Source: a virus
IMG/VR virus record: IMGVR_UViG_3300027299_000001
Location: 62,001-126,000 of that record
Strand: one strand, 5' to 3'
Length of the DNA: 64,000 nucleotides
In this document: piece after piece, positions 1 through 64,000 of the stretch
Numbering within the stretch: position 1 is the first letter of the stretch
Layout of the letters: every line of letters begins with the position of its first letter
Position numbers and translations under genes: made by a program
The notes under the pieces: generated by a model
What the model saw: the letters and a program-made list of their open reading frames with translations, nothing else
The model's database searches: none
Told to the model about the DNA's origin: nothing

Positions 1-1141
1 ATAGGCCAGCTATAGCACCAGCTTCAATCAAACCAGATGACGAAATTGGTACCGTTGATGTACCATATGGATAATGGAAGTATGTCAGCTTATCTGGTTC
101 TAAATTAAATTGTTTCGTTGATGCACTATATGATGTAGTGACTTTATTATAAGCGTCATCGACAATATTATCACCTAGAGTAACTGTTTGGTAGTCCCGA
201 TTTAACACTACATCATTTCTTTTACTATATTTGTATTCTGGTGTGAAAAGATTCTTTAGAGATACCGCATTTGATTTTAGCTGTCCTGTATAGTCTGTGG
301 TTGGTGTGTATGTGCCACTATCTTTGAACGATGTGGCGATTAAATAGTTATTAGGAAACGATTGACTCGATGCGATTTCCATGTCTCCGTAAATTGTGTC
401 ATTATTATCAATTACACTTTCATATTTTACATAGCGGCTCGAATTTAATGTATATGGCTTGATAGACAAATCTACATTTTTAAGCTTGAACAAATATGAA
501 TAGCAGCTATTGGCAGATAATGGGTTGTAGGTTTCAAAGGTCACCAATGATGTTCCTGGTGTTGATTCGTCATATGAAACCACACGATACCCACTAGTGT
601 CGCACGTGCTACAAAATAATACAAGAGTGTTTGTGTCTGTATTCAGAATATATTTGAATTTTTGAAGATGTTCTATGTCGGAGTTATATACATCAAAATA
701 AGCACATGCTCCAGTGGCGTCGACTGTTAGATATAAGCGCTGATTTAAATCTTCCGAAACAATGCTTAGTGCATCATCGTTTGTGTCAAACTCTAATTGG
801 AATATATTATTCGTAGATTCCGCAGATGTTGCGATATTTGCAGAATCATACCGAGTTCTTGTTAAATAATACCCACTCGCTGAGGTCATAATACAGTTGC
901 GTATTAAATTGTTTTGGTATTTGACCTCATCTCTTTTTGTTTCAATGGTTGGTGCCTCTATAAGATCAGTTAAAAATACAAGACTATTTTCGTTAAAATC
1001 CAAACTACGAATACATGATGCAAGATTATTTTCTGAGAAAATTAACCCATCGCTGGTACCAATAACGGCATCGCTTAAATCTAGCTTATTATTGATATAG
1101 CTAACGCTAACTGGTTTCCAGTCGATGTATTTTACTGCCAT
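1..1141 (-). CDS. Virion structural protein, partial (C-terminus outside window)
   Basis: The reverse-strand frame is open from an ATG at 1141 to the window edge, giving 380 codons without a stop. The protein starts MAVKYIDWKPVSVSYINNKL and is rich in Ser, Thr, Tyr and Asn, as expected for a beta-rich tail, fibre or baseplate protein. I do not recognise the family. A TAAATA box ends 5 nt before the ATG and there is no Shine-Dalgarno sequence, so it looks like a late gene. Its upstream neighbour on the same strand is another small structural-type gene. Confidence 0.75.
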   Translation of the reverse strand, partial: MAVKYIDWKPVSVSYINNKLDLSDAVIGTSDGLIFSENNLASCIRSLDFNENSLVFLTDLIEAPTIETKRDEVKYQNNLIRNCIMTSASGYYLTRTRYDSANIATSAESTNNIFQLEFDTNDDALSIVSEDLNQRLYLTVDATGACAYFDVYNSDIEHLQKFKYILNTDTNTLVLFCSTCDTSGYRVVSYDESTPGTSLVTFETYNPLSANSCYSYLFKLKNVDLSIKPYTLNSSRYVKYESVIDNNDTIYGDMEIASSQSFPNNYLIATSFKDSGTYTPTTDYTGQLKSNAVSLKNLFTPEYKYSKRNDVVLNRDYQTVTLGDNIVDDAYNKVTTSYSASTKQFNLEPDKLTYFHYPYGTSTVPISSSGLIEAGAIAGL

Positions 1142-1146
1142 AGATT

Positions 1147-1152
1147 TATTTA
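1147..1152 (-). promoter_or_regulatory. Late promoter box TAAATA, 5 nt before start
   Basis: On the minus strand this reads CCCTAAATAAATCTATG: the hexamer, five bases, then the start codon of the partial virion gene. It resembles the T4 late box TATAAATA. The spacing is shared with several other late genes here. Confidence 0.5.
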
Positions 1153-1162
1153 GGGGTATAGT

Positions 1163-1714
1163 TTAATCATTGAAATACTTTGCACATAAAGAGCGATATG
1201 TGCTGTCTGAAGTAATCGAACTGTCAAAATTTGGATCTGCTATTACTGTATATATTTTCCCTGTTGTTTGATTTTCAAAAACTAAGAGCATTTCATTTTT
1301 GTTGATGTACCTTGTTTTGATTAGTCTTGTTGTGCTTCCATTGATAGATGATGCTGAATCTAGACGTATCGGGCCCACCGGCACGGCGTATGCGGTTGGT
1401 TGGAAAGTAGTGACGCTGTATGCAGAAATGCGGACCGTGAATGTTTTTTGATCTAATATGCTCTGTCTTGTATATGTTTTGGAAATATTATAATTACGCA
1501 CATTCCCGGGATCTGCCGAAACTGGAAGTGCTGAGACGGCCGAAGCAGGTGCAGACGAAGCAAACCAAAAAACGGTCCTAGACGAACCATCCCCAAAATC
1601 AAAATATACCTTTGCAAGATTTGCGGGTGGAAGTGTGGACATTAAGAACGTTACAGTTATAGGCGACGTCCCACTGATTGCTGATATGCTTGTTAGATTG
1701 ACATTTGCTGTCAT
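1163..1714 (-). CDS. Small virion protein with a PKD-like beta domain
   Basis: A 183-residue protein. Its N-terminal third contains VYFDFGDGS (about residues 36-44), the typical core strand of PKD or Ig-like domains, and it is rich in Thr, Ser, Ala and Val. Such domains in phages decorate tails or capsids and may bind carbohydrate; that role is inferred. No catalytic residues are seen. The gene ends 22 bases before the start of the next minus-strand structural gene and has its own late box at 1720-1725. The exact tail or head location is unknown. Confidence 0.7.
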   Translation of the reverse strand: MTANVNLTSISAISGTSPITVTFLMSTLPPANLAKVYFDFGDGSSRTVFWFASSAPASAVSALPVSADPGNVRNYNISKTYTRQSILDQKTFTVRISAYSVTTFQPTAYAVPVGPIRLDSASSINGSTTRLIKTRYINKNEMLLVFENQTTGKIYTVIADPNFDSSITSDSTYRSLCAKYFND

Positions 1715-1719
1715 ACAAA

Positions 1720-1725
1720 TATTTA
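1720..1725 (-). promoter_or_regulatory. Late promoter box TAAATA, 5 nt before start
   Basis: The minus strand reads CGTAAATATTTGTATG: TAAATA, five bases, ATG of the PKD-like gene. It lies 2 bp from the -35 box of the divergent early promoter at 1728-1756. Confidence 0.5.
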
Positions 1726-1727
1726 CG

Positions 1728-1756
1728 TTGCAAATCTTTTAAACAAAGATTATAAT
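1728..1756 (+). promoter_or_regulatory. Early sigma70-type promoter, leaderless geometry
   Basis: TTGCAA (1728-1733), a 17-bp spacer and a perfect TATAAT (1751-1756). The ATG of the kinase gene follows after 5 nt, so transcription would begin at or very near the start codon. Confidence 0.7.
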
Positions 1757-1761
1757 ATTGC

Positions 1762-2436
1762 ATGAAATATTTAATTTTAGGAATTGCGGGCAAAGCGACG
1801 TCAGGTAAAGATACTTTTTACGAAATATTGAAAAATTCTTTACCGGAATACCAAGTGCGGAGAGTCTCGATTGGTGATTATATTCGTATCGACATAAATC
1901 ATCTTGGGTACTTTGCTAGTAACAATCTTAATGTTTTTAACTTTACGCCTGCGGAAAAAGAGGAAATCCGGCCGCTAATGGTGGAATATGCCAACCTAGT
2001 TCGCAGCAAATCAAAGGGCACTTATTTCTTAGATATAATTGATAAACAAATCGAGCACACCGTCACTCAGTCTGTAAATCGTTCGAAATACTATGATTCG
2101 GAACGAATTATAGGGTCGCAAACGAATCCCATCGATTCGACAAAACCGTTAATTTTGTGTATTACAGATATTCGTTTTCAAGAATATGAAAATGACGAAG
2201 TTAATTGGTTGCAGCAGAGGCATAATGGTAAATTAATCTATATCGATCGATACGATCTTGTTGATGGAAACAAAATGCCAATTTCCTTTATCAATGAGAC
2301 TGAAAAGGAACAAATCCCTAAATTGATGAATCGAGCAGATATATGCATTAGCTGGCCAACCACTCCAGATCTTAACCTTAAAAATTATGTCACACCAATC
2401 GCAGACGAAATCCGACAAAATTGGTTGCCTGTATAA
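1762..2436 (+). CDS. 1: Deoxynucleoside monophosphate kinase (T4 gp1 type)
   Basis: 224 residues. The N-terminus GIAGKATSGKDTF is a P-loop of the phage dNMP kinase family. The central ITDIRFQEYENDE (about residues 133-145) and a late NE..E..PKLM stretch match the layout of T4 gene 1 kinase, which phosphorylates dTMP, dGMP and hydroxymethyl-dCMP. The product would supply dNTPs for phage DNA and might have to accept modified nucleotides if bases were altered before polymerisation. It opens an early operon under the promoter at 1728-1756. The next gene overlaps its end. Confidence 0.75.
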   Translation: MKYLILGIAGKATSGKDTFYEILKNSLPEYQVRRVSIGDYIRIDINHLGYFASNNLNVFNFTPAEKEEIRPLMVEYANLVRSKSKGTYFLDIIDKQIEHTVTQSVNRSKYYDSERIIGSQTNPIDSTKPLILCITDIRFQEYENDEVNWLQQRHNGKLIYIDRYDLVDGNKMPISFINETEKEQIPKLMNRADICISWPTTPDLNLKNYVTPIADEIRQNWLPV

Positions 2437-2719
2437 AGCAACCTACATAGAAAGATTCTTTATTATCCTTGATGAATCTGAGCTGAGTTTGACATTACTG
2501 ATTTACCCAACCTATTCCAAAGCTGTTGTGTCTAAAACAGAATTTTTAGCTAGCATTGCACAAAAACAAGTTGAGTATATTGCAACCCTGCCGCAAAGTG
2601 ATATCACAGATCTACAGAAGTCATATTCTGGTGACAAATTAGAACCATTCAAACAAGCATATGAAGATTATCATCGACGGAAACAATCTATTATTTCGAG
2701 CGAGCTTTGCGATTCCTGA
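2387..2719 (+). CDS. Hypothetical protein overlapping both neighbours
   Basis: An open frame of 110 codons overlapping the kinase end by 50 nt and the exonuclease start by 59 nt. The body (IERFFIILDESELSLTLLIY onward) reads as a small alpha/beta protein with a helical, charged C-terminus. No family recognised. The start is uncertain: 2387 is the only ATG and has no ribosome site, and a non-ATG start nearer 2440 would remove the long overlap. Position between two nucleotide-metabolism genes suggests an early gene. Confidence 0.5.
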   Translation: MSHQSQTKSDKIGCLYKATYIERFFIILDESELSLTLLIYPTYSKAVVSKTEFLASIAQKQVEYIATLPQSDITDLQKSYSGDKLEPFKQAYEDYHRRKQSIISSELCDS

Positions 2720-3551
2720 ATTTCGGAATAGTGACGGCGTGAATATTGCTGCAATCGCACAGAGTTTGAAAATGATTCGGTCGTATGCTATTGGATATGA
2801 TACCAAGGATGTCATCGTTACATGGGACCAGAAGCTTGATTATGATCCAGCAAGACCTTCGTTCCGCAGTGAGTTGAATGATAATTACAAGCAGAATCGA
2901 AGCGACAACACGGCAGTGTATCATACCGTTTCATATATTATTGAGTTTCTTAAATATATGGGCGTTCCTTCTATATATCCATATCGAATGGAGGCGGACG
3001 ATGTTATTGCATGGCTTTGCCAAAAAGAATCTGGCGCGATCACAGTCATTTCCGGTGATAAAGATCTTTTGCAGTTAGTAAATGAACGGGTTAGTGTTTT
3101 TAATCCATACCAGAAGAAAACATACACACATTTGAATTTTGAAAATGAAGTAGGACTTCCTATCGAACAATTTGTATTGTATAAATGTATTTTAGGGGAT
3201 CCTTCCGATAACATCAAAGGGCTCGATAGGTATGGTGAAAAGAAATCAAAGAAATTAGCTGTGGAGATTGGTGGCTTTGATAATTTGAGTAGTGTTTGCG
3301 ATGCTCATCAGATTGAAGTCATTCTCACTAATCGAAAAATCATGGATTTGGGTATGGGGTGGTCTTCAGAGCCAGACGAGATGAAATCGTATGAAGATCA
3401 ATATGCTTGGTTAAATACTACACAGGATCCGGTGAAATTTGTCGAACTCGCGAATAAATTAGAAATGACCAAACTTGCCAATGATAGTCACTACTGGCTT
3501 AATCCATTTACATCGAAATTGAGTGACGTCATGGCACAATGGTTTTCATAA
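2661..3551 (+). CDS. rnh: 5'-3' exonuclease / flap endonuclease (RNase H type)
   Basis: 296 residues, close to T4 RNase H (305). The N-terminus MKIIIDGNNLLFRA is the PIN/FEN first metal motif. MEADDVIAWL and ITVISGDKDLLQLV supply the acidic metal cluster. GDPSDNIKGLDRYGEKK is the helix-hairpin-helix that grips DNA. The enzyme would remove RNA primers and flaps from Okazaki fragments next to the polymerase and gp32. The start codon lies inside the previous gene and the next gene begins 1 nt after the stop. Confidence 0.85.
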   Translation: MKIIIDGNNLLFRASFAIPEFRNSDGVNIAAIAQSLKMIRSYAIGYDTKDVIVTWDQKLDYDPARPSFRSELNDNYKQNRSDNTAVYHTVSYIIEFLKYMGVPSIYPYRMEADDVIAWLCQKESGAITVISGDKDLLQLVNERVSVFNPYQKKTYTHLNFENEVGLPIEQFVLYKCILGDPSDNIKGLDRYGEKKSKKLAVEIGGFDNLSSVCDAHQIEVILTNRKIMDLGMGWSSEPDEMKSYEDQYAWLNTTQDPVKFVELANKLEMTKLANDSHYWLNPFTSKLSDVMAQWFS

Positions 3552-3552
3552 T

Positions 3553-3741
3553 ATGGAAATACGTACGTATCCAATTAACGATTATAATCTTTATGCCTGC
3601 AATTTAAAATTGCACATATCAGAGATTCTAGCGTTGCACTATGATAGTGAAGCACTATTTGAAAAACAATTGATTCAGAAAATCAAAGAGCAAACTGCAG
3701 AAGTTGCTGAACGCATTAAAACCCAAAAAGAAAATGTTTAG
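3553..3741 (+). CDS. Small hypothetical protein
   Basis: 62 residues from ATG 3553, chosen because it follows the exonuclease stop by 1 nt; an upstream start would run into that gene. The C-terminal half (EKQLIQKIKEQTAEVAERIK) is a charged helix likely to form a coiled coil. Unknown function. Its stop overlaps the ATG of the next gene (ATGTTTAG), indicating translational coupling. Confidence 0.6.
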   Translation: MEIRTYPINDYNLYACNLKLHISEILALHYDSEALFEKQLIQKIKEQTAEVAERIKTQKENV

Positions 3742-4144
3742 TTCATTTTTTGTACCTCTCTTTAAATCGATTCTATTGCTGGTCGTAGTGGGGTCGAGTA
3801 TATCTGGTGTATTCTCCTTATTCTTTGACTGGAGTCTGTTAAAATTCAGTATTGCGACGGCAATCGCGATAGTCTTGCAGATCACTGTTAAATGGTATGC
3901 GGATCTCTTTCGTTCCTCAAGAATTCAAGAATTAGTTGATACAATGCCATCACCAACAATCAAAATGAATATTGAGTGTGCGTTCTGCAAAAAGCCCAGT
4001 ATCATTGATTATAATGTGTATGAAGAAGAATACGAATGTGTGCATTGCAAAAATATAAATGCCATTTACGGTAAATTTTATGCTGCTCGCAAGATCGTAC
4101 CAGTAGATACTTTATTGACTAATCATGAATCCTCAATACAGTAA
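3734..4144 (+). CDS. Membrane protein with a zinc ribbon
   Basis: 136 residues from ATG 3734. Two hydrophobic segments (about residues 10-28 and 34-55) should span the inner membrane. A cytoplasmic or periplasmic tail follows with CAFC and CVHC pairs about 27 residues apart, a typical zinc ribbon. No family recognised. An early, membrane-bound zinc protein next to replication genes could tether a host or phage factor; this is inference. It overlaps both neighbours by a few bases. Confidence 0.6.
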   Translation: MFSSFFVPLFKSILLLVVVGSSISGVFSLFFDWSLLKFSIATAIAIVLQITVKWYADLFRSSRIQELVDTMPSPTIKMNIECAFCKKPSIIDYNVYEEEYECVHCKNINAIYGKFYAARKIVPVDTLLTNHESSIQ

Positions 4145-4478
4145 CATCGATACATCAAAATATAGCGAAATGCTTCGTTCAATGGATATTTTTAAATCTT
4201 CTTTGATCGACGAAACGCCTGCAGATAGAACCAAAAAACATCTAGTAGAGCTTACCTGCTTTGATAAAGACTGCTATACTGTGGGTGAGATGTTGAGTAA
4301 GCAAATATTAGATGCGAGAGACCTTGGCTCGTCGTTAAAGACATTATTGCATTCGATGTTCACAAATGCAGATCCTATGGTTATTGATGAAATAGTATCC
4401 GCTGCAAAAATTGACGACCACAAAAAGAATCAAATAATCTCGTATATTGGAGGATTTATTTCTGGCTTAATAAAATAA
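4125..4478 (+). CDS. Hypothetical alpha-helical protein
   Basis: 117 residues beginning MNPQYSNIDTSKYSEMLRSM, overlapping the previous gene by 20 nt. It is mainly helical, ends with IISYIGGFISGLIK (a short hydrophobic, Gly-rich tail), and has two Cys in LTCFDKDCYT. Not recognised. It is part of the tightly packed early operon. Confidence 0.6.
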   Translation: MNPQYSNIDTSKYSEMLRSMDIFKSSLIDETPADRTKKHLVELTCFDKDCYTVGEMLSKQILDARDLGSSLKTLLHSMFTNADPMVIDEIVSAAKIDDHKKNQIISYIGGFISGLIK

Positions 4479-4481
4479 TAT

Positions 4482-4925
4482 ATGCTCACGTGCAAATGTA
4501 TTAAATGCCACAAATACAAACAAAGATCGCAAATAAGCTGGAAACAGGCTACTATTGAGTATGGTGCTAGAGAGCTATTACGTGCAAATTTTATTTGCGG
4601 TGAATGTCAGAAAAATCAACGCCAGGAAAAATTCAAATACATGCTCGAGAGATCGAGTGATTATGTGCAGTTGATGCATAAAATCTCAAAAGAGAAACAC
4701 AAATACGACACTACAAAATACGGATTGCCATTTCCTCAATGCATACAAAAATTTAAAGAAACCATCGACAAATATCTTAGAGAATCGTATATACAAAATT
4801 ATACTTTTATAGTTGAAAATAACAATTTAACAGGCATATTAGTTAACAACATTCCTTTTATCAAACAAATAATTTTAAAAATCTATGAAAAAACTCCGCA
4901 AATACCAAAGGCCGAAACCGAATAA
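4482..4925 (+). CDS. Hypothetical protein with N-terminal zinc finger
   Basis: 147 residues. CKCIKCHK at residues 4-11 and CGEC near residue 39 form a likely four-Cys zinc site, followed by a basic, helical body. A nucleic-acid or protein-binding role is plausible but not shown. It starts 3 nt after the previous stop and overlaps the next gene by 41 nt. No known T4 counterpart recognised. Confidence 0.6.
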   Translation: MLTCKCIKCHKYKQRSQISWKQATIEYGARELLRANFICGECQKNQRQEKFKYMLERSSDYVQLMHKISKEKHKYDTTKYGLPFPQCIQKFKETIDKYLRESYIQNYTFIVENNNLTGILVNNIPFIKQIILKIYEKTPQIPKAETE

Positions 4926-5157
4926 GTTTGAAGATCAAGATGTGCACGTCGTTTCACGATGGCTCGCGCTGATCCGTTCAGTAAATGTCATTTTTGATAA
5001 AGCCGATAAATTAGGAGTTCACGAAGATCTTGTTGATTTATCGCCAAACGACATTCAAGATTATATTGATGATATAAGCGGGGATATTTATTTTGAAATT
5101 ATGGGATCTGGCAACGCCAATAAAATCCGACCATACGCATCTCGTTTGACTGCATGA
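4885..5157 (+). CDS. Hypothetical protein
   Basis: 90 residues with a basic N-terminus (MKKLRKYQRPKPNK) and an acidic central helix (LSPNDIQDYIDDISGDIYF). Overlaps both neighbours (ATGA-type overlap with the next). Unknown function; belongs to the early string of small genes. Confidence 0.6.
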   Translation: MKKLRKYQRPKPNKFEDQDVHVVSRWLALIRSVNVIFDKADKLGVHEDLVDLSPNDIQDYIDDISGDIYFEIMGSGNANKIRPYASRLTA

Positions 5158-5399
5158 ATTATATTCCTGGTGAAAAGCTTGAAGTGTTGAACGAACGATA
5201 TTCATCCTTGGGATTTTCGCCTGGGGTATTTATCATACAAAATATCCGTCTCGATAGAGAGACACAAGAAATTGTCTATCGATTTACGAACGGCAAAACC
5301 ATCAAATTTAAATCCATCCAAGAGGCGGAGGCGATTTTTGATAGAATAAAGGGCGTAGTCCGTGAGATGACTACGCCCTTAGGTGGTGACGGGTATTAA
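5154..5399 (+). CDS. Hypothetical small protein
   Basis: 81 residues, beta-rich (VFIIQNIRLDRETQEIVYRF), possibly an SH3-like small barrel, but no family is assigned. Last gene of the plus-strand early operon. Its last 17 codons contain a 12-bp perfect hairpin that seems to serve as the terminator of the convergent virion block. Confidence 0.6.
   Translation: MNYIPGEKLEVLNERYSSLGFSPGVFIIQNIRLDRETQEIVYRFTNGKTIKFKSIQEAEAIFDRIKGVVREMTTPLGGDGY
5348..5381 (-). terminator. Hairpin at convergent gene ends, terminator for the minus strand
   Basis: Arms AAGGGCGTAGTC (5349-5360) and GACTACGCCCTT (5369-5380), 12 bp perfect, 8-nt loop. On the minus strand the stem is followed by TATTCTAT after CTTT, i.e. 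a T-rich run, while on the plus strand no T-run follows. It would stop transcription coming from the tail-tube gene, while lying inside the 3' end of the opposing coding sequence. Confidence 0.55.
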
Positions 5400-5412
5400 T
5401 TGAGGTTGAGTA

Positions 5413-6054
5413 TTAGCAGGCGTTTCCAGCACCAAGAGCAGGTGTAAGGCCAGTCGTTCTGTCGAAATCTGTAATGACTTGTGCCCCAGGAACTTTGGAT
5501 TTATTGATACGGTAGTATTGATATGCCAATGTTGCATTGAATGTCATGACTTCGGCATTGCCGGTCAATTCAAATGACAATCCATTAAACGCTACTGGAT
5601 ATACACCAATCAAATCATAGTATCTTACTGCTTCTCCCTTAATGTTTAACAAGGCTAGCGTAATGATATTTCTGCTATTAGGCACTCCATAGCAGCCCGT
5701 GGATGTTCCATCATCGAAGATATCGTAGCTCATTTGCTCGAATGCGTTTCGAATTGAAAGATCACCAGGCAATCTGAATGTAACTTGCCAGTTGTTGCTG
5801 TTATCATATTTGGCGTTGCCTGGTACATTAAAATCCAATCCCATAAATGGTGCGGTAACGTTTTGGATAGTCCGGCCTGGCACTGTGGCTGTCGTTAGAT
5901 ATGCGTTTGAAATGCCACCATCTAGAGACGTTAACTCTGCCGCCAGTTTAGATAAAATGCCATCTCCATTGATCGCAGCAATGCGGAAGAGATTTCTTCG
6001 CTGAAATCCCTTTCTTTGGATTGTGTCGTAGTAGTCTTGAATACCTTGTGCCAT
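5413..6054 (-). CDS. 19: Tail tube protein (gp19 type)
   Basis: 213 residues. The order of the tube fold is visible: an N-terminal RRNLFRI segment, VPGRTI, a central NWQVTFRLPGDLSIRNAFEQ strand-helix pair, and a late MTFNATLAYQYYRI strand. This is the T4 gp19 family that stacks hexameric rings inside the sheath. The gene is next to sheath and terminase genes, as in other T4-type phages. A TAAGTA box ends 5 nt before the ATG and no Shine-Dalgarno sequence is seen. Confidence 0.8.
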   Translation of the reverse strand: MAQGIQDYYDTIQRKGFQRRNLFRIAAINGDGILSKLAAELTSLDGGISNAYLTTATVPGRTIQNVTAPFMGLDFNVPGNAKYDNSNNWQVTFRLPGDLSIRNAFEQMSYDIFDDGTSTGCYGVPNSRNIITLALLNIKGEAVRYYDLIGVYPVAFNGLSFELTGNAEVMTFNATLAYQYYRINKSKVPGAQVITDFDRTTGLTPALGAGNAC

Positions 6055-6059
6055 AAAAA

Positions 6060-6065
6060 TACTTA
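6060..6065 (-). promoter_or_regulatory. Late promoter box TAAGTA, 5 nt before start
   Basis: Minus strand reads CATAAGTATTTTTATGG upstream of the tail tube gene: TAAGTA, TTTTT, ATG. Confidence 0.5.
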
Positions 6066-6069
6066 TGAT

Positions 6070-6420
6070 TTAACCTTGATTTTCTTTTAGGAACGCATAC
6101 ATATCTTCCAAAATCTCTTCGACTGCGTTGAATTGGTCCATTCTATTTGTTTTAAAATAGCCTTCAAGGAACATAATCATACTTGAGTCTGTATTTTGAT
6201 TTTTTTGATACTTTTCTCTCAATGATGTTTTCTGTGAGGCTTGGGGGGTATTAGATGCTGTTTTGACATGCATTCTCTCTGGCAAATATGTATTGATGAC
6301 TGCTTCTCTCTCAGTCAGTTTTGCTGCTCTTGACGCTGGTGGTGCTTCAAACGGATCCATGTGAATAGAAGGTTTGCCAAATACTCTAGCGCCGTAAATT
6401 TCATCTAGTTTATTACTCAT
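6070..6420 (-). CDS. Hypothetical protein between tube and homing endonuclease
   Basis: 116 residues; a disordered, basic centre and a helical C-terminus (MIMFLEGYFKTNRMDQFNAV). No family recognised. It has its own TAAGTA box 11 nt upstream, so it is expressed late with the tail genes. It may be a tail assembly factor; that is only inferred from location. Confidence 0.6.
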   Translation of the reverse strand: MSNKLDEIYGARVFGKPSIHMDPFEAPPASRAAKLTEREAVINTYLPERMHVKTASNTPQASQKTSLREKYQKNQNTDSSMIMFLEGYFKTNRMDQFNAVEEILEDMYAFLKENQG

Positions 6421-6431
6421 AGGTTTGAATG

Positions 6432-6437
6432 TACTTA
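6432..6437 (-). promoter_or_regulatory. Late promoter box TAAGTA, 11 nt before start
   Basis: Minus strand GATAAGTACATTCAAACCTATG precedes the small gene ending at 6070. It lies inside the 3' end of the homing endonuclease gene, so the insertion left it intact or re-created it. Confidence 0.45.
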
Positions 6438-8174
6438 TCTATCTTTGTATACAAAAACTGCATGACCACAATCCCAAATTCTGTCAAATCCATTATTCAA
6501 CATGTTTTGATACTCCGATAGATTCTCATCATATTCTTTTAAGACCTTGTGTAATCTATGTTTCATAAATCCACTGCGGTGTTTGAGTGTATTGTTGATG
6601 ACATACCAATAACCTGGTTTGCTGTCATGCTTATGTTTGAATCCTAATTTGTGGTATAGATCACCATTCGAATATCTCAAGTCGGCATAAGTGATGATGT
6701 TTTGTGGGTTGTGTGTATTAATGAAATATTTTAGAAGCCTCGAAGCACCACCAATGACAGTGTGGTTTAATTTATTACAAAACCGAATCATCTCCCAATC
6801 ACTGTAATCACCTTTGACAATTTTACGATGACCAAAAGTCATCATAGATACCAATTGACTGTCATGGTATAGCCCATAAGAAATTTGGCTATTATCGTTT
6901 CCTTGTATATGGTTCTCGTCTAGGAATTTGACCTTCTCATGTCTATCAGTTATTTGGTGGATGGTGCACTTTCTGCCAAATATCCTTTTCGAAATACCCA
7001 ATTTACTATCTATAATAGATTTGACAATTTGTTGCTTTGTTTGCCATTCAGATTCCCATATCTGGATTAATTGAATGTTTTTAGCTTTGCATTCCATATA
7101 TTTATTACGATGGTAATTTTTGTCTTTTCCATTTGATTCATTGTGCCAATATATGCCATTGCATTCGATTGCTATGTTTTTTGATGGAATAAATATGTCT
7201 ATTTCTTTTGGTGGTATAACGTCTCTTGAATTATTAATACACTCCAACCCAAGGGTTTTTATGTATTGATATACCTCTAATTCGAATGCACTTGATCGAG
7301 GATTGCATTGAGGGCATATAAGTGTGTTTTGCCACTGACCACTCGATATGGATCTGGTAAATTCGTGGCCACATGTCTGGTGCTTAATGTGATGTTTTCC
7401 TTCGTTTATGCCGTGGTTGGTAATCAATTCGTAGCCATTGTCTAAAAAATGTTCGGTCACTAATTTAATGCGATTTTTCTTTTTGGACTCTGCTACAAGT
7501 TGCTGGGAGCATCTTTTTGCATGGCATGATGAATAGCCAAATTTGCTATTTCGGAAGTTAAGGTGATTACCACATTTATGGCATTTTGGTGGTGTGTGTA
7601 TGTTATGTATAAAGTTATAAAATACTTGTGACCATTTTATATCATCTCCATACTTAATATATCCGATTTTTAGCAGAGTAGATAGATGCGTACTATGTGT
7701 TCTTAGCAACGCTGTATTAAATGTTGAATTAGGTTGCTGAAGCCTTTCGAGGCAGAACGCCATTAAAGCATCATGTGATACTAATTCATGATTTGAATTT
7801 AAAATTTCAACAAATCCATTTTTTTTATTCTTCTCTGTGTTAATCTTTCCGTCTTTGCATGATTTCCATTTTGTAGATGCTCTCTTGCAAATGTTGTTTG
7901 AGCAAGTTTTTGAATATGGTTTGTTTTTATACCCCTTCCATTTTAATGGCTTATTGCAAGCTTTACATCTTTGCTGAGATGTGGTCTTATTGACGATACA
8001 GTAAATTCGTTCAGAACAGCATGCTTGCTCGTCTAGAAATTTGGTCTTTTCTTTTATACTTTGATACAATTCACTAGAATCAAACCCGGGTTGTCTTAGC
8101 ACAGCACTATTAATGTTACCTGTTTTGGTGTATAATTGTGCTTTTATCTGTTCTATGAGTAATTCATCGTCCAT
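6435..8174 (-). CDS. Free-standing homing endonuclease, Vsr-like (EDxHD) type
   Basis: 579 residues. The N-terminal half carries three cysteine clusters (CKACNK..C..C; CHKCG..C..C; CGH..CPQC), likely zinc DNA-binding modules. Near residues 300-375 a Vsr-like nuclease core is visible: FELEVYQYI, EIDIFIPSKNIAIECNGIYWH and LIQIWESEW. A C-terminal region (FGRKCTIHQI through GYWYVI) is common to large phage homing enzymes. It sits between sheath and tube genes, a usual place for such mobile genes. No split host gene is apparent around it. It is preceded by the sheath terminator. Confidence 0.8.
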   Translation of the reverse strand: MDDELLIEQIKAQLYTKTGNINSAVLRQPGFDSSELYQSIKEKTKFLDEQACCSERIYCIVNKTTSQQRCKACNKPLKWKGYKNKPYSKTCSNNICKRASTKWKSCKDGKINTEKNKKNGFVEILNSNHELVSHDALMAFCLERLQQPNSTFNTALLRTHSTHLSTLLKIGYIKYGDDIKWSQVFYNFIHNIHTPPKCHKCGNHLNFRNSKFGYSSCHAKRCSQQLVAESKKKNRIKLVTEHFLDNGYELITNHGINEGKHHIKHQTCGHEFTRSISSGQWQNTLICPQCNPRSSAFELEVYQYIKTLGLECINNSRDVIPPKEIDIFIPSKNIAIECNGIYWHNESNGKDKNYHRNKYMECKAKNIQLIQIWESEWQTKQQIVKSIIDSKLGISKRIFGRKCTIHQITDRHEKVKFLDENHIQGNDNSQISYGLYHDSQLVSMMTFGHRKIVKGDYSDWEMIRFCNKLNHTVIGGASRLLKYFINTHNPQNIITYADLRYSNGDLYHKLGFKHKHDSKPGYWYVINNTLKHRSGFMKHRLHKVLKEYDENLSEYQNMLNNGFDRIWDCGHAVFVYKDR

Positions 8175-8200
8175 TATGAATATAATTATATCATCAACAT

Positions 8201-8235
8201 AAAATAAAAGCCAGTTTTTAGCTGGCTTTTATTTT
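8201..8235 (-). terminator. Intrinsic terminator after the sheath gene
   Basis: Arms AAAAGCCAG (8206-8214) and CTGGCTTTT (8222-8230), extended by A-T pairs to about 14 bp, 7-nt loop. On the minus strand it is followed by ATTTTATG. It lies between the sheath stop and the homing endonuclease start, so it separates the enzyme gene from the abundant sheath transcript. Confidence 0.8.
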
Positions 8236-8247
8236 TGAATGTATTGA

Positions 8248-10578
8248 TTAGATCAATTCAGCGAAGTCTTGATTTGTTCTTGTTGCTACGAAGTTGACAA
8301 GGATGAACTCACTCGCTCTGACTGGCTTGAGATAAATGTCTACAACCATCTCATTTCGATCGATTACAGAACCGGTGTTATTCCGTTCATCGCACACGAT
8401 CAGATAATCATACAGACCTTCATTGCGTTTTGCATTCTCAAACAGCGGTGTCAATACGTTGATTACTTGCGTTCTTGTGAATACTGTATTAGGCTCGAAC
8501 ACGAAGTATTTAAGAACTCTAGCAGTTGGCTTCTCAAGAGCTAAGAACAAGCGACGCACATTAATACGATCGAATGCACTTGGTTTTCTGAATAGAGTCT
8601 TCTGGCCCCAGATTACGTACCCATCGTTAGGGAAGTAGCACACAGGATTTTGTCCGATGCGATAGAGAAGATCGCGTTCTTTTTGGTTAGGATTGATTGC
8701 AAGATCTACCACATTGCGTACAATGCCTCTTGTCAATCCAGCCGGTGCAATCCATGGGAAACGATCTCTATCAGTTTCAGCCAATGCGCGCCCTGCCCAC
8801 CCAGAGAATGGAACCCAGCAATAACCATCAGCGGCGCTGTCGTATACTCTCACCCAGTTTGCATATGATACTGAATATGATGTATTTGCAGCTTGATACA
8901 GATTGCGTAGCGGCCAGTATACTACTTTAGAGAATGGATTGGTTACGCGATCGCATTTGGATTCAAATACTTTGTAGTTGGTACCATTAACAAGGAGCTG
9001 GCGGAGTGGATCACTAATATGGATGTGGTCTTTGCGTGTTGATTCTGCGAAGTTGTTGAACAGATTGAAGATTGTTTTGTGAGCATCGCCAATACCATTG
9101 TCCCCAGTGAAGCTACCGTCAAATGAAGCCAATTGGGTAAGTGCTGCATTCGGTACAAATACAGTATCGTCAAAGATTTCAGACCCTAATGTGGCAGATG
9201 TTGTTCTTGTCGTAGCCCAGATAGTGCTCAGCCCGCCATCGAGAGTTATGTCGATAGGAATCAAATCTGGATTCGATACACATGCAAAAATACGAGCCAA
9301 TTTATCTGGAAGATTACCGATTAATTTATTTGCATCTGTAGTTGTCGCAAATGTGCTAGCTTCATAAAGACTTCTTGATTCTGAGATGTTAGTGGACGCA
9401 ATTGTTTTGCCGTCTGGCAGAACGATAAATCCTGTGCCTGATACACCAGTTGTTTTCCAGAAGCGAACCTTATTAGCTGGCTGACCGCTAGCGTCTGACC
9501 ATGTAGTAGATTTCGAAATATATGGATTTACAAGTACTTTCAAATTAGAAGATGAATTATTTACAACATCTTCGATGAAGAATGATTTTGGTGGTCCTCC
9601 AAGCGGATCTGCAACTCTGCGTGACGAATCGAGCGAGCCGATATATGTCTCTACTAGAACTTTGTCGAGTGTACTATTACTCGCCCCAGCATAAATGGAT
9701 TTGCGTACTTTAAAGAGACCCAAGACAATTGTATCGTTGTATGATGTTGTGTCATATACAAAATTCGGTACAGTTTCAAGAATTTCTGAAACAGAACCGG
9801 CTACACCGGCGTAGGATGCACTTAGCGCAAACCCAACTCTGCTTGAATCGACAGTGGCATATGTATTCGCACTGTTCACTGCTTTCAGATTCAGAATGTC
9901 TGTAAAATCTTGTGTAGGATTTGCTAATGCATTGTCTATAATCCCGACATAATATCCTTCTTGGATGTTATTGGACATCGACTTTGTGGTATCAATCACA
10001 ATCATACCTGCGGAACTTAGTTTATTAACTCCCGTGCCGGTCGCAAATCTTGTTGCATTTGTTGCAGATAGTGCAGCAGCCGTAGCGCTCGCAGCCCATG
10101 AAATATTGTTGTTAATCAAGTCATAATACTCATCTTGTGTTAGTTCGACGTGATATGGTTCACCAAACACCAATGTATTAGAAATCAAGCTAAACGATGA
10201 AGTTGCTCCTGTTGCTGTTCCTACTGCTGCTGCACTATATGTCGACGACGCAGGAATTACAGGATACACCAGTGCACCAAATTTTTCACCATAGCTGCTG
10301 CCAGTACCACTACCATATGGAATTCTTGTAGCGATAAGATTACCACCGGAATTCAAATACTCGCGGCATGTGTGATAAAAATATCTTTCAGCTGCATTTG
10401 CCGGAGTACCATAAACAGATTCAAATTCTGAAAAACTTGTAACTGTAATTGGTTCTTCTGTAGGTCCTTGGCTTGCATATCCAAGAACCCATGTATTAGT
10501 GCCAACTGTTGGTTCAACGCGTAGGGTTAGATCGCGTTCTCTGATTTCTACGCCTGGTGATTCGATTGTACGTGCCAT
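8248..10578 (-). CDS. 18: Tail sheath protein (gp18 type)
   Basis: 776 residues, longer than T4 gp18 (659). N-terminus MARTIESPGVEIRERDLT is the classic sheath start, where the first strand swaps between neighbouring subunits. The C-terminal part contains IGQNPVCYFPNDGYVIWGQK, RKPSAFDRINVRRLFLALEK and a closing FILVNFVATR, the conserved sheath core. Sheath contraction drives the tube through the cell envelope. The extra length is in the Ser/Thr/Ala-rich middle, probably a surface domain. A TAAGTA box is 10 nt before the ATG and an intrinsic terminator follows. Confidence 0.93.
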   Translation of the reverse strand: MARTIESPGVEIRERDLTLRVEPTVGTNTWVLGYASQGPTEEPITVTSFSEFESVYGTPANAAERYFYHTCREYLNSGGNLIATRIPYGSGTGSSYGEKFGALVYPVIPASSTYSAAAVGTATGATSSFSLISNTLVFGEPYHVELTQDEYYDLINNNISWAASATAAALSATNATRFATGTGVNKLSSAGMIVIDTTKSMSNNIQEGYYVGIIDNALANPTQDFTDILNLKAVNSANTYATVDSSRVGFALSASYAGVAGSVSEILETVPNFVYDTTSYNDTIVLGLFKVRKSIYAGASNSTLDKVLVETYIGSLDSSRRVADPLGGPPKSFFIEDVVNNSSSNLKVLVNPYISKSTTWSDASGQPANKVRFWKTTGVSGTGFIVLPDGKTIASTNISESRSLYEASTFATTTDANKLIGNLPDKLARIFACVSNPDLIPIDITLDGGLSTIWATTRTTSATLGSEIFDDTVFVPNAALTQLASFDGSFTGDNGIGDAHKTIFNLFNNFAESTRKDHIHISDPLRQLLVNGTNYKVFESKCDRVTNPFSKVVYWPLRNLYQAANTSYSVSYANWVRVYDSAADGYCWVPFSGWAGRALAETDRDRFPWIAPAGLTRGIVRNVVDLAINPNQKERDLLYRIGQNPVCYFPNDGYVIWGQKTLFRKPSAFDRINVRRLFLALEKPTARVLKYFVFEPNTVFTRTQVINVLTPLFENAKRNEGLYDYLIVCDERNNTGSVIDRNEMVVDIYLKPVRASEFILVNFVATRTNQDFAELI

Positions 10579-10588
10579 AATTACAATC

Positions 10589-10594
10589 TACTTA
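10589..10594 (-). promoter_or_regulatory. Late promoter box TAAGTA, 10 nt before start
   Basis: Minus strand TGTAAGTAGATTGTAATTATG in front of the sheath gene; no Shine-Dalgarno sequence between box and ATG. Confidence 0.5.
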
Positions 10595-10620
10595 CATTTT
10601 ATCTTATGGCCGTTTTTGAT

Positions 10621-11253
10621 TTAACTACAAATTTGTACTGAATTATTCGATGTTGGGTCTAATACGGATTCGAATTCTGTATCGCATAAAAGCTCTGCTC
10701 TGAATTGTGAATACATGAAACGAAACTCTCCGGCCATCGCTTTGCTGTCTTGATATGACCAATCAATACCACTTAGATAGACTGGGAATGCATTTGTATA
10801 CGTAAATTTTATAGTCTTTGCTTTTTGGTATTCATCCAGAGCATAAACTGTCAGATTTGTTTGATATCCAATTCCTGGCATCCCTGCAACTCCTCGTGAA
10901 ATATTTTTACCATCATAAATGCCATGAACATCATCAGAAATGAAGTCAAGCCATTTATATATGAACCAATAATTGTTAAAATTATTATCTACATTAAATC
11001 TTACCGAAATTGGGTCGGGTGCTTGTTTATTATGTGTTGACACCGATATTGATTGCCCTGCTAATCTTTCTGTCAGATATGGCACTGTGATTGACGGTAT
11101 AACAGAGCCATATACAGTGAATTGCATCGAGTTCGAATTTAACAATTGATTCGTCCGTGCATTTTTGGTTTTTAAATGCCTTAATGCTGGTGGCGTGTCG
11201 AGTACAAGTAAAAACCTATCGACTGTTTGTTTATTGAGTGGACTAGAAAGCAT
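10621..11253 (-). CDS. Second tail-tube-fold protein (gp19 family paralogue)
   Basis: 210 residues from ATG 11253 (MLSSPLNKQTVDRF), preferred to the upstream non-ATG start because the overlap with the terminase end then shrinks to 11 nt. Strands match the tube fold: VRFNVDNNFNNYWFIYKWLDFI, TVYALDEYQKAKTIKFTYTNAFP and GEFRFMYSQFRAELL. It is clearly related in layout to gp19 but is a different protein from the one at 5413. It may be a tube initiator, terminator or neck ring, or a variant tube. Placed between terminase and sheath. Confidence 0.65.
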   Translation of the reverse strand: MLSSPLNKQTVDRFLLVLDTPPALRHLKTKNARTNQLLNSNSMQFTVYGSVIPSITVPYLTERLAGQSISVSTHNKQAPDPISVRFNVDNNFNNYWFIYKWLDFISDDVHGIYDGKNISRGVAGMPGIGYQTNLTVYALDEYQKAKTIKFTYTNAFPVYLSGIDWSYQDSKAMAGEFRFMYSQFRAELLCDTEFESVLDPTSNNSVQICS

Positions 11254-12931
11254 ATAGATAATTAATATCCTCTTGGCTGAATTCTGCTGCGCTTGGATCA
11301 AAATACACCGGCATCTGGCCTCTGAATATAGGCTCGACTGCCAATGTCAATTCACTGATCGGTGCATATTCATAAAACCCATACGGATCTACTAACTTAG
11401 AAACTTTACCATTGCGATCTCTTTCGTATACATCATAATATTTTTCAACGATGCCGTTTTCTAGTATAAAAAGAGCCCACACTGTTGCCATGACCCGATC
11501 ATCCCATGTATTTCTCGAACCATTCTTTTTCCAAATGCCGTTTGAGTGTTTTACAAATGTACGAAATTCATCGATCAAGCCACCGCTTCTGACATCAACA
11601 CATCTTAAGTGATTGACCCAATAACGCATATTTAATACACTATCATGTCGAACATTAGTATGGCTGAAGATTCCTCTTTTGTTTCTATCACTTTGTTTAG
11701 ACGGCAGGAAGTCTAATAATCTTGTATAATGATATGATGTAACTAAGGTATCGACAACAGTGCCGCCCATGTTATTTCTTTCGATTGCAAGCATTGGCGA
11801 GCCCCACTGTAGAGCTATTTGGTATAATTTTCTAGTAAATGTCAACGGTTCAATTTGCCTATCATGGTATTCGGCGACTTGCTTAATGTTGCCAAGATCT
11901 GTAATGTCGTATATTTCCACAACTGACGCGGCTTCTCCTATGCCGTCAGATACATCGACTCCGATTGTATATACATGCGTTTTATCAGGCAAATCAAAGA
12001 TCTTATAATGCCCATCGTCTAATTGCAATATAGGTTCGCGTGCTTTTTGACGCATATCATCAATGAATGCCTCATCGACAGATCCGCTACCAGTGCTGAT
12101 AAATTTGTTGTCATATTCTTGAGCAAATGCTTCTTCGTCGCCGTTTAGGCTTGCAAGCATTGATTCTTTCCATTTTTTGCCTCTGCCCGGAACATCCGAC
12201 CAGTGAATGGTCTCTGCGTGCCATTGATCCAAACCCTCTGTCGGGGCCACCGACGTTGCATTCTTATATATTTCATAAAACATATTGTCAGTACCATTTG
12301 CGGTACTAACTACAAATATCTGGGCCGTTTTAGAAGATGAAATTGTAGCTGACACGGATTTCCAAAATTGCGCCATGATGTTAGGTGCGATGAACGCCAT
12401 CTCATCGACGATGATTAAGTTGGTTGCCTTACCACGGCCCGTATTCGGTGATGTGGTTTCGACTGATAGATATGATCCATTTTCTAGCTTCATCCCTGTT
12501 TCACCCCATTTCTCTACACCAGGCTTGAGCCAATTTGGTAATTGCTCATACGCCATTTTAACGCGGCTAAAAATTTCAATTGCGGTGTCTTCTCTGTTTG
12601 CAGCAATAACGATTCTTTGGTGTTTAATGAAACATGCTTTCCATAATGAATAAACACACATCAAAGTACTTTTACCAACCTGTCTAGATGCTAGAGTCAC
12701 TACGAAACGGTTTTTGCACAGTGACTTTAAAACGCGCTTCTGTGCGGGGTATAATTCTATCTTTTTTTCTCCATCATCAATGTTAATAATAGTAAAATAA
12801 GATTGTGCGAAATAAATGAGATCTTTTTTGCATTTCGCAATTTCCTCAATCATTTCCGATGTATAGTTGTGCTTTGTTGCCGGTAATGGTAGATTTTCGT
12901 TATTGAGATAATGCGTTCGTTTTGACTGCAT
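11243..12931 (-). CDS. 17: Large terminase subunit (gp17 type)
   Basis: 562 residues. ATPase domain: Walker A variant SRQVGKST (residues 82-89) and Walker B NLIIVDEMAF (D176, E177). RNase H-fold nuclease: GVDVSDGIGE with metal-binding Asp, and a late DDRVMATVWALFILENG helix. It pumps DNA into the prohead and cuts concatemers. No intein or intron is present. A TAAGTA box lies 11 nt upstream; the adjoining acidic protein gene is divergent. Confidence 0.95.
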   Translation of the reverse strand: MQSKRTHYLNNENLPLPATKHNYTSEMIEEIAKCKKDLIYFAQSYFTIINIDDGEKKIELYPAQKRVLKSLCKNRFVVTLASRQVGKSTLMCVYSLWKACFIKHQRIVIAANREDTAIEIFSRVKMAYEQLPNWLKPGVEKWGETGMKLENGSYLSVETTSPNTGRGKATNLIIVDEMAFIAPNIMAQFWKSVSATISSSKTAQIFVVSTANGTDNMFYEIYKNATSVAPTEGLDQWHAETIHWSDVPGRGKKWKESMLASLNGDEEAFAQEYDNKFISTGSGSVDEAFIDDMRQKAREPILQLDDGHYKIFDLPDKTHVYTIGVDVSDGIGEAASVVEIYDITDLGNIKQVAEYHDRQIEPLTFTRKLYQIALQWGSPMLAIERNNMGGTVVDTLVTSYHYTRLLDFLPSKQSDRNKRGIFSHTNVRHDSVLNMRYWVNHLRCVDVRSGGLIDEFRTFVKHSNGIWKKNGSRNTWDDRVMATVWALFILENGIVEKYYDVYERDRNGKVSKLVDPYGFYEYAPISELTLAVEPIFRGQMPVYFDPSAAEFSQEDINYLYAF

Positions 12932-12942
12932 ATAATTTTATA

Positions 12943-12948
12943 TACTTA
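12943..12948 (-). promoter_or_regulatory. Late promoter box TAAGTA, 11 nt before start
   Basis: Minus strand ATATAAGTATATAAAATTATATG precedes the terminase gene and is back to back with the box at 12999-13004 for the divergent gene. Confidence 0.5.
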
Positions 12949-12998
12949 TATGCATTATCAATTTTTATTGTTGTGTGCGAAAATGGGGCTATTCTATA

Positions 12999-13004
12999 TA
13001 AGTA
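12999..13004 (+). promoter_or_regulatory. Late promoter box TAAGTA, 13 nt before start
   Basis: TATATAAGTACAATCTATAATCTATG: the box lies 13 nt upstream of the acidic protein ATG. A TATAAT also occurs just before the start, but no -35 match was found. Confidence 0.45.
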
Positions 13005-13017
13005 CAATCTATAATCT

Positions 13018-13755
13018 ATGAATGTCAAATTAAAACAACTTTTAGAGGCACGCAAGAAAGCAAAAGGCGCGAAGTTCAAACAAACGTCAGCTACTAAAGC
13101 TCCTGGCGATGCATTTAATGCGCCTAAAAAAGGGCTATCCGGTGCAGGCCCTGAGGGAGCAAAAACCCCAGTCAAACCAAAAAGTACCGTTAAAGAATCA
13201 AGAGTGCCTGCATTTGGTGCTAGATTCAATCGTCTATTCGAGCAAACACTTACTGAGCATGAAAATATGCTCGCAGAAGAAGATGGTGAACTATACGCTG
13301 AATATGATATGATGTCAGACGACGATCAAGTCGATTCCGATCTTATTGGTGCTGAAGGAGAAGATGTGACAATTACCCTTGATAAAGAGACGGCTAAAAA
13401 GCTTCATGCATTGCTGGCTGCAGTCATTGGTGGTGAAGAAGATGGCGGAGAGGGTGAAGAAGAAGGGGGAGAAGATTATGGATTAGGTGAGAGCAAAGAT
13501 GAGGAAGAAGAAGACGATGAAGAAGTCGTTGAAGAAGAAGGTCATTATAGCATGGGAGCTGCTAATCTCGCAGCCGGTGCTAAGCTTGCACAAACAAGTA
13601 CAGACAAAGTTAAGTGCAAACAGGTGGCACGCCCAGGCAAAGCAAGCCCGACAAAATCATACGACAGTAGCGGCAAGCTTAGCGCCGTTGGTGCTGCTAA
13701 ACCACAACCGTTTCAAGTGAAAAGCAGTGTTGCCGCTGGTAAGGATCTTTTCTAA
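13018..13755 (+). CDS. Highly acidic protein, possible prohead core or internal head protein
   Basis: 245 residues. A basic N-terminal 45 residues (MNVKLKQLLEARKKAKG) contains LLE|A, which fits the LxE|A/S/G cleavage pattern of T4-type prohead protease. An acidic block with runs of Glu and Asp follows (about residues 140-180), then an Ala/Lys-rich C-terminus. Composition resembles T4 prohead core proteins, but no sequence family is recognised. It has a late-type box and a strong terminator, and is transcribed alone, divergent from terminase. Confidence 0.6.
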   Translation: MNVKLKQLLEARKKAKGAKFKQTSATKAPGDAFNAPKKGLSGAGPEGAKTPVKPKSTVKESRVPAFGARFNRLFEQTLTEHENMLAEEDGELYAEYDMMSDDDQVDSDLIGAEGEDVTITLDKETAKKLHALLAAVIGGEEDGGEGEEEGGEDYGLGESKDEEEEDDEEVVEEEGHYSMGAANLAAGAKLAQTSTDKVKCKQVARPGKASPTKSYDSSGKLSAVGAAKPQPFQVKSSVAAGKDLF

Positions 13756-13777
13756 TAGGCAGTCATATTGATAAACT

Positions 13778-13808
13778 AAAAAAGGAGAGCGTAAAGCTCT
13801 CCTTTTTT
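13778..13808. terminator. Bidirectional terminator between convergent genes
   Basis: AAAAAAGGAGAGC (13778-13790), loop GTAAA, GCTCTCCTTTTTT (13796-13808): 13-bp stem with T-run on both strands. It ends the acidic-protein transcript on the plus strand and the nine-gene queC operon on the minus strand; the last operon gene's stop codon overlaps it. Confidence 0.85.
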
Positions 13809-14151
13809 ATTCGAATGAAATCACCAATTTCTCGTTTAAGTATTTGCTTGTTTTATTCTTGCCAATATAAAACATTAGCTCTTGATATGGTTGCGTGTTT
13901 TTGACTGCTATCTTGTCTACGCTATAATCAAAAATTATCCCATTATCTGTAATGAATATATCAAACGGAATAGGTATCGGCAGAATCTCAATAGATGGTT
14001 TGGATGTCTTGATGTAGAGGTCAAACGAAAACGCATTTATCTTTGACAGCACAAATCTGCCTGTTTTGAATACGTTGGTTCCATTAATTGATAGCTTAAT
14101 GGTTTTTTGGAAGTGCTGCTTTAACGCATTTTCGATTTTGTCTATTATCAT
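13807..14151 (-). CDS. Hypothetical protein, last gene of the queC operon
   Basis: 114 residues, beta-rich, with a repeated Ile/Pro stretch (PSIEILPIPIPFDIFI). No family recognised. Overlaps the preceding gene by 4 nt (ATGA), and its stop lies inside the operon terminator. Confidence 0.6.
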   Translation of the reverse strand: MIIDKIENALKQHFQKTIKLSINGTNVFKTGRFVLSKINAFSFDLYIKTSKPSIEILPIPIPFDIFITDNGIIFDYSVDKIAVKNTQPYQELMFYIGKNKTSKYLNEKLVISFE

Positions 14152-14540
14152 GAGTTCATGAATCTTAATTTATCTTCAGGGCTTAGCGGCAACATATTTG
14201 AGTCAAAATAGTCCCAAAATTTTGCAACTTCGTCTTCTGTCGTTACTGGAATTTGTGTAATGATCGAAGATCCCTCTGCACCAAACAATCTATATTCTTG
14301 CCAGAGAATATCCCATGCAAGAATTAGATTGCGGGCTGCTGGTGTGAATTTTAATCCACCCCCACCACCACCTTCATATCGTAGTGTAATTTTACCTCGA
14401 GGGCTATTGAGTAGACTATTACTTGTTGTTATGAATGCTCTTCTAGTTGATGCTGCCCCTGGCTTTGGATTGCGCCTAATGAATTTGACCTCAAGTACAT
14501 TAGTTTCCAGCAGATTGCTTAGTTCAGTGAGTGATGCCAT
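14148..14540 (-). CDS. Small protein with WYL_2 / SH3-like barrel resemblance
   Basis: 130 residues. The first half (LETNVLEVKFIRRNPKPG..RRAFITT) has the pattern of the phage WYL_2 (DUF2693) small barrels, which fit around 'v.F.k..G..R.m..T'. A Gly6 tract follows at about residue 57. The C-terminal half is helical and ends LSPEDKLRFMNS. A regulatory, nucleic-acid-binding role is possible. Starts 3 nt after the GroES-like gene, which supplies the only clear purine-rich GAGG before this start. Confidence 0.5.
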   Translation of the reverse strand: MASLTELSNLLETNVLEVKFIRRNPKPGAASTRRAFITTSNSLLNSPRGKITLRYEGGGGGGLKFTPAARNLILAWDILWQEYRLFGAEGSSIITQIPVTTEDEVAKFWDYFDSNMLPLSPEDKLRFMNS

Positions 14541-14543
14541 ATT

Positions 14544-14885
14544 TTATTGTTCCTCTTTGAGGCTTACTTTGCCGAATAGTCTATCCTCGTTAATATATCG
14601 AACTTCGACCCCCTTATGTTTGATGCCCGGAATCCCTCGATCATTAGGAAATAGAACCATATCTCCTACTTTGACATTGTCGCTGCATTTGGGTCCCTTG
14701 AGAATAATTTCTCCTACTCTCCACATGTTATAGGTAACACCTGGGTCTACCCACAGAGAGCCTCGCTTGACAAGACCTTCACCGTTATTATCTTTATAAG
14801 CAATTGCTAGTGTATCACCAAACAATTCACTGATTTCATAGTCTTCAGGAAGTGCGGAGCTACTGTATTTTTCTAAATTTTCCAT
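14544..14885 (-). CDS. GroES-like co-chaperonin (gp31 type)
   Basis: 113 residues. GDTLAIAYKD, VGEIILKGPKCSDNVKVGDMVLFP and EVRYINEDRLFGKV follow the Cpn10 fold from first strand to last. A mobile-loop-like segment (NNGEGLVKRGSLWVDPG) comes where GroES contacts GroEL. T4 gp31 replaces GroES to fold the major capsid protein; the same role is inferred here. It lies among replication-type genes, between the clamp-loader-like gene and a small gene. Confidence 0.8.
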   Translation of the reverse strand: MENLEKYSSSALPEDYEISELFGDTLAIAYKDNNGEGLVKRGSLWVDPGVTYNMWRVGEIILKGPKCSDNVKVGDMVLFPNDRGIPGIKHKGVEVRYINEDRLFGKVSLKEEQ

Positions 14886-14899
14886 ATGGGTGATTTATG

Positions 14900-15283
14900 T
14901 TACTTTTTGTAGATGTCAAGATCTTTTACCTTAAAATCAATTCTTTCCAAATACAACCGAACTTCTCTTTCAGAAATTTCCATATTTTTGGCAATTAATT
15001 TTACAGTATCGTCGTCTTTGCTATTTTCCGCTTTTGCTTTCTTGATGTAGTTTAATTTACGAAATTTTACTCTCGGCAATGAGGTCATAAACGCATTATA
15101 CCAATCTTGCTTATCAGCCAATGCCATCCAATATCTATTGGTAGTTTCGTTCAGAATGTATGTAACTTCTGGCGAATGCATTGATAGCCATCTTTGAATG
15201 AGAAACGGCACAAAGTCATTTTCTTCTTCGAGCAACTCTGGTTGTTTCGAATAAAGGATATTTTTAAGATAATCAAATAGCAT
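14900..15283 (-). CDS. 62: Clamp-loader small subunit (gp62 / Phage_clamp_A type)
   Basis: 127 residues, shorter than T4 gp62 (187). The pattern PFLIQRWLSMHSPEVTYILN, then NRYWMALADKQDWYNAFMTSLPRVKFRKLNYIKK, matches the conserved half of gp62: start of a helical bundle, 'N..R' and the 'lp..rFrkw.Kk' motif. With gp44 it would load the sliding clamp on the polymerase. The start codon overlaps the previous stop (TAATG). Genes 44 and 45 are not in this window. Confidence 0.6.
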   Translation of the reverse strand: MLFDYLKNILYSKQPELLEEENDFVPFLIQRWLSMHSPEVTYILNETTNRYWMALADKQDWYNAFMTSLPRVKFRKLNYIKKAKAENSKDDDTVKLIAKNMEISEREVRLYLERIDFKVKDLDIYKK

Positions 15284-15882
15284 TAGAGAATTGCCGTCTT
15301 TGAGGTTGCGACAAAAATGTCATCAATCATAACATAAAACTCATTAATGACATTATTTGTAAATTTCGTTAATTTATCACTATCTCCTAATACATCTCGT
15401 GTCGAGTAAGCGAATGCTGGTGCCTTTGCTCCTGCACTGATATTCACTGCTAAGTGTCCAAGACTTGCACCATTTACTTCATGACAAATAGAAACACTAG
15501 CCTTTCCTTTTGGAAGAACCAATGAATGATGGTCTGATACAAATTCGTTGTTAACCATAATGTCGTCTCCTTCGATAGATACTCCTGGCACTCCTTCTTC
15601 CCATAGAAGCTGTGCAACTTTCGCTGCGAACAATCGTTGGAAACTTACTCCACCAAACCTGCAGACGTTTGGAAGTTCCCAAACAAACTGAATGGCGTCC
15701 TCACTGTAAATGTAATCATTCTTGAGAGCATCTTCAAGGTCAACGAGATTATCTGTTACTTCCATTGATCCTCGAAATGCCATGATATTGCCAAGCGGAT
15801 GTACATTCTTGCCAAAATATCTATAAGCAAATCTTTGATGAATCAGCGAGCCGTCGTATTGTGTAATTTCTTTGTTAAACAT
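15283..15882 (-). CDS. DUF366 family protein
   Basis: 199 residues. The order YDGSLIHQRFAYR, NIMAFRGSMEVTDNLVDLED, IYSEDAIQFVWELPN and SVSICHEVNGASLGHLAVNI matches the archaeal and phage DUF366 family along its full length. The function is not established. Its place in an operon with queC and a glutamine amidotransferase makes a role in 7-deazaguanine chemistry worth testing. It overlaps the DenV-type gene by 8 nt. Confidence 0.65.
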   Translation of the reverse strand: MFNKEITQYDGSLIHQRFAYRYFGKNVHPLGNIMAFRGSMEVTDNLVDLEDALKNDYIYSEDAIQFVWELPNVCRFGGVSFQRLFAAKVAQLLWEEGVPGVSIEGDDIMVNNEFVSDHHSLVLPKGKASVSICHEVNGASLGHLAVNISAGAKAPAFAYSTRDVLGDSDKLTKFTNNVINEFYVMIDDIFVATSKTAIL

Positions 15883-16336
15883 AATATAGTGGTGATGTTG
15901 TTAATTTGTTAATATATAGCGGGATGTCTTTAGAATCAATATATAATCCTTGATAGCGCCAAAATATTTTATCTCCTTTTGCCAAAATCTTTTCAGCAAT
16001 TCGATTTTTGATTATTTCGACTGCATTATTGTGGGGTCTCCAATCGTTGAGCAATTCATCTGGATAGTCGTCGAGGATAAACTTCTTGTCTGTTACCTTA
16101 TATCCCCTGCGAATAATTTCATCTTTTATTTCGACATGTCGCTTGTGCAGGTATAAAATCTTATCAGTCCAAAATAAAATATGTCCTTTCCCAAGCGTAA
16201 ATTCGTTGGGTACTTTTGATTTCATTTTGAATTTATTTTTTCTCAACATGCCATCCACAATAAGCAATTCAGATTGCTCTGCGATTAAATGCTGATCTAA
16301 TAGCATATTAGGCTCAATGCCAGCATTGCATCTCAT
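15875..16336 (-). CDS. denV: Pyrimidine-dimer DNA glycosylase / endonuclease V type
   Basis: 153 residues (T4 EndoV 138). DQHLIAEQSEL at residues 14-24 aligns with T4 DQHLMAEYREL, keeping the catalytic Glu23 in the same position. LGKGHILFWTDKILYLHKRH and WRPHNNAVEIIKNRIAEKI follow the family. Residue 2 is Arg, not the Thr whose amino group attacks in T4, so the nucleophile may differ or the enzyme may have another lesion preference. It is encoded in the queC operon with a 4-nt overlap to the amidotransferase gene. Confidence 0.8.
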   Translation of the reverse strand: MRCNAGIEPNMLLDQHLIAEQSELLIVDGMLRKNKFKMKSKVPNEFTLGKGHILFWTDKILYLHKRHVEIKDEIIRRGYKVTDKKFILDDYPDELLNDWRPHNNAVEIIKNRIAEKILAKGDKIFWRYQGLYIDSKDIPLYINKLTTSPLYYV

Positions 16337-16953
16337 GGAATAAAATAAAGAGGCTTGGTTTGATAACTGTGGACTTCGATGAATTCATTATCTTTAATTT
16401 CGTATACTACTCTAGGGTTGATGCTCTGACTACATCTATTTGTAGCTGTTGAAGAAAAATCCCCAGTCTCTGGATCCATGAATAGAGTATTATCCGAACG
16501 TGTAACAAAAAGCTGATTGGTTAAAATATTATACATCCAACAAGCCCACGTTCCTTTAAATTTTTCAAAACATTGAAAGCCATGGATATGCAATTGAAAC
16601 GGGATTACACTACTATCTATTTCATATGTATGATTGTCTCGAATGTGTTCGGGAATAAGCTCTTTGTGGTTTGTTAGGATGCCGTTGTGAGCAACCAACC
16701 AATTCCGATATTCAAAAGGATGGCATCTTATTGGTGTAAATGTATGACCAATCCCAGTAGGCGCTCGCAGATGACCAAGATAAAGAGATGCATCATTCGC
16801 ATTGAATCTGATATCCATGTCATCACTTTTGTATATAGTGTGTTTATTATTTCTCCGAAATACTCCGCCAAAACTACTAAACCCTCTAACGGTATTTGCG
16901 TCGTATAATTCATTGAATCTTTCCAATTTAGTTGATTTAAAAATTCCGCACAT
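16333..16953 (-). CDS. Stand-alone class II glutamine amidotransferase (GlmS-type Ntn domain)
   Basis: 206 residues. Starts MCGIF with the nucleophile Cys at position 2. YLGHLRAPTG, LVAHNGILTNHKELIP and EIDSSVIPFQLH match the glutamine-binding loops of GlmS-type domains. Only the ammonia-releasing half is present: no synthase domain is fused. Fused Gat-QueC proteins are proposed to amidate preQ0. Here Gat and QueC are encoded separately, one gene apart, so the pair may do the same job in two pieces. Start is 4 nt after the glycosyltransferase stop. Confidence 0.8.
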   Translation of the reverse strand: MCGIFKSTKLERFNELYDANTVRGFSSFGGVFRRNNKHTIYKSDDMDIRFNANDASLYLGHLRAPTGIGHTFTPIRCHPFEYRNWLVAHNGILTNHKELIPEHIRDNHTYEIDSSVIPFQLHIHGFQCFEKFKGTWACWMYNILTNQLFVTRSDNTLFMDPETGDFSSTATNRCSQSINPRVVYEIKDNEFIEVHSYQTKPLYFIP

Positions 16954-16957
16954 ATGA

Positions 16958-17638
16958 TTAACTATACTTTGCTAAAAACCTCTTTTCACTATTTTTCCAT
17001 CTTTCATTATCTGTAGAACTCAGTCCGCCTGATGCGTGTGTGACATGGATAGGAACTGTTGACATTTTCAACCCTGCTTTATTTGCGCGAAGACAAAAAT
17101 CAATATCATAATGATGGAAATCGAATTGAGGATCAAAAAGCACACCATTATCCATAAGTGCCTTTCTATTAGCAGCTAAAAACAGCCCATCCATAACGAT
17201 GCATCTAGATGGGGAAGGTCCAAAAGATGTTGCGAAAGATTGGTTTGTATTTGGAATATAATGATTCACAAATCCCATCCATTGTTCTCTAGGTGACATT
17301 AAATGCCAAAGTGCCGGTGATTTGATTTCTGTATTAGAACTACCAGCAAGACCCAAGATGTCGTAATTTTCAAATCCTTCTTTCAATTTTTCAAACCAAA
17401 AAATATCTTCAATTACGACATCATCATGAACACACACTACATAATCATGCTCACATTCCAAAATTGCATGGTTGTAAATTTCGGATAGGCCTTGCTTATT
17501 GTTATAAGCAACATATGTCTGGTCCGAGACTTTAGCCTTTCTCAAGAACTTTCCAAGATGGGAATTACACCAAAAATCGTAATGGTGCATTTTTGTCGCT
17601 GTGATGAAATAAATATCAGTACTTTTCATAATTCTCAT
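16958..17638 (-). CDS. Glycosyltransferase (family 2-like, Glyco_tranf_2_5 type)
   Basis: 226 residues. GLSEIYNHAILECEHDYVVCVHDDVVIED carries a GT-A core with an HDD metal motif, and later GFVNHYIPN, CIVMDGLFLAANRKAL and FHHYDIDFCLRANKAGL resemble StrF/LPS-type transferases. It lies inside the queC operon between queC and the amidotransferase, with a 4-nt overlap to queC, so its acceptor might be a modified base rather than a cell-wall sugar. That is an inference. The start may also be the Met at residue 4. Confidence 0.75.
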   Translation of the reverse strand: MRIMKSTDIYFITATKMHHYDFWCNSHLGKFLRKAKVSDQTYVAYNNKQGLSEIYNHAILECEHDYVVCVHDDVVIEDIFWFEKLKEGFENYDILGLAGSSNTEIKSPALWHLMSPREQWMGFVNHYIPNTNQSFATSFGPSPSRCIVMDGLFLAANRKALMDNGVLFDPQFDFHHYDIDFCLRANKAGLKMSTVPIHVTHASGGLSSTDNERWKNSEKRFLAKYS

Positions 17639-18372
17639 TGAATGCCGTATTTCTCATAGTCAATGGAAATTGCATATTCCATGGAATCTTTTAACCCGGC
17701 ATTAATAAATCCTTGTAATCTATTGGCGCATGCGACACATTCGCCGCATGAAAGTGTTTTAACACCCGGAATATAAACCGGGTCGTAGCATGTCCATGTC
17801 AGTTCGAATGGTACGTTTAATTCTGCACCTCTTCTAATGATTTCTTCTTTATTCATCGTCATTAGAGGTGCTTTAATTTCAATGCTATTTTTACGATTAA
17901 GGCAAATAACTCTATTAATTGCTTCCAAAAACTCTGCAGAAGCGTCCCAATAACCCGACAGAGTATCTGCTTGTTGTGCTCCATAATATACTTCATTTGA
18001 TTCTGTGCTTTCAGCGAAACCTACCGCAGTGCTCAGCATAATCATATTACGATTAGGCACGTAACTTAGTGGCTGCGGATCTCCAAGAACATCTTTTGCT
18101 TTTGGTATGTCATATTCTCCGTTGAGCAATGCAGATGTTTGCAAGTAGTCAAAAACATGCTTCAACGAAATTTCATGTAAAATTACTTTGTTGTTCGAAA
18201 GCGCCGCCAAATGATCTACTACTGCAGCTGCTCTGGCACATTCAATGGAATGCTTTTGGCCATAGAAGAAATTCAAACAATATAAAACTTCACCTTCTTC
18301 TAATTTTGAAGCGACGTCATACAACAGCACTGTGGAATCTAAGCCGCCGCTAAAGATAATAACCTTATTCAT
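17635..18372 (-). CDS. queC: 7-cyano-7-deazaguanine synthase (preQ0 synthase)
   Basis: 245 residues from ATG 18372. The SGGLDST PP-loop at residues 8-14 binds ATP, and the C-terminus has the zinc set C..CGECVACANRL. QueC turns 7-carboxy-7-deazaguanine into preQ0 using ammonia and ATP. The upstream extension of the open frame lies before the promoter, so ATG 18372 is preferred: a TATATT box ends 5 nt before it. First gene of a nine-gene operon closed by the terminator at 13778. In phages QueC usually serves DNA modification. Confidence 0.92.
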   Translation of the reverse strand: MNKVIIFSGGLDSTVLLYDVASKLEEGEVLYCLNFFYGQKHSIECARAAAVVDHLAALSNNKVILHEISLKHVFDYLQTSALLNGEYDIPKAKDVLGDPQPLSYVPNRNMIMLSTAVGFAESTESNEVYYGAQQADTLSGYWDASAEFLEAINRVICLNRKNSIEIKAPLMTMNKEEIIRRGAELNVPFELTWTCYDPVYIPGVKTLSCGECVACANRLQGFINAGLKDSMEYAISIDYEKYGIQ

Positions 18373-18377
18373 AAATA

Positions 18378-18406
18378 AATATAACATACGGAAATGATGG
18401 TTGCAA
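18378..18406 (-). promoter_or_regulatory. Early sigma70-type promoter of the queC operon, leaderless geometry
   Basis: On the minus strand TTGCAA (18401-18406), 17-bp spacer, TATATT (18378-18383), then 5 nt to the queC ATG. It shares the same -35 sequence and start spacing as the kinase promoter at 1728-1756. Confidence 0.65.
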
Positions 18407-18410
18407 CTAA

Positions 18411-18420
18411 TAAATAAATA
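18411..18420 (+). promoter_or_regulatory. Late-type box TAAATAAATA, 4 nt before start
   Basis: ACTAATAAATAAATATTGTATG precedes the gene at 18425; two overlapping TAAATA hexamers end 8 and 4 nt before the ATG. It is divergent from and adjacent to the queC promoter. Confidence 0.4.
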
Positions 18421-18424
18421 TTGT

Positions 18425-19270
18425 ATGGCAAACCTCAAACAAATTTTCCTAAACACATTACTCGAACAGGAAGCTCCTGAATCTGAAACCAATTATGATG
18501 CACAACAAGATGAGGCACCTCTTCGTGATCGTCTTGCAAAAAATGATGTGCCTGAAGATGCATTAGACGTAGAGCCTGGACCCCCTAACACTGGATACAA
18601 AGCCGAAGTTGCCGCAGCAGAGGATTGGATTCAAAATATTGATGAGTTTGTCAAATACCTAAATGATACTGCGACTGGATCTATTAACCGACAAGTCAAC
18701 GTATTAGATAGAGATAATAGTGTGTTTAAGGGAATTGCATCACGTATTTCGGATAAGGTTGCGCGTGTTTCAAGCGACTTAGCTGAACTTAAAGAAATTA
18801 TTGCTGGGTTTGTTATCGCATCGGATCGCAAGGCTAAGAACATTAGAATGGCTGATTCTTTTGAAAGTGAATTAACTCCGTCTGAAATCGTGATTGAGAG
18901 ATTATCACGTTGCGGGTTTGAGTATAAATCGTCATCGCCAGCATCGCATAGAATGGTGCTTGAAACAGCAGACGGTGAGTTATTTGCTGAAATCAATCAA
19001 GAAGGTCTCGTCAATGGCGAGAGCATTGATGAGTACATGGAACGTCTTAATGCAGAATACAACATCACTGAACTAATCGATGATGCCGATGAAACCATTA
19101 TCGGTGAAGATGTTATCATGGATGAAAAAATCGTCAAGCAAATTAAAGAAATCGATGTAAAATTGGCTACAAAGTGGGACTACGATTTATACATCAAACG
19201 CCGCGAGCTTTTGTCTAAGATGGAAACTAACTACATTGATGTCGCCAAAAGCTTAGTCGAGGGTGATTAA
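18425..19270 (+). CDS. Hypothetical acidic protein, possible head-associated protein
   Basis: 281 residues from ATG 18425 (MANLKQIFLNTLLEQEAPES). An N-terminal amphipathic helix is followed by an acidic, Pro-rich segment, a helical middle and a small alpha/beta part. The N-terminus looks like those of other late, possibly packaged proteins here (13018 and 32416). No family recognised. It has late-type boxes just upstream and converges on the primase gene, overlapping its end by 4 bases. Confidence 0.6.
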   Translation: MANLKQIFLNTLLEQEAPESETNYDAQQDEAPLRDRLAKNDVPEDALDVEPGPPNTGYKAEVAAAEDWIQNIDEFVKYLNDTATGSINRQVNVLDRDNSVFKGIASRISDKVARVSSDLAELKEIIAGFVIASDRKAKNIRMADSFESELTPSEIVIERLSRCGFEYKSSSPASHRMVLETADGELFAEINQEGLVNGESIDEYMERLNAEYNITELIDDADETIIGEDVIMDEKIVKQIKEIDVKLATKWDYDLYIKRRELLSKMETNYIDVAKSLVEGD

Positions 19271-20301
19271 TTTATTTGCATGTATGATGCTTTTGCAGCA
19301 ATGCCGTTCTTAGCATGCTTTAGTAGAATTTGATAAGGAAATTCATTTATTTTCTTATCAATGCAAATATCATTGATATCTTTATATATAGATAACGCAG
19401 CCGGCCATACAAATACGGTTTCCCCTTTGTCTACTAATTCAATAAATTTATCAGTAACATCTTCATTGCGATCTTGATATGGATTGTCCAAAACCCATAC
19501 AATTTTATAAAACGCCTTTAGTGTTTCTAATTGGCTCTCTTGTTTTGGAGTGCATGCAATTCCCGCAACTGCTACTCCATTTTTGACAAAGCATGCGTCT
19601 ACAGGGCCTTCAAAAATAAAGCAATAGTCAATGTCGTTATTTACATTATTCAAATTGAATATGCTTTTGTCTGAATTGATTTTTGACAAATATTTTGGGC
19701 CATCGTCATTGTCATTTATTTTTCTAGATTGGTAAAAGCAGATTTTATTACCAATATCGTAAAATGGGATGATAATACGATCTCCGTGGTATTTGTCCTT
19801 GTGTGAAAAATAAATCGCCTTTGGTCTGTTTATGGCAGTATCTAATTTTCTCATTTTAAGATACTTAACTGCTTTCGTTACAGCAGGGTCACTTTTATAA
19901 AAATCGATTACATTATCATCTAGCAGATTGATTGCATCGGTGGGTAGGTCCGGAATTGTGTATGTCTGTGATGATGCCTCTAATTTCTTAAAAAATTTGC
20001 CACCGGTGCCCATATCAAATCCATAATTTTTCATGGCATCATTAACAATTTGAGACGGGCTTTGTCCTGTGACCTCTTTAATCCACCACAGCGCCGTCCA
20101 TGAGTTTTGACAATTATGGCAAAACATTGAATTTGAACCTGGGTAATAGTAAAGCCTTTTTTTCTTTAACCAACTTTTACCTTCTCTGCATATTGGGCAT
20201 GATGCGTTATATTTGTCCCCAACTCGCCGAGCTTTGCCTGCATGAAGGTAAAACTTCTCAAGCACATAATCAGCTGGTAAATTATTGTCAAATTCGCTCA
20301 T
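19267..20301 (-). CDS. 61: DNA primase (gp61 type)
   Basis: 344 residues, as in T4 gp61 (342). A zinc-binding N-terminus with CPIC (35-38) and CHNC (61-64), then the RNA polymerase core: GDRIIIPFYD and the TOPRIM Glu in CFIFEGPVDACFV. A conserved WVLDNP segment carries the acidic metal residue. It would make primers with the gp41 helicase encoded at 60245. Start overlaps a divergent late promoter; a possible TATACT box sits 7 nt before the ATG. Confidence 0.88.
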   Translation of the reverse strand: MSEFDNNLPADYVLEKFYLHAGKARRVGDKYNASCPICREGKSWLKKKRLYYYPGSNSMFCHNCQNSWTALWWIKEVTGQSPSQIVNDAMKNYGFDMGTGGKFFKKLEASSQTYTIPDLPTDAINLLDDNVIDFYKSDPAVTKAVKYLKMRKLDTAINRPKAIYFSHKDKYHGDRIIIPFYDIGNKICFYQSRKINDNDDGPKYLSKINSDKSIFNLNNVNNDIDYCFIFEGPVDACFVKNGVAVAGIACTPKQESQLETLKAFYKIVWVLDNPYQDRNEDVTDKFIELVDKGETVFVWPAALSIYKDINDICIDKKINEFPYQILLKHAKNGIAAKASYMQIN

Positions 20302-20310
20302 CTCTCTAAG

Positions 20311-20318
20311 TATAAATA
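20311..20318 (+). promoter_or_regulatory. Late promoter TATAAATA, 8 nt before start
   Basis: CTAAGTATAAATAAGGACTATATG contains the exact T4 late octamer TATAAATA and, overlapping it, TAAGTA. This is the best match to the T4 consensus in the window and starts the baseplate transcription unit. Confidence 0.65.
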
Positions 20319-20326
20319 AGGACTAT

Positions 20327-20692
20327 ATGAATTATAACGAATTGGTTGCATATTATCAAGTGAAATTATTAGGTGAAAAGGATTATCGTGGGTACAATCC
20401 TGATAATTTCGACCGTAAACATCAGAACATCACTACAACCAAGGACAAAAATCAATTTCGTCCTTACAACAAGGTATCACAGACACTAACGACATCTGCC
20501 GACCAAATGCTAAAGAATATAGATAAATCTGCTCCTGGCTCGATTATGAAAGTAACAGACCCAATAGCACAAGAAATAATGACATTCTATAACGTACGGC
20601 CTACCGAAAAAGAACCCGAAAAGAGATTGAACTCTGCTAATGGGTTAATGCTCATTCTCATAAATGGTGCATACTCATTGAAAAAAGAATAA
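20327..20692 (+). CDS. Hypothetical late protein
   Basis: 121 residues from ATG 20327 (MNYNELVAYYQVKLLGEKDY). A Tyr-rich, charged N-terminus, a Ser/Thr/Lys-rich middle and a hydrophobic end (GLMLILINGAYSLKK). No family recognised. First gene of the baseplate unit, under a T4-like late promoter; probably a virion or assembly protein. Confidence 0.65.
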   Translation: MNYNELVAYYQVKLLGEKDYRGYNPDNFDRKHQNITTTKDKNQFRPYNKVSQTLTTSADQMLKNIDKSAPGSIMKVTDPIAQEIMTFYNVRPTEKEPEKRLNSANGLMLILINGAYSLKKE

Positions 20693-20700
20693 ACTCAATT

Positions 20701-21465
20701 ATGTATTGCCCAGAACCTCAACCATATAAATTTAATCTAGCAGCTGGTGCCGACGCCGACAAAGGACCAATACCTGCTTTTTTGGATTTGTTAGGAAAAT
20801 GGCCTACGTCAATTCCTCTCAAGACTATGTGGTCTGTAGAACTGACAGTGCCTCGAGTGATGAATACATATTTGTCTGAGCCTTTATCAAATCCATCAAT
20901 ATCATATGGCGTGAAGGGGGCCGACGCTGCAAAATCATGGGATGTAGATGATCAGCGTCAAGAGATTGTGACAGCAACTACAAAAGAAATAAATGGGTGG
21001 TATTTGGGAAATATGTTGGCTACGGGTGTTGATTTTATATCTGACGGGATTACAACTAAAAGGGCTGCTGTAGAAAAATCTGCTGGTTACTTGGGTGGTA
21101 TCCTTACTGAGGGTCGTAATGAATTAGATGCGTTGCGTATATCTTTTCTCGAGACTAATATATCATATGTGGATACTGCAATTCGCCCATGGATGATCAA
21201 TGTTGCTGCCGATAGTTTGGTTGCTTATAATCGCCGCGACAATTTGAAATTGCGGAGCGATATTATATGCAGCTTATATGCACTAACTGGCCCGGGTAAA
21301 GCACCTATCAAAAGAAAGACGTATTATTTTTATAATGCTTTTCCTTCAAGTATAGCCGGCGAAAAATATGCATCTGTGGGGGATTCGTCTATAATATCAA
21401 CCACTGTTAATTTTTCCTATTCTCATTATTCGATTATATCTGGGAAAACATTTAGTGGATCTTGA
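20701..21465 (+). CDS. Baseplate tube protein (gp54-like, tail-tube fold)
   Basis: 254 residues. The C-terminal half has the tube-fold order: DALRISFLETN, a TAIRPWMINV helix, KRKTYYFYNAFPSSIAG and IISTTVNFSYSHYSII, as in T4 gp54 and gp19. It lies at the start of the hub gene block. T4 gp54 caps the baseplate and starts tube assembly. The family is supported by fold pattern and location; gp48 is better matched by the gene at 25315. Confidence 0.55.
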   Translation: MYCPEPQPYKFNLAAGADADKGPIPAFLDLLGKWPTSIPLKTMWSVELTVPRVMNTYLSEPLSNPSISYGVKGADAAKSWDVDDQRQEIVTATTKEINGWYLGNMLATGVDFISDGITTKRAAVEKSAGYLGGILTEGRNELDALRISFLETNISYVDTAIRPWMINVAADSLVAYNRRDNLKLRSDIICSLYALTGPGKAPIKRKTYYFYNAFPSSIAGEKYASVGDSSIISTTVNFSYSHYSIISGKTFSGS

Positions 21466-21491
21466 AACCCGTTCATAGTAATTAACTTTTA

Positions 21492-22397
21492 ATGATATTG
21501 CGGTCGTTTAATAAGATTTGGATACCAAGTGCTGAGAAAGAATTATTCTTCGCTGAGATAACGCACGACCAAGAAAAAATTCTTGCAAAGGCTGCGAAGC
21601 AGACAACGCTAAATTCTTCGTCATTTTGTTTTGCTATTGACAAAATCATGCAAGAAAATTGCATGGAATCTTATAATGATTTTAATATCATTGATCGATT
21701 ATATTATGCCATATACACCCGAGGGTATTGCTTCGATAAAGAGTTAAAGTATTCCGTTGAATGTGATTGTGGTGATACTATGTCTTTTAATTTGGAGATT
21801 GATGAGGTACTCAGCAAAATTAAATATGCAGACACACATCTTAGTATTGATTTTGGTAATGTATTGCGATATACTATCGGTTGGCCCCGGATTGTAAATG
21901 ATCTTGAGTATAGAAGACTGTCAGACAAAAAAGGAACGCTAGATCACAATTTATGGAGATCGTCGTTCATAAAAGAGATGTCTATTGAAGGTAATAATGT
22001 CCCTTCACATTTTCTTACCGTTGAAAATAATTTCAAGTTGTTAACTGAGTTGGGTGTGTCTGTAACGTCTAATTTTTATAAGACTATTGATGCTTTTATT
22101 GAGAAGGAAACCTATAAAGAAATCGCGTATTCTTATCGATGTTTCAATTGTGGATCGTTGCTGTATCATCTCGATACATCTCTAGACTCATTGTTTAATT
22201 TTGTGATATCTATATACAATGCAAATCTCCAAGATTTATATACAAAGGAAATGAATTTCATGACTCTTTTCCCTGGGCAACCAATCAATCAATTAATTCC
22301 AATTGAAAGAGACCATCTCATTTCTCTGAAAATCAATTCGACACAACAACAACGTGAGACATCGGATTATGAAGATCAATTTCTTGATATAATGTAA
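21492..22397 (+). CDS. Baseplate hub assembly protein (gp51/gp26-like) with four-Cys site
   Basis: 301 residues. The N-terminus (WIPSAEKELFFAEITHDQEKILAKAA) resembles the T4 gp26-type pattern 'P.s.k.y.f..lt..eek.i.ka'. CDCG (about 91-94) and CFNCG (about 217-221) would form a zinc site, not known in T4 gp26. Adjacent gene 22417 is of the same general type, so the two may be the gp51/gp26 pair. Starts 27 nt after the tube-fold gene. Confidence 0.5.
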   Translation: MILRSFNKIWIPSAEKELFFAEITHDQEKILAKAAKQTTLNSSSFCFAIDKIMQENCMESYNDFNIIDRLYYAIYTRGYCFDKELKYSVECDCGDTMSFNLEIDEVLSKIKYADTHLSIDFGNVLRYTIGWPRIVNDLEYRRLSDKKGTLDHNLWRSSFIKEMSIEGNNVPSHFLTVENNFKLLTELGVSVTSNFYKTIDAFIEKETYKEIAYSYRCFNCGSLLYHLDTSLDSLFNFVISIYNANLQDLYTKEMNFMTLFPGQPINQLIPIERDHLISLKINSTQQQRETSDYEDQFLDIM

Positions 22398-22416
22398 TTT
22401 GGACATAATTAAATGC

Positions 22417-23250
22417 ATGCCAGAATCAATAAAAATCCTCGACTTTAATGACGCGTTAAATCTTATTAAGAAAAATACAATGTCTGCGGCAACTGCTGTA
22501 TGGATTCCATCTCTATCTCGTTCGTTTAAATTCAGACAACTCACAACACAGCAGCACAAAGAACTTTTAAAATGTGCCATTAATGCGTCTGTTTTGAAGT
22601 CCGAGATGAATATTGTTCTGTATAATATTTTGAAAGACTGCCTAGTTGACGATGCTAATGTGGATCAATTTACTATTTTGGATAAAATAGCCATATGCTA
22701 TCAATTGCGTCGATTTAATTCTGGTAATTTTGTCAAATGCGAATTTAATGTTGATGGTGTCAAGCATTATAATAATTTTGATATTGATATTGCTATTGAC
22801 AATTTTGAACAAAACTACTCATCAGTTGTATTAGATTCCGTTATCAATTCAAGCAATCTTCAAGTACGAGTTAGCATCCCGACTCTAAAAACACAAAAGG
22901 AAATTGATGAATATGTGGTTAATAATCATATAGCAGATCTTCATACTATATCAGATGAGGAGCCAAATTCTTTAAATAATTTCTTGGCTGAGATTATTAT
23001 CTACAACATTATCCAATTCATTGATGAAATTGATATTAATGGCAGTACTATTGCCTTTAATAAACTAACAGTAGATGAACGCATTCAATTAGTCAATCAG
23101 CTTGATAAGTCTACATTTGATAAAATTTCTAAATTCGTATCAGAATTTAATCAATTAAAGGAAACACTCATCAATAATAAATTTGAATACAACGGCACCA
23201 CTATTAATTTTCCATTAGATCTTAACTCGAATTTCTTTGTGACCGAATAA
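22417..23250 (+). CDS. 26: Baseplate hub protein (gp26 type)
   Basis: 278 residues from ATG 22417; the longer non-ATG reading is not needed. VWIPSLSRSFKFRQLTTQQHKELLKCA followed by TILDKIAICYQLRR matches the T4 base-plate protein family (gp26). An acidic helical C-terminal half follows. Role: assembly of the central hub before wedges join. Sits between the gp51-like gene and the candidate hub/tape-measure protein. Confidence 0.6.
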   Translation: MPESIKILDFNDALNLIKKNTMSAATAVWIPSLSRSFKFRQLTTQQHKELLKCAINASVLKSEMNIVLYNILKDCLVDDANVDQFTILDKIAICYQLRRFNSGNFVKCEFNVDGVKHYNNFDIDIAIDNFEQNYSSVVLDSVINSSNLQVRVSIPTLKTQKEIDEYVVNNHIADLHTISDEEPNSLNNFLAEIIIYNIIQFIDEIDINGSTIAFNKLTVDERIQLVNQLDKSTFDKISKFVSEFNQLKETLINNKFEYNGTTINFPLDLNSNFFVTE

Positions 23251-23266
23251 TAAGACACGTCGGCTG

Positions 23267-23272
23267 TAAATA
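23267..23272 (+). promoter_or_regulatory. Late promoter box TAAATA, 5 nt before start
   Basis: GGCTGTAAATAATAATATGG in front of the gene at 23278: TAAATA, ATAAT, ATG. Confidence 0.5.
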
Positions 23273-23277
23273 ATAAT

Positions 23278-25311
23278 ATGGCCGATGAATCCACACGCAT
23301 TAATCTATCTGACGTACGTATCAATATGTCAGATCTGCAAGATTTGATCGGAAGGCGTGAGACTGAAGAAATTTCGTATGCGCTAGCACGTGCAATTAAA
23401 GAAAAGGTATCAGCATCGATAACTAAATCTGATTTATTAATTGATCTAGGAGATAGGGTCAATAAAATTTTAGATTCTACAATGGATGATTCATTGGCAA
23501 ATGCAATTCGCCCATCGATAATAGAATCTCTGAAGCTTAATTTATCTGACAATATCAAGAATACTAATTTCATTGATACTTCAAAGTCAGTCAATATATT
23601 CGACGAATTAAAAATACCTCTAGCTGAACAATATAGTACATTCGCTGCAGAATTATTTCAGCGCGCCTCATCTCAAACGTCAAATATAGATTTCAAAGCG
23701 TTAATTGAGGCTGGGTTTAATAATTCATTATTTGCACCTCAAAGTATTCCTCAGATAAATATCGAGAGCATTAAAGCTGATTTATCAAAATTGGCTTCAA
23801 ACAATGCTCAGCCCTCGGCGCCTACTGTGAATTATGCATCTAATGATATGCTAAATGCATTGAAGGTGCAGAATACAACACAACAACAAAATGCAATATT
23901 TGATGCAGAGGTGACTGCTACTCCTGTTGTTCTTCAAGATGTCGGAGATAATGCTGTTAGTAAATTGAAGGGATTGTTCGCAGCTTCTGATCAAATTAGT
24001 GCAGGCAAACGGAATGAAGTATCTTCTGAAGAAATGGGAGGCGGGGGTCTATTAGGTGGCTTGGTAGATTCAGTTTCTGAATTATTTGGAGGGGGCGGAT
24101 CTGCCAGATCTAGAAAACCATCTGGCGGGGGATCTCGTTCGGGTTCCGGCGGCGCGACCGGTTCTGGTTCCAGACCAAGAGGTTCGCGTGCAGCAAGAGC
24201 ACCCAAACCCTCAAGAGGGGTTGTTTCGAGAGGAGCAGGTGCTGTTAGACGTGCTGCCACGAGAAGCGCTAAGACCGTTGCCAAAATAGGAGGCAAAGCG
24301 TTGCGAGCTGCCGGGGGTATTGCAAAGGGTGCTGGCGCAATGGCTTCATCAGCAGGTAAAATGCTAGGCCCTCTCGCACTTGCCGTAACTGCGGGGCAGG
24401 CTGTCGGGACTGTTCAAGACTTATTATCTGATGAAGGCAAGGAGCGTCTATTAATGGAATCTGAGCAAATGAGAAAGCGAAGTGGTGTTGGTGGATTCCT
24501 AGAAAATACTTTGGATTTAGTTTCGAACCCATCTGATTATCTTGCAAAGACTGGCATGGTTGCTGGTGGTGATATCGCCAAAAAAATCTACGGATCTGAT
24601 CAGATAGATGCTAATTTAGTGGCAAGCAATAAGCAAAATACAGATTTAGCTCAAAGTGCACGTGCGTCTATTGAGAAAAGAAATGAGTTATTGGGTGCAA
24701 CTAATGAAGGTAAAGAATTGCTACAAAATTTGAATATCGGAGCTTCGTTAATTAAAAGCAATGCTGCTGCTGTTAAAACAGATGCAGGTGAAATTCAGCG
24801 AATAAATCCTGGCATGGCTGCTGTTATTCTTGACAAGTATCAGGGAGACACACAAAAAACAATCGACGAGATGAGACGAATCAATTCGTTGCCTGGTGCT
24901 GATGCTGTTAAAGAAATTGAATTATTAAAGCAACAATTTAATAAACTACAACAAAGTTCTTCTGAAAGAACAACACCAGTGCAAAGCACCCCAATAGTAA
25001 ATCCGTCACCAATGCTCGCACCCCCACAGGACTATAGCACTCCGGCTGTTACTCGGAATACCGAAAGCATAACGCCTCTGGTTGCATCGAGCAGTGATAT
25101 CAAGAACATGACATCAGTCATTTCGTCAAAATTAGACACACTAAACAATATGATCCCACAACTTGCACCACCAGATAGCGGCAGTGATACATCTGTTGTT
25201 GTTAGTACCGGTGGTGAATCTGGTGGTGGATTTGGGGGATCTAGAGATCCAGCATATGAATTTAGAATTTCATCATGGAATCGTATTCGAGGCAATTCAA
25301 TCGTACATTAA
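23278..25311 (+). CDS. Candidate tape-measure / hub protein (gp29 position)
   Basis: 677 residues. Helical N-terminal 150; Gln/Asn-rich linker; a Gly-Ser-Arg-rich basic stretch (about 253-325); an Ala/Gly-rich hydrophobic segment (about 340-385) that could enter a membrane, as tape measures do; then long helices and a Pro/Ser-rich tail. T4 gp29 has 590 residues and lies before gene 48, as here. The assignment is by position, size and composition only; sequence similarity to gp29 was not recognised. The basic segment is markedly G+C-rich compared with its flanks. Confidence 0.5.
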   Translation: MADESTRINLSDVRINMSDLQDLIGRRETEEISYALARAIKEKVSASITKSDLLIDLGDRVNKILDSTMDDSLANAIRPSIIESLKLNLSDNIKNTNFIDTSKSVNIFDELKIPLAEQYSTFAAELFQRASSQTSNIDFKALIEAGFNNSLFAPQSIPQINIESIKADLSKLASNNAQPSAPTVNYASNDMLNALKVQNTTQQQNAIFDAEVTATPVVLQDVGDNAVSKLKGLFAASDQISAGKRNEVSSEEMGGGGLLGGLVDSVSELFGGGGSARSRKPSGGGSRSGSGGATGSGSRPRGSRAARAPKPSRGVVSRGAGAVRRAATRSAKTVAKIGGKALRAAGGIAKGAGAMASSAGKMLGPLALAVTAGQAVGTVQDLLSDEGKERLLMESEQMRKRSGVGGFLENTLDLVSNPSDYLAKTGMVAGGDIAKKIYGSDQIDANLVASNKQNTDLAQSARASIEKRNELLGATNEGKELLQNLNIGASLIKSNAAAVKTDAGEIQRINPGMAAVILDKYQGDTQKTIDEMRRINSLPGADAVKEIELLKQQFNKLQQSSSERTTPVQSTPIVNPSPMLAPPQDYSTPAVTRNTESITPLVASSSDIKNMTSVISSKLDTLNNMIPQLAPPDSGSDTSVVVSTGGESGGGFGGSRDPAYEFRISSWNRIRGNSIVH

Positions 25312-25314
25312 TAT

Positions 25315-26388
25315 ATGCAAAATAAATCATTACACAATAGAATTCTAAGCCAATTAAGAACTCCATCTGATTCTGTTTATCAATATATGGGCGAATTGGG
25401 TGAAATTGATGTAGTCAAAGACTTTCATTGGGCTGTATTTGATGGTTCAAAAGAAATCCCGCGCAATAGGGTGCCAAGTATACGACTAACTGAATATCAG
25501 CCAACTGGAAGTCAAACTATAGCAGGCATTGAAAAACTAATTGCAAATGCATTTGGCTCATTTAGGTCTATTGGTGAGTCACTTGATTACTATAAATCTT
25601 TATACAACGCAAAGCCAACAGGTAATACATATATCCTACCATATTTTACATCTTCATTGCGAACTAAATCTAACAATTGGCAAGTTAATAATTTGAATAA
25701 TAAGGCAAAACAACTATCTGATTTTTTTACTTCAAGTAAAGGCCAGGGGGCTGATGTTAATAAGAAGCAAACCAATAAAATCAAGCAAATCGGCGCGGCT
25801 TCAAAAGTAGTTGGTGTCGCTGCTGGTATTTTTACTGGCAGTCAATTGGGAGTAGAGTATCCAAAACAATGGGACGGTTCCCATGGTGTTGCGGAGTACT
25901 CATTTAGTATTATACTTCATAATACAATGAGCCTGCAGAGTACTCAACAAAATTGGGCACTTGTTACTTTACTAACTTATAATAATTCTTATAATCGACG
26001 AAATCTCGCCCTTCAAGATGCTCCCGTTCTTTATAAAGTTGAAATACCTGGTGTTAGATACTCCCCCGCATCTTTCATGAAAAAAATCGACATTAGAATG
26101 CTAGGGCAAATGCGTAAATATTCGCCTCAAGAGCTTTTGGGGTCATCTGGTGGGCAAATAATAATGCCAGAAGCTTATCAAATAGATATCACGATGCAAG
26201 ATCTATTTGCCGAGTCAAGACAATTATTGTCTTGGATTACAGAGGCAGATAAAAGAGTTGAGGTTTTTTCAAAAAACACCCGCGAAATCGTTAATGAAAA
26301 TCTTCAAAATGGTGCTAGAGCAAACGACGGCAGTGCTGGTGCTCGTGGCGTCCCAAATCAATATATCAGAGACTATGGTGGTTTTTAA
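25315..26388 (+). CDS. 48: Baseplate tube cap (gp48 type)
   Basis: 357 residues, like T4 gp48 (364). A disordered N-terminal half with a repeated 'GSQ'/'GTFTGSQLGVEYP' region, then a tube-fold half: AEYSFSIILHNT, VLYKVEIPGVRYSP, LPSxx-like PEAYQIDITMQDLFAES. In T4, gp48 sits on the hub and starts the tube with gp54. It begins 3 nt after the candidate tape-measure gene. Confidence 0.6.
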   Translation: MQNKSLHNRILSQLRTPSDSVYQYMGELGEIDVVKDFHWAVFDGSKEIPRNRVPSIRLTEYQPTGSQTIAGIEKLIANAFGSFRSIGESLDYYKSLYNAKPTGNTYILPYFTSSLRTKSNNWQVNNLNNKAKQLSDFFTSSKGQGADVNKKQTNKIKQIGAASKVVGVAAGIFTGSQLGVEYPKQWDGSHGVAEYSFSIILHNTMSLQSTQQNWALVTLLTYNNSYNRRNLALQDAPVLYKVEIPGVRYSPASFMKKIDIRMLGQMRKYSPQELLGSSGGQIIMPEAYQIDITMQDLFAESRQLLSWITEADKRVEVFSKNTREIVNENLQNGARANDGSAGARGVPNQYIRDYGGF

Positions 26389-26402
26389 AATATATTTGTA
26401 CA

Positions 26403-26753
26403 ATGAAAAAATTAACCAAAACAAATATTGATATATACAAAATGTCTTCCTTGTTCAACAAGTATGAAGATAATGATGGTTTTGTGTTTTTTAATATTCT
26501 TAAAAGAATCAATCTCAATGCTGATAATCTAAATGACTTTGAAATATTTGAGCCATATGTAATAAAGCCAGGAGATTCGTATACAAATATTGCATATAAA
26601 TATTATGGCAATCTTAATGTGTGGTGGGTTATATGCACATTAAATAAAATTGACAATCCCTTTATTAAACCTGCAATAGGCGCTCGCATATATTTGTTGC
26701 GGCTCAATTATATGTCTCAGCTATTAGATCAATTATCATTTGCCAATGGATAA
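26403..26753 (+). CDS. 53: Baseplate wedge protein (gp53 / LysM-like)
   Basis: 116 residues, shorter than T4 gp53 (196). PYVIKPGDSYTNIAYKYYGNLNVWWVICTLNKIDNPF is the LysM-like fold shared by gp53 and other baseplate proteins. ATG 26403 or 26442 (MSSLFNKYED) could be the start; the latter better resembles the family's short N-terminus. The end overlaps the hub gene (ATGGATAA). Confidence 0.7.
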   Translation: MKKLTKTNIDIYKMSSLFNKYEDNDGFVFFNILKRINLNADNLNDFEIFEPYVIKPGDSYTNIAYKYYGNLNVWWVICTLNKIDNPFIKPAIGARIYLLRLNYMSQLLDQLSFANG

Positions 26754-28287
26754 TAAATATTATAACAAAGGGGGCAAGGAGTATACCTTCAGGGTCATTT
26801 TATTGAATAAAAATGATTCAGAAACTATTGTCCATGAATTTAATCCTAATTTAATCGAAGAGCTTGTCATTGAGGATAATTTCTTTCAATGGTATTCTAA
26901 CGGATATCTCGTGTATGCTAACCACGATGAAGTATTTGAAAGAGGCTCTGCCCCCGCCGATGGAAGAGGCAATCCTATTGATCCTGTATTCTTTTACAAA
27001 TATCGTTTTGATTGCTACGACCAGCTTGTTGTTTCCATCAAGCCTAAAGATACTTCTGATGACTTTCTAATCGAGCATAAGTTTGTTGTGTATGATGTTG
27101 AAGACATTGCGTCTAATAACAATCAGCTCAAAGTTAAAAAATTGTATTTCTGGGATCTCGAATATCAAATGATGCTTGATAAAAATTTAGCGTGGTCAAG
27201 TGGAATGCATTCTAAATTTACTGGAATGACTAAAGAGCAAAAGTTCAAATTGACCAATTATGAAAGATCTTTAAGAGCAGATGAAAATCTTGAATTGTTT
27301 TTAGAAGATCCAAATATATGTAACTTCGCAGGTCGTATTGATCGTGATCTGTGGAGACAGACCAGTAAAGAACATCTATTCTTTTACACTTCTCCTAGTC
27401 AAAACTTTTTAGCAGATGATTTGGAGTATCTGATCAGTAATTCTGTAGGCGATGAAGATACAGATTTTTCTCCAATGATTTTTCGCAAAGAAGGTGTCTT
27501 GGGGTCTAAGCAAAATGGCAAATTTAGTTTCCTACCTTTGTCTGAATATTACGAAAAAGCACAAACCGATTTCTTCATGGAGAACTTTTTCCTGCAATAC
27601 AAAGGACACCAGGATAAACAAATGCTCACACTGAAGTCTCCTGATTATTTTAATACCAAGTCATATACCGAAAGTGTGATCTTTAATTATCAATATTCAC
27701 AATCTAGTGGTATTGATAACTCTCGTGCATATCTAATCAAGCCACAGCTGTATTACAGTCATGGGTCTGGTCAATTCAATTGGGATATTACGTGGAACAC
27801 ACCATCGGTTGCTAAAAAATATGTTGCTAGTAAAATGACTAAGCATCTGAAGCAATTGGGTGACACCGAAACCAATACATTAGTGTTGCTTAACAAATAT
27901 AAGAAGTCAAAATCATATACAGTAGAGCCTGAGTATAATATGAACCCTACCCGAAATGGCCGGCTTATTTCGGGTAGGAATAAGCTAGTAGAGTCGATGA
28001 TTCAATTGAACGATAGTATTACGTTTACTGCAAGAGGTCTGACTTCGAGAGGATCTGGGCGATTTATTGGTATTGATTTAATGGCTGGATTTCCTAATAT
28101 AGACTTTGATAATCGTTTGCTTGGACAATGGTTTGTGGTTAAAATTAGCCATATCTTTTTCAAGACTGGTTATATGAATGAGCTGACATGTGTCAAGACA
28201 CACTCATATCAGAATTTAAAACCACTTGCACAAGATTTTGATCCTGATGAATTAAATACAGAGGGTTGGCCAGAGCCTACGCCATAA
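26746..28287 (+). CDS. 27: Baseplate hub protein (gp27 type)
   Basis: 513 residues from ATG 26746; T4 gp27 has 391. N-terminal hub domain (LIEELVIEDNFFQWYSNGYLVY; HKFVVYDVEDI; KKLYFWDLEYQMML) and C-terminal FTARGLTSRGSGRFIGIDLM, QWFVVKISHIFF, LTCVKTHSY match gp27. It forms the trimeric ring joining spike to tube. The coding sequence contains a perfect 12-bp hairpin at 27946-27978. Confidence 0.75.
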   Translation: MDNKYYNKGGKEYTFRVILLNKNDSETIVHEFNPNLIEELVIEDNFFQWYSNGYLVYANHDEVFERGSAPADGRGNPIDPVFFYKYRFDCYDQLVVSIKPKDTSDDFLIEHKFVVYDVEDIASNNNQLKVKKLYFWDLEYQMMLDKNLAWSSGMHSKFTGMTKEQKFKLTNYERSLRADENLELFLEDPNICNFAGRIDRDLWRQTSKEHLFFYTSPSQNFLADDLEYLISNSVGDEDTDFSPMIFRKEGVLGSKQNGKFSFLPLSEYYEKAQTDFFMENFFLQYKGHQDKQMLTLKSPDYFNTKSYTESVIFNYQYSQSSGIDNSRAYLIKPQLYYSHGSGQFNWDITWNTPSVAKKYVASKMTKHLKQLGDTETNTLVLLNKYKKSKSYTVEPEYNMNPTRNGRLISGRNKLVESMIQLNDSITFTARGLTSRGSGRFIGIDLMAGFPNIDFDNRLLGQWFVVKISHIFFKTGYMNELTCVKTHSYQNLKPLAQDFDPDELNTEGWPEPTP

Positions 28288-28295
28288 TTAAATGT

Positions 28296-29267
28296 ATGGC
28301 ATTTACGGTTGCATCCACATATGATGGCGAATATCTACAAGACGAAGAATTTTACGTCTATGTAAGCTCTGATCCTAATATCACACGTCAAGAAGCTCGA
28401 GTCATTGATGAGATACGATGGTTCCTACAGACACAAAATAGTATTGATCTAATTGCATGCTATGACAAAAAGCTGCATACGGAAGAGGGCAATCCAGATG
28501 CAAACGAAAGATACTGCGAAAATGTGAGAGCCAATACAAGACCTTGCAAACTTATCTACCCAAAAATGTCGGCAGCACAGCTGCGTTACTTTGTACGCAA
28601 AATTGAGAACATTCATCCGGAGATAGCAAGCTTGGTGTCTGTCAATGAAATGCATCAACCTATTTCCCCCTCTGTGGCAACCATTGCAATGTTCTCATCA
28701 GATGCGTCTTCTACTGAGTTACAAAATCAATCCAAGACTCATACTTTTACTACTCGGGAGCAATTCAATGGATTAGTATACGGCACAGATCCAACTATAC
28801 CGGCAGTTATGCCCTTGAATGTAATCCAGCAACAATTACCACAGGTTAATGAGTGGGTCGATAAATTAAATGCTTCTGTTAATGCTTTGTTCATCGAGAC
28901 TCTGCCAGAAAAAACATACGGCAAGGTTAAATCTTCTTATAATCCCGGTGACGCACATGGGTTGGTGTTGAACAACGATGCACTAAAAGCAACTCGAGTG
29001 TCTGCTGCTATAAGCAGTATTCTTAGTAATACTAAAAAACGATATAAAAATCGATTTAAGATGATGGATCATTTGACACCATTGGTATCTCGTATGGATC
29101 AAAGTAAAGTGACTCTTCTTTATAAATTCGATATTGAAGGAATTTTAACTGAAGTCGATCCTAATGGATCCAAAAAAGGAAGTAATTTGGTTAGCAATAA
29201 AATATTATACGCATATTTGGAGCGATTTAATGATGACAACGTAAGTGGTAAATATATTCAATCATAA
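28296..29267 (+). CDS. Hypothetical baseplate-region protein
   Basis: 323 residues from ATG 28296 (MAFTVASTYDGEYLQDEEFY). Mixed alpha/beta with a Ser-rich linker in the middle and a long C-terminal helix region. No family recognised. Placed between gp27 and gp5 genes, and overlapping the gp5 start (stop and ATG share a base), so probably part of the hub or its assembly. Confidence 0.6.
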   Translation: MAFTVASTYDGEYLQDEEFYVYVSSDPNITRQEARVIDEIRWFLQTQNSIDLIACYDKKLHTEEGNPDANERYCENVRANTRPCKLIYPKMSAAQLRYFVRKIENIHPEIASLVSVNEMHQPISPSVATIAMFSSDASSTELQNQSKTHTFTTREQFNGLVYGTDPTIPAVMPLNVIQQQLPQVNEWVDKLNASVNALFIETLPEKTYGKVKSSYNPGDAHGLVLNNDALKATRVSAAISSILSNTKKRYKNRFKMMDHLTPLVSRMDQSKVTLLYKFDIEGILTEVDPNGSKKGSNLVSNKILYAYLERFNDDNVSGKYIQS

Positions 29268-31876
29268 TGAAAAAACAGTATATTAGAAACTATCTTGGAA
29301 TAGTCGTACAAAACAATGACCCACTTAAAAGAGGTCGTGTTAAGGTATGGGTTCCTCATGTTGATATGACTGTATATGATGGTTGGAATAATAGCCAGAA
29401 GAATAAGCAGTTTAATTTTGTTGGTAAAAATACTTTTACGGATCTCAATGCAAATATTATAGAACAATTAAGATTATTTTTACCGTGGGCTGAAATGGCC
29501 ATGCCAGTAGTTGGTTCTGGTAATACATCTGGTGTCTACAATTCTGTGCTTGATCGTGGATCTATATCTGATAAATCTGAATATTTGTCAGAAGGATTAG
29601 ATTTTGTTAGTGACCGAAGCGCTGAGGAACAAAATGATGCTCGCAAAGAAGTTGGTGAATGGAAAGACATCTTGCCGACAACACTTGACAACTTATCAAG
29701 AACGGACGGATTGCCTAAAACTAAAGGCAAATCATATCCGACGTTGGTAGATGACAAATATGTTCTTGGGAATAAGCCTGCCAAGTTATACCAAGACAAA
29801 CCCATTTTCGATGCCTTTGCAACGAGTGGTCCTACTCAATTAAATCGATATACAAATCCTTATAGCAATTCGTATAGACCGATGCCATATTCCAATACTG
29901 CTGCTGGGTCGTTTGCCATTCCTAATGTGGGTGCTCACGTATGGGTTTTCTTTGAAAATGGCGATCCTATGAAGCCGGTGATCTTTGCTGTATCATATGG
30001 TCAAGAAGACTGGAAGGGCATATATGATAGTCATAACGATACTACTTCTGTCGGTGCGTCACCTGATTATCCTGGTAAATTTGAGAATGGAATAGGCAGA
30101 GAGGATAAAGAATACGCAGCAAGCAAGGATGATATGATTTATCGAAGCAAGTACTCTTTAGTGCAAAGAGGAGGTGCACTGACATTCGTCAATACAGTTG
30201 AACGAGAGATCCTCAATTTAACGCATTTTAGCGGTTCATATAAAGAATTCAATAACTACACTACTGTTGAGTTTGCTGCGAATAACGATCAGCGTCTTGT
30301 GTTAAATGACGCGTTCTATACAGTCAATGGCCATCGCTCTGAGTATGTCGGTGGTGATTACGATTTAATTATCAAAGGAGCTTATAGGGTTACGTTTGGT
30401 GATCCCAAAAATCACAAAGCCCCTGCTGCGTCTATCAAGAGATTGATGGAAGAATTCCATAAAAAGTATAATCTCCCTTTTGAAATACAGCGTTCAATTA
30501 TTGATAGTGCCGGAGGGCAATCCGGCACATTTGCTGCATGTCCTACTTGTAATCTAGCAGCATACGCAGCTCTTGAAAATGTTGCAGATGAAGTGGCCCA
30601 ATCGATGTTCGATATCAAGTGTCCAACAGAGACTAGCCTAAAATCATTTCCAAAAGGATATGGCGTTGCTACTATACCAACAGAGATCTGTTTAACTTGT
30701 GGTGGTACGGGCAAGAGCCCTTCGACACAAGATGGTTCATGGGCAAGAAATTCTGATAAAGCAGATATGACGAGTGCGTTAGTTTCGCTCCAGACCCAAA
30801 TGTATCCATATGAAGAGCAATTAGGAAATACTGCAGACGCCGTTATCAACTATGGAAAGAATCATGCTGTTGTCGTTGGTTCTGAGATGCATGATTTCCA
30901 ATCATATCGAGTAGATCCTATTGGTAAGTTATCTCCGGCTGGTGTCAAAATTTCCCCTGGCACTGCTTACCAAAGATTAGCAGCTACTCCATTGGTAGAA
31001 AAAGTTCATGTAGATGCGCCTCCTACTGGATCATTCAATTTAACCTGTGGCTATAAATGTTCCATGCTTGTGGGATCTGGTGGTGTTTCCATTAAGACTA
31101 CAGGTGCTGTCGATATCGGTGGTTCTGTCACAACTATAACCGGCAAGCAATTGGTTCTGTCTTCTGATAATGAAGTATATGTTGATGGTGGACGCCGCGC
31201 ACATATTACTGCAGACAACATTAGCCTGGTTCCTAAAGGCAAAGATGGTGTTGCTGCTGTTTATGTGGGTGGGAACTTAGAGGTAGATAAAAATATCATC
31301 ACCAAAGGTGGTGCGTACGTAGAAGGTGAATTATATGTCCAACACATTAGTGCTCCTATCGAATATCAATCGACTGAAACAGAGGTGACCGCTGCACATA
31401 TTGTTCCTGAAATTGAAATTGGTTACATTCGAAAGGGTACAAAATTTGGTTATGATCTATTTGGTGTAGAGATTGTTACTGAAGAAGATATTCCTATCTA
31501 TGGTAAAACCTCAGAAGAACCTCAAGTCTACACAAGACCTCACTTCCACTTATTCAAAAACGTACCATTGCAGCTTTATGGTACTAGCGCAGAGATGAGA
31601 ACAGATGCAGTTGGAATGAATGCTTCCCAAGCAAAGCTAGCTAAACCTGCAGCGTATGTTCCTGACATTACCAAAAAGTTCAAAGGGGTTGATTTTAGTT
31701 CTTTGACTGTAGGAGATCCAGTTCTATCCACAGCAAACTCTGATGTGTCACTTGATGCTGTACTATCGCTTGGTGATATCGTTGCACCCGATATCGTTAT
31801 GGAGTCTGTAGAAAAATTACCACTATGTCCTGCTGAACACGATCTCAAGACTGGATTGACTCCAGTAATGGATTAA
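29267..31876 (+). CDS. 5: Central spike / hub protein (gp5 type) without lysozyme, with zinc motifs
   Basis: 869 residues. N-terminal OB-fold: NYLGIVVQNNDPLKRGRVKVWVPHV, continued by FAIPNVGAHVWVFFENGDPMKPVIFAVSYG (about 218-247). The C-terminal half repeats short strands (VGGSVTTITGKQLVLSSDNEVYVDGG), fit for the triple-stranded beta-helix needle. T4 gp5 has a lysozyme domain in between; here no lysozyme motif is seen. Instead there is a helical insert with CPTC (425-428) and CLTC (475-478) plus a GGTGKS. The gene ends 4 bases into the opposing small gene. Confidence 0.8.
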   Translation: MKKQYIRNYLGIVVQNNDPLKRGRVKVWVPHVDMTVYDGWNNSQKNKQFNFVGKNTFTDLNANIIEQLRLFLPWAEMAMPVVGSGNTSGVYNSVLDRGSISDKSEYLSEGLDFVSDRSAEEQNDARKEVGEWKDILPTTLDNLSRTDGLPKTKGKSYPTLVDDKYVLGNKPAKLYQDKPIFDAFATSGPTQLNRYTNPYSNSYRPMPYSNTAAGSFAIPNVGAHVWVFFENGDPMKPVIFAVSYGQEDWKGIYDSHNDTTSVGASPDYPGKFENGIGREDKEYAASKDDMIYRSKYSLVQRGGALTFVNTVEREILNLTHFSGSYKEFNNYTTVEFAANNDQRLVLNDAFYTVNGHRSEYVGGDYDLIIKGAYRVTFGDPKNHKAPAASIKRLMEEFHKKYNLPFEIQRSIIDSAGGQSGTFAACPTCNLAAYAALENVADEVAQSMFDIKCPTETSLKSFPKGYGVATIPTEICLTCGGTGKSPSTQDGSWARNSDKADMTSALVSLQTQMYPYEEQLGNTADAVINYGKNHAVVVGSEMHDFQSYRVDPIGKLSPAGVKISPGTAYQRLAATPLVEKVHVDAPPTGSFNLTCGYKCSMLVGSGGVSIKTTGAVDIGGSVTTITGKQLVLSSDNEVYVDGGRRAHITADNISLVPKGKDGVAAVYVGGNLEVDKNIITKGGAYVEGELYVQHISAPIEYQSTETEVTAAHIVPEIEIGYIRKGTKFGYDLFGVEIVTEEDIPIYGKTSEEPQVYTRPHFHLFKNVPLQLYGTSAEMRTDAVGMNASQAKLAKPAAYVPDITKKFKGVDFSSLTVGDPVLSTANSDVSLDAVLSLGDIVAPDIVMESVEKLPLCPAEHDLKTGLTPVMD

Positions 31877-32187
31877 TCGAGGTAACTATTCAGAATACCT
31901 TCAATGGTTCTATAATTGGAATCACTAAAAGGTTCTTCTGCCAAACGAGATAGTGTAGCCTTGTCTGTTTCTGATACATGTGTAGGATCAAATAAAAGAC
32001 CCATTGCTGCTACTTGCAAAGCATTGTATACTCCTCTCTTTTCTTGATCTGCTGTGTCTGGAGGTAATTCAACTCCTTGTGTTGTTCCAGGAGGCATTCC
32101 AGGCAATGCAGTGTCTTCCTGTTCTGCGTAAATCTTGTTTACATTTTCAATGCAAAGTTGTCTTAGAGTTTTGTAGAAAGTAGACAT
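31873..32187 (-). CDS. Hypothetical late protein
   Basis: 104 residues. N-terminal amphipathic helix (MSTFYKTLRQLCIENVNKIY), a Pro/Gly/Thr-rich linker and helical C-terminus. No family recognised. Follows the coiled-coil gene by 4 nt. The N-terminus resembles those of other candidate internal head proteins in this window. Confidence 0.6.
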   Translation of the reverse strand: MSTFYKTLRQLCIENVNKIYAEQEDTALPGMPPGTTQGVELPPDTADQEKRGVYNALQVAAMGLLFDPTHVSETDKATLSRLAEEPFSDSNYRTIEGILNSYLD

Positions 32188-32191
32188 GATG

Positions 32192-32416
32192 TTATATTGG
32201 TGTGCTGCTTAGCTTCTGTTTAACAATTTCTGCTTTCTTTTTAGCATCTGCTGCTTCTAGTTCCTTTTGTTTTACCTTTGCATCGGCTGCTGCTGCTTCG
32301 AGCTCTGAAGCTTTTTTCTTCGCAGACGTCACTTCTGGGGATTCAAGTGCGGAACCTAGTTCTTCATTAAGGGTATTTAAAATTTCCTCTATAAGAGAAT
32401 TGAATTTGAAACTCAT
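32192..32416 (-). CDS. Short coiled-coil protein
   Basis: 74 residues; nearly all Glu, Ala, Lys and Leu from residue 25 on (KKKASELEAAAADAKVKQKE), certain to be a long helix or coiled coil. N-terminus MSFKFNSLIEEILNTLNEEL. A TAAATA box ends 5 nt before the ATG. Late gene of unknown role, possibly scaffold-like. Confidence 0.65.
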   Translation of the reverse strand: MSFKFNSLIEEILNTLNEELGSALESPEVTSAKKKASELEAAAADAKVKQKELEAADAKKKAEIVKQKLSSTPI

Positions 32417-32664
32417 AAAAATATTTATCCAAATTGAGCAGAGTATGCCTTAAATGCTTTGAAATCTTTTTTGGCTCTCTTTTCTTTGTCTCTTTTTTAA
32501 ATCCTATTTTTCAATTTAATCCAGATAAGCACTTATCCATTAGCTATTTCTAACTACGCAAGCGCGTTTTTAAATGCAAGGTAATTTTAAAAAATAAATT
32601 TTAAAAAATAAAAATAATTGCAAAGAGAGCACAATTTCACAAACTTTTAATGAATACTTCATTA
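32417..32664. other. Longest non-coding interval (248 bp), AT-rich
   Basis: Contains the late box at 32422-32427, a 23-codon minus-strand frame ending KDFKAFKAYSAQFG with an in-frame stop upstream and no start, an imperfect GATAAG/CTTATC dyad near 32525, and two copies of ATTTTAAAAAATA near 32585-32610. No complete gene or RNA is seen. Confidence 0.6.
32422..32427 (-). promoter_or_regulatory. Late promoter box TAAATA, 5 nt before start
   Basis: Minus strand TTGGATAAATATTTTTATGAG before the coiled-coil gene. Confidence 0.5.
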
Positions 32665-33195
32665 TTATTTACTAAATGATGTGGACAGGGAACATCTCAC
32701 ACTCAAATTGTCGTTCACCTTTCGCTTTAGGCCAGAAAGGGAAAGACTATCAAAAAATTCAATTAATATTTTGAAATTAAATTTTTTATTGATTTGGAGT
32801 CGCTCAATAATTTCCCCTGGAATATCATTTAAAGATATTTCTCCTTCATACGCAATATACTTGGTCTTAAAAATTTTCTGTAATGCCTTCTTTAATTGGT
32901 CAAGACATTTGTCGGCTTTGGAATCACCTATGATATTAGCAATGCTTTCATTATTGAAAGGCCCATTATCCACGATCAATGTTGTGGTACTAGTTTTTAA
33001 TAAATCTATGATAGTTTCAAAGCAGCAATGAAGAACAATCTTTTTAATATCACCTTGAAGACTTTTTTCATTAATCCCATAGTCGTCTAAAAAATTAAGT
33101 ATTTTGTTCTGGCTTTTGCAGACTAGCTCCTTGACTGTTATTATCTGAAGTCCTCGATATAAGCCGTAGGAGGGTTTCGAATTCAATGCATGCAT
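32665..33195 (-). CDS. Hypothetical protein overlapping the nuclease gene
   Basis: 176 codons if read from ATG 33195, which overlaps the nuclease frame by 101 nt. The unique part (residues about 35-176) is Lys/Ile-rich and protein-like (NIIGDSKADKCLDQLKKALQ). No good start exists after the nuclease stop. Either the overlap is real, a non-ATG start is used, or the frames are joined by frameshifting. No family recognised. Confidence 0.45.
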   Translation of the reverse strand: MHALNSKPSYGLYRGLQIITVKELVCKSQNKILNFLDDYGINEKSLQGDIKKIVLHCCFETIIDLLKTSTTTLIVDNGPFNNESIANIIGDSKADKCLDQLKKALQKIFKTKYIAYEGEISLNDIPGEIIERLQINKKFNFKILIEFFDSLSLSGLKRKVNDNLSVRCSLSTSFSK

Positions 33196-33505
33196 AGGGT
33201 TTTGTATGGTTTCGCTTGAATACTAATAGCGGAATGCGGTCTTTATTGCAATTGGTTTCGCATTGTTTAATGGAAGCCCATACATTCATCTTCTCTTGAT
33301 TTTTGCATTCAATGTCAAACGGAATCAATTTCCTTGCTGCTGGAGACATTTTGATGTCTGTTCCACTCTCACCCATGATCGCACATTTAATGTCATCATC
33401 TTCAAGCTCTTTATGTATCGCGCGGAATGAATCGCGAACATAATCTTGCAAGCGCCGGCCTTTTGCTTTCGCAGCACTAGTTGAAATCTTCTTTGGCATA
33501 CCCAA
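33095..33505 (-). CDS. PD-(D/E)XK nuclease, possible Holliday-junction resolvase-like
   Basis: 136 residues. KAKGRRLQDYVRDSF at the N-terminus, ESGTDIKMSPAARKLIPFDIECKNQEKMNVW in the middle: a conserved E...D...E.K arrangement typical of phage resolvase-like nucleases, followed by CETNCNKDRIPLLVFKRN and an aromatic strand. It could resolve branched DNA or trim ends; the exact substrate is unknown. Starts directly after the small gene that ends at 33510. Confidence 0.65.
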   Translation of the reverse strand: MGMPKKISTSAAKAKGRRLQDYVRDSFRAIHKELEDDDIKCAIMGESGTDIKMSPAARKLIPFDIECKNQEKMNVWASIKQCETNCNKDRIPLLVFKRNHTKPYACIEFETLLRLISRTSDNNSQGASLQKPEQNT

Positions 33506-33509
33506 AGAC

Positions 33510-33716
33510 TTACATCTTTTTAGGTTCTAATACACCCTTAATTTTCTGGCGTCGGAACATTTTACCCTTAAAGAGTGCTTTTGGCATTCTCGCATCGCCT
33601 GGTGCATAATCACCTTTAACACCAACACCCGCAGTTGAAGTTGTATTGCCATCTTCGCTAATAATATTTGCATTTGCGATGATAGTGTTGTATACTAAAT
33701 AGAATTTCGATCCCAC
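33510..33716 (-). CDS. Small basic late protein, GTG start
   Basis: 68 residues from GTG 33716, chosen because a TAAGTA box ends 5 nt before it, as at other late genes; the longer reading would overlap uvsY. Sequence is MGSKFYLVYNTIIANANII then a Gly/Thr-rich stretch and a basic end (GKMFRRQKIKGVLEPKK). Function unknown; the basic tail may bind DNA or a capsid protein. Confidence 0.55.
   Translation of the reverse strand: MGSKFYLVYNTIIANANIISEDGNTTSTAGVGVKGDYAPGDARMPKALFKGKMFRRQKIKGVLEPKKM
33668..33696 (+). promoter_or_regulatory. Early sigma70-type promoter for uvsY-uvsW-55-47
   Basis: TTGCAT (33668-33673), 17 bp, TATACT (33691-33696), about 30 nt before the uvsY ATG. This early unit has a normal leader, unlike the leaderless-type ones. 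Confidence 0.6.
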
Positions 33717-33721
33717 GTTTA

Positions 33722-33727
33722 TACTTA
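33722..33727 (-). promoter_or_regulatory. Late promoter box TAAGTA, 5 nt before GTG start
   Basis: Minus strand CATAAGTATAAACGTGGG: TAAGTA, TAAAC, GTG. It overlaps the first base of the uvsY start codon on the other strand. Confidence 0.5.
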
Positions 33728-34122
33728 TGGATATTATTGCAAAATATGATGAAGAAATAGCAAGAGATGCACACGTTGATGAACTCAACGTCAAAGATGT
33801 CGCAATGAGGTTGCCGGCAATTAAACACAAATGGGTATCAAGACTCATTGCTCATAAGAGAAGCTTATATCAATTAGAGCAGCAAAAAGAACAATTAGTA
33901 GAAGCAGCGTTAAAGCGTATGAAAGAAAAGACTGACATACAGCTAAGCAATAATGCAATGAAAACCAAAATAGATTCGTCGCCTCAAATGAAACAGATTA
34001 ACGACGATATCGCAGACCAAAAAAGCATAATCGACTACCTTGAGCATGTTGAATCTATTTTCCGCTATATGACTAACGACATCAAAAATGTTACAGAGAT
34101 AATGAAACTTGAACTCACCTAA
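33727..34122 (+). CDS. uvsY: Recombination mediator UvsY-like
   Basis: 131 residues (T4 UvsY 137), all helical: a first helix (MDIIAKYDEEIARDAH), KHKWVSRLIAHKRSLYQLEQQKEQL, and a C-terminal IIDYLEHVESIFRYMTNDIKNV, the same helix order as UvsY. It would help UvsX displace gp32 from ssDNA. The gene directly precedes uvsW, as in other T4-type phages; stop and uvsW ATG overlap (TAATGG). Confidence 0.65.
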   Translation: MDIIAKYDEEIARDAHVDELNVKDVAMRLPAIKHKWVSRLIAHKRSLYQLEQQKEQLVEAALKRMKEKTDIQLSNNAMKTKIDSSPQMKQINDDIADQKSIIDYLEHVESIFRYMTNDIKNVTEIMKLELT

Positions 34123-35591
34123 TGGCTTATTTGAATTTTACATTCCAAAAGAATAACAAAGCAGTATTGCACTCGGATGCCTTTGATATTATAAGAGAAC
34201 AACTATCGGTTGAGACTGAATTGTTTCTTCGACGTGGTGGCAAATTTCAAAGAAAGAAAACAAGAACGTATGCAATAACCTCAGCAGGAGTCGTTGATAT
34301 CGGACTAGTTCCTGAACTAGTTAAATTGGCTTCTCAGTTGGGATTCCCTGTTAGTGTATCTCTAGATGATAAAGTAAAGAGCATTCTTAAACCTTCATTT
34401 AAATTTGAAGAAAATAAACAAGCATTAGCATTTGATCAATTCGAACTGAGACCATATCAAAAAGAATCTGTTGAATTGGCGGTACCAAGAGGACGAGGAA
34501 TTATTGTCTTGCCGACTGCCACAGGAAAGACTTTAACAATGGCATCGTTAATCAAGACGATACTGAATGAAAATCCTCTAGATGGCAAGCATATTCTAAT
34601 ATTAGTACCAGATATTGGGTTAGTCAATCAAACACATGCAGACTTTCTTAAATACGGTTTGGAGTATTCATGCAGCAAATGGTCTGGTAGTTTTGAATTT
34701 GATTCAACAAGCAAGGTCATAGTTTGCAATCAAGCAATTCTTCGTTCTGAAAGCCAACAAGAGATAGTGCAGTACCTGAAAAAGAATACAGGCTTGATCA
34801 TCGTTGATGAAGTGCATACGTTAAAAAAAGATAATGCATCCACGAAGATCATCGATGAATTTGAGACTATACACAGATATGGCTTTACTGGGACACTACC
34901 TGATGCACAGCTAGACTATTGGACATTACTTGGTAAAATAGGTCCTGTGCTATCTAAAGTCGAAGCACACGAAATGAGAAGCGATGAATGGATTGCCGAT
35001 GTGATCGCTAAGATCATTTTCATTAAGCACCAAAATCCACCTCATATCGTCGTAGATATTAAAGAACCAAACAAAGCATATCTTGAAGAAACTGAATGGC
35101 TAATCCAAAACCATTTCAGAAATACATTGATGTGTAACTTTGCAAACAAGCTAAAGAAAAATAGCTTGTTGCTTGTCAATCGCAAAGAGCATGGTAGACA
35201 AATGTTAGAGATAGCAAAGTCTTTAGATGTTAATAACGAGAAAGAAATTTACTTCATTGAAGGTGAAGTCGATGTCGAAGAAAGAGAAAAGGTGCAAAAG
35301 ATGATGGAAGAGAAAGACAACATAATTTGCATTGCAATGTCGTCTATTTTTAGCACAGGGATCAGTATCAATAACTTACATTATGTATTTTTCTGCTCCG
35401 GAGGTAAATCAAGAATTCGCATCATTCAATCGATTGGTAGAGGTAGTCGTTTACATCATAGCAAAGAAAAAATGATTTTATTTGATTTTGCAGACAATAC
35501 CCGCTATAGTTTTAAACATCTGCAACAGAGAATATCCCTCTATAAGCAGGAAAAAATTAGCCATGAAAAAATTGAAATCAAAGAAGTCTGA
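34122..35591 (+). CDS. uvsW: DNA helicase UvsW
   Basis: 489 residues. Small N-terminal domain, then SF2 motor: QLR-like ELRPYQKESV, Walker A PTATGKT (131-137), DEVH (229-232), FTGTLPD (motif III) and RIIQSIGRGSRLH (motif VI). UvsW unwinds R-loops and remodels forks, shutting down origin-based replication late in T4. Coupled to uvsY and gene 55. Confidence 0.9.
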   Translation: MAYLNFTFQKNNKAVLHSDAFDIIREQLSVETELFLRRGGKFQRKKTRTYAITSAGVVDIGLVPELVKLASQLGFPVSVSLDDKVKSILKPSFKFEENKQALAFDQFELRPYQKESVELAVPRGRGIIVLPTATGKTLTMASLIKTILNENPLDGKHILILVPDIGLVNQTHADFLKYGLEYSCSKWSGSFEFDSTSKVIVCNQAILRSESQQEIVQYLKKNTGLIIVDEVHTLKKDNASTKIIDEFETIHRYGFTGTLPDAQLDYWTLLGKIGPVLSKVEAHEMRSDEWIADVIAKIIFIKHQNPPHIVVDIKEPNKAYLEETEWLIQNHFRNTLMCNFANKLKKNSLLLVNRKEHGRQMLEIAKSLDVNNEKEIYFIEGEVDVEEREKVQKMMEEKDNIICIAMSSIFSTGISINNLHYVFFCSGGKSRIRIIQSIGRGSRLHHSKEKMILFDFADNTRYSFKHLQQRISLYKQEKISHEKIEIKEV

Positions 35592-36117
35592 AGATGAAAC
35601 ATCAGAGAAGAAACCAGCAAAAAAGAACAAAGAGTTCTACGTAAAACCGGAAGAGTTTCATGATGCAATCTTGGCGTACTACCAAGACGAAACAAATGAG
35701 ATTCCGCATATCCTTGGCGATATGGTTCAAAAGATTGCTACTAAAATTGGGTTTCTTCCCAACTTCAAAGACTATTCATATAAAGAAGAAATGATTGGCG
35801 ATGCTGTTGTTCGAATGATATCAGCTCTCTCAAAAAAGAAATATGATATCAAAATTGGTAACCCATTTTCATACTTCACCAAGATTGCTATCAATACTTT
35901 TATTGGCAGAATTAAAAAAGAGAAACAAAATCAAAATACGCTCAAGGCATACCGCGAAGAACAGTTTGCAAATTTGGCAAACGATGAAGCTTGGTATCAA
36001 ACACGACGCCAGCGGATTGCAGAATCGGATAGCAATGAATTCTATTACGAGAATGATACGGCTAGCTTTTACGATGATAGCAAAGACACTAGACTAGAGA
36101 ATGATGATGAAATTTAA
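35563..36117 (+). CDS. 55: Late transcription sigma factor (gp55 type)
   Basis: 184 residues from ATG 35563, matching T4 gp55 (185); the upstream reading lies inside uvsW. Lys-rich N-terminus, then SYKEEMIGDAVVRMISALSK and NPFSYFTKIAINTFIGRIKKEK, the sigma region-2-like segment that recognises late boxes. It explains the TAAATA/TAAGTA/TATAAATA elements at virion genes. Overlaps uvsW by 29 nt and gene 47 by 17 nt. Confidence 0.85.
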   Translation: MKKLKSKKSEDETSEKKPAKKNKEFYVKPEEFHDAILAYYQDETNEIPHILGDMVQKIATKIGFLPNFKDYSYKEEMIGDAVVRMISALSKKKYDIKIGNPFSYFTKIAINTFIGRIKKEKQNQNTLKAYREEQFANLANDEAWYQTRRQRIAESDSNEFYYENDTASFYDDSKDTRLENDDEI

Positions 36118-37144
36118 TTCTGATCGGATCGGTGTCATTGCAGATTTGCATTTAGGTGTTTATCGAGACAGCACTTTATGGCATACATTGGCATTAGAAT
36201 TTGCCAGATGGATGTCCAAGACGTATAAGCTTCTAGATATCAAAGACATTGTTATTAGCGGTGATATCTTTCACAATAGAAAAGAAGTGTGTGTCAATAC
36301 AATGCACACCGCATCTGAATTTTTCAAGATTCTTGAAGATTTTAATATTATCCTAGTTACAGGGAATCATGATGCATTTTATCGGGATCGGTCTGATGTC
36401 AACTCATTGAATATCCTCACCGGGTGGCAGAATATCCATGTCGTATCGGAAGCCACATCTATCACACACAACGACAAAAAAATAACATTTGTCCCATGGG
36501 CTACCAATATGGATACGGTAGACAAGTGTGACATCATGTTCGGCCATTTTGAAATAACTAGCTTTACCATATCCGAAGGACAAGTGTGTGAACATGGTGA
36601 GTCTGCTTCTAAACTTTTGTCATTATGTCCTCTTGTATTAACAGGTCATTTTCACATGGCTGATATGAGGAAGTATGATAACGGACGCATCATATACGTG
36701 GGATCTCCAATGGAATTGAGCTGGGGAGAGGCATACACACCAAAGTATATTTGGGTGCTTGATATCAATGAAAGCAAAGCAAGAGCGATAGAAAATAAAA
36801 TATCACCAAAGCATCTGAAATTTAAAAGTTCGGCTATACGCGAGAATGTTGCTGAATATCGCTCAGCGATAGCAAATAACTTCATTCGTATACAGATAGA
36901 TGAAGAACTTTCTGTTTCAGATATTGAGTTGATGCAATCGCAAATATCAGCACTGAAACCTATTGAATTGAATTTTGAGTATCAATCATCTGGAACTATT
37001 ACGCTCGATGATATCGATGAAGATTTTGATCCTATTGATATTGAAAAGACCTTCAAAGAAATAGTTGATAAGCTATCAGAGGAAGCACCAAAGAAACAAA
37101 GAATACTTCAAACACTAGTTGAAATATATAGACAAGTTAGTTAA
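36101..37144 (+). CDS. 47: Recombination nuclease subunit gp47 (SbcD/Mre11 type)
   Basis: 347 residues. Phosphoesterase motifs in order: IADLHLGVY, SGDIFHNRKE, VTGNHDAFY and LTGHFHMAD. Three consecutive ATG codons (36101, 36104, 36107) could start it. It pairs with gp46 to process DNA ends. In T4 genes 46 and 47 are adjacent; here about 13 kb of glycan genes separate them. Confidence 0.92.
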   Translation: MMMKFNSDRIGVIADLHLGVYRDSTLWHTLALEFARWMSKTYKLLDIKDIVISGDIFHNRKEVCVNTMHTASEFFKILEDFNIILVTGNHDAFYRDRSDVNSLNILTGWQNIHVVSEATSITHNDKKITFVPWATNMDTVDKCDIMFGHFEITSFTISEGQVCEHGESASKLLSLCPLVLTGHFHMADMRKYDNGRIIYVGSPMELSWGEAYTPKYIWVLDINESKARAIENKISPKHLKFKSSAIRENVAEYRSAIANNFIRIQIDEELSVSDIELMQSQISALKPIELNFEYQSSGTITLDDIDEDFDPIDIEKTFKEIVDKLSEEAPKKQRILQTLVEIYRQVS

Positions 37145-37155
37145 TTTTACAAAAC

Positions 37156-37485
37156 ATGAATACAAACTTATTGCAGCCCGACGCCGACGTTGTTAAAACA
37201 GGCTTAGAAATACCACAGTCATTAGACGGCATCCTTGTTGATAATGATGACACATGCATTTCGGTACAGACATCTGATGCGATGTTCAAATCATTTGAAA
37301 ATGACCCAGACAATATAAACATATCAAATCTCTATACACCACAAGAGTCAATTGACTTGACGGATCTTTTTAATGCTTTATCTCCTTATAAGTCACAGAC
37401 CAACGGGATACCAACATTGGACTTTGATGACATTATGAAAAGTATTGACGATGATATAAAAAGCAGAATGAATGATGAAGGCTGA
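37156..37485 (+). CDS. Hypothetical acidic protein
   Basis: 109 residues rich in Asp and Asn (VDNDDTC, IDDDIKSRMNDEG), predicted mostly disordered or helical. No family recognised. Last gene before the glycan island. Confidence 0.6.
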   Translation: MNTNLLQPDADVVKTGLEIPQSLDGILVDNDDTCISVQTSDAMFKSFENDPDNINISNLYTPQESIDLTDLFNALSPYKSQTNGIPTLDFDDIMKSIDDDIKSRMNDEG

Positions 37486-37491
37486 TCAATT

Positions 37492-38274
37492 ATGAAAATA
37501 GGAATAGGAATCATTACATGTAATCGTCCAGAGTTTTTAAAAAAATTATGGGCGACCATGCCAGACTATATTGATGATATAGTCATCGTCAATGATGGGA
37601 ATAAAATCGATAATATAGAAGGAGCACATATTATAAACAACCCCAAAAAAATACAAGTTGGTGGATCAAAAAATGTCGCGATGAAATATCTTATCGAACA
37701 AAAATGTGATTACATCTTCACCTTAGAAGATGACATTTTAATCGAGGATCCGATGGTGTTTTTGAATTACATCAATGCGAGCAAGTCAACAGGAATTTGT
37801 CATTTTAATTTTGGATTTTCGAATCGTGAAAATTTAGATGCATCTTTACAACCGGTTTATAAAAAAGTTATCGAATACCCAGACGGAACGAAAATTATAT
37901 TAACACCAAACATACTCGGTGCTCTTTCTTTTTATACAAGAGATGCGTTGATGGAAATTGGGCTACATAATCGTGTATTCAACAAAGGACACGGAGATCA
38001 TCCAGAGCTAACGTATAGAGCATACAAGCACGGGTATACAACGCCGTTTTGGTGGTTTGCTGACATATATAATAGTTGGAGCATGATTAAAAATCAATCA
38101 AATATGTCAACAGATAGTACGATTAGAAATAACAATTTTTGGCAGTCATTCAACGAGGCGAACGATTCATTTAAAGTGCTGCACGGTTACAAAATGACTG
38201 AAGTACCATATGAGGGCGAAGAAAAAACAATCGAAGTGCTCAAACAATTAAAAAATAACAAACAATTAAAATGA
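37492..38274 (+). CDS. Glycosyltransferase, family 2-like (paralogue of 38986)
   Basis: 260 residues. GIGIITCNRPEFLKKLW start, FTLEDDILIEDP (metal-binding DDI) and FWWFADIYNSW near the C-terminus. GT-A fold acting on a nucleotide-sugar donor. It shares size and the FWWFADI segment with the gene at 38986, so one arose by duplication. First gene of the glycan island; the next gene overlaps by 4 nt. Confidence 0.75.
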   Translation: MKIGIGIITCNRPEFLKKLWATMPDYIDDIVIVNDGNKIDNIEGAHIINNPKKIQVGGSKNVAMKYLIEQKCDYIFTLEDDILIEDPMVFLNYINASKSTGICHFNFGFSNRENLDASLQPVYKKVIEYPDGTKIILTPNILGALSFYTRDALMEIGLHNRVFNKGHGDHPELTYRAYKHGYTTPFWWFADIYNSWSMIKNQSNMSTDSTIRNNNFWQSFNEANDSFKVLHGYKMTEVPYEGEEKTIEVLKQLKNNKQLK

Positions 38275-38942
38275 AAATAAAAAAAGCTTTAAACCATTAT
38301 TTCACATATCCTGATAACGTAAAAGTACATCTTCCATGGTCACCTACAGGTCTTGGAGATGCCATTGATTGGCCAGAAGAAGTATTGAAATTATTTAATT
38401 ATTCTCCAGGTTCTGGCCGCAATTTGTATATCTATCAATATTTTCAAAATCTAAAAAAACAATCAATTAAAAGCATTGATTATTTAGAAGTGGGGACGTT
38501 TATTGGCAGTAGCGTTATCGACATCTACAAATTTTCAACACTATTTGATATTAATGTAAATATTACAGTTGTTGATACATTTGAAGGGACTACAAATGAG
38601 GACATGAGCGGCTTCATGAGTCACTGGGATGAAACTAATAAATTCAAAAATAAATTTCTAGAAAATTTAAAGGAAAATAACATCACAAATGTTAACATAT
38701 ACGAGGGTTACAGCGATGATTTTTTCAAGACAAATAAAAAAACATATGACTTAATATATATCGACGCAGATCATTCATATGAAGCAGTTGTTCGTGATAT
38801 TAATAATTCACTACAAATTTTAAATAAAAATGGTAAACTTACCGGCGACGACTATCATCCTATATGGGGTGTGTTTAATGCTGTAAATTCATTTGCAAAT
38901 AGATTCAATGTAAACATTATCGGTGAGATGTGGTATATTTAA
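38271..38942 (+). CDS. SAM-dependent methyltransferase (class I)
   Basis: 223 residues. IDYLEVGTFIGSSVID is the SAM-binding loop, and TYDLIYIDADHSYEAVVRDI is typical of the Methyltransf_24 group that methylates sugars or small molecules. Located between two related glycosyltransferases, it probably caps or modifies a glycan. Overlaps the preceding gene by 4 nt. Confidence 0.75.
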   Translation: MKIKKALNHYFTYPDNVKVHLPWSPTGLGDAIDWPEEVLKLFNYSPGSGRNLYIYQYFQNLKKQSIKSIDYLEVGTFIGSSVIDIYKFSTLFDINVNITVVDTFEGTTNEDMSGFMSHWDETNKFKNKFLENLKENNITNVNIYEGYSDDFFKTNKKTYDLIYIDADHSYEAVVRDINNSLQILNKNGKLTGDDYHPIWGVFNAVNSFANRFNVNIIGEMWYI

Positions 38943-38985
38943 CAGACTTAAGTAACATAATAGTAATAGTTAAATTATTGAAATA

Positions 38986-39768
38986 ATGAAAGATAAAATC
39001 GGCGTTGGAATCACAACATATAATTCGGAATCATACTATAAGGCTTTGTATGAATCTTTGCCCCTTGATAGAATTGATTGTCTAGTAACAGTAAACGGAG
39101 GTGACAAATATCAAAATAATTATTCAGGCAAGTGGATTCAGCATACTCAAAATAAATATCCATCTGTGTGTCGGAATGAATGTGTGGAATATTTACTCGA
39201 ACAAGGATGTGAGCATATCTTTATTATTGAGGATGATATGATTATTTTAAATCCAAGCATATTCGATGAATATATTAGGGTTTCAAAAGGAACTGGATTA
39301 AAGTATTTTTGCTTTGTAAGCACAGGGGCTGGTTCAGGAGATGCGCATCACCGAACACCAAAAACGATAATTGATTATCCTAATAACTTGCAAGTTGCAT
39401 TTTATCAAAATATGTGCAATGAATTTACGTACCACCATAGATCGGCTTTTCTAGATACAGGTAAATATGATGAAAATATGCGCGATGGTTTTGATGTCGA
39501 CATGGTATATAGAGAATCAAAAAAAGATTATAGCTCATTATTTTGGTGGTTTGCTGACATAGTTAATTCAGATGGGTTTATAATGAATAACCCAATCGCA
39601 ACGAGTCGCTTACAAACCAATAGAGCTGATGGAAGCAGAGCGGATATTATAGATAAAATATGGGAGTATTTTTATAATAAACACCAAATCCGTGTTAATA
39701 ATATCCCACAGCCAAGTCTTAGAGATTTGAAATTTAAACTTATGCAAGCATATGAATCAAAAGATTGA
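38986..39768 (+). CDS. Glycosyltransferase, family 2-like (paralogue of 37492)
   Basis: 260 residues: VGITTYNSESYYKALYESL, FIIEDDMIILNPS and LFWWFADIVNSDG. Same plan and length as the gene at 37492. Donor and acceptor unknown. Its end overlaps the next gene by 17 nt. Confidence 0.75.
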   Translation: MKDKIGVGITTYNSESYYKALYESLPLDRIDCLVTVNGGDKYQNNYSGKWIQHTQNKYPSVCRNECVEYLLEQGCEHIFIIEDDMIILNPSIFDEYIRVSKGTGLKYFCFVSTGAGSGDAHHRTPKTIIDYPNNLQVAFYQNMCNEFTYHHRSAFLDTGKYDENMRDGFDVDMVYRESKKDYSSLFWWFADIVNSDGFIMNNPIATSRLQTNRADGSRADIIDKIWEYFYNKHQIRVNNIPQPSLRDLKFKLMQAYESKD

Positions 39769-40534
39769 CGTATTTTTACCAATAGCACCAAAAGATCTTT
39801 TCAGGTCTAGACTCGTCATTAAATATCTTTTACGAAATGTGCCTGATATTGCAACGATTCATATTTGTACACCCACACCAATTTCACCAATATTTGAAAC
39901 AGGCGAGCATGATATCTGTTATCATTTGGATCGAGAGATTCTACCATATGCCACTCCACAAAAATGGAAATTTAGACCGAATTGGATTCTGCAGCAATTT
40001 TTGAAACTCTTCCAAAACGTTACAAAAACAGAATATTACATGACAATTGATTGCGACGCTATTGTTACAAATCGTCTGGAATTATTTGAAGAAAATAGAC
40101 CAATATGGTATTACGGATATGATCAATGTGAGCCCCAATATTTTGAATTCAATAAAAAAATGTTCAATTTAGATAGAAAAGCAACACATACATATATTGG
40201 CGATATCGGTTTCTTTAACAAAAATATTATTCAACACCTAGTAAATTATGTAAATTTAACACCACAACAAATAATTGAAAAGAGCTATGATATAATTTCA
40301 TATAATTGTCACCCGTCTGAATTTGAATTATATGGCAATTTTGTTGAAATGTTTTACCCCGAGCTATATATATCAAAAAGGTTAAAAGATTTAAGAACTG
40401 GCAAACTCCAATCAGATCCGTACGATACTAACTGGAGTCTTGATGAAACCCTACAATTAATTCAAAGAGGCATATCAGAAAAATACGATGTAGTTAATAT
40501 GCATTCTTGGTGCATACCTTCCCATGCGTGGTAA
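39752..40534 (+). CDS. Glycosyltransferase-like protein (DUF6492 type)
   Basis: 260 residues. WILQQFLKLF, then TEYYMTIDCDAIVTNRLELF with a DCD metal motif, IGDIGFFNK, and PSEFELYGNFVE match the DUF6492 glycosyltransferase-like group. Probably cytoplasmic GT-A enzyme. Confidence 0.65.
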   Translation: MNQKIDVFLPIAPKDLFRSRLVIKYLLRNVPDIATIHICTPTPISPIFETGEHDICYHLDREILPYATPQKWKFRPNWILQQFLKLFQNVTKTEYYMTIDCDAIVTNRLELFEENRPIWYYGYDQCEPQYFEFNKKMFNLDRKATHTYIGDIGFFNKNIIQHLVNYVNLTPQQIIEKSYDIISYNCHPSEFELYGNFVEMFYPELYISKRLKDLRTGKLQSDPYDTNWSLDETLQLIQRGISEKYDVVNMHSWCIPSHAW

Positions 40535-40547
40535 TAATTAAAAGCAA

Positions 40548-41420
40548 ATGAAAGTAATTTTAATACATTTATCGCCACATAAATTGCCGATTAATGACAA
40601 AATGATATATGACTATACGTACGACGAGTTGCCTCCTTATGCAGATATCTGTATCAAACAATGCAAGCATTATCTATGCGACCCGATTGTCGTTGATGAT
40701 CAATACGTCATGAAATACATGCAGCATGACATACAAAAATTATATACAATCTGCAAAGAAAAATATCCATCACAATCAACAAATGCGTTTTGGTTCACAA
40801 CGATGATACGTTTATTTGTACTGTATCATTTTTGTAAGAATAATAATATTAACGAATTTATTCACATGGAGTATGATAATTTAATATACTCCGACATGAC
40901 GATGCTTAAAAAATTACAGCCATCGGTGTACTTCACTAGAGTCGATCAATATAAAAGCTCTGCAGGGTTTGTTTATTGCAATTCCTTGATTCACTTAGAA
41001 CAATTTATCTCGAAAATGATAAAATTGCTGAACATTGGCGAACAATCATTATACGCCAATAATGTTATTCCATATTTTACACCAATATCAGAAATGGTAA
41101 TGATTGATTTAATATATAAGGGAACACAAAATATAATAGATTATCTTCCCGCATTGCCGTTCGAACCAGCAGACGACAATTTTAATAATTTAGGGATATT
41201 ATTTGACGGGGCTTCTTATGGGCAGTACATAGGAGGCACAAATAACGGACATACTAAGGGATTCTGTGATCCGAATCATTATGTTGGCAAATGCATTATT
41301 GATAATAAGCTAGATGTTATATTCGATAACCAAAAGCCCTACGCTGTACATGATAACAAACTAATACCAATTGCAAATCTTCACATCCATAGCAAACAAC
41401 TAGAGCTGTATGTGAGTTAA
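40548..41420 (+). CDS. Glycosyltransferase-like protein
   Basis: 290 residues. FWFTTMIRLFVLYHFC followed by FIHMEYDNLIYSD is the pattern of GT32/GT8-like folds where the acidic D-N or DxD pair binds metal. The C-terminal half contains a Gly-rich FDGASYGQYIGG. No firm family. Ends before an intergenic stretch with tandem -10-like repeats. Confidence 0.6.
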   Translation: MKVILIHLSPHKLPINDKMIYDYTYDELPPYADICIKQCKHYLCDPIVVDDQYVMKYMQHDIQKLYTICKEKYPSQSTNAFWFTTMIRLFVLYHFCKNNNINEFIHMEYDNLIYSDMTMLKKLQPSVYFTRVDQYKSSAGFVYCNSLIHLEQFISKMIKLLNIGEQSLYANNVIPYFTPISEMVMIDLIYKGTQNIIDYLPALPFEPADDNFNNLGILFDGASYGQYIGGTNNGHTKGFCDPNHYVGKCIIDNKLDVIFDNQKPYAVHDNKLIPIANLHIHSKQLELYVS

Positions 41421-41452
41421 TTCGGCCAAATAATAGATTAATGAAAAAGTAT

Positions 41453-41476
41453 AGTATAATAAATAGTATAATAAAT
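41453..41476 (+). repeat. Tandem 12-bp repeat with two TATAAT boxes upstream of the methyltransferase
   Basis: AGTATAATAAAT occurs twice head to tail (41453-41464, 41465-41476), giving TATAAT at 41455 and 41467 and TAAATA-like cores. The second lies 21 nt before the ATG at 41494. A duplicated promoter element is likely; no -35 match is clear. Confidence 0.45.
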
Positions 41477-41493
41477 AGATTATAGTTCAGCTC

Positions 41494-42603
41494 ATGAAGA
41501 AAGAAAGAAATAAGTGCATTTTGTGTGATAATACACTTTACAATATATTAGAATTTAAACTCCCATGTTTTATGGGTGTCGTAAAAGAAGCATCTCACAC
41601 AGAAGATTTTAAATTATCTTTAACACAATGTCAAGAGTGTGGAGAGATACAAACAAAAGAGCTATTTGATGTAAATATTGTATACCAAAACAACCATAAC
41701 ATAAACACAGTTGGTAGTATTTGGGAAAATCATTATATAGAATTTGCGAGGTTTATAAAAAATGATATCATCAATAAATCTATATTAGAAATAAGTGATC
41801 CTTCGGCCAAAATAGCAAAATTGTCTACAGAATTTGCATCATGGGATATAATAGAACCAAATCCAGAAAATATAAAAATTGAAAACGTAAAATTCACACG
41901 AGGATTTTTCGATGAAAATTTCAAGACACAAAAAAAAGATATTATAATCCATTCGCATTTGCTGGAACATATGCACGACCCAATATCTTTTTTAAAGCAG
42001 TGTCATGATATCTTGAAGGATGATGGTATAATGGTATTTTCAATTCCAGATATGGATTTCTTGCTAAACGCCGGATACTCGCCTGGTAATATACTTCATT
42101 TCGAGCACACATATTTTATAAATAAAGATGTAGTTCACTATATAGCAAAAAAAACAGGATTTGAAGTAAGCGAATTCTTTTTTTATAAAAATCATTCTGT
42201 GTTTTTTAAATTAAAAAAAATTACACCCACTAACGAAAATATAAAACCAATTAAATTGGAATTAGGCAATAAATTTACAAATAATTTTACACACCACCTA
42301 TCTAACATAAAAGACATAAACAAAATCACAAATGTTAGCACAGACGAAATATATCTATTCGGAGCTCATGTATCGTCGCAATTTTATATATCAAATGGGC
42401 TAGATACATCAAAAATCACTACCATAATAGATAACGCACCTAGTAAATCTGGTAAATTTTTATTTGGCACGGAACTGCGAGTCGAACAACCCGAAATCTT
42501 GACAAACAAAAAATGCACAATAATATGTAGTCATGTTGGCGTATATTTTGACGAAATAGTATCAAAATTAAGAAGCATTAATCAGACAATTAATATAATA
42601 TGA
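41494..42603 (+). CDS. Sugar C-methyltransferase, three-domain type
   Basis: 369 residues. N-terminal zinc part with CILC (8-11) and CQEC (47-50); a SAM domain in the middle (SILEISDPSAKIAKLS; SHLLEHMHDPISFLKQC; DGIMVFSIPDMD); and a C-terminal nucleotide-like domain (IYLFGAHVSSQFY...TTIIDNAPSKSGKFLFG). This plan is that of NDP-4-keto-6-deoxysugar C-methyltransferases (TylC3-like). A suitable substrate would come from the GDP-mannose dehydratase at 48850. Confidence 0.8.
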   Translation: MKKERNKCILCDNTLYNILEFKLPCFMGVVKEASHTEDFKLSLTQCQECGEIQTKELFDVNIVYQNNHNINTVGSIWENHYIEFARFIKNDIINKSILEISDPSAKIAKLSTEFASWDIIEPNPENIKIENVKFTRGFFDENFKTQKKDIIIHSHLLEHMHDPISFLKQCHDILKDDGIMVFSIPDMDFLLNAGYSPGNILHFEHTYFINKDVVHYIAKKTGFEVSEFFFYKNHSVFFKLKKITPTNENIKPIKLELGNKFTNNFTHHLSNIKDINKITNVSTDEIYLFGAHVSSQFYISNGLDTSKITTIIDNAPSKSGKFLFGTELRVEQPEILTNKKCTIICSHVGVYFDEIVSKLRSINQTINII

Positions 42604-43349
42604 AAACGGGATTCATCATAACAGCATATAAACAAATCGATCTATGCACCAACACTATTAATATGATAAGAAAAGACTATGGTATATTAAAGACCTCACC
42701 TATTATAATAGTAACAACATCAGAAGAAGATATCGGTTTTAAAGAGTTAGAAAATATAAATGACAATATATTCGTAATTGAAAATAAAGATGTACCTAGG
42801 TGCACGCCAGTCAATTACCTAGGAATAGAACATTACGGATTCAACTTAAGCAAGAGAATATTAATTTCATTGCAGAAGGGGTTAGATAAAGCGATCGAAC
42901 TAAATTTAGATGTTATAATACATTTACATTCAGACACTTACTGGCAATCTAATAAAATTGATATTTTGACAGAATATTTAAAAGATGTTTACGAAAATAA
43001 ATTACTATTCAGTGGTGATTTATCTTTGATCGATGTGGATTCGCCAATAACAAGAGATATCCATTTTGAACCAGAAGGATTAATTATAAACATAAAAGAA
43101 TCTGTAAAATGCGGGTTTGCAAAATTTGAAAATATTTGGGCTGGTGATTTTAATTCACACAATTATGGAAGTATAGAAGCCATGATAGGACAATTTGCAG
43201 TGTGGTGTCTATCAAAACAGACAATATTATCAAACGAACCACTGCCAAAGATATATAGAGAAAAGGTAAAAATACGCCAGACAAGACCATGTCATGGCAT
43301 ATTCGAAGATGGCCTCGTAAATCAAAAAATAATCCAACCATACGACTAA
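42600..43349 (+). CDS. Glycosyltransferase-like protein
   Basis: 249 residues. KTGFIITAYKQIDLC start, DVIIHLHSDTYWQSNKIDIL (HSD in the metal position) and WAGDFNSHNYGSIEAM. GT-A-like, without a firm family. Overlaps the methyltransferase stop (ATGA). Followed by about 100 bp without a gene. Confidence 0.55.
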   Translation: MKTGFIITAYKQIDLCTNTINMIRKDYGILKTSPIIIVTTSEEDIGFKELENINDNIFVIENKDVPRCTPVNYLGIEHYGFNLSKRILISLQKGLDKAIELNLDVIIHLHSDTYWQSNKIDILTEYLKDVYENKLLFSGDLSLIDVDSPITRDIHFEPEGLIINIKESVKCGFAKFENIWAGDFNSHNYGSIEAMIGQFAVWCLSKQTILSNEPLPKIYREKVKIRQTRPCHGIFEDGLVNQKIIQPYD

Positions 43350-43452
43350 AACATTCAGAATAGTCACAAATAGAAACGGATGGATTTATAACATATAGGT
43401 GTTCATGATTGCAAAAATGTTTAGTGATAATAAATAATATTTAAAATACAAC

Positions 43453-44154
43453 ATGCTAGAAGAATTAAATAATTTAGCTATAGTAGTACAAGGCCCCAGT
43501 GCTAATGTAGATAAAATCAAAGAAGCATATGGGGAGTACAATTTAATAATATCTACGTGGGAAGGATCTGAAACATTATATGATGCAAACGATAACGTTA
43601 TCTTTAATAAGATACCAGAGGATAGAGGATTTATGAATTTTAATTTACAGATATTGTCAACATTAAAAGGCATAGAAGAGGCTAGTAATAGGGGATATAA
43701 ATACGTATTAAAAATAAGATCAGATATAATCCCAACCAATTTTACAAGGTTTATTTCCAATCTTGATAAAAATAAATTAAACATGTTTTCATGGAAAAAT
43801 CATGTCTGTTACACAACCTGCCCTGGATATTTAACGGATCATTTAATGCTCGGGACGGTAGAGGATATGTACACGTTATGGGACATAAAAGACACAACAT
43901 GGATTGAAGTACCTGAAATACAATTAACACAACAGTATATAACAAAACTACAAGGAAAAAGAGATATTCGTTTTTTTATAAACGACCTAGGAATTGAAAA
44001 TGATTTTTATTGGATAAAGCGTAATATATATTTATCATGGTTTAGGGAAATGTCACAAGATGGAGTTCGAGGCATGCACTTGTGCAACGATACCAAAGAA
44101 TACATACATAGCGAGTATATTAATTTTTTACCACCCGAAAGGAGAATCAAATAA
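43453..44154 (+). CDS. WavE-like lipopolysaccharide glycosyltransferase
   Basis: 233 residues. Opens LAIVVQGPSANVDKI, then LIISTWEGSETL, YKYVLKIRSDIIPTN and LTDHLMLGT, the WavE (PF07507) pattern. WavE proteins act in LPS core or O-antigen assembly. It ends with an AGGAG that could act as ribosome site for the next gene, one of few in this window. Confidence 0.7.
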   Translation: MLEELNNLAIVVQGPSANVDKIKEAYGEYNLIISTWEGSETLYDANDNVIFNKIPEDRGFMNFNLQILSTLKGIEEASNRGYKYVLKIRSDIIPTNFTRFISNLDKNKLNMFSWKNHVCYTTCPGYLTDHLMLGTVEDMYTLWDIKDTTWIEVPEIQLTQQYITKLQGKRDIRFFINDLGIENDFYWIKRNIYLSWFREMSQDGVRGMHLCNDTKEYIHSEYINFLPPERRIK

Positions 44155-45524
44155 TGATAAAATTAATTATCTTTGATTTAGACGGAGTCTTGATAGATAC
44201 CAAAGCTCTACATTATCAATGTCTAAATACTGCATTAGAATCAATTGACCCAAAATATACAATATCATTTAACGAGCATCTTATAAAATACGACGGATTA
44301 AAAACAGGCGAAAAATTAAAATTGTTATCAAAGGAAAAGAATCTACCAGAACACCTACATAGGCAAATATGGATAGAAAAACAACGACTGACTCTTAATT
44401 CATTAGATGATATAAAAGAATCTGATAAGTTAAAACACCTACTTGATAATTTATCCCAAGATGGTTATAAGATTGCATGTTGTACTAATTCTATTCGAAA
44501 AACAGTAAATACTATTCTCTCAAATTTAGGAATAATATCGCATTTTGATTTGATATTATCTAATGATGATGTTGAAAATAGCAAACCACATCCGGAGATA
44601 TACTGGACCGCGATGAGTAAGCTAAAGATGATGCCAGGCGAAACATTGATAGTCGAAGATTCACCAAATGGTTTGATTGCCGCATGCAGAAGCAATGCAA
44701 ATGTTTTTAGAGTAAATTCACCAAATGACTTGACACATGGATCATTATACGATAAGATAAATACCAATAAAAATAACATGAAAATACCAAAATGGAAAGG
44801 CGAAAATCTTAATGTTTTAATTCCGATGGCAGGAGCAGGCAGTAGATTCCAAAGTGCAGGGTATACATTTCCAAAACCACTAATCGATGTCCGCGGAGAC
44901 CCGATGATACAGCGCGTAGTTGATAGTTTGAATATCGATGCAAATTATATATATATTATCCAAAAAGAGCATAGGCAGAAATATAATCTAGATACTTTAC
45001 TAAAATTAATAACACCAAAATGTAGTATAGTCGAAGTTGATGGTATAACCGAAGGTGCTGCATGCACTACGCTCATTGCGAAGGAATTAATCGATAATGA
45101 TGTGCCGTTATTAATTGCAAATTCTGATCAATTTATCGAATGGGATAGCAGCGAGTTCTTCTATAAAATGATCGAACAAAAAGCAGATGGTGGTATGCTA
45201 ACGTTTAAATCTACACACCCAAAATGGTCGTTTGCCAAAGTCGACGAAAGTAATAATATCACTGAAGTTGCAGAAAAGAACCCAATATCCGACATAGCAT
45301 CTGTCGGTATATATTACTGGCAAAAAGGCAGCGACTATGTCAAATACGCAGAACAGATGATTGAGAAGAATATTCGTGTTAATAATGAATTTTATATCTG
45401 CCCAGTTTTTAACGAAGCGATTTGTGGCGGCAAAACAATCAAAATACATAATATCGAAAAGATGTGGGGATTGGGTACACCAGAAGATCTCGAGTACTTT
45501 ATTAAAAATTACACAACCAATTAA
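44154..45524 (+). CDS. Fusion: HAD phosphatase + sugar nucleotidyltransferase
   Basis: 456 residues. Residues 1-200 form a HAD phosphatase: IIFDLDGVLIDT, CCTNS, KPHPEIY, VEDSPNGLIAA. From about 220 a nucleotidyltransferase follows: LNVLIPMAGAGSRFQSAGYTFPKPLID and IANSDQFIEW. Such enzymes dephosphorylate and activate a sugar phosphate in one chain, making an NDP-sugar. No internal start or stop separates the halves. Confidence 0.85.
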   Translation: MIKLIIFDLDGVLIDTKALHYQCLNTALESIDPKYTISFNEHLIKYDGLKTGEKLKLLSKEKNLPEHLHRQIWIEKQRLTLNSLDDIKESDKLKHLLDNLSQDGYKIACCTNSIRKTVNTILSNLGIISHFDLILSNDDVENSKPHPEIYWTAMSKLKMMPGETLIVEDSPNGLIAACRSNANVFRVNSPNDLTHGSLYDKINTNKNNMKIPKWKGENLNVLIPMAGAGSRFQSAGYTFPKPLIDVRGDPMIQRVVDSLNIDANYIYIIQKEHRQKYNLDTLLKLITPKCSIVEVDGITEGAACTTLIAKELIDNDVPLLIANSDQFIEWDSSEFFYKMIEQKADGGMLTFKSTHPKWSFAKVDESNNITEVAEKNPISDIASVGIYYWQKGSDYVKYAEQMIEKNIRVNNEFYICPVFNEAICGGKTIKIHNIEKMWGLGTPEDLEYFIKNYTTN

Positions 45525-45536
45525 CCAACAAAAAAT

Positions 45537-46202
45537 ATGAATAAAGAAGATGCAGATCTGCTCTCAGTATTAATTGGGTCATGTGATAAATATCGCCACC
45601 TTTGGGAAAATTTTGACATTCTGTTTAAAAGATATTGGCAATTAAAAACAAAAAATATTTTTGTAAGCGAAACGATTAAGATACAATATAAAGATTATAT
45701 TAGTGTAACTCCTGGGGCTAATTTACAATGGACTGATATCATGTTAAAAGGTCTTAATGAAATTAAGACACCATATGTTTGTCTTATTCTTGAAGATTAT
45801 TATTTGACAGAGCCGATTACGTCGAAATTTATAAGAGAGCATATTCAAATGTTAGAGCATCATAATGCGGATAAAATATTATTTGATAGGTTATACCCAC
45901 CAGGCATATATGAATTAAAACATCTTGAAAATAATTTGTATATATTCAATCAACATAGTGATTATTTAAATTCCGTACAACCTGCAATTTGGAAAACCGA
46001 GTATTTGAAACATTTACTAGAATCACATTCTTGCAATCCGTGGCAATTTGAAGTAGATTGCAACAGATATACCCAACAACTTAATCCAAAAATTCTCTTA
46101 AATGCAAGAGATCATTCTATGTATTTTAACTACACGAGATCCGGTGGAATAATAGCAGATGGATGGCAGGATGTTTTTGCTAAAGAAGATTTGACACCAT
46201 AA
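45537..46202 (+). CDS. Glycosyltransferase-like protein
   Basis: 221 residues. SVLIGSCDKYRHLWENFDIL start, TPYVCLILEDYYLTEP (ED in metal position), then SVQPAIWKTEYL and NPWQFEVDC, as in small bacterial glycosyltransferases of capsule clusters. Donor unknown. Confidence 0.65.
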   Translation: MNKEDADLLSVLIGSCDKYRHLWENFDILFKRYWQLKTKNIFVSETIKIQYKDYISVTPGANLQWTDIMLKGLNEIKTPYVCLILEDYYLTEPITSKFIREHIQMLEHHNADKILFDRLYPPGIYELKHLENNLYIFNQHSDYLNSVQPAIWKTEYLKHLLESHSCNPWQFEVDCNRYTQQLNPKILLNARDHSMYFNYTRSGGIIADGWQDVFAKEDLTP

Positions 46203-46237
46203 TCTGGACGGAGATAATATATAAAATAGAACATTAC

Positions 46238-46825
46238 ATGAACACACTTATTATTAATCTAAAGCATAGGCAAGATAGGTTTGAGCATATTACTAATGAG
46301 ATTAAAAAATTAAGCAATGTTATTAGCAATGTATATAGGGTTGAGGCAATTATCGACGAGACAAGAACTGCATTCAAATCACACAAACAATGCATCAGAA
46401 TAGCAAAAGAACGCAAATGGCCGTATGTTTTAATTCTCGAAGATGACGCAATGTTTGAAGACAACGCGAATGATATTTTGCTGAGATCAGTAAACGAGAT
46501 ACAAAATCATAATTGGGATGTACTATATCTTGGTGCATCTTTGCTTGCGCATACTACAAGAGTATCCGACTGCTTAATAAAATTAACGCACGCATATGCA
46601 CTACATGCATATATTGTAAATTCGCAAATGTATGATACTATTTTAAACTTACCACAAATATATGAAATGGATGTTCACTATAACCTGATTATGCCTCAAC
46701 ATAATATGTATATGTGTGATCCTATGATAGCGTATCAAATGCCAAATTATTCTGATTTACAAAACGGATATAGGGATTACAACGCAGCGATGAAAGAAGC
46801 CTATAGTGAATTAAAACCGCGATAA
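46238..46825 (+). CDS. Glycosyltransferase family 25-like
   Basis: 195 residues. INLKHRQDRFEHI start, SHKQCIRIAKERKWPYVLILEDDAMFED and WDVLYLGAS are hallmarks of GT25 LPS galactosyltransferases. HAYALHAYIVN follows the family. Shorter than usual GT25 (about 250). Confidence 0.75.
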   Translation: MNTLIINLKHRQDRFEHITNEIKKLSNVISNVYRVEAIIDETRTAFKSHKQCIRIAKERKWPYVLILEDDAMFEDNANDILLRSVNEIQNHNWDVLYLGASLLAHTTRVSDCLIKLTHAYALHAYIVNSQMYDTILNLPQIYEMDVHYNLIMPQHNMYMCDPMIAYQMPNYSDLQNGYRDYNAAMKEAYSELKPR

Positions 46826-46914
46826 AATTCATTTGAATACGAGCTTTTTTGCAATAAATACAAATGATATGATTTGATTTGTAAAGAGTCGGTTGTAATT
46901 TTTATAGATATTTT

Positions 46915-47445
46915 ATGATAAAAGTTCTCGGAGACGATATAATTATAGATGAAGATATTTTTATAAAACAGGATTTAATTATCAATGGTTCACATGTAGC
47001 CATTGATAAGGGATTTTATTGTACAACCAACACTACTATTGGTAGTTATGTGCATGTCGGCCCTTATGTAACAATAATAGGAGGTAAAGATGGCTCATTT
47101 ACTTCAAAGGGATTTAATAATATAATGGCGGGTGCTAGGATTATATGTGGGTCTGATAGGTTTGATGGTAGTGGTTTATTTGGTGCAATGATACCAAAGG
47201 ATTTAAAAGGAACACAAATTATAAAACCCATTGTGATGGAAGAGTTTTCTAATATAGGTACAAATTCTATCGTATTGCCCGGATCTATACTAAGAAAAGG
47301 TGTTTTACTAGCAGCAGGTAGTTTATTGATGGGAGATACAGAAGAATGGGGCGTTTATAAAGGAAATCCGGCAGTGTTAGTTAAAAAAATTAATCCTGAA
47401 AAAATAATCAAAAATGCTAAAAAATTAGGCTATGATGAATTTTAA
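46915..47445 (+). CDS. Hexapeptide-repeat acyltransferase (left-handed beta-helix)
   Basis: 176 residues of hexapeptide repeats (IGSYVHVGPYVTI, IGTNSIVLPGSILRKGVLLAAGS) ending WGVYKGNPAVLVKK, the usual C-terminal motif of sugar O- or N-acetyltransferases. Probably acetylates an amino or deoxy sugar. Overlaps the next gene by 14 nt. Confidence 0.8.
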   Translation: MIKVLGDDIIIDEDIFIKQDLIINGSHVAIDKGFYCTTNTTIGSYVHVGPYVTIIGGKDGSFTSKGFNNIMAGARIICGSDRFDGSGLFGAMIPKDLKGTQIIKPIVMEEFSNIGTNSIVLPGSILRKGVLLAAGSLLMGDTEEWGVYKGNPAVLVKKINPEKIIKNAKKLGYDEF

Positions 47446-48259
47446 AAAAGTTAAAATCAATATGATTGCTGGCGGGTTTCAACACAGTATATCATCAAAC
47501 GACCTGCCTCCAAAATTTATTGAATGGACCAAAGACGGCTCGGCATCGATTTCTGTTTATATAGATCATGGAATATATCATCAAACAACACCACATACAA
47601 AAAACTATGGATGGATATGTGAATCTAAAACAATTATACCCGATATTTATTCATGGGCCGAAAATAATTCTGATTTACTGAAGACAAAATTCATAAAAGT
47701 TTTTACACATGATGCACAATTAGCCAAAACGTCAGATATATTTCAATTAACACAATGTAGTGGCAAATCATATTTTAAGCAGGGCGAAATATATCCAAAA
47801 ACTAAATTAATATCAATGATCGCATCAAATAAAATAATGTGTGCAGACCATCAATATAGACAGCACATAATTCAAAAATTTTCAAGTAAATGTGATCATT
47901 TCGGCAGAGGTTACAATGAAATACAAAACAAAGAAAGTGGTTTAAAAGATTATTGCTTTTCAATAGCAATGGAAAATGCAACGTATTCCAACATGTTTAC
48001 CGAAAAAATAACAGACTGCTTTATGACAGGCACAATCCCGATTTACTACGGTATGCCAAATATTAGTGATTACTTTGATACTGATGGTATAATAATATTG
48101 GATGATAATTTTAAAGTCGAAGATCTGTCTTTTGAACTGTATTATTCTAAAATAAAATCAGTTGAAAAAAATCTTCAATTAGCCGTTGACTTGTTGATGG
48201 CGGAAGATTATATTTATAAAAACTTTATTGAAAATAGATACATAAAATATGTCATTTGA
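47432..48259 (+). CDS. Glycosyltransferase family 10-like (alpha-1,3-fucosyltransferase type)
   Basis: 275 residues; start at one of two ATGs (47432, 47435). CDHFGRGYN and YCFSIAMENATYSNMFTEKITDCFMTGTIPIYYG match the GDP-binding C-terminal domain of GT10 fucosyltransferases. A GDP-deoxysugar donor fits with the GDP-mannose dehydratase encoded nearby. No GDP-fucose synthase is seen in the window. Confidence 0.8.
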   Translation: MMNFKKVKINMIAGGFQHSISSNDLPPKFIEWTKDGSASISVYIDHGIYHQTTPHTKNYGWICESKTIIPDIYSWAENNSDLLKTKFIKVFTHDAQLAKTSDIFQLTQCSGKSYFKQGEIYPKTKLISMIASNKIMCADHQYRQHIIQKFSSKCDHFGRGYNEIQNKESGLKDYCFSIAMENATYSNMFTEKITDCFMTGTIPIYYGMPNISDYFDTDGIIILDDNFKVEDLSFELYYSKIKSVEKNLQLAVDLLMAEDYIYKNFIENRYIKYVI

Positions 48260-48845
48260 AACCGTTAATGAATTTGAAAAGGCTGTAGCTAATTTTTTTG
48301 GTTCACCATATGCTGTCGCAGTAGATAGTTGTACTCATGGCATTGAATTATGCTTAAGATATACAAAGGAGACAAAAATAAATGTACCTAAAAGAACGTA
48401 TTTATCAGTGCCTTTTTTAGCGGAAAAAATGGGACTACAAAGAGTGTGGAGAGATGAAGAATGGGAAGACTACTATGTACTTAACTACAGTAGTAAGAAG
48501 ATAATAGACGCTGCGGTTCTTTGGAGAAAGGATAGCTATATACCAAATACATTTATGTGTATTAGCTTTCAATATCAAAAGCATCTTTCACTGGGTCGTG
48601 GTGGAATGATTTTGATTGACAATAAAAATGATTACGCTATACTTAAAAAAATGTCTTACGATGGTAGGTTACCAAATATACCATGGAGAGAACAAAATAT
48701 TGATACAGTTGGATATCACTACTATATGACACCAGAGGTAGCCGATTTAGGATTAAAAAAAATAAAACAGGCAATTGATACTGCACCTAAGAAATGGCTA
48801 GTTACTGATTGGCCCGACCTGACAAAAATGGAAATTTTTAAATAA
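48249..48845 (+). CDS. Short DegT/DnrJ/EryC1-type aminotransferase-like protein
   Basis: 198 residues against about 370 in normal members. FGSPYAVAVDSCTHGIELCLRY is the cofactor-phosphate region, and FQYQKHLSLGRGGMI carries the PLP lysine (K111). The small C-terminal domain is nearly all missing and the end is MTPEVADLGLKKI. It could be a working mini-enzyme that makes 4-amino-4,6-dideoxy sugars from the GDP-mannose dehydratase product, or a non-catalytic remnant. Overlaps the previous gene by 11 nt. Confidence 0.7.
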   Translation: MSFETVNEFEKAVANFFGSPYAVAVDSCTHGIELCLRYTKETKINVPKRTYLSVPFLAEKMGLQRVWRDEEWEDYYVLNYSSKKIIDAAVLWRKDSYIPNTFMCISFQYQKHLSLGRGGMILIDNKNDYAILKKMSYDGRLPNIPWREQNIDTVGYHYYMTPEVADLGLKKIKQAIDTAPKKWLVTDWPDLTKMEIFK

Positions 48846-48849
48846 AATT

Positions 48850-49887
48850 ATGGAAAAAGAAAAAATTAATTATAAAGGCCGCCGGGCGTTTCTGACGGGT
48901 ACTAACGGACAGGACGGAAGCTACCTGGTCGAATATTTACTGGATTTGGGTTATGAAGTTCACGGCATTATAAGAAGAAATTCAACTGTAGAATCACAAC
49001 AAAGCAGATTTAGTGAAGATGTCAGACATAAAGTTAATATTCATTACGGAGATTTACTAGATCAGGGTGGTTTAGAAAAATTATTGGATCAAATACAACC
49101 GGATGAGATTTATAACCTTGCAGCCCAAAGCCATGTCAGGATTAGTTTTGACATTCCACAATTTACAATTCAAACAAACGCTATTGGTGTTCTTAATATT
49201 TTAGAAGCATATAGACGTTCTTGCCCAAGTGCTAGATTTTATCAAGCGAGTTCGTCTGAAATGTTTGGAAATTCTGTAGATATAGATGGGTTTCAGAGAG
49301 AAACAACCCCCATGAATCCTGTTAGTCCTTATGGCTGTTCTAAAGTTTTTGGTTATAATATCGTCAGAAATTATCGCAACGCATATAAATTGCATGCGTG
49401 CAATGGAATATTATTTAACCACGAATCACCAAGAAGAGGGTCAAATTTTGTAACCAATAAAGTAGTCAAAACGGCAGTTGAAATAAAATTAGGATTAACT
49501 GATAATTTAGTATTGGGTAATATGGATTCTTATCGCGATTGGGGCCACTCAAAAGATTATGTAAAAGCAATGCACATGATAGTAAATCATGATATTCCAG
49601 ATGATTTTGTTGTGTCAACAATGACAACACATTCAGTTAGAGAAATGGTTGAATATGTTTTTAAAAAATTAGATTTAGATTATACTAAATACGTGTCGCA
49701 AGATCAAAAATTTTTAAGAGCAGAGGAATTAAAATACTTAAAAGGCGATTCTACAAAAATAAGAAAAACACTAGGATGGGAACCAGAATATAATTTCGAA
49801 ACGCTCATGGATGATATGATAGGTGAGTGGACGGCTAAGTTAGAAAAAAACTATGAAAAAAATATATTCAAAAGTTGTGCCAGATAA
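48850..49887 (+). CDS. gmd: GDP-mannose 4,6-dehydratase
   Basis: 345 residues. TGTNGQDGSYLVEYLL Rossmann loop, HYGDLLD, NLAAQSHV, SSSEMFG, SPYGCSKVFGYN (catalytic YxxxK) and NHESPRRGSNFVT are all Gmd signatures. It converts GDP-mannose to GDP-4-keto-6-deoxymannose, the entry to GDP-fucose, rhamnose, perosamine and colitose. Codons 9-27 are about 65% G+C (48877-48931, 36 of 55 bases), unlike the rest. The end overlaps the cupin gene by 35 nt. Confidence 0.93.
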   Translation: MEKEKINYKGRRAFLTGTNGQDGSYLVEYLLDLGYEVHGIIRRNSTVESQQSRFSEDVRHKVNIHYGDLLDQGGLEKLLDQIQPDEIYNLAAQSHVRISFDIPQFTIQTNAIGVLNILEAYRRSCPSARFYQASSSEMFGNSVDIDGFQRETTPMNPVSPYGCSKVFGYNIVRNYRNAYKLHACNGILFNHESPRRGSNFVTNKVVKTAVEIKLGLTDNLVLGNMDSYRDWGHSKDYVKAMHMIVNHDIPDDFVVSTMTTHSVREMVEYVFKKLDLDYTKYVSQDQKFLRAEELKYLKGDSTKIRKTLGWEPEYNFETLMDDMIGEWTAKLEKNYEKNIFKSCAR

Positions 49888-50266
49888 ACTACTTCACATA
49901 ATAAACAGATTAAGTGAAATAGAATCAAGAACCGAAATAGTGCCGGAAAATAATTTTATTCAATGTGCATCATTAAATATGCCAAAAAATAAAACATTCC
50001 CCCCTCATAAACATATAACAAAAAAAAGAACCCATGAGAATCAGATAGCGCAGGAATCTTGGATTGTAATAAAGGGCAGTGTTAAGTGTTTTTTATATGA
50101 TCTAGACGATACTATCATCGCTGAGGAAGTTCTTCTACCAGGTGACGCAAGTTTCACTCTTTATGGAGGCCATACATATCTAATATTAGAAGACGATACA
50201 ATAGTTTACGAATATAAAACTGGCCCATACGAAGGCGCAAATTTAGATAAAGAATTTATATCTTAG
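49853..50266 (+). CDS. Cupin-fold protein (WbuC-like)
   Basis: 137 residues. FPPHKHITKK metal-binding His pair, QESWIVIKGSVKCFLYDLDD and LPGDASFTLYGGHTYLIL follow the WbuC cupin family found in O-antigen clusters. Exact role is not settled in the family. Last gene of the glycan island. Confidence 0.7.
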   Translation: MKKIYSKVVPDKLLHIINRLSEIESRTEIVPENNFIQCASLNMPKNKTFPPHKHITKKRTHENQIAQESWIVIKGSVKCFLYDLDDTIIAEEVLLPGDASFTLYGGHTYLILEDDTIVYEYKTGPYEGANLDKEFIS

Positions 50267-50269
50267 TTC

Positions 50270-50298
50270 TTGATTTTTTTAACATAGTGCTTTATAGT
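50270..50298 (+). promoter_or_regulatory. Early sigma70-type promoter of gene 46
   Basis: TTGATT (50270-50275), 17 bp, TATAGT (50293-50298), 8 nt to the ATG. Confidence 0.6.
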
Positions 50299-50306
50299 AA
50301 TTCACA

Positions 50307-52118
50307 ATGAAGCGAGTTGTCTTAAAAAAATTAAAGATCAAAAATTTTCTAAGCATTGGAGATGAATGGGTCGAACTGGATATCAAACCAGGTCTAACTT
50401 TCATTACAGGATATAATCACGACAAAAATAGCTCAAACGGAGTCGGTAAATCTGCATTGTTTACCGACTCCTTTTTCTTTTCTCTTTATGGCAATACTCT
50501 CCGAAAGCTAAACAAAAAAGAAATAGCTAATAACATTACAGGCAAGCCCTGCAAATCAGTTATTACATTTGACGTATACGACAACCACAACAAGGATGAA
50601 TATATTCTTATGAGGCAGTTGTCGCCTTCAAAAATGCAGCTGTATAAAAACGGTATTGATATAACCCAAAATATCCGTGAGACTGACAACGTAATCGAGA
50701 ACACCATAAATGCTACTGCAGATGTATTCAAATACGCGGTTATTATGACGCTCAATGATTCTATCGGATTTATGAATCAGAATAAAAATGACCGCAGAAA
50801 ATTCATTGAAAGCATATTGCATCTAGGTGTCTTTACTGACATGGCAAAGGTTCATTCAAAGATTATTTCCGAAACCAAGAAAGATTTTGAAGTAGCGTCG
50901 AGTAGATTAGATGACTCGAAAAAAACTCTTGCTCAGTATGAAGAGCAGGCACAAAAGAGCATTGAAAGAAGACAAAGCAAAGTCACAGAGTTACAGGAAC
51001 GTATTCAATCAAATGCAACAGAAATTGGTAGATTAACGGAAAAATTAAATTCAATCGTAATACCTGATGCAGAAAAGTTGGCAATCAATAAACAACTCAT
51101 TGAGCAAAAACAAGACGAACTTCGAAAAACTAAAGATGTTGTTTTGACTAATAAAACACGCATTAGCTTTGAAATAAAGATACACAAACAAAGGATATCA
51201 CATATTAGCAATCACGGCCCTTCATGTGATAAATGTCTGCGTGTTTTTACCGAATCCGACATTAAAAACCAAGATGATGAAATTGAAAAATTAAAACAAT
51301 CAATAGAAGAACATACGCTCCAAATAACAAAATGGACTAATGTGCATAATGAAATTGAATCAAGATTAATAAAATGTAGCGATGCATTGAATGAAATTAA
51401 TCAAAAGCTGGTCTATGGAGAAACAAAGAAAAGCGAAAAATCAAGCATAGAGTCACGCATTAACCAACTAAGAAATTGGACAGCCACTATTGAAAGTGAT
51501 TTGGCTAATCTAAATCTAGAAGATGATGATTTTACGAAAATAATCAATACAGCAGTCAGCCATCTTAACACCATCGAAATTAAAGTCAAAGAAGAGGCAG
51601 ATAAAATTGAAATTCTTGAAATAGTTAAGTTCTTATTATCTGAAGAAGGCATTAAGAAATTTATTGTCAAAAAAATTCTCAAGCTGCTTAATTCAAGACT
51701 TGCACATTATCTAAAGGCATTAAACGCCCCATGTACATGCACATTTGATGATGTGTTCGAAGAGAAAATTAACAATGATAAAGGAATTGAATGTTCTTAT
51801 GAATCGTTTTCTGGCGGCGAAAGAAAAAGAATCGATCTTGCAATGTTATTCACATTCCAAGACATTCGCCGGTTACAGTCTAATACAACTATTAACATTA
51901 GTGTGTATGATGAATTAATTGATTCTGCTTTATCCAGCGAAGGTGTTACTAGTGTTCTAGATATGCTTAAAGAAAGATCGGTGAAGTACAGTGAAGCAAT
52001 GTATATCATCACACACCGAAAGGAAAATGCAACACTTATGAACGACGCCAATGTAATCTTTTTAGAGAAAAAAAATGGCATAACCGAATTGACATTGAGG
52101 GAAACTGCTACTATTTAA
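50307..52118 (+). CDS. 46: Recombination ATPase gp46 (SbcC/Rad50 type)
   Basis: 603 residues (T4 gp46 560). Walker A NGVGKS ends at residue 49; a central coiled coil holds a CDKC zinc hook near residue 308; the ABC signature SGGERKRIDLAM and DELIDSAL Walker B lie near the C-terminus. Partner of gp47 in end processing. Inside the Walker A codons lies a 12-bp terminator-like hairpin (50439-50471). It starts a new promoter after the glycan island. Confidence 0.93.
   Translation: MKRVVLKKLKIKNFLSIGDEWVELDIKPGLTFITGYNHDKNSSNGVGKSALFTDSFFFSLYGNTLRKLNKKEIANNITGKPCKSVITFDVYDNHNKDEYILMRQLSPSKMQLYKNGIDITQNIRETDNVIENTINATADVFKYAVIMTLNDSIGFMNQNKNDRRKFIESILHLGVFTDMAKVHSKIISETKKDFEVASSRLDDSKKTLAQYEEQAQKSIERRQSKVTELQERIQSNATEIGRLTEKLNSIVIPDAEKLAINKQLIEQKQDELRKTKDVVLTNKTRISFEIKIHKQRISHISNHGPSCDKCLRVFTESDIKNQDDEIEKLKQSIEEHTLQITKWTNVHNEIESRLIKCSDALNEINQKLVYGETKKSEKSSIESRINQLRNWTATIESDLANLNLEDDDFTKIINTAVSHLNTIEIKVKEEADKIEILEIVKFLLSEEGIKKFIVKKILKLLNSRLAHYLKALNAPCTCTFDDVFEEKINNDKGIECSYESFSGGERKRIDLAMLFTFQDIRRLQSNTTINISVYDELIDSALSSEGVTSVLDMLKERSVKYSEAMYIITHRKENATLMNDANVIFLEKKNGITELTLRETATI
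50439..50481 (+). terminator. Terminator-like hairpin inside gene 46
   Basis: GGAGTCGGTAAA (50439-50450) and TTTACCGACTCC (50460-50471) pair perfectly over 12 bp with a 9-nt loop, directly followed by TTTTTCTTTT. It lies about 130 nt after the start codon, so it could stop transcripts early unless ribosomes cover it. Confidence 0.6.
52089..52117 (+). promoter_or_regulatory. Possible sigma70-type promoter of the GT-B gene
   Basis: TTGACA (consensus, 52089-52094), 17 bp, TATTTA (52112-52117), 13 nt to ATG 52131. Overlaps the end of gene 46. Confidence 0.45.
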
Positions 52119-52130
52119 TTTCTAAATTAT

Positions 52131-53387
52131 ATGCATTTTAATACCCAGCCACATATTCATGGTAGTGTTTTCGGCAAGCCCGCATTTGGAAATTATAATC
52201 CAGAATTCTTCCGCCATAGGATGGATCAACAAACAGAGCAGTTGAGAAATTCTCAACAGGTTGTCAATACTACTGAACCTCCAGGTGCGGGCCTCAAGAG
52301 AGCTATTCATTTCTATGCTGATTATGGTGGGTGTGGATTATGGAGAATGTCATGGCCAGAATTGCTAATGAATGGGTATAATAAAACAGTAGTCAATGGG
52401 TTGACACAAATGAATACGGATCCCAATTTTTACAGACCAGTAAATGCTATCAAATTACAAAGACAAGCAACTAACGAACAACTCATGTTTGTTAAATTCT
52501 TGAAATCAATGCAAAAAGAGTTTGGATTTAAATTGATCTACGAAGTGGATGATGTTGTATTCTCCGAAGATATCCCCCTATACAACACAAGCAGACCTGC
52601 ATTTACAGATCCCCAAATTAGAAGTAATATTATAGAAATTATTAATCTATGTGATGAAATGTGTGTAGTCTCTCCATACATGAGAGATTACTATAAGAAA
52701 AAATCAGGCAAGCAAGAAATCAACGTCATTCCAAACTATGCCCCTAAATTCTGGCTTCATGATTTTTATGACCCGATTAAGATTGACAAGAATTACGTCA
52801 AAAATAAAAAGAAACCAATAATCGGGTATATGGGATCTGGCACTCATTTTGACCCGGCTAATACTGCGAATCAACAAGATGACTTTGCACATGTTATTGA
52901 AGCAATTATCAAAACGCGGAATAAGTTTCAGTGGGTATTTATGGGTGGCATTCCGATGAGATTGCTGCCCTTTGTAAATCGAAAAGAAATTATTCACGTG
53001 CCGTGGGTAAACATTTACGAAATGCCAAGAACATTTGGATCTCTTAATATCAATGCCGTAATCGCACCACTCGCACGTAATGAATTCAATCGTGCAAAAT
53101 CGGATATCAAAATGCTTGAGGCTGGTGCATTAGGTATTCCCGGAGTATATCAAGACATGGAACCATACCAAGAGGCGCCGTTCAAATTCAAAACAGGCGA
53201 TGAAATGATTTCTAAATTAGAAACACTGCTTAAAGATAGAAATGAATACCTTAAGCAATCAGTGAAGGCGCGCAAATTTGCAGAGAAGAGATGGCTAGAT
53301 GACCATCTTGATGAACATGTTGAGATGCTGTTCAAGATGCCAACCGAAAATAGACCAGCCATCGCTAATAATGGATTCAATGTATAA
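52131..53387 (+). CDS. GT-B fold glycosyltransferase (GT4-like)
   Basis: 418 residues. Two Rossmann-like halves: HFYADYGGCGLWRMSWPELLM with KLIYEVDDVVF in the first, IIGYMGSGTHF and FVFMGGI in the second, and FNRAKSDIKMLEAGALGIPGV, the donor-binding ExxxxG-like motif. Lies alone between genes 46 and 43, away from the main glycan island and with less skewed composition, so it might act on phage DNA or on a virion protein. Not recognised as T4 alpha- or beta-glucosyltransferase. Confidence 0.75.
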   Translation: MHFNTQPHIHGSVFGKPAFGNYNPEFFRHRMDQQTEQLRNSQQVVNTTEPPGAGLKRAIHFYADYGGCGLWRMSWPELLMNGYNKTVVNGLTQMNTDPNFYRPVNAIKLQRQATNEQLMFVKFLKSMQKEFGFKLIYEVDDVVFSEDIPLYNTSRPAFTDPQIRSNIIEIINLCDEMCVVSPYMRDYYKKKSGKQEINVIPNYAPKFWLHDFYDPIKIDKNYVKNKKKPIIGYMGSGTHFDPANTANQQDDFAHVIEAIIKTRNKFQWVFMGGIPMRLLPFVNRKEIIHVPWVNIYEMPRTFGSLNINAVIAPLARNEFNRAKSDIKMLEAGALGIPGVYQDMEPYQEAPFKFKTGDEMISKLETLLKDRNEYLKQSVKARKFAEKRWLDDHLDEHVEMLFKMPTENRPAIANNGFNV

Positions 53388-53392
53388 TTTGC

Positions 53393-53421
53393 TTGATTAA
53401 TGAGCCACCACATGTTATGAT
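53393..53421 (+). promoter_or_regulatory. Early sigma70-type promoter of gene 43A, leaderless geometry
   Basis: TTGATT (53393-53398), 17 bp, TATGAT (53416-53421), 5 nt to the ATG of the polymerase N-terminal gene. Confidence 0.65.
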
Positions 53422-53426
53422 ATCTC

Positions 53427-53852
53427 ATGTGGAGAAATGTTTACTATGACAATAGCCGCAAGAAGATTTTCTTGTGGAGTTGGGATAAAAATGGCAAACG
53501 CAAAATGTATGATTTTGAGTATGAGCCATTCTTGTATGTAGAGACAAACAGTGCTCAGTATGATGCAAAAAGTCTTTTCAATACCAACCTTAAAAAGATT
53601 GTATTCAAAAACGAATCAGCAAGAAATCAATATGTAAAGGATGCAGGCATTCGTCGTGTGTTCTATAACTTGAGAGCAGAGCAACAATTTTTACTTGATC
53701 TTTATCGCGATAAAGAATTTGATTGGTCTCATTTGCCATTCAAAACATTTTATTTGGATATTGAAGTTTATACTGCAAAGTATAAAAATGATAAAAAAGT
53801 CAAAATACGCAAAAAGATAGACACACAAAAAACGCGGGGAAGCAATATCTAA
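53427..53852 (+). CDS. 43: DNA polymerase N-terminal part (gp43A), split gene
   Basis: 141 residues. Matches the first 115 residues of family B phage polymerases and reaches the Exo I motif TFYLDIEVYT (D111, E113, as D112 and E114 in T4). Conserved sequence stops there; a Lys-rich tail of 25 residues follows, then TAA. The rest of the polymerase resumes in another frame at 54119. The fragment may join the C-terminal part non-covalently, as with split gp43 of some Aeromonas phages. Confidence 0.8.
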   Translation: MWRNVYYDNSRKKIFLWSWDKNGKRKMYDFEYEPFLYVETNSAQYDAKSLFNTNLKKIVFKNESARNQYVKDAGIRRVFYNLRAEQQFLLDLYRDKEFDWSHLPFKTFYLDIEVYTAKYKNDKKVKIRKKIDTQKTRGSNI

Positions 53853-54118
53853 AGCAAAAAAAGGAGTCAAAACAAACCAAAAACAATTAACATCGTCAAG
53901 ACTTAAAAAAATGTCAGACGAAGAATTTGAAATCTATTTATCGAAAATTAATCCATGCACAAGAAAACGCATGATACACTACCGAAACAATGAATGAAGT
54001 AATTGAAACAACATTGGGTGAAATCCGTGGAAATCCGCAACTACTTGAGCAATATGAAATCTGGGACGAAGAGACAAAGGAATGGACTTCATATCATAAT
54101 TCATGCTATACTCATCAG
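53775..54118 (+). other. 344-bp insertion in gene 43, coding-like remnant
   Basis: Lies between Exo I and the expected next segment SEFPEADEAKHPIN. It has three successive frames: the gp43A tail, a 55-codon frame without start (about 53826-53997) reading KKRGEAISKAKKGVKTNQKQ, and the first 43 codons of gp43B. The middle frame resembles the NUMOD3 repeat of homing endonucleases. The length is 2 mod 3, equal to the frame offset between the two polymerase parts. Confidence 0.5.
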
Positions 54119-56347
54119 TCAGAATTTCCAGAAGCAGACGAAGCAAAACATCCAATCAACGTAATCACAATTTATGATAACATATCTGAAAGCTTTTATA
54201 GTTGGGGTTTACATCCGTACGAAAAATCTGGCATCAACGCCGCGTTCGCATCGCAAGGAATTAAAGAGTTGGATGTTCAGAGAATCCATTATACCTATTG
54301 TAGAACCGAAACGGAGTTGCTCCAAAAATTTCTAGAGTTTTGGTCTAAAGATTATCCAGATGCAGTAACCGGATGGAATATTGAAGGGTTTGATATTCCA
54401 TATATCATTAATCGGATTTCTTATGTTTTGGGAGAGGATGAAGCAAAGATGCTCTCTCCTGTGCGCAAGCTTTATGTTCGACAAGGAATTGCTACAAAGT
54501 TTGGCAGAGAAATTAATAAGTGGTATATTCGAGGAATGACTTGTCTTGATTATATGGACTTGTACAAGACCTTTAGTAGAGGAGAACAAGATTCATATTC
54601 TCTTAACAACATTGCAGCAGCAGAGCTTGAAATTGGTAAATTGGCCCACAATGCGTCGGATTTGGCAGCGCTTGCTGAAAGCGATTGGAATTCATTTGTT
54701 CATTACAATATTCATGACGTAAACCTTGTCAGATTGTTGGACGAAAAATTGAATTATGTTACTATTGCGAGATTCTTAGCTTATAAAGGATTTACCAAAA
54801 TCGAAGACTCATTGGGTAAAATTATGATAGTGACTGGTGCGATGTGCAAGGAAGCTAATCGCATGAATAAAATCATTCCGACATTCAATGCAGTTGCAAC
54901 ACAAGAGGATTATGTTGGTGGATATGTCCGAGAACCGCAGCGTGGGTTGAATGAAGCAGTTGTATCATTTGACGCCAACTCCCTATATCCAAATACGATC
55001 ATCACCCTGAATCTTTCACCGGAAACAAAAATCGGTAAAATCATTTACAGGGATGACACCGAATGCAAAGTAAGATTTATCAACAAAAAAGAACAAGTAT
55101 TTACCATAGACCAGCTTGAGGAATTTTGTACAAAAGGAAGGCTTGCATTATCACAAGCAGGTGTTTTGTATCGTCAAGATGTCAAAGGCATTTGTCCGAC
55201 TTTTATTGATTCACTTTATCAAGAACGGGTTGTTATCCAAAACCAAATTGAACAGCTTGAATCACAGCAAGTAACACCAGAAATTAAACATAAGATTAAG
55301 CATTTGGATCAGATGCAGTACACAATCAAGATTTTCTTGAATTCTGCGTATGGTACTTATGCGAACAAATACAGTCCGTTCTATGATATTGATATGGCTG
55401 CAAGTATTACGGAAACAGGGCAGGCGGTTATTAAACAAGCAGCATCGATTGTTAATAAATTCTTTGTCGAGGAAAATGGTTTGCCGGATAAGGATTATAT
55501 CGTATATGGAGACACAGATTCGGTTTATTTAACTATTAAAGATTACCTCACAAAACATAATATTCCGATCTTAAAGGAAAACGGAGACGTTACAGAAGAA
55601 TGCGTTGCAGCAACGGATACACTACAGTCATTCATCAATGATAAAATTAATCATTGGGCGCGCAATACATTACATTCAGTAGATCCGCGATACTTCTTCA
55701 AGAGAGAATCAATTTGTGATGTTGGTCTTTTCTTGGAAAAGAAACGGTATATTCTTAGTGTGAGGTATGATGGCAAAAGAAACAAACACAAATACAAATA
55801 TGTTGGTGTTGAAGTTCAGCGCAGTACATATTCAAATGCTGTTAAGAAGTTGATGAAGGATATCATTACGACCGCGTTTAAATCAAAAGATCGTGCGATT
55901 ACTGACGCAAAGTATAGAGAGTGTTATGAGAGTTTCAAGACCTTACCAATTGATGATATTGCATTGCGTTCCTCTATTAAAGATTATGAGAAATATGCTT
56001 CACAGTCGAACGGATTCAATATTGCATTGCATACTCCTATTCATGTCAAATCGGCGATTTATTTCAATACATTAATTAATACATTGAATTTGAAATCAAA
56101 ATACATGCCAATCATTTCGGGCACAAAGATTCGGTATGTATACACAGCCCAAAACAAATACGGGCTCAAATGTATTGGATTTAATGACACAATCCCACCA
56201 GAGTTCGACATTAAAATCGACACAGAAAAAATGTTTGAGAAGCTAGTTGCACCTTGCATTGAAAGAGTGTATAGTTGTATCGGCTGGCAAATTCCAGACA
56301 TGAGCAGACAATATCAATGTGATTTTTTAGATCTTTTTGCCTTATGA
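53990..56347 (+). CDS. 43: DNA polymerase main part (gp43B): exonuclease and polymerase domains
   Basis: 785 residues. Exo II GWNIEGFDIPYI, Exo III YNIHDVNLVRLL, Pol A FDANSLYPNTI, Pol B KIFLNSAYGTYANKY, Pol C YGDTDSVYL and KKRYIL are all present. The first 43 residues are not conserved polymerase sequence. The ATG overlaps the stop of a short frame (ATGAATGA). The stop overlaps the next ATG, coupling the DpdA-like gene to it. Together with gp43A the total is 926 residues (T4 898). Confidence 0.92.
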   Translation: MNEVIETTLGEIRGNPQLLEQYEIWDEETKEWTSYHNSCYTHQSEFPEADEAKHPINVITIYDNISESFYSWGLHPYEKSGINAAFASQGIKELDVQRIHYTYCRTETELLQKFLEFWSKDYPDAVTGWNIEGFDIPYIINRISYVLGEDEAKMLSPVRKLYVRQGIATKFGREINKWYIRGMTCLDYMDLYKTFSRGEQDSYSLNNIAAAELEIGKLAHNASDLAALAESDWNSFVHYNIHDVNLVRLLDEKLNYVTIARFLAYKGFTKIEDSLGKIMIVTGAMCKEANRMNKIIPTFNAVATQEDYVGGYVREPQRGLNEAVVSFDANSLYPNTIITLNLSPETKIGKIIYRDDTECKVRFINKKEQVFTIDQLEEFCTKGRLALSQAGVLYRQDVKGICPTFIDSLYQERVVIQNQIEQLESQQVTPEIKHKIKHLDQMQYTIKIFLNSAYGTYANKYSPFYDIDMAASITETGQAVIKQAASIVNKFFVEENGLPDKDYIVYGDTDSVYLTIKDYLTKHNIPILKENGDVTEECVAATDTLQSFINDKINHWARNTLHSVDPRYFFKRESICDVGLFLEKKRYILSVRYDGKRNKHKYKYVGVEVQRSTYSNAVKKLMKDIITTAFKSKDRAITDAKYRECYESFKTLPIDDIALRSSIKDYEKYASQSNGFNIALHTPIHVKSAIYFNTLINTLNLKSKYMPIISGTKIRYVYTAQNKYGLKCIGFNDTIPPEFDIKIDTEKMFEKLVAPCIERVYSCIGWQIPDMSRQYQCDFLDLFAL

Positions 56348-57138
56348 AAATAGCACACGAAGCACCAATAGCAATATTAAAACAAGTACAGAAAGTAACG
56401 CACTATGAATATGTTCTAGTTCATCTTTTAGATGAATCACAAGAATATAAAGACCATTTCTACAGCAAAAGCAAGATTCCAGTCAATCAGCTAATACTTG
56501 ATAACAGTATATTTGAACTAGGGCATGCTTTTGATTGGGATAAATATGCAGTACATGTGCAGGGATTGAATCCTACTAGGTACATCTTGCCAGATGTTCT
56601 GGGAGATAAAGAAGACAGTATTCATAATGCGAGGGTTTGGATGTCGACATATCATGACAAATTCAACAGGTCTCCACGTAATTTGTTACCAATGGCAGTT
56701 GTGCAAGGCCAATCAATGGATGAGCTGACCGAGTGTTATGTAGCATATTACAAAAATGGCATTAGAAATATCGCCATCGGATTCAATCATGATTTCTTTG
56801 TTAAAGATTCAGAGACTAGAGACTGGGATCAAGCAAATGGCAGAATTCAATTTGTGAAACATCTCAAAGAAACAGGAGTATGGAAATCGGATTGCTATCA
56901 TCATTTGCTCGGATGTTCTTTGCCAATTGAATTGGGATATCGAGGATATAATGATATTAATTCTGTAGACACATCAAGCCCAATTCTACACGGATTGCTT
57001 GGTATTAAATATGACGCATTGGGAATTTATCAGAAGAAGAAAATCAAAATGAATGATTTGATTCATAGCGAGGTTTCTGATGAACAACTGCAAATTATAC
57101 TTGATAACATAAAAACCTTTAGATATATTACTGAATGA
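56344..57138 (+). CDS. TGT-fold DNA transglycosylase, DpdA-like
   Basis: 264 residues with the tRNA-guanine transglycosylase plan: ILDNSIFELG (51-60) for the DSGGF loop, ILPDVLGD (81-88), AVVQGQSMDELTECYVAYYKNGIRNIAIG (118-146) for the VQGG...AIGG segment, and DINSVDTSSPI (204-214) where TGT has its nucleophile Asp. Small size without a tRNA-binding PUA domain fits DpdA, which swaps guanine in DNA for preQ0. Its ATG overlaps the polymerase stop. Confidence 0.72.
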   Translation: MKIAHEAPIAILKQVQKVTHYEYVLVHLLDESQEYKDHFYSKSKIPVNQLILDNSIFELGHAFDWDKYAVHVQGLNPTRYILPDVLGDKEDSIHNARVWMSTYHDKFNRSPRNLLPMAVVQGQSMDELTECYVAYYKNGIRNIAIGFNHDFFVKDSETRDWDQANGRIQFVKHLKETGVWKSDCYHHLLGCSLPIELGYRGYNDINSVDTSSPILHGLLGIKYDALGIYQKKKIKMNDLIHSEVSDEQLQIILDNIKTFRYITE

Positions 57139-57698
57139 AAATTTGTATTAGCGGACCCCAATGTGCGGGTAAAAGTACTCTAATGCGCAAACTTAAAGAG
57201 TGCGGTAATTTTGACCAGTATCATTTTATTGATGAGCCTGTAAGAAGGCTGGTGAAAGAAAAGAATATTAAAATCAATCAAGATTCGAATTATGAATCTC
57301 AGATGACTATTCTTGAGGAGCATCATCGTAATATCTATAGACATCCGAAGTTCATCACCGACAGGGGTGCATTAGATGCGTTTACGTACGCTACGCATGA
57401 TTATCTCATTGGAAAATATTCATTCAAGGAATGGAAAACATTCTATGAAATTTATGCGGAGACTATGCATCAATATGATCATATTTTCGTATTACCACCT
57501 CTTGAAATGAAAGATGACGGATTTCGGTCATTGGATGTTCAATGGCAGGAGCAGATCTACAATCTAATGTCAGATATTGGCTATCGGTGGCTAGATATTA
57601 CAAGCACTCTTTCTACGCCTATTTGGCAAGTTCCGCAAGGTAACCCCGATAGTTATGTTGAATATATTTTAGCTAAACTAGATCAGGAGCTCTGGTAA
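57135..57698 (+). CDS. P-loop kinase (NadR/AAA_28 type)
   Basis: 187 residues. P-loop ISGPQCAGKSTL (5-16), FIDEPVRRL, KFITDRGALDAFTYATHDYL (lid with DRG) and WLDITS match the AAA_28 group of nucleoside or nicotinamide-ribose kinases and P-loop ATPases. Substrate unknown; the location between the DpdA-like and PRTase genes suggests purine or base metabolism. Overlaps the former by 4 nt. Confidence 0.7.
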   Translation: MKICISGPQCAGKSTLMRKLKECGNFDQYHFIDEPVRRLVKEKNIKINQDSNYESQMTILEEHHRNIYRHPKFITDRGALDAFTYATHDYLIGKYSFKEWKTFYEIYAETMHQYDHIFVLPPLEMKDDGFRSLDVQWQEQIYNLMSDIGYRWLDITSTLSTPIWQVPQGNPDSYVEYILAKLDQELW

Positions 57699-57700
57699 CA

Positions 57701-58171
57701 ATGAAGACTTATCTATCTTGGGATTACGTAGAGGAAAGTACTGAATCATTAGCACAAACGCTCGTTACAGATTATTCAGATAAGCTAAATGATTTTGTAA
57801 TTTTGGCACCATATTATGGAGGGTGGCCTGTAGCCACAATGACAGTCAATGCGATACGAAATTTGACATCCACCGAATTCAAACCACCAGCAATTAATGA
57901 AACAGATCTAATTCGTCTTAATCTTCTTTCATTGTTTAATTCTCAAAGGTACTTGGTTATATTTGATGATGTCCTGGATACCGGAAAAGTCATTAATAAT
58001 ATTATCTGGAGAATTGATCATGAGTGCAGATCGTTTATCAATACAGATAAAATCCATGAACGAATCATTGTCGCCACGATTGGTCGTAAAAGAAAGTGCG
58101 AATGGCCATGTCGGCATATTTTCAACACAGAATGGAAGTTAGATGAATGGATTGTATTTCCATGGGAATAA
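57701..58171 (+). CDS. Purine-type phosphoribosyltransferase
   Basis: 156 residues. VIFDDVLDTGKVINNI is the PRPP-binding motif, and VILAPYYGGWPVATM lies where hypoxanthine or xanthine-guanine PRTases have their base loop. It would join a free base to PRPP. Next to a DpdA-like base-exchange enzyme it could recycle the guanine released from DNA; this is inference. 2 nt after the kinase stop, with AGGAG upstream. Confidence 0.75.
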   Translation: MKTYLSWDYVEESTESLAQTLVTDYSDKLNDFVILAPYYGGWPVATMTVNAIRNLTSTEFKPPAINETDLIRLNLLSLFNSQRYLVIFDDVLDTGKVINNIIWRIDHECRSFINTDKIHERIIVATIGRKRKCEWPCRHIFNTEWKLDEWIVFPWE

Positions 58172-58179
58172 ATTATTAT

Positions 58180-58653
58180 ATGAATACATTTTTAGAATAC
58201 ATCAACACGGCGGAACAAGAATCAATTTTAAGAGAGTCGAAACAAACCAATAAATTTGACATCAAATGGCAGATTGTTCGAACAGACGCTAGAGACATCA
58301 AAGACCCGAGCAAAAAACTGTCATTCGTTCTGAATTTCCTTGAAAAGAATCCATCAAAACAAAACTATGATAGAGTAGCCAATTGGGTTAAAATGACGGG
58401 TGTTTCCTATAAAGGAAATGATCGTGAAAAATTTGAAAAAGCCCACGATAAACTAAAACAAGACAAAGAGGAATACAAAGAATCTAATGACGAAGATAAT
58501 GACCTCAGCAAAATCAATACATCAGAATTACAAAAGGTATACAAAGACCTCAGCAAGAGAAAATATGGATTTCAATTTAAATCAGTACCAAAAGCACACA
58601 CTGAATTTATCAATGCAGTTGAAAAAGAGTTAAAATCAAGAAATAATAGTTGA
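58180..58653 (+). CDS. Hypothetical protein with a T4-type capsid-targeting-like N-terminus
   Basis: 157 residues from ATG 58180. MNTFLEYINTAEQESILRES resembles T4 internal-protein signals (MKTYQEFIAEA), with five identical and three similar residues in twelve. LRE|S fits a prohead protease site. The rest is Lys-rich: NYDRVANWVKMTGVSYKGND and a charged helix. If cleaved it would be a packaged protein. Function unknown. Confidence 0.6.
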   Translation: MNTFLEYINTAEQESILRESKQTNKFDIKWQIVRTDARDIKDPSKKLSFVLNFLEKNPSKQNYDRVANWVKMTGVSYKGNDREKFEKAHDKLKQDKEEYKESNDEDNDLSKINTSELQKVYKDLSKRKYGFQFKSVPKAHTEFINAVEKELKSRNNS

Positions 58654-58693
58654 ATACACAACAACCACAATATAACATATAACATATAAATTT

Positions 58694-59077
58694 ATGAGTA
58701 ACGAAACACCAAACATCCGCACATTCGTCAAGGAAAACCTTATCGCATTTATCGATCCAGCAGGACGCACTGGATTCGGTGAATTGGTTCCACATCTCGA
58801 TACAGATACTACAGTAGCAATCAAGAATCCAGTAGTAGTTCATGTTGTTCCCCAAGGACAGAACATGGCACTACAACTCTTGCCTGCATTCTTCCGCGAA
58901 TTCGGCGCAAGCCTCGAAGAACCAATTGTCTTCAATTATCCAAAGAGTTCAATTGCACTTACCAATGGCGCCACCTTTGACTTCAAGTTGTACGGCCAAT
59001 ATGAAGCAATGTTTGCACCGCCGCCTTTGGTGCAGCCGATTTCAGACCCAAAGGTTGTCAAGCTTTTTGACGAATAA
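58694..59077 (+). CDS. Conserved-looking small protein, likely abundant
   Basis: 127 residues. Contains IKNPVVVHVVPQGQNMALQLLPAF, a segment like small Sm-type barrel proteins of marine T4-type phages (weak recognition). Base composition is noticeably richer in G+C than its neighbours, and it ends at a strong terminator, so it is probably highly expressed. Upstream TATAACATATAACATATAAA may form overlapping -10 boxes. Confidence 0.65.
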   Translation: MSNETPNIRTFVKENLIAFIDPAGRTGFGELVPHLDTDTTVAIKNPVVVHVVPQGQNMALQLLPAFFREFGASLEEPIVFNYPKSSIALTNGATFDFKLYGQYEAMFAPPPLVQPISDPKVVKLFDE

Positions 59078-59094
59078 TCAAACCAAACTAAACC

Positions 59095-59122
59095 AAAAGC
59101 CCCTCTTCGGAGGGGCTTTTTT
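59095..59122 (+). terminator. Strong intrinsic terminator with UUCG loop
   Basis: AAAAGCCCCTC (59095-59105), TTCG loop, GAGGGGCTTTT (59110-59120), then TT. A stable 11-bp stem with U-run closing the gene at 58694 before uvsX. Confidence 0.9.
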
Positions 59123-59172
59123 ATTGCACAATACATGTGATTTAACACACACCGCCTCTTATATTGATATAC

Positions 59173-60273
59173 ATGAAAAAGAATCCGATTTTAGAAAAGG
59201 CTTTCAAGAGTTTAAAGAAGATTAATCCGGACGCTGAGTTCCTTAATAACAGTACACTATCGACTATTACAGGCTTCATTGATACAGGAAGCTATGCACT
59301 GAATGCTATCATCAGTGGCAAGATCAAAGATGGTGGGGTACCAAAGGGTCGTATTACAGGATTTTCTGGTCCATCCGGATGTGGCAAGACTCTTATTATC
59401 AATAAGATTTTTGGGAATGCACAAAAACAAGGAATGATTCCAGTCATCTGGGATACAGAGGGTGCGGTTGATCGCAGAGCAGCTGAGGGTGTTGGGTGTG
59501 ATGTCAACAATTATATTTGGAACTCGGCAGATACGATCGAGCAATGTCGTAATGATATGGTTAAGTTTCTGGATGAAATTATCGCAGATCCAGAAATGAA
59601 AGGTAAATTTATTTTTGCAATTGATTCTCTTGGCAACCTTATCAATGCAAAAGAGTTGCAAGACATTTCCAAAGACAAAGAATCTGCGGATATGGGTCTT
59701 CGTGCAAGGGCGATGAAAAGCCTTATGCGAACATTGAGCAATAAAGCATCGAAAGCACAGGTTCCAATTTTATTCACAAACCATATCTATGATGACCCAT
59801 CTGCGATGTTTCCATCATTGATTAAGAATCAAGGTGGTGGTAAGGGACCAATTTATCTTTCAACTGTTTTAGTTCAGATGTCAATGACACAAAATAAAGA
59901 CGAGGACGATGATGATAAAAAAATCGCCATTGCAAATAAAGTTAGCGGCATTACTATGTCTGCAATGACTGTTAAAAATCGTGTAGTTCCGCCATTCTTG
60001 AAGACTGAACTAGAGCTTAACTTTAAAACAGGTCTCGATAAATTTTCGGGCCTTGAGGTGATGGCAATTGCATATGAAGTTGTTAAGCAAACTGGTGCAA
60101 CATATCAGTTGCCAGATGGCACTAAGCTCGGATATTTTAAACAGTGGCGCAAGAATGAAGATCTTTGGGAGAATACCATTATTCCTAATCTTCAAAAGAA
60201 ACTCGACACTGAACTGATGTATTCAACCACCGACCTAGACACCAATGACGAAGAAGACAACGAAGAAGCTTGA
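59173..60273 (+). CDS. uvsX: RecA-like recombinase UvsX
   Basis: 366 residues from ATG 59173. Walker A GPSGCGKT (66-73), Glu in VIWDTEGAVD, IFAIDSLGNL Walker B and FTNHIYDD. Acidic C-terminal tail. Forms filaments on ssDNA for recombination-dependent replication, with UvsY as mediator. Overlaps the helicase gene by 29 nt. Confidence 0.95.
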   Translation: MKKNPILEKAFKSLKKINPDAEFLNNSTLSTITGFIDTGSYALNAIISGKIKDGGVPKGRITGFSGPSGCGKTLIINKIFGNAQKQGMIPVIWDTEGAVDRRAAEGVGCDVNNYIWNSADTIEQCRNDMVKFLDEIIADPEMKGKFIFAIDSLGNLINAKELQDISKDKESADMGLRARAMKSLMRTLSNKASKAQVPILFTNHIYDDPSAMFPSLIKNQGGGKGPIYLSTVLVQMSMTQNKDEDDDDKKIAIANKVSGITMSAMTVKNRVVPPFLKTELELNFKTGLDKFSGLEVMAIAYEVVKQTGATYQLPDGTKLGYFKQWRKNEDLWENTIIPNLQKKLDTELMYSTTDLDTNDEEDNEEA

Positions 60274-61612
60274 TTTAAATCTTTTTGAATCGGTAATTGC
60301 ATACCATGCTCTGTTTAATTCAGAGTATCTCGCAAGCATTATCGACCATCTTAAACCTGAGTTATTTCATCGACCGGAGACAAAGGCTGCGATCTTTCCT
60401 ATCGTTGACTTTTTCAATGAGCACAATGAAATTCCGTCTATCACGGAAATCAAAGTAAGACTCAAAGAGTCAACCGAAAGAGAGTTGTTTGCAAAGCTTT
60501 TAAAAGAGTTCACAGCGATCGACAAGACATTTAACTTAAAAGAATTGCTCACGAATACAGAGCAGTTTTTGAAAGAAAGATCGCTTGTTGCATTCTTGAG
60601 TAAGACCGCAACGCAGCTAGCAAAAGAAGGCAGTGTAGATTACACTGCAGCATATGCAGAGCTTGAGACTGCGGTGACAATGTCGCTGATTGATGATGTT
60701 GGTCTTGAGTATTTCAAGGACTTTGAAAAGCATTTGGATTACCTTGATCGAAAAGAATCTCGTCTCAAGACAGGGTGGAATTGGCTTGATGAGAAGCTTG
60801 GTGGTGGGCTTTTGGAAGAAGGAAGAGCACTGTATATTTTCTGCGGTACTACGAATGTAGGCAAATCAATCTTCTTAGGCAATATAGCTAATAACATTGT
60901 GGCACAAGGTAAGTGTGCGGTGATTATTAGTTTGGAAATGCCTGAGCAGATTTATGCTAAGCGTATTTCTGCACAGCTATCTCGGATTCCTATCAATACA
61001 CTTGCAGAGAAGAAAGAAGAACTCCGTGATTGGATGAATGAGTACACCTCAAATCATATGGATTCAAAGCTCTTCATTAAAGAGTTTCCGCCATCGTCGA
61101 TTAGTGCAAATCATATTAGAGCGTACTTAACAAAGCTCGTACGTAAAGGAATTAAGATTGATGCCATCATTTTGGATTATTTGAATTTGATGATTCCATG
61201 CAGAGGCTCTGGTGATGGCAATTCTTATGAAAAAATTAAGAAAATTGCAGAAGAAGTGCGTGCCTTGTCGTATGTGTTCAATGCACCTGTTATTAGTGCC
61301 ACTCAATTAAATAGGTCGGCATATGATCAAGCAAATCCTGGATTAGAGACGACAGGTGAATCGATGGGGTTGCCTATGACAGCAGACGCTCAGTTCGGTA
61401 TCTGGTGTACAGATGAAGATCGGGAAGCTGGGATTTTGCATCTTAACTTGATGAAGAACCGTTTTGGACCTAATCATGGCAATACAGCGTTTCAAATTGA
61501 TTATGATACTTTGCATCTTTCGGAATATGATGCGGAGACATTATCATCGGGAGAAACCAATTTCGATGATGATGATTTTAACAATGCAATGAAAGACCTG
61601 AAGTTGACATAA
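60245..61612 (+). CDS. 41: Replicative DNA helicase (gp41, DnaB type)
   Basis: 455 residues (T4 gp41 475). N-terminal helical domain, Walker A GTTNVGKS (201-208), VIISLEMPEQIYAKR, AIILDYLNLM and ISATQLNRSAYD. Forms the hexameric primosome helicase with gp61. No intein at the P-loop. Confidence 0.95.
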   Translation: MTKKTTKKLDLNLFESVIAYHALFNSEYLASIIDHLKPELFHRPETKAAIFPIVDFFNEHNEIPSITEIKVRLKESTERELFAKLLKEFTAIDKTFNLKELLTNTEQFLKERSLVAFLSKTATQLAKEGSVDYTAAYAELETAVTMSLIDDVGLEYFKDFEKHLDYLDRKESRLKTGWNWLDEKLGGGLLEEGRALYIFCGTTNVGKSIFLGNIANNIVAQGKCAVIISLEMPEQIYAKRISAQLSRIPINTLAEKKEELRDWMNEYTSNHMDSKLFIKEFPPSSISANHIRAYLTKLVRKGIKIDAIILDYLNLMIPCRGSGDGNSYEKIKKIAEEVRALSYVFNAPVISATQLNRSAYDQANPGLETTGESMGLPMTADAQFGIWCTDEDREAGILHLNLMKNRFGPNHGNTAFQIDYDTLHLSEYDAETLSSGETNFDDDDFNNAMKDLKLT

Positions 61613-61631
61613 TTCTTTGTATGTCTAAATA
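61604..61631 (+). promoter_or_regulatory. Promoter TTGACA-N16-TAAATA, 5 nt before start
   Basis: Consensus -35 TTGACA (61604-61609), 16 bp, TAAATA (61626-61631), CAGGC, ATG. The box fits late promoters, the -35 fits sigma70, so it may work in both phases. Confidence 0.5.
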
Positions 61632-61636
61632 CAGGC

Positions 61637-61948
61637 ATGGAATTTGAAACAAAAAAGGATTATGAATCAACAGAATTTTTAGGCGAAAATGAAATCGACG
61701 AACATTATATCAAATCTTGCTCTTTGATCTGTCTTTTATCAAATAAGAATTTAAGTCCTACATCGATTATTATTTCTTTCATACAAAATCAGGAATTGCG
61801 TAAAATAATGTGTGATATCATGGATATTACATATTATGATTTTGTGAGAAAGATGTCGTACAATTACGATATTGTCAATAGATCAAAGAAAATATTATAT
61901 GCACTAAATCAAAGTAATGACAGAAAACGAAAAACAGATTTACAATAA
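61637..61948 (+). CDS. Hypothetical protein
   Basis: 103 residues, helical, with an acidic start and basic end (QSNDRKRKTDLQ). No family recognised. It occupies the place before the gp59-like gene where T4 has gene 33, but no similarity to gp33 is visible. Overlaps the next gene by 32 nt. Confidence 0.65.
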   Translation: MEFETKKDYESTEFLGENEIDEHYIKSCSLICLLSNKNLSPTSIIISFIQNQELRKIMCDIMDITYYDFVRKMSYNYDIVNRSKKILYALNQSNDRKRKTDLQ

Positions 61949-62573
61949 ATGGCTTGCTACTACTTCTGGACAAATTAATAAGCCATTTAGATTAAGAGAA
62001 AATTGGCTGAATTTTGATTGTAGAGAGGATTATCCATATCTACAAAGACTGAGCCATTTCTTTGGTAAGCACCCGCATATTAAATGGGAAGATTATTTTG
62101 CGGCTCCATACAAAATCCACAAATCACAAAAAAACAACGGCAGGATAGCACTTGAGTATTACATATCACCAAAAGCAATTAAAGACTATACGTCATATAT
62201 GAAGTATTTGTCATTGCTGGAACCAGATGATCCACAACAAGCAGCACTCACCATACAATCATTTAAGTTCATCCGTGATTTTTGTGTTGAGAATAAAATT
62301 AGAGCATCACAATACTGCCAGTTTAAGCAAGGATATACATCTACCTTTCTTAAGCATATCAAACAACACCAAGTATCATTGTATGCCATCTTTGCATTTC
62401 CAGATGCATTTTCTATTATGAACGGGCTGCACCCAGAAGAATTTGGTTTGTTTCTTGGAGATGTGAATTTGTACTCACACAAGACTAAATACGATAGATC
62501 AGATATCAAACCAAAAACACAACAACTATACCAAGCACTACAAAACTACACTAAAAAAATTCTTGAATCCTAA
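61917..62573 (+). CDS. Candidate helicase-loader (gp59 position and length)
   Basis: 218 residues (T4 gp59 217). It lies between helicase gene 41 and gene 32; in T4 gene 59 precedes 32. DYTSYMKYLSLLEPDD, FKFIRDFCVENKIRASQYCQ and STFLKHIKQHQVSLYAIFAF show the alternating helix pattern of the gp59 C-terminal domain, but the N-terminal half is not recognisable. Assigned mainly by place, size and pattern. Confidence 0.5.
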   Translation: MTENEKQIYNKWLATTSGQINKPFRLRENWLNFDCREDYPYLQRLSHFFGKHPHIKWEDYFAAPYKIHKSQKNNGRIALEYYISPKAIKDYTSYMKYLSLLEPDDPQQAALTIQSFKFIRDFCVENKIRASQYCQFKQGYTSTFLKHIKQHQVSLYAIFAFPDAFSIMNGLHPEEFGLFLGDVNLYSHKTKYDRSDIKPKTQQLYQALQNYTKKILES

Positions 62574-62591
62574 ACAACCAACAATTATAAT
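62563..62591 (+). promoter_or_regulatory. Strong sigma70-type promoter of gene 32
   Basis: TTGAAT (62563-62568), 17 bp, TATAAT (62586-62591), 23 nt to ATG 62615. A short leader without Shine-Dalgarno remains after the predicted start. Confidence 0.7.
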
Positions 62592-62614
62592 AAAATACAC
62601 AACCAAATAACACT

Positions 62615-63571
62615 ATGTCTATTCTCGACGAAATCTTCAGCAAAATTCAAACCTCACAAACACCACAAAGTGCATCACCGAAAAACGATAATCTCTTTAA
62701 ACCAGAAATTGACAAGACGTATATCGTACGCTTTGTTCCATATCTTCCCAATCCCAGCAACTCAATGTTGTCGTTTATGAATCACGGATGGGAGTCGAGA
62801 CAGAATGGTCGTTACATCTCTGTGCCGTGTCTCAAATCATGGGGCAAGTCAGAAATTTGCCCTTGCTGTGAAACCAGATTCGCAGAGCTTAAAATTGGCA
62901 CAGATGCCGCGAAAAATAAAGCACGACTGCTTCGTCAGAAGACAATGAATTACGCCAATATTTACATTATCGAATCTCCAAATGAAAAGGATATTGGTCA
63001 GGTTAAGCCATGGCGCTATGGTGCCGAAATCGGCAAGATTTTGAGTGCAGCAATTGTCGGTGAAGATAGTGAAGAATACGGTAAGCGTATTTTCGACCTA
63101 TCACCAAATGGGGTTGATTTTCGTATTCGTTGTGAGATGAAAGGCACTGGTAAAGAAGCAACACCTACATATGTAGCAAGCAAATTCATCAGTAAGCAAC
63201 GCAACCTGAATTTTACCGCAAGTGAAATTGAAAACATTTACGGGCTTGCACAGGATTTGACTACGTTGCTTCCTCCAAAGAAGACAGCAGACGAGATTCA
63301 AAAGGTGCTGAATGAACATTATTTCACAAATCAAAATAGACCTTCTATTCAAGTTATCTCATATGCAAATGATGATGTTGATGTTGATGATGTACAGCCT
63401 AATACGATTGGTCAATATGGTGGACCGCCAGCTAGTGTAATCAATACAAATAATGCAGTACGCGAAGCAGTTGCAGAAACACAGTCAAAGAGAGAAATCA
63501 AAACCAATTCGGTGGATATCGATGAAACGGTAAACTCTCTCCTCAAAGAATTCGAAATCCCTACTTTCTAA
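62615..63571 (+). CDS. 32: Single-stranded DNA-binding protein gp32
   Basis: 318 residues (T4 301). Zinc site with His57, Cys72, Cys82 and Cys85 ([14 protein letters not shown]), aromatic OB-fold core ([36 protein letters not shown]), and a C-terminal tail with acidic blocks ([16 protein letters not shown]) that recruits partners. Coats ssDNA during replication and recombination. Confidence 0.92.
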
Positions 63572-63576
63572 TATAC

Positions 63577-64000
63577 ATGAAACAACAAAAATATAATTTC
63601 GACGATGCCAAAAAGGCATATGGTGGCTTCTTGACGGCACTTGGATTTGATTGGCAGAATAATCCGCATATGAAAGATACACCCTCTCGTGTCACAAAGG
63701 CATGGGTTGAAGATCTTGCTCGTGGTTGTTTTGAACCAGCACCAAAAATTACTGCATTTGATAATGACGGTAGTTACGACGGGATTGTTTGTCAGACCAA
63801 TATTCCTGTAGTATCCATGTGTGCACATCACAACCTACCATTTTTTGGATATTGCCATGTTGCGTATATTCCACAAAAGGATGGCAAAGTCATCGGTCTT
63901 TCTAAGCTCAATCGAGTAGTTGATTACTTTGGTCGGCGCCCGCAAGTACAAGAAAATCTTACGATGGAGATTCACAACTTCTTAAACGATCTTTGTGAAA
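63577..64000 (+). CDS. folE: GTP cyclohydrolase I, partial (cut by window end)
   Basis: 141 codons from ATG 63577 to the edge. [33 protein letters not shown] (zinc Cys82 and His85) and [20 protein letters not shown] are FolE signatures. FolE turns GTP into dihydroneopterin triphosphate, the first step of both folate and 7-deazaguanine synthesis. With queC here, the latter is likely. 5 nt after the gene 32 stop. Confidence 0.93.

Follow-up and report, generated by a model that had tools for sequence, protein, structure and literature searches.

A T4-like phage whose replicative DNA polymerase is apparently produced as two proteins, divided between Exo I and Exo II

Split replicative polymerases are already known from T4-type phages. 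The Aeromonas phages 44RR and 25 carry a split gene 43 (43A/43B); in phage 25 a homing gene is located between the two parts, and the 43A and 43B proteins co-purify and show polymerase activity (PMC2988022). In 44RR, gp43A has 498 aa and gp43B 391 aa, the gap between them is 49 nt, and the cut lies in the polymerase part. Inserted DNA also splits nrdA of phage Aeh1 and the topoisomerase gene of T4 (mobE and mobA, respectively), but splitting leaves the Aeh1 enzyme with full activity (PMC2988022). A further arrangement is found in the jumbo phage MIJ3, where PolB is encoded in two ORFs together with a putative split intein and an HNH gene (PMC6892783).

Here we consider a window of 64,000 nt from a 195,888-bp virus record, which represents a T4-like phage known from metagenomes. 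About 167 extra bases lie in a predicted surface turn of the proofreading domain of its replicative DNA polymerase, and as a result the enzyme appears to be produced in the form of two separate proteins. The family-B (T4 gp43-type) polymerase is encoded by two adjacent ORFs, gp43A and gp43B, in frames 0 and 2 mod 3 of the plus strand (Table 1). As in 44RR and 25, a T4-type PolB is thus distributed over two adjacent cistrons with a short non-polymerase sequence between them, but the position of the cut is different. Whereas 44RR gp43 is cut after residue 498, the cut here falls near residue 130, which places it in the exonuclease domain and separates Exo I from Exo II, and with a gp43A of 141 rather than 498 aa this locus is therefore a variant of the 43A/43B split and not the same split. 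The Aeh1 nrdA and T4 topoisomerase gaps hold an intact homing endonuclease gene, whereas only an unclassifiable remnant is present here, and the recognisable blocks of the putative split intein that joins the MIJ3 PolB halves are absent. A different kind of likeness is seen in Menderavirus (Stenotrophomonas phages Moby, Marzo, and IME-SM1), whose gp43 has an in-frame segment beyond Exo I of the type found here; the Menderavirus gene, however, is continuous and lacks the extra 167 nt.

Table 1. Features of the divided gene 43 (positions in the window)
Feature	Position	Strand	Description
gp43A	53427..53852	+	141 aa; N-terminal domain, Exo I strand, first strand of the extra hairpin, and 12 residues from the extra DNA, then TAA; from the ORF list
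Exo I-loop segment, 5' part	53775..53813	+	AKYKNDKKVKIRK; in frame in L006; similar to Menderavirus gp43
Interrupting DNA	53814..53992	+	179 nt versus 12 nt in L006; includes the TAA of gp43A, the ATG of gp43B, and the larger part of the start-less frame 53824-53996
Middle open frame without start	53824..53996	+	THKKRGEAISKAKKGVKTNQKQLTSSRLKKMSDEEFEIYLSKINPCTRKRMIHYRNNE, ending at a TGA that overlaps the gp43B start (ATGAATGA)
gp43B	53990..56347	+	785 aa; M followed by NEVIETT..., remainder of the Exo I-loop segment, Exo II, Exo III, and polymerase domain; from the ORF list
Exo I-loop segment, 3' part	53993..54118	+	NEVIETTLGEIRGNPQLLEQYEIWDEETKEWTSYHNSCYTHQ; in frame in L006; similar to Menderavirus gp43

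The two ORFs combined contain everything expected of a T4-type gp43: PolB and exonuclease domains, Exo I to Exo III, and motif C. gp43A is 74.6% identical to residues 1-118 of the gp43 of an unsplit relative (L004) and contains the stretch FYLDIEVYT, with the Asp and Glu of Exo I (LDIEV) at 53757-53765. Its last 12 residues, KIDTQKTRGSNI, are translated from the extra DNA up to the TAA stop at 53850-53852. gp43B contains SEFPEADEAKHPIN and all downstream polymerase sequence, including Exo II (GWNIEGFD, 54371-54394), Exo III (YNIHDV, with its D at 54716-54718), and motif C (YGDTDS); it matches the Pfam families DNA_pol_B (E 4e-34) and DNA_pol_B_exo1 (E 7e-18) as well as RB69 gp43 (1clq; E 6e-73). 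Being on the same strand and adjacent, the two cistrons jointly cover one unsplit homologue (L004 or L006), as in a 43A/43B-type gene. A preliminary description of this DNA had gp43A ending soon after DIEVYT and gp43B resuming in another frame, with Exo I separated from Exo II and Exo III, and the ORF and motif positions agree with it on each of these points.

The split of gene 43 is real. Contigs from four further IMG assemblies (L001, L002, L003/L104, and L008/L107) have exactly the same bases at positions 53601-54200; these contigs may represent one virus population in related samples. The recurrence of the same 600 bases makes an isolated sequencing error, which the preliminary description had named as one way for the split to be dismissed, very unlikely. 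No second DNA polymerase was found in the 196-kb record, which may be incomplete; it has one PolB and zero PolA.

Among roughly 90 gp43 loci that we tabulated, the present sequence type is the only one split at Exo I. The gp43 genes of L004, L005, and L009 (79-81% identical) and of L105 (66%) are uninterrupted at this site, with the sequences DIEVYSPYEFPEAD (L004) and DIEVYTRKADGSRGEFPNAD. The most informative comparison is with L006, which has 97.8% nucleotide identity to the window across 1.5 kb of gp43 and in which gp43 is a single unbroken ORF of 1083 aa. The loop that follows DIEVYT in L006 is 59 aa long and in frame (AKYKNDKKVKMRKAKNSNEVIETTLGEIRGNQQILEQYEIWDEETKEWTSYHNSCYTHQ). Both ends of this segment are retained in the window, where RK ends at 53813 and NEVIE begins at 53993; between them stand 179 nt in place of the 12 nt (AKNS codons) of L006, so the interrupting DNA amounts to a net +167 nt and not 344. 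The insertion of 344 bp first described (53775-54118) is correctly counted against relatives with a short loop such as L004, but it is made up of a 177-nt in-frame polymerase segment (59 aa) and 167 extra nt. Native polymerase sequence in relatives (L006 and Menderavirus) accordingly accounts for 177 of the 344 nt and for none of the other 167. L006 has the same arrangement as Menderavirus, which favors a gain of the 167 nt in the window over their loss from L006.

Homology indicates that the Exo I-loop segment is polymerase sequence. When it was used as a query against 50,697 phage records, it matched gp43 of 16 Stenotrophomonas phage (Menderavirus) records over 95% of its length (34.7%, tblastn E 0.009), and the pairwise polymerase alignment with Menderavirus (E 5e-40) traverses the segment in register, with 37% identity in an aligned stretch of 87 columns. 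The common residues include SNE, GEIR, QYE, W, and FPEADEAK, and the segment lies within an unbroken polymerase in both Menderavirus and L006. Polymerases of Vibrio Ackermannviridae have a loop of similar length without clear sequence similarity there. The segment is common to the Stenotrophomonas phages (L136:2971-3222; also L137 and L138) and the present clade and is absent from nearer relatives, a distribution that calls for repeated loss or for transfer by recombination. Between the window and L006 it differs by 2 synonymous and 3 nonsynonymous codons, compared with 104 and 12 in the native parts (Fisher p 0.013, small numbers); so low a number of silent differences would be expected of a tolerant surface element. 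The Menderavirus homology displaced an early view of the entire block of 113 codons as a single foreign insertion in frame. The 6-bp repeat TATACT (53769 and 54107) was likewise rejected as a target-site duplication because the intervening segment is common to L006 and related to Menderavirus sequence, and a kelch-like match reflects a mere β-hairpin resemblance (best single stretch, E 5.7).

To see where the break falls in the protein, we turn to an AlphaFold2 model of L006 residues 1-640 (alignment of 48 sequences; pLDDT 85, pTM 0.80), which matches RB69 gp43. In this model the segment forms a strand (124-129), a turn, a second strand (136-140), two short helices, and two further strands (154-158 and 163-166), all with moderate pLDDT of about 72-80. 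The extra DNA takes the place of residues 130-133 (AKNS) in the turn of the predicted β-hairpin, such that gp43A would retain the first strand and gp43B would begin with the second (M-NEVIETT). Two chains may reassemble readily when the cut between them lies in the turn of a hairpin. As judged from codon comparison, both halves are conserved against L006: the native part of gp43A has 10 synonymous and 1 nonsynonymous codon differences, and the counts of 104 and 12 for all native parts, which rest on comparison with one close relative and may in part predate the split, include few amino acid changes, only one of which is clearly on the window branch.

Production of gp43B requires a start codon, and the ATG at 53990 is itself part of the extra DNA, L006 having TCA AAT GAA at the same place. 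Under a position-weight model trained on the other genes of the phage, its context equals or outscores 29 of the 55 starts in a leave-one-out comparison, a rank at the median for true starts, and it outscores 96% of the 1251 internal ATGs. Downstream, no further in-frame ATG occurs until residue 154, by which point Exo II has been passed. Translation from ATG 53990 thus seems probable from its context, with (M)NEVIETTLGEIR as the predicted N-terminal sequence. A Shine-Dalgarno (SD) motif is missing, but this is no mark against the start as the phage hardly uses such motifs (SD-like in 3 of the 56 ORFs of at least 150 aa in the window). Leaders in the window are rich in A and have A at -5 and T/A at -1; together with the scarcity of SD motifs they point to a host with SD-independent initiation. 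Translation of gp43B could be weak because the gp43A stop is 137 nt upstream.

An open frame without a start does exist between the two cistrons, as first described, and is open for 57 codons. Its coding bias is weak (4.75% of shuffles score equally well), and an open frame is present in 10.6% of shuffles of this DNA. Two small changes separate the three frames: a single base close to CGCGGGG (53835-53841) and, where gp43B starts, the AATGAATG tandem repeat. The frame is probably a decayed coding relic. Its suggested resemblance to a NUMOD3 region found no statistical support in profile searches: it has no significant match to NUMOD3, GIY-YIG, HNH_3, or any Pfam, PHROG, or NCBIfam model, and no homologue was found in phage, viral-contig, or genome collections. 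The whole genome record yielded zero GIY-YIG, NUMOD3, or HNH_3 matches in the profile search and no convincing further copy of the extra DNA, and the sole genome-wide match of the middle peptide is a chance one inside a P-type ATPase. What survives of the proposal of a two-subunit polymerase with a decayed homing gene is therefore the two subunits, which are the best-supported reading, and a decayed coding insertion, which is plausible from the sequence for the 167 nt; the tie to a homing endonuclease family does not. We infer that the 167 nt came from a mobile element.

Other explanations of the break have to be weighed against a polymerase of two subunits. The gene could be dead in the population, as a pseudogene or in a defective phage, or the break could be an assembly error, and two small indels would suffice to explain the frame changes. 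This is unlikely given that the sequence is identical in five assemblies, that amino acid changes are as few as noted above, and that the record contains no replacement polymerase. gp43 is essential in T4-like phages, and this, along with the net frame offset of 2 and the two small changes that separate the frames, speaks for recoding, in which ribosomes bypass the extra DNA or shift frame twice to make one full-length polymerase. Ribosomes bypass a 50-nt gap in T4 gene 60. Here, however, ribosomes would have to skip about 140-170 nt or else shift by +1 at two separate points, the predicted RNA structure of the region is no better than that of shuffles (z -0.5) and so lends no support to bypass or frameshift signals, and gp43B has a good independent start at ATG 53990. 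We regard recoding as distinctly unlikely, and very unlikely in the form in which a bypass or double +1 shift would let the ratio of full-length to split product set proofreading.

Removal of the extra DNA after transcription or translation fares worse. Its location within an essential gene would suit a self-splicing intron, but 167 nt is short for a complete group I or II intron, the covariance search proposed earlier returned no match to any Rfam family at gathering or relaxed thresholds, and the RNA fold is the unremarkable one just described. An intron is thus highly improbable, and one of 344 nt, as raised in the preliminary description, fails in addition because more than half of it is translated in frame in L006 and has homologues in other phage polymerases. 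Least probable of all is a decayed or split intein whose halves are joined by protein splicing. Close relatives do have inteins in this gene (at motif C in L006 and in Exo II in L007), and the end of the segment, ...YTHQ|S, is superficially like ...LVHN|S (BLASTP E 0.014, one pair). Yet profiles built on related phage inteins give the segment scores that fall among those of shuffles, it has no TIGR01443 match whereas the L006 intein does, position 1 lacks Cys or Ser, and its homology is to Menderavirus polymerase instead. The profile scores and this homology speak against an intein origin of the segment, and the idea is largely refuted.

The inteins of the relatives are of interest in their own right. 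That of L006 (L006:6531-7025) lies at motif C (YGDTDS|C...VHN|S), has no endonuclease, and at about 165 aa is a mini-intein; it matches Intein_splicing of Pfam (E 1.6e-11) and is absent from the gp43B of the window. Synonymous codon differences between the window and L006 number 69 of 275 after this site and 25 of 467 before it, an excess that suggests recombination or co-conversion there. In L007 (1242-2621), Exo II of an otherwise unsplit gp43 is interrupted (GWN|C...THN|CNGFD) by a LAGLIDADG-containing intein some 460 aa long. In the gp43 of L009, about 50 residues are missing, motif C (YGDTDS) among them, and the frame changes (L009:3340-3370); this may be an assembly collapse at an intein site. 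Outside the window but in the same genome, an Intein_splicing match lies within a ribonucleotide reductase large-subunit gene (G000:C1:37794-38231), with stops in the scanned frame; it is possibly a split or decayed intein.

Overall, the best explanation, and one that we hold to be probable, is a two-subunit T4-type gp43 that reassembles non-covalently, with gp43B made from ATG 53990. The ancestor would have had one continuous gp43 whose loop downstream of Exo I contained the 59-aa segment, as that of L006 still does. About 167 bp of extra DNA, since decayed, would have arrived in the β-hairpin turn of this segment, bringing with it a stop codon to end the upstream part and an ATG from which translation resumes at the following strand of the hairpin. 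gp43A (N-terminal domain and Exo I strand) and gp43B (the rest of the exonuclease and the polymerase) would then fold together, with gp43A providing the catalytic Asp and Glu of Exo I to the joint active site. We infer that the two chains associate and that proofreading is retained. If so, this phage has a T4-type polymerase with a proofreading active site built from two chains that are cut in a predicted hairpin turn, and the nearly identical unsplit L006 enzyme is a ready control for the split one. The pair lets the split of an essential phage gene be tested with respect to the start codon of the second half, association, and proofreading. More generally, what appears to be a single insertion can be a lineage-specific polymerase segment together with a far smaller interruption.
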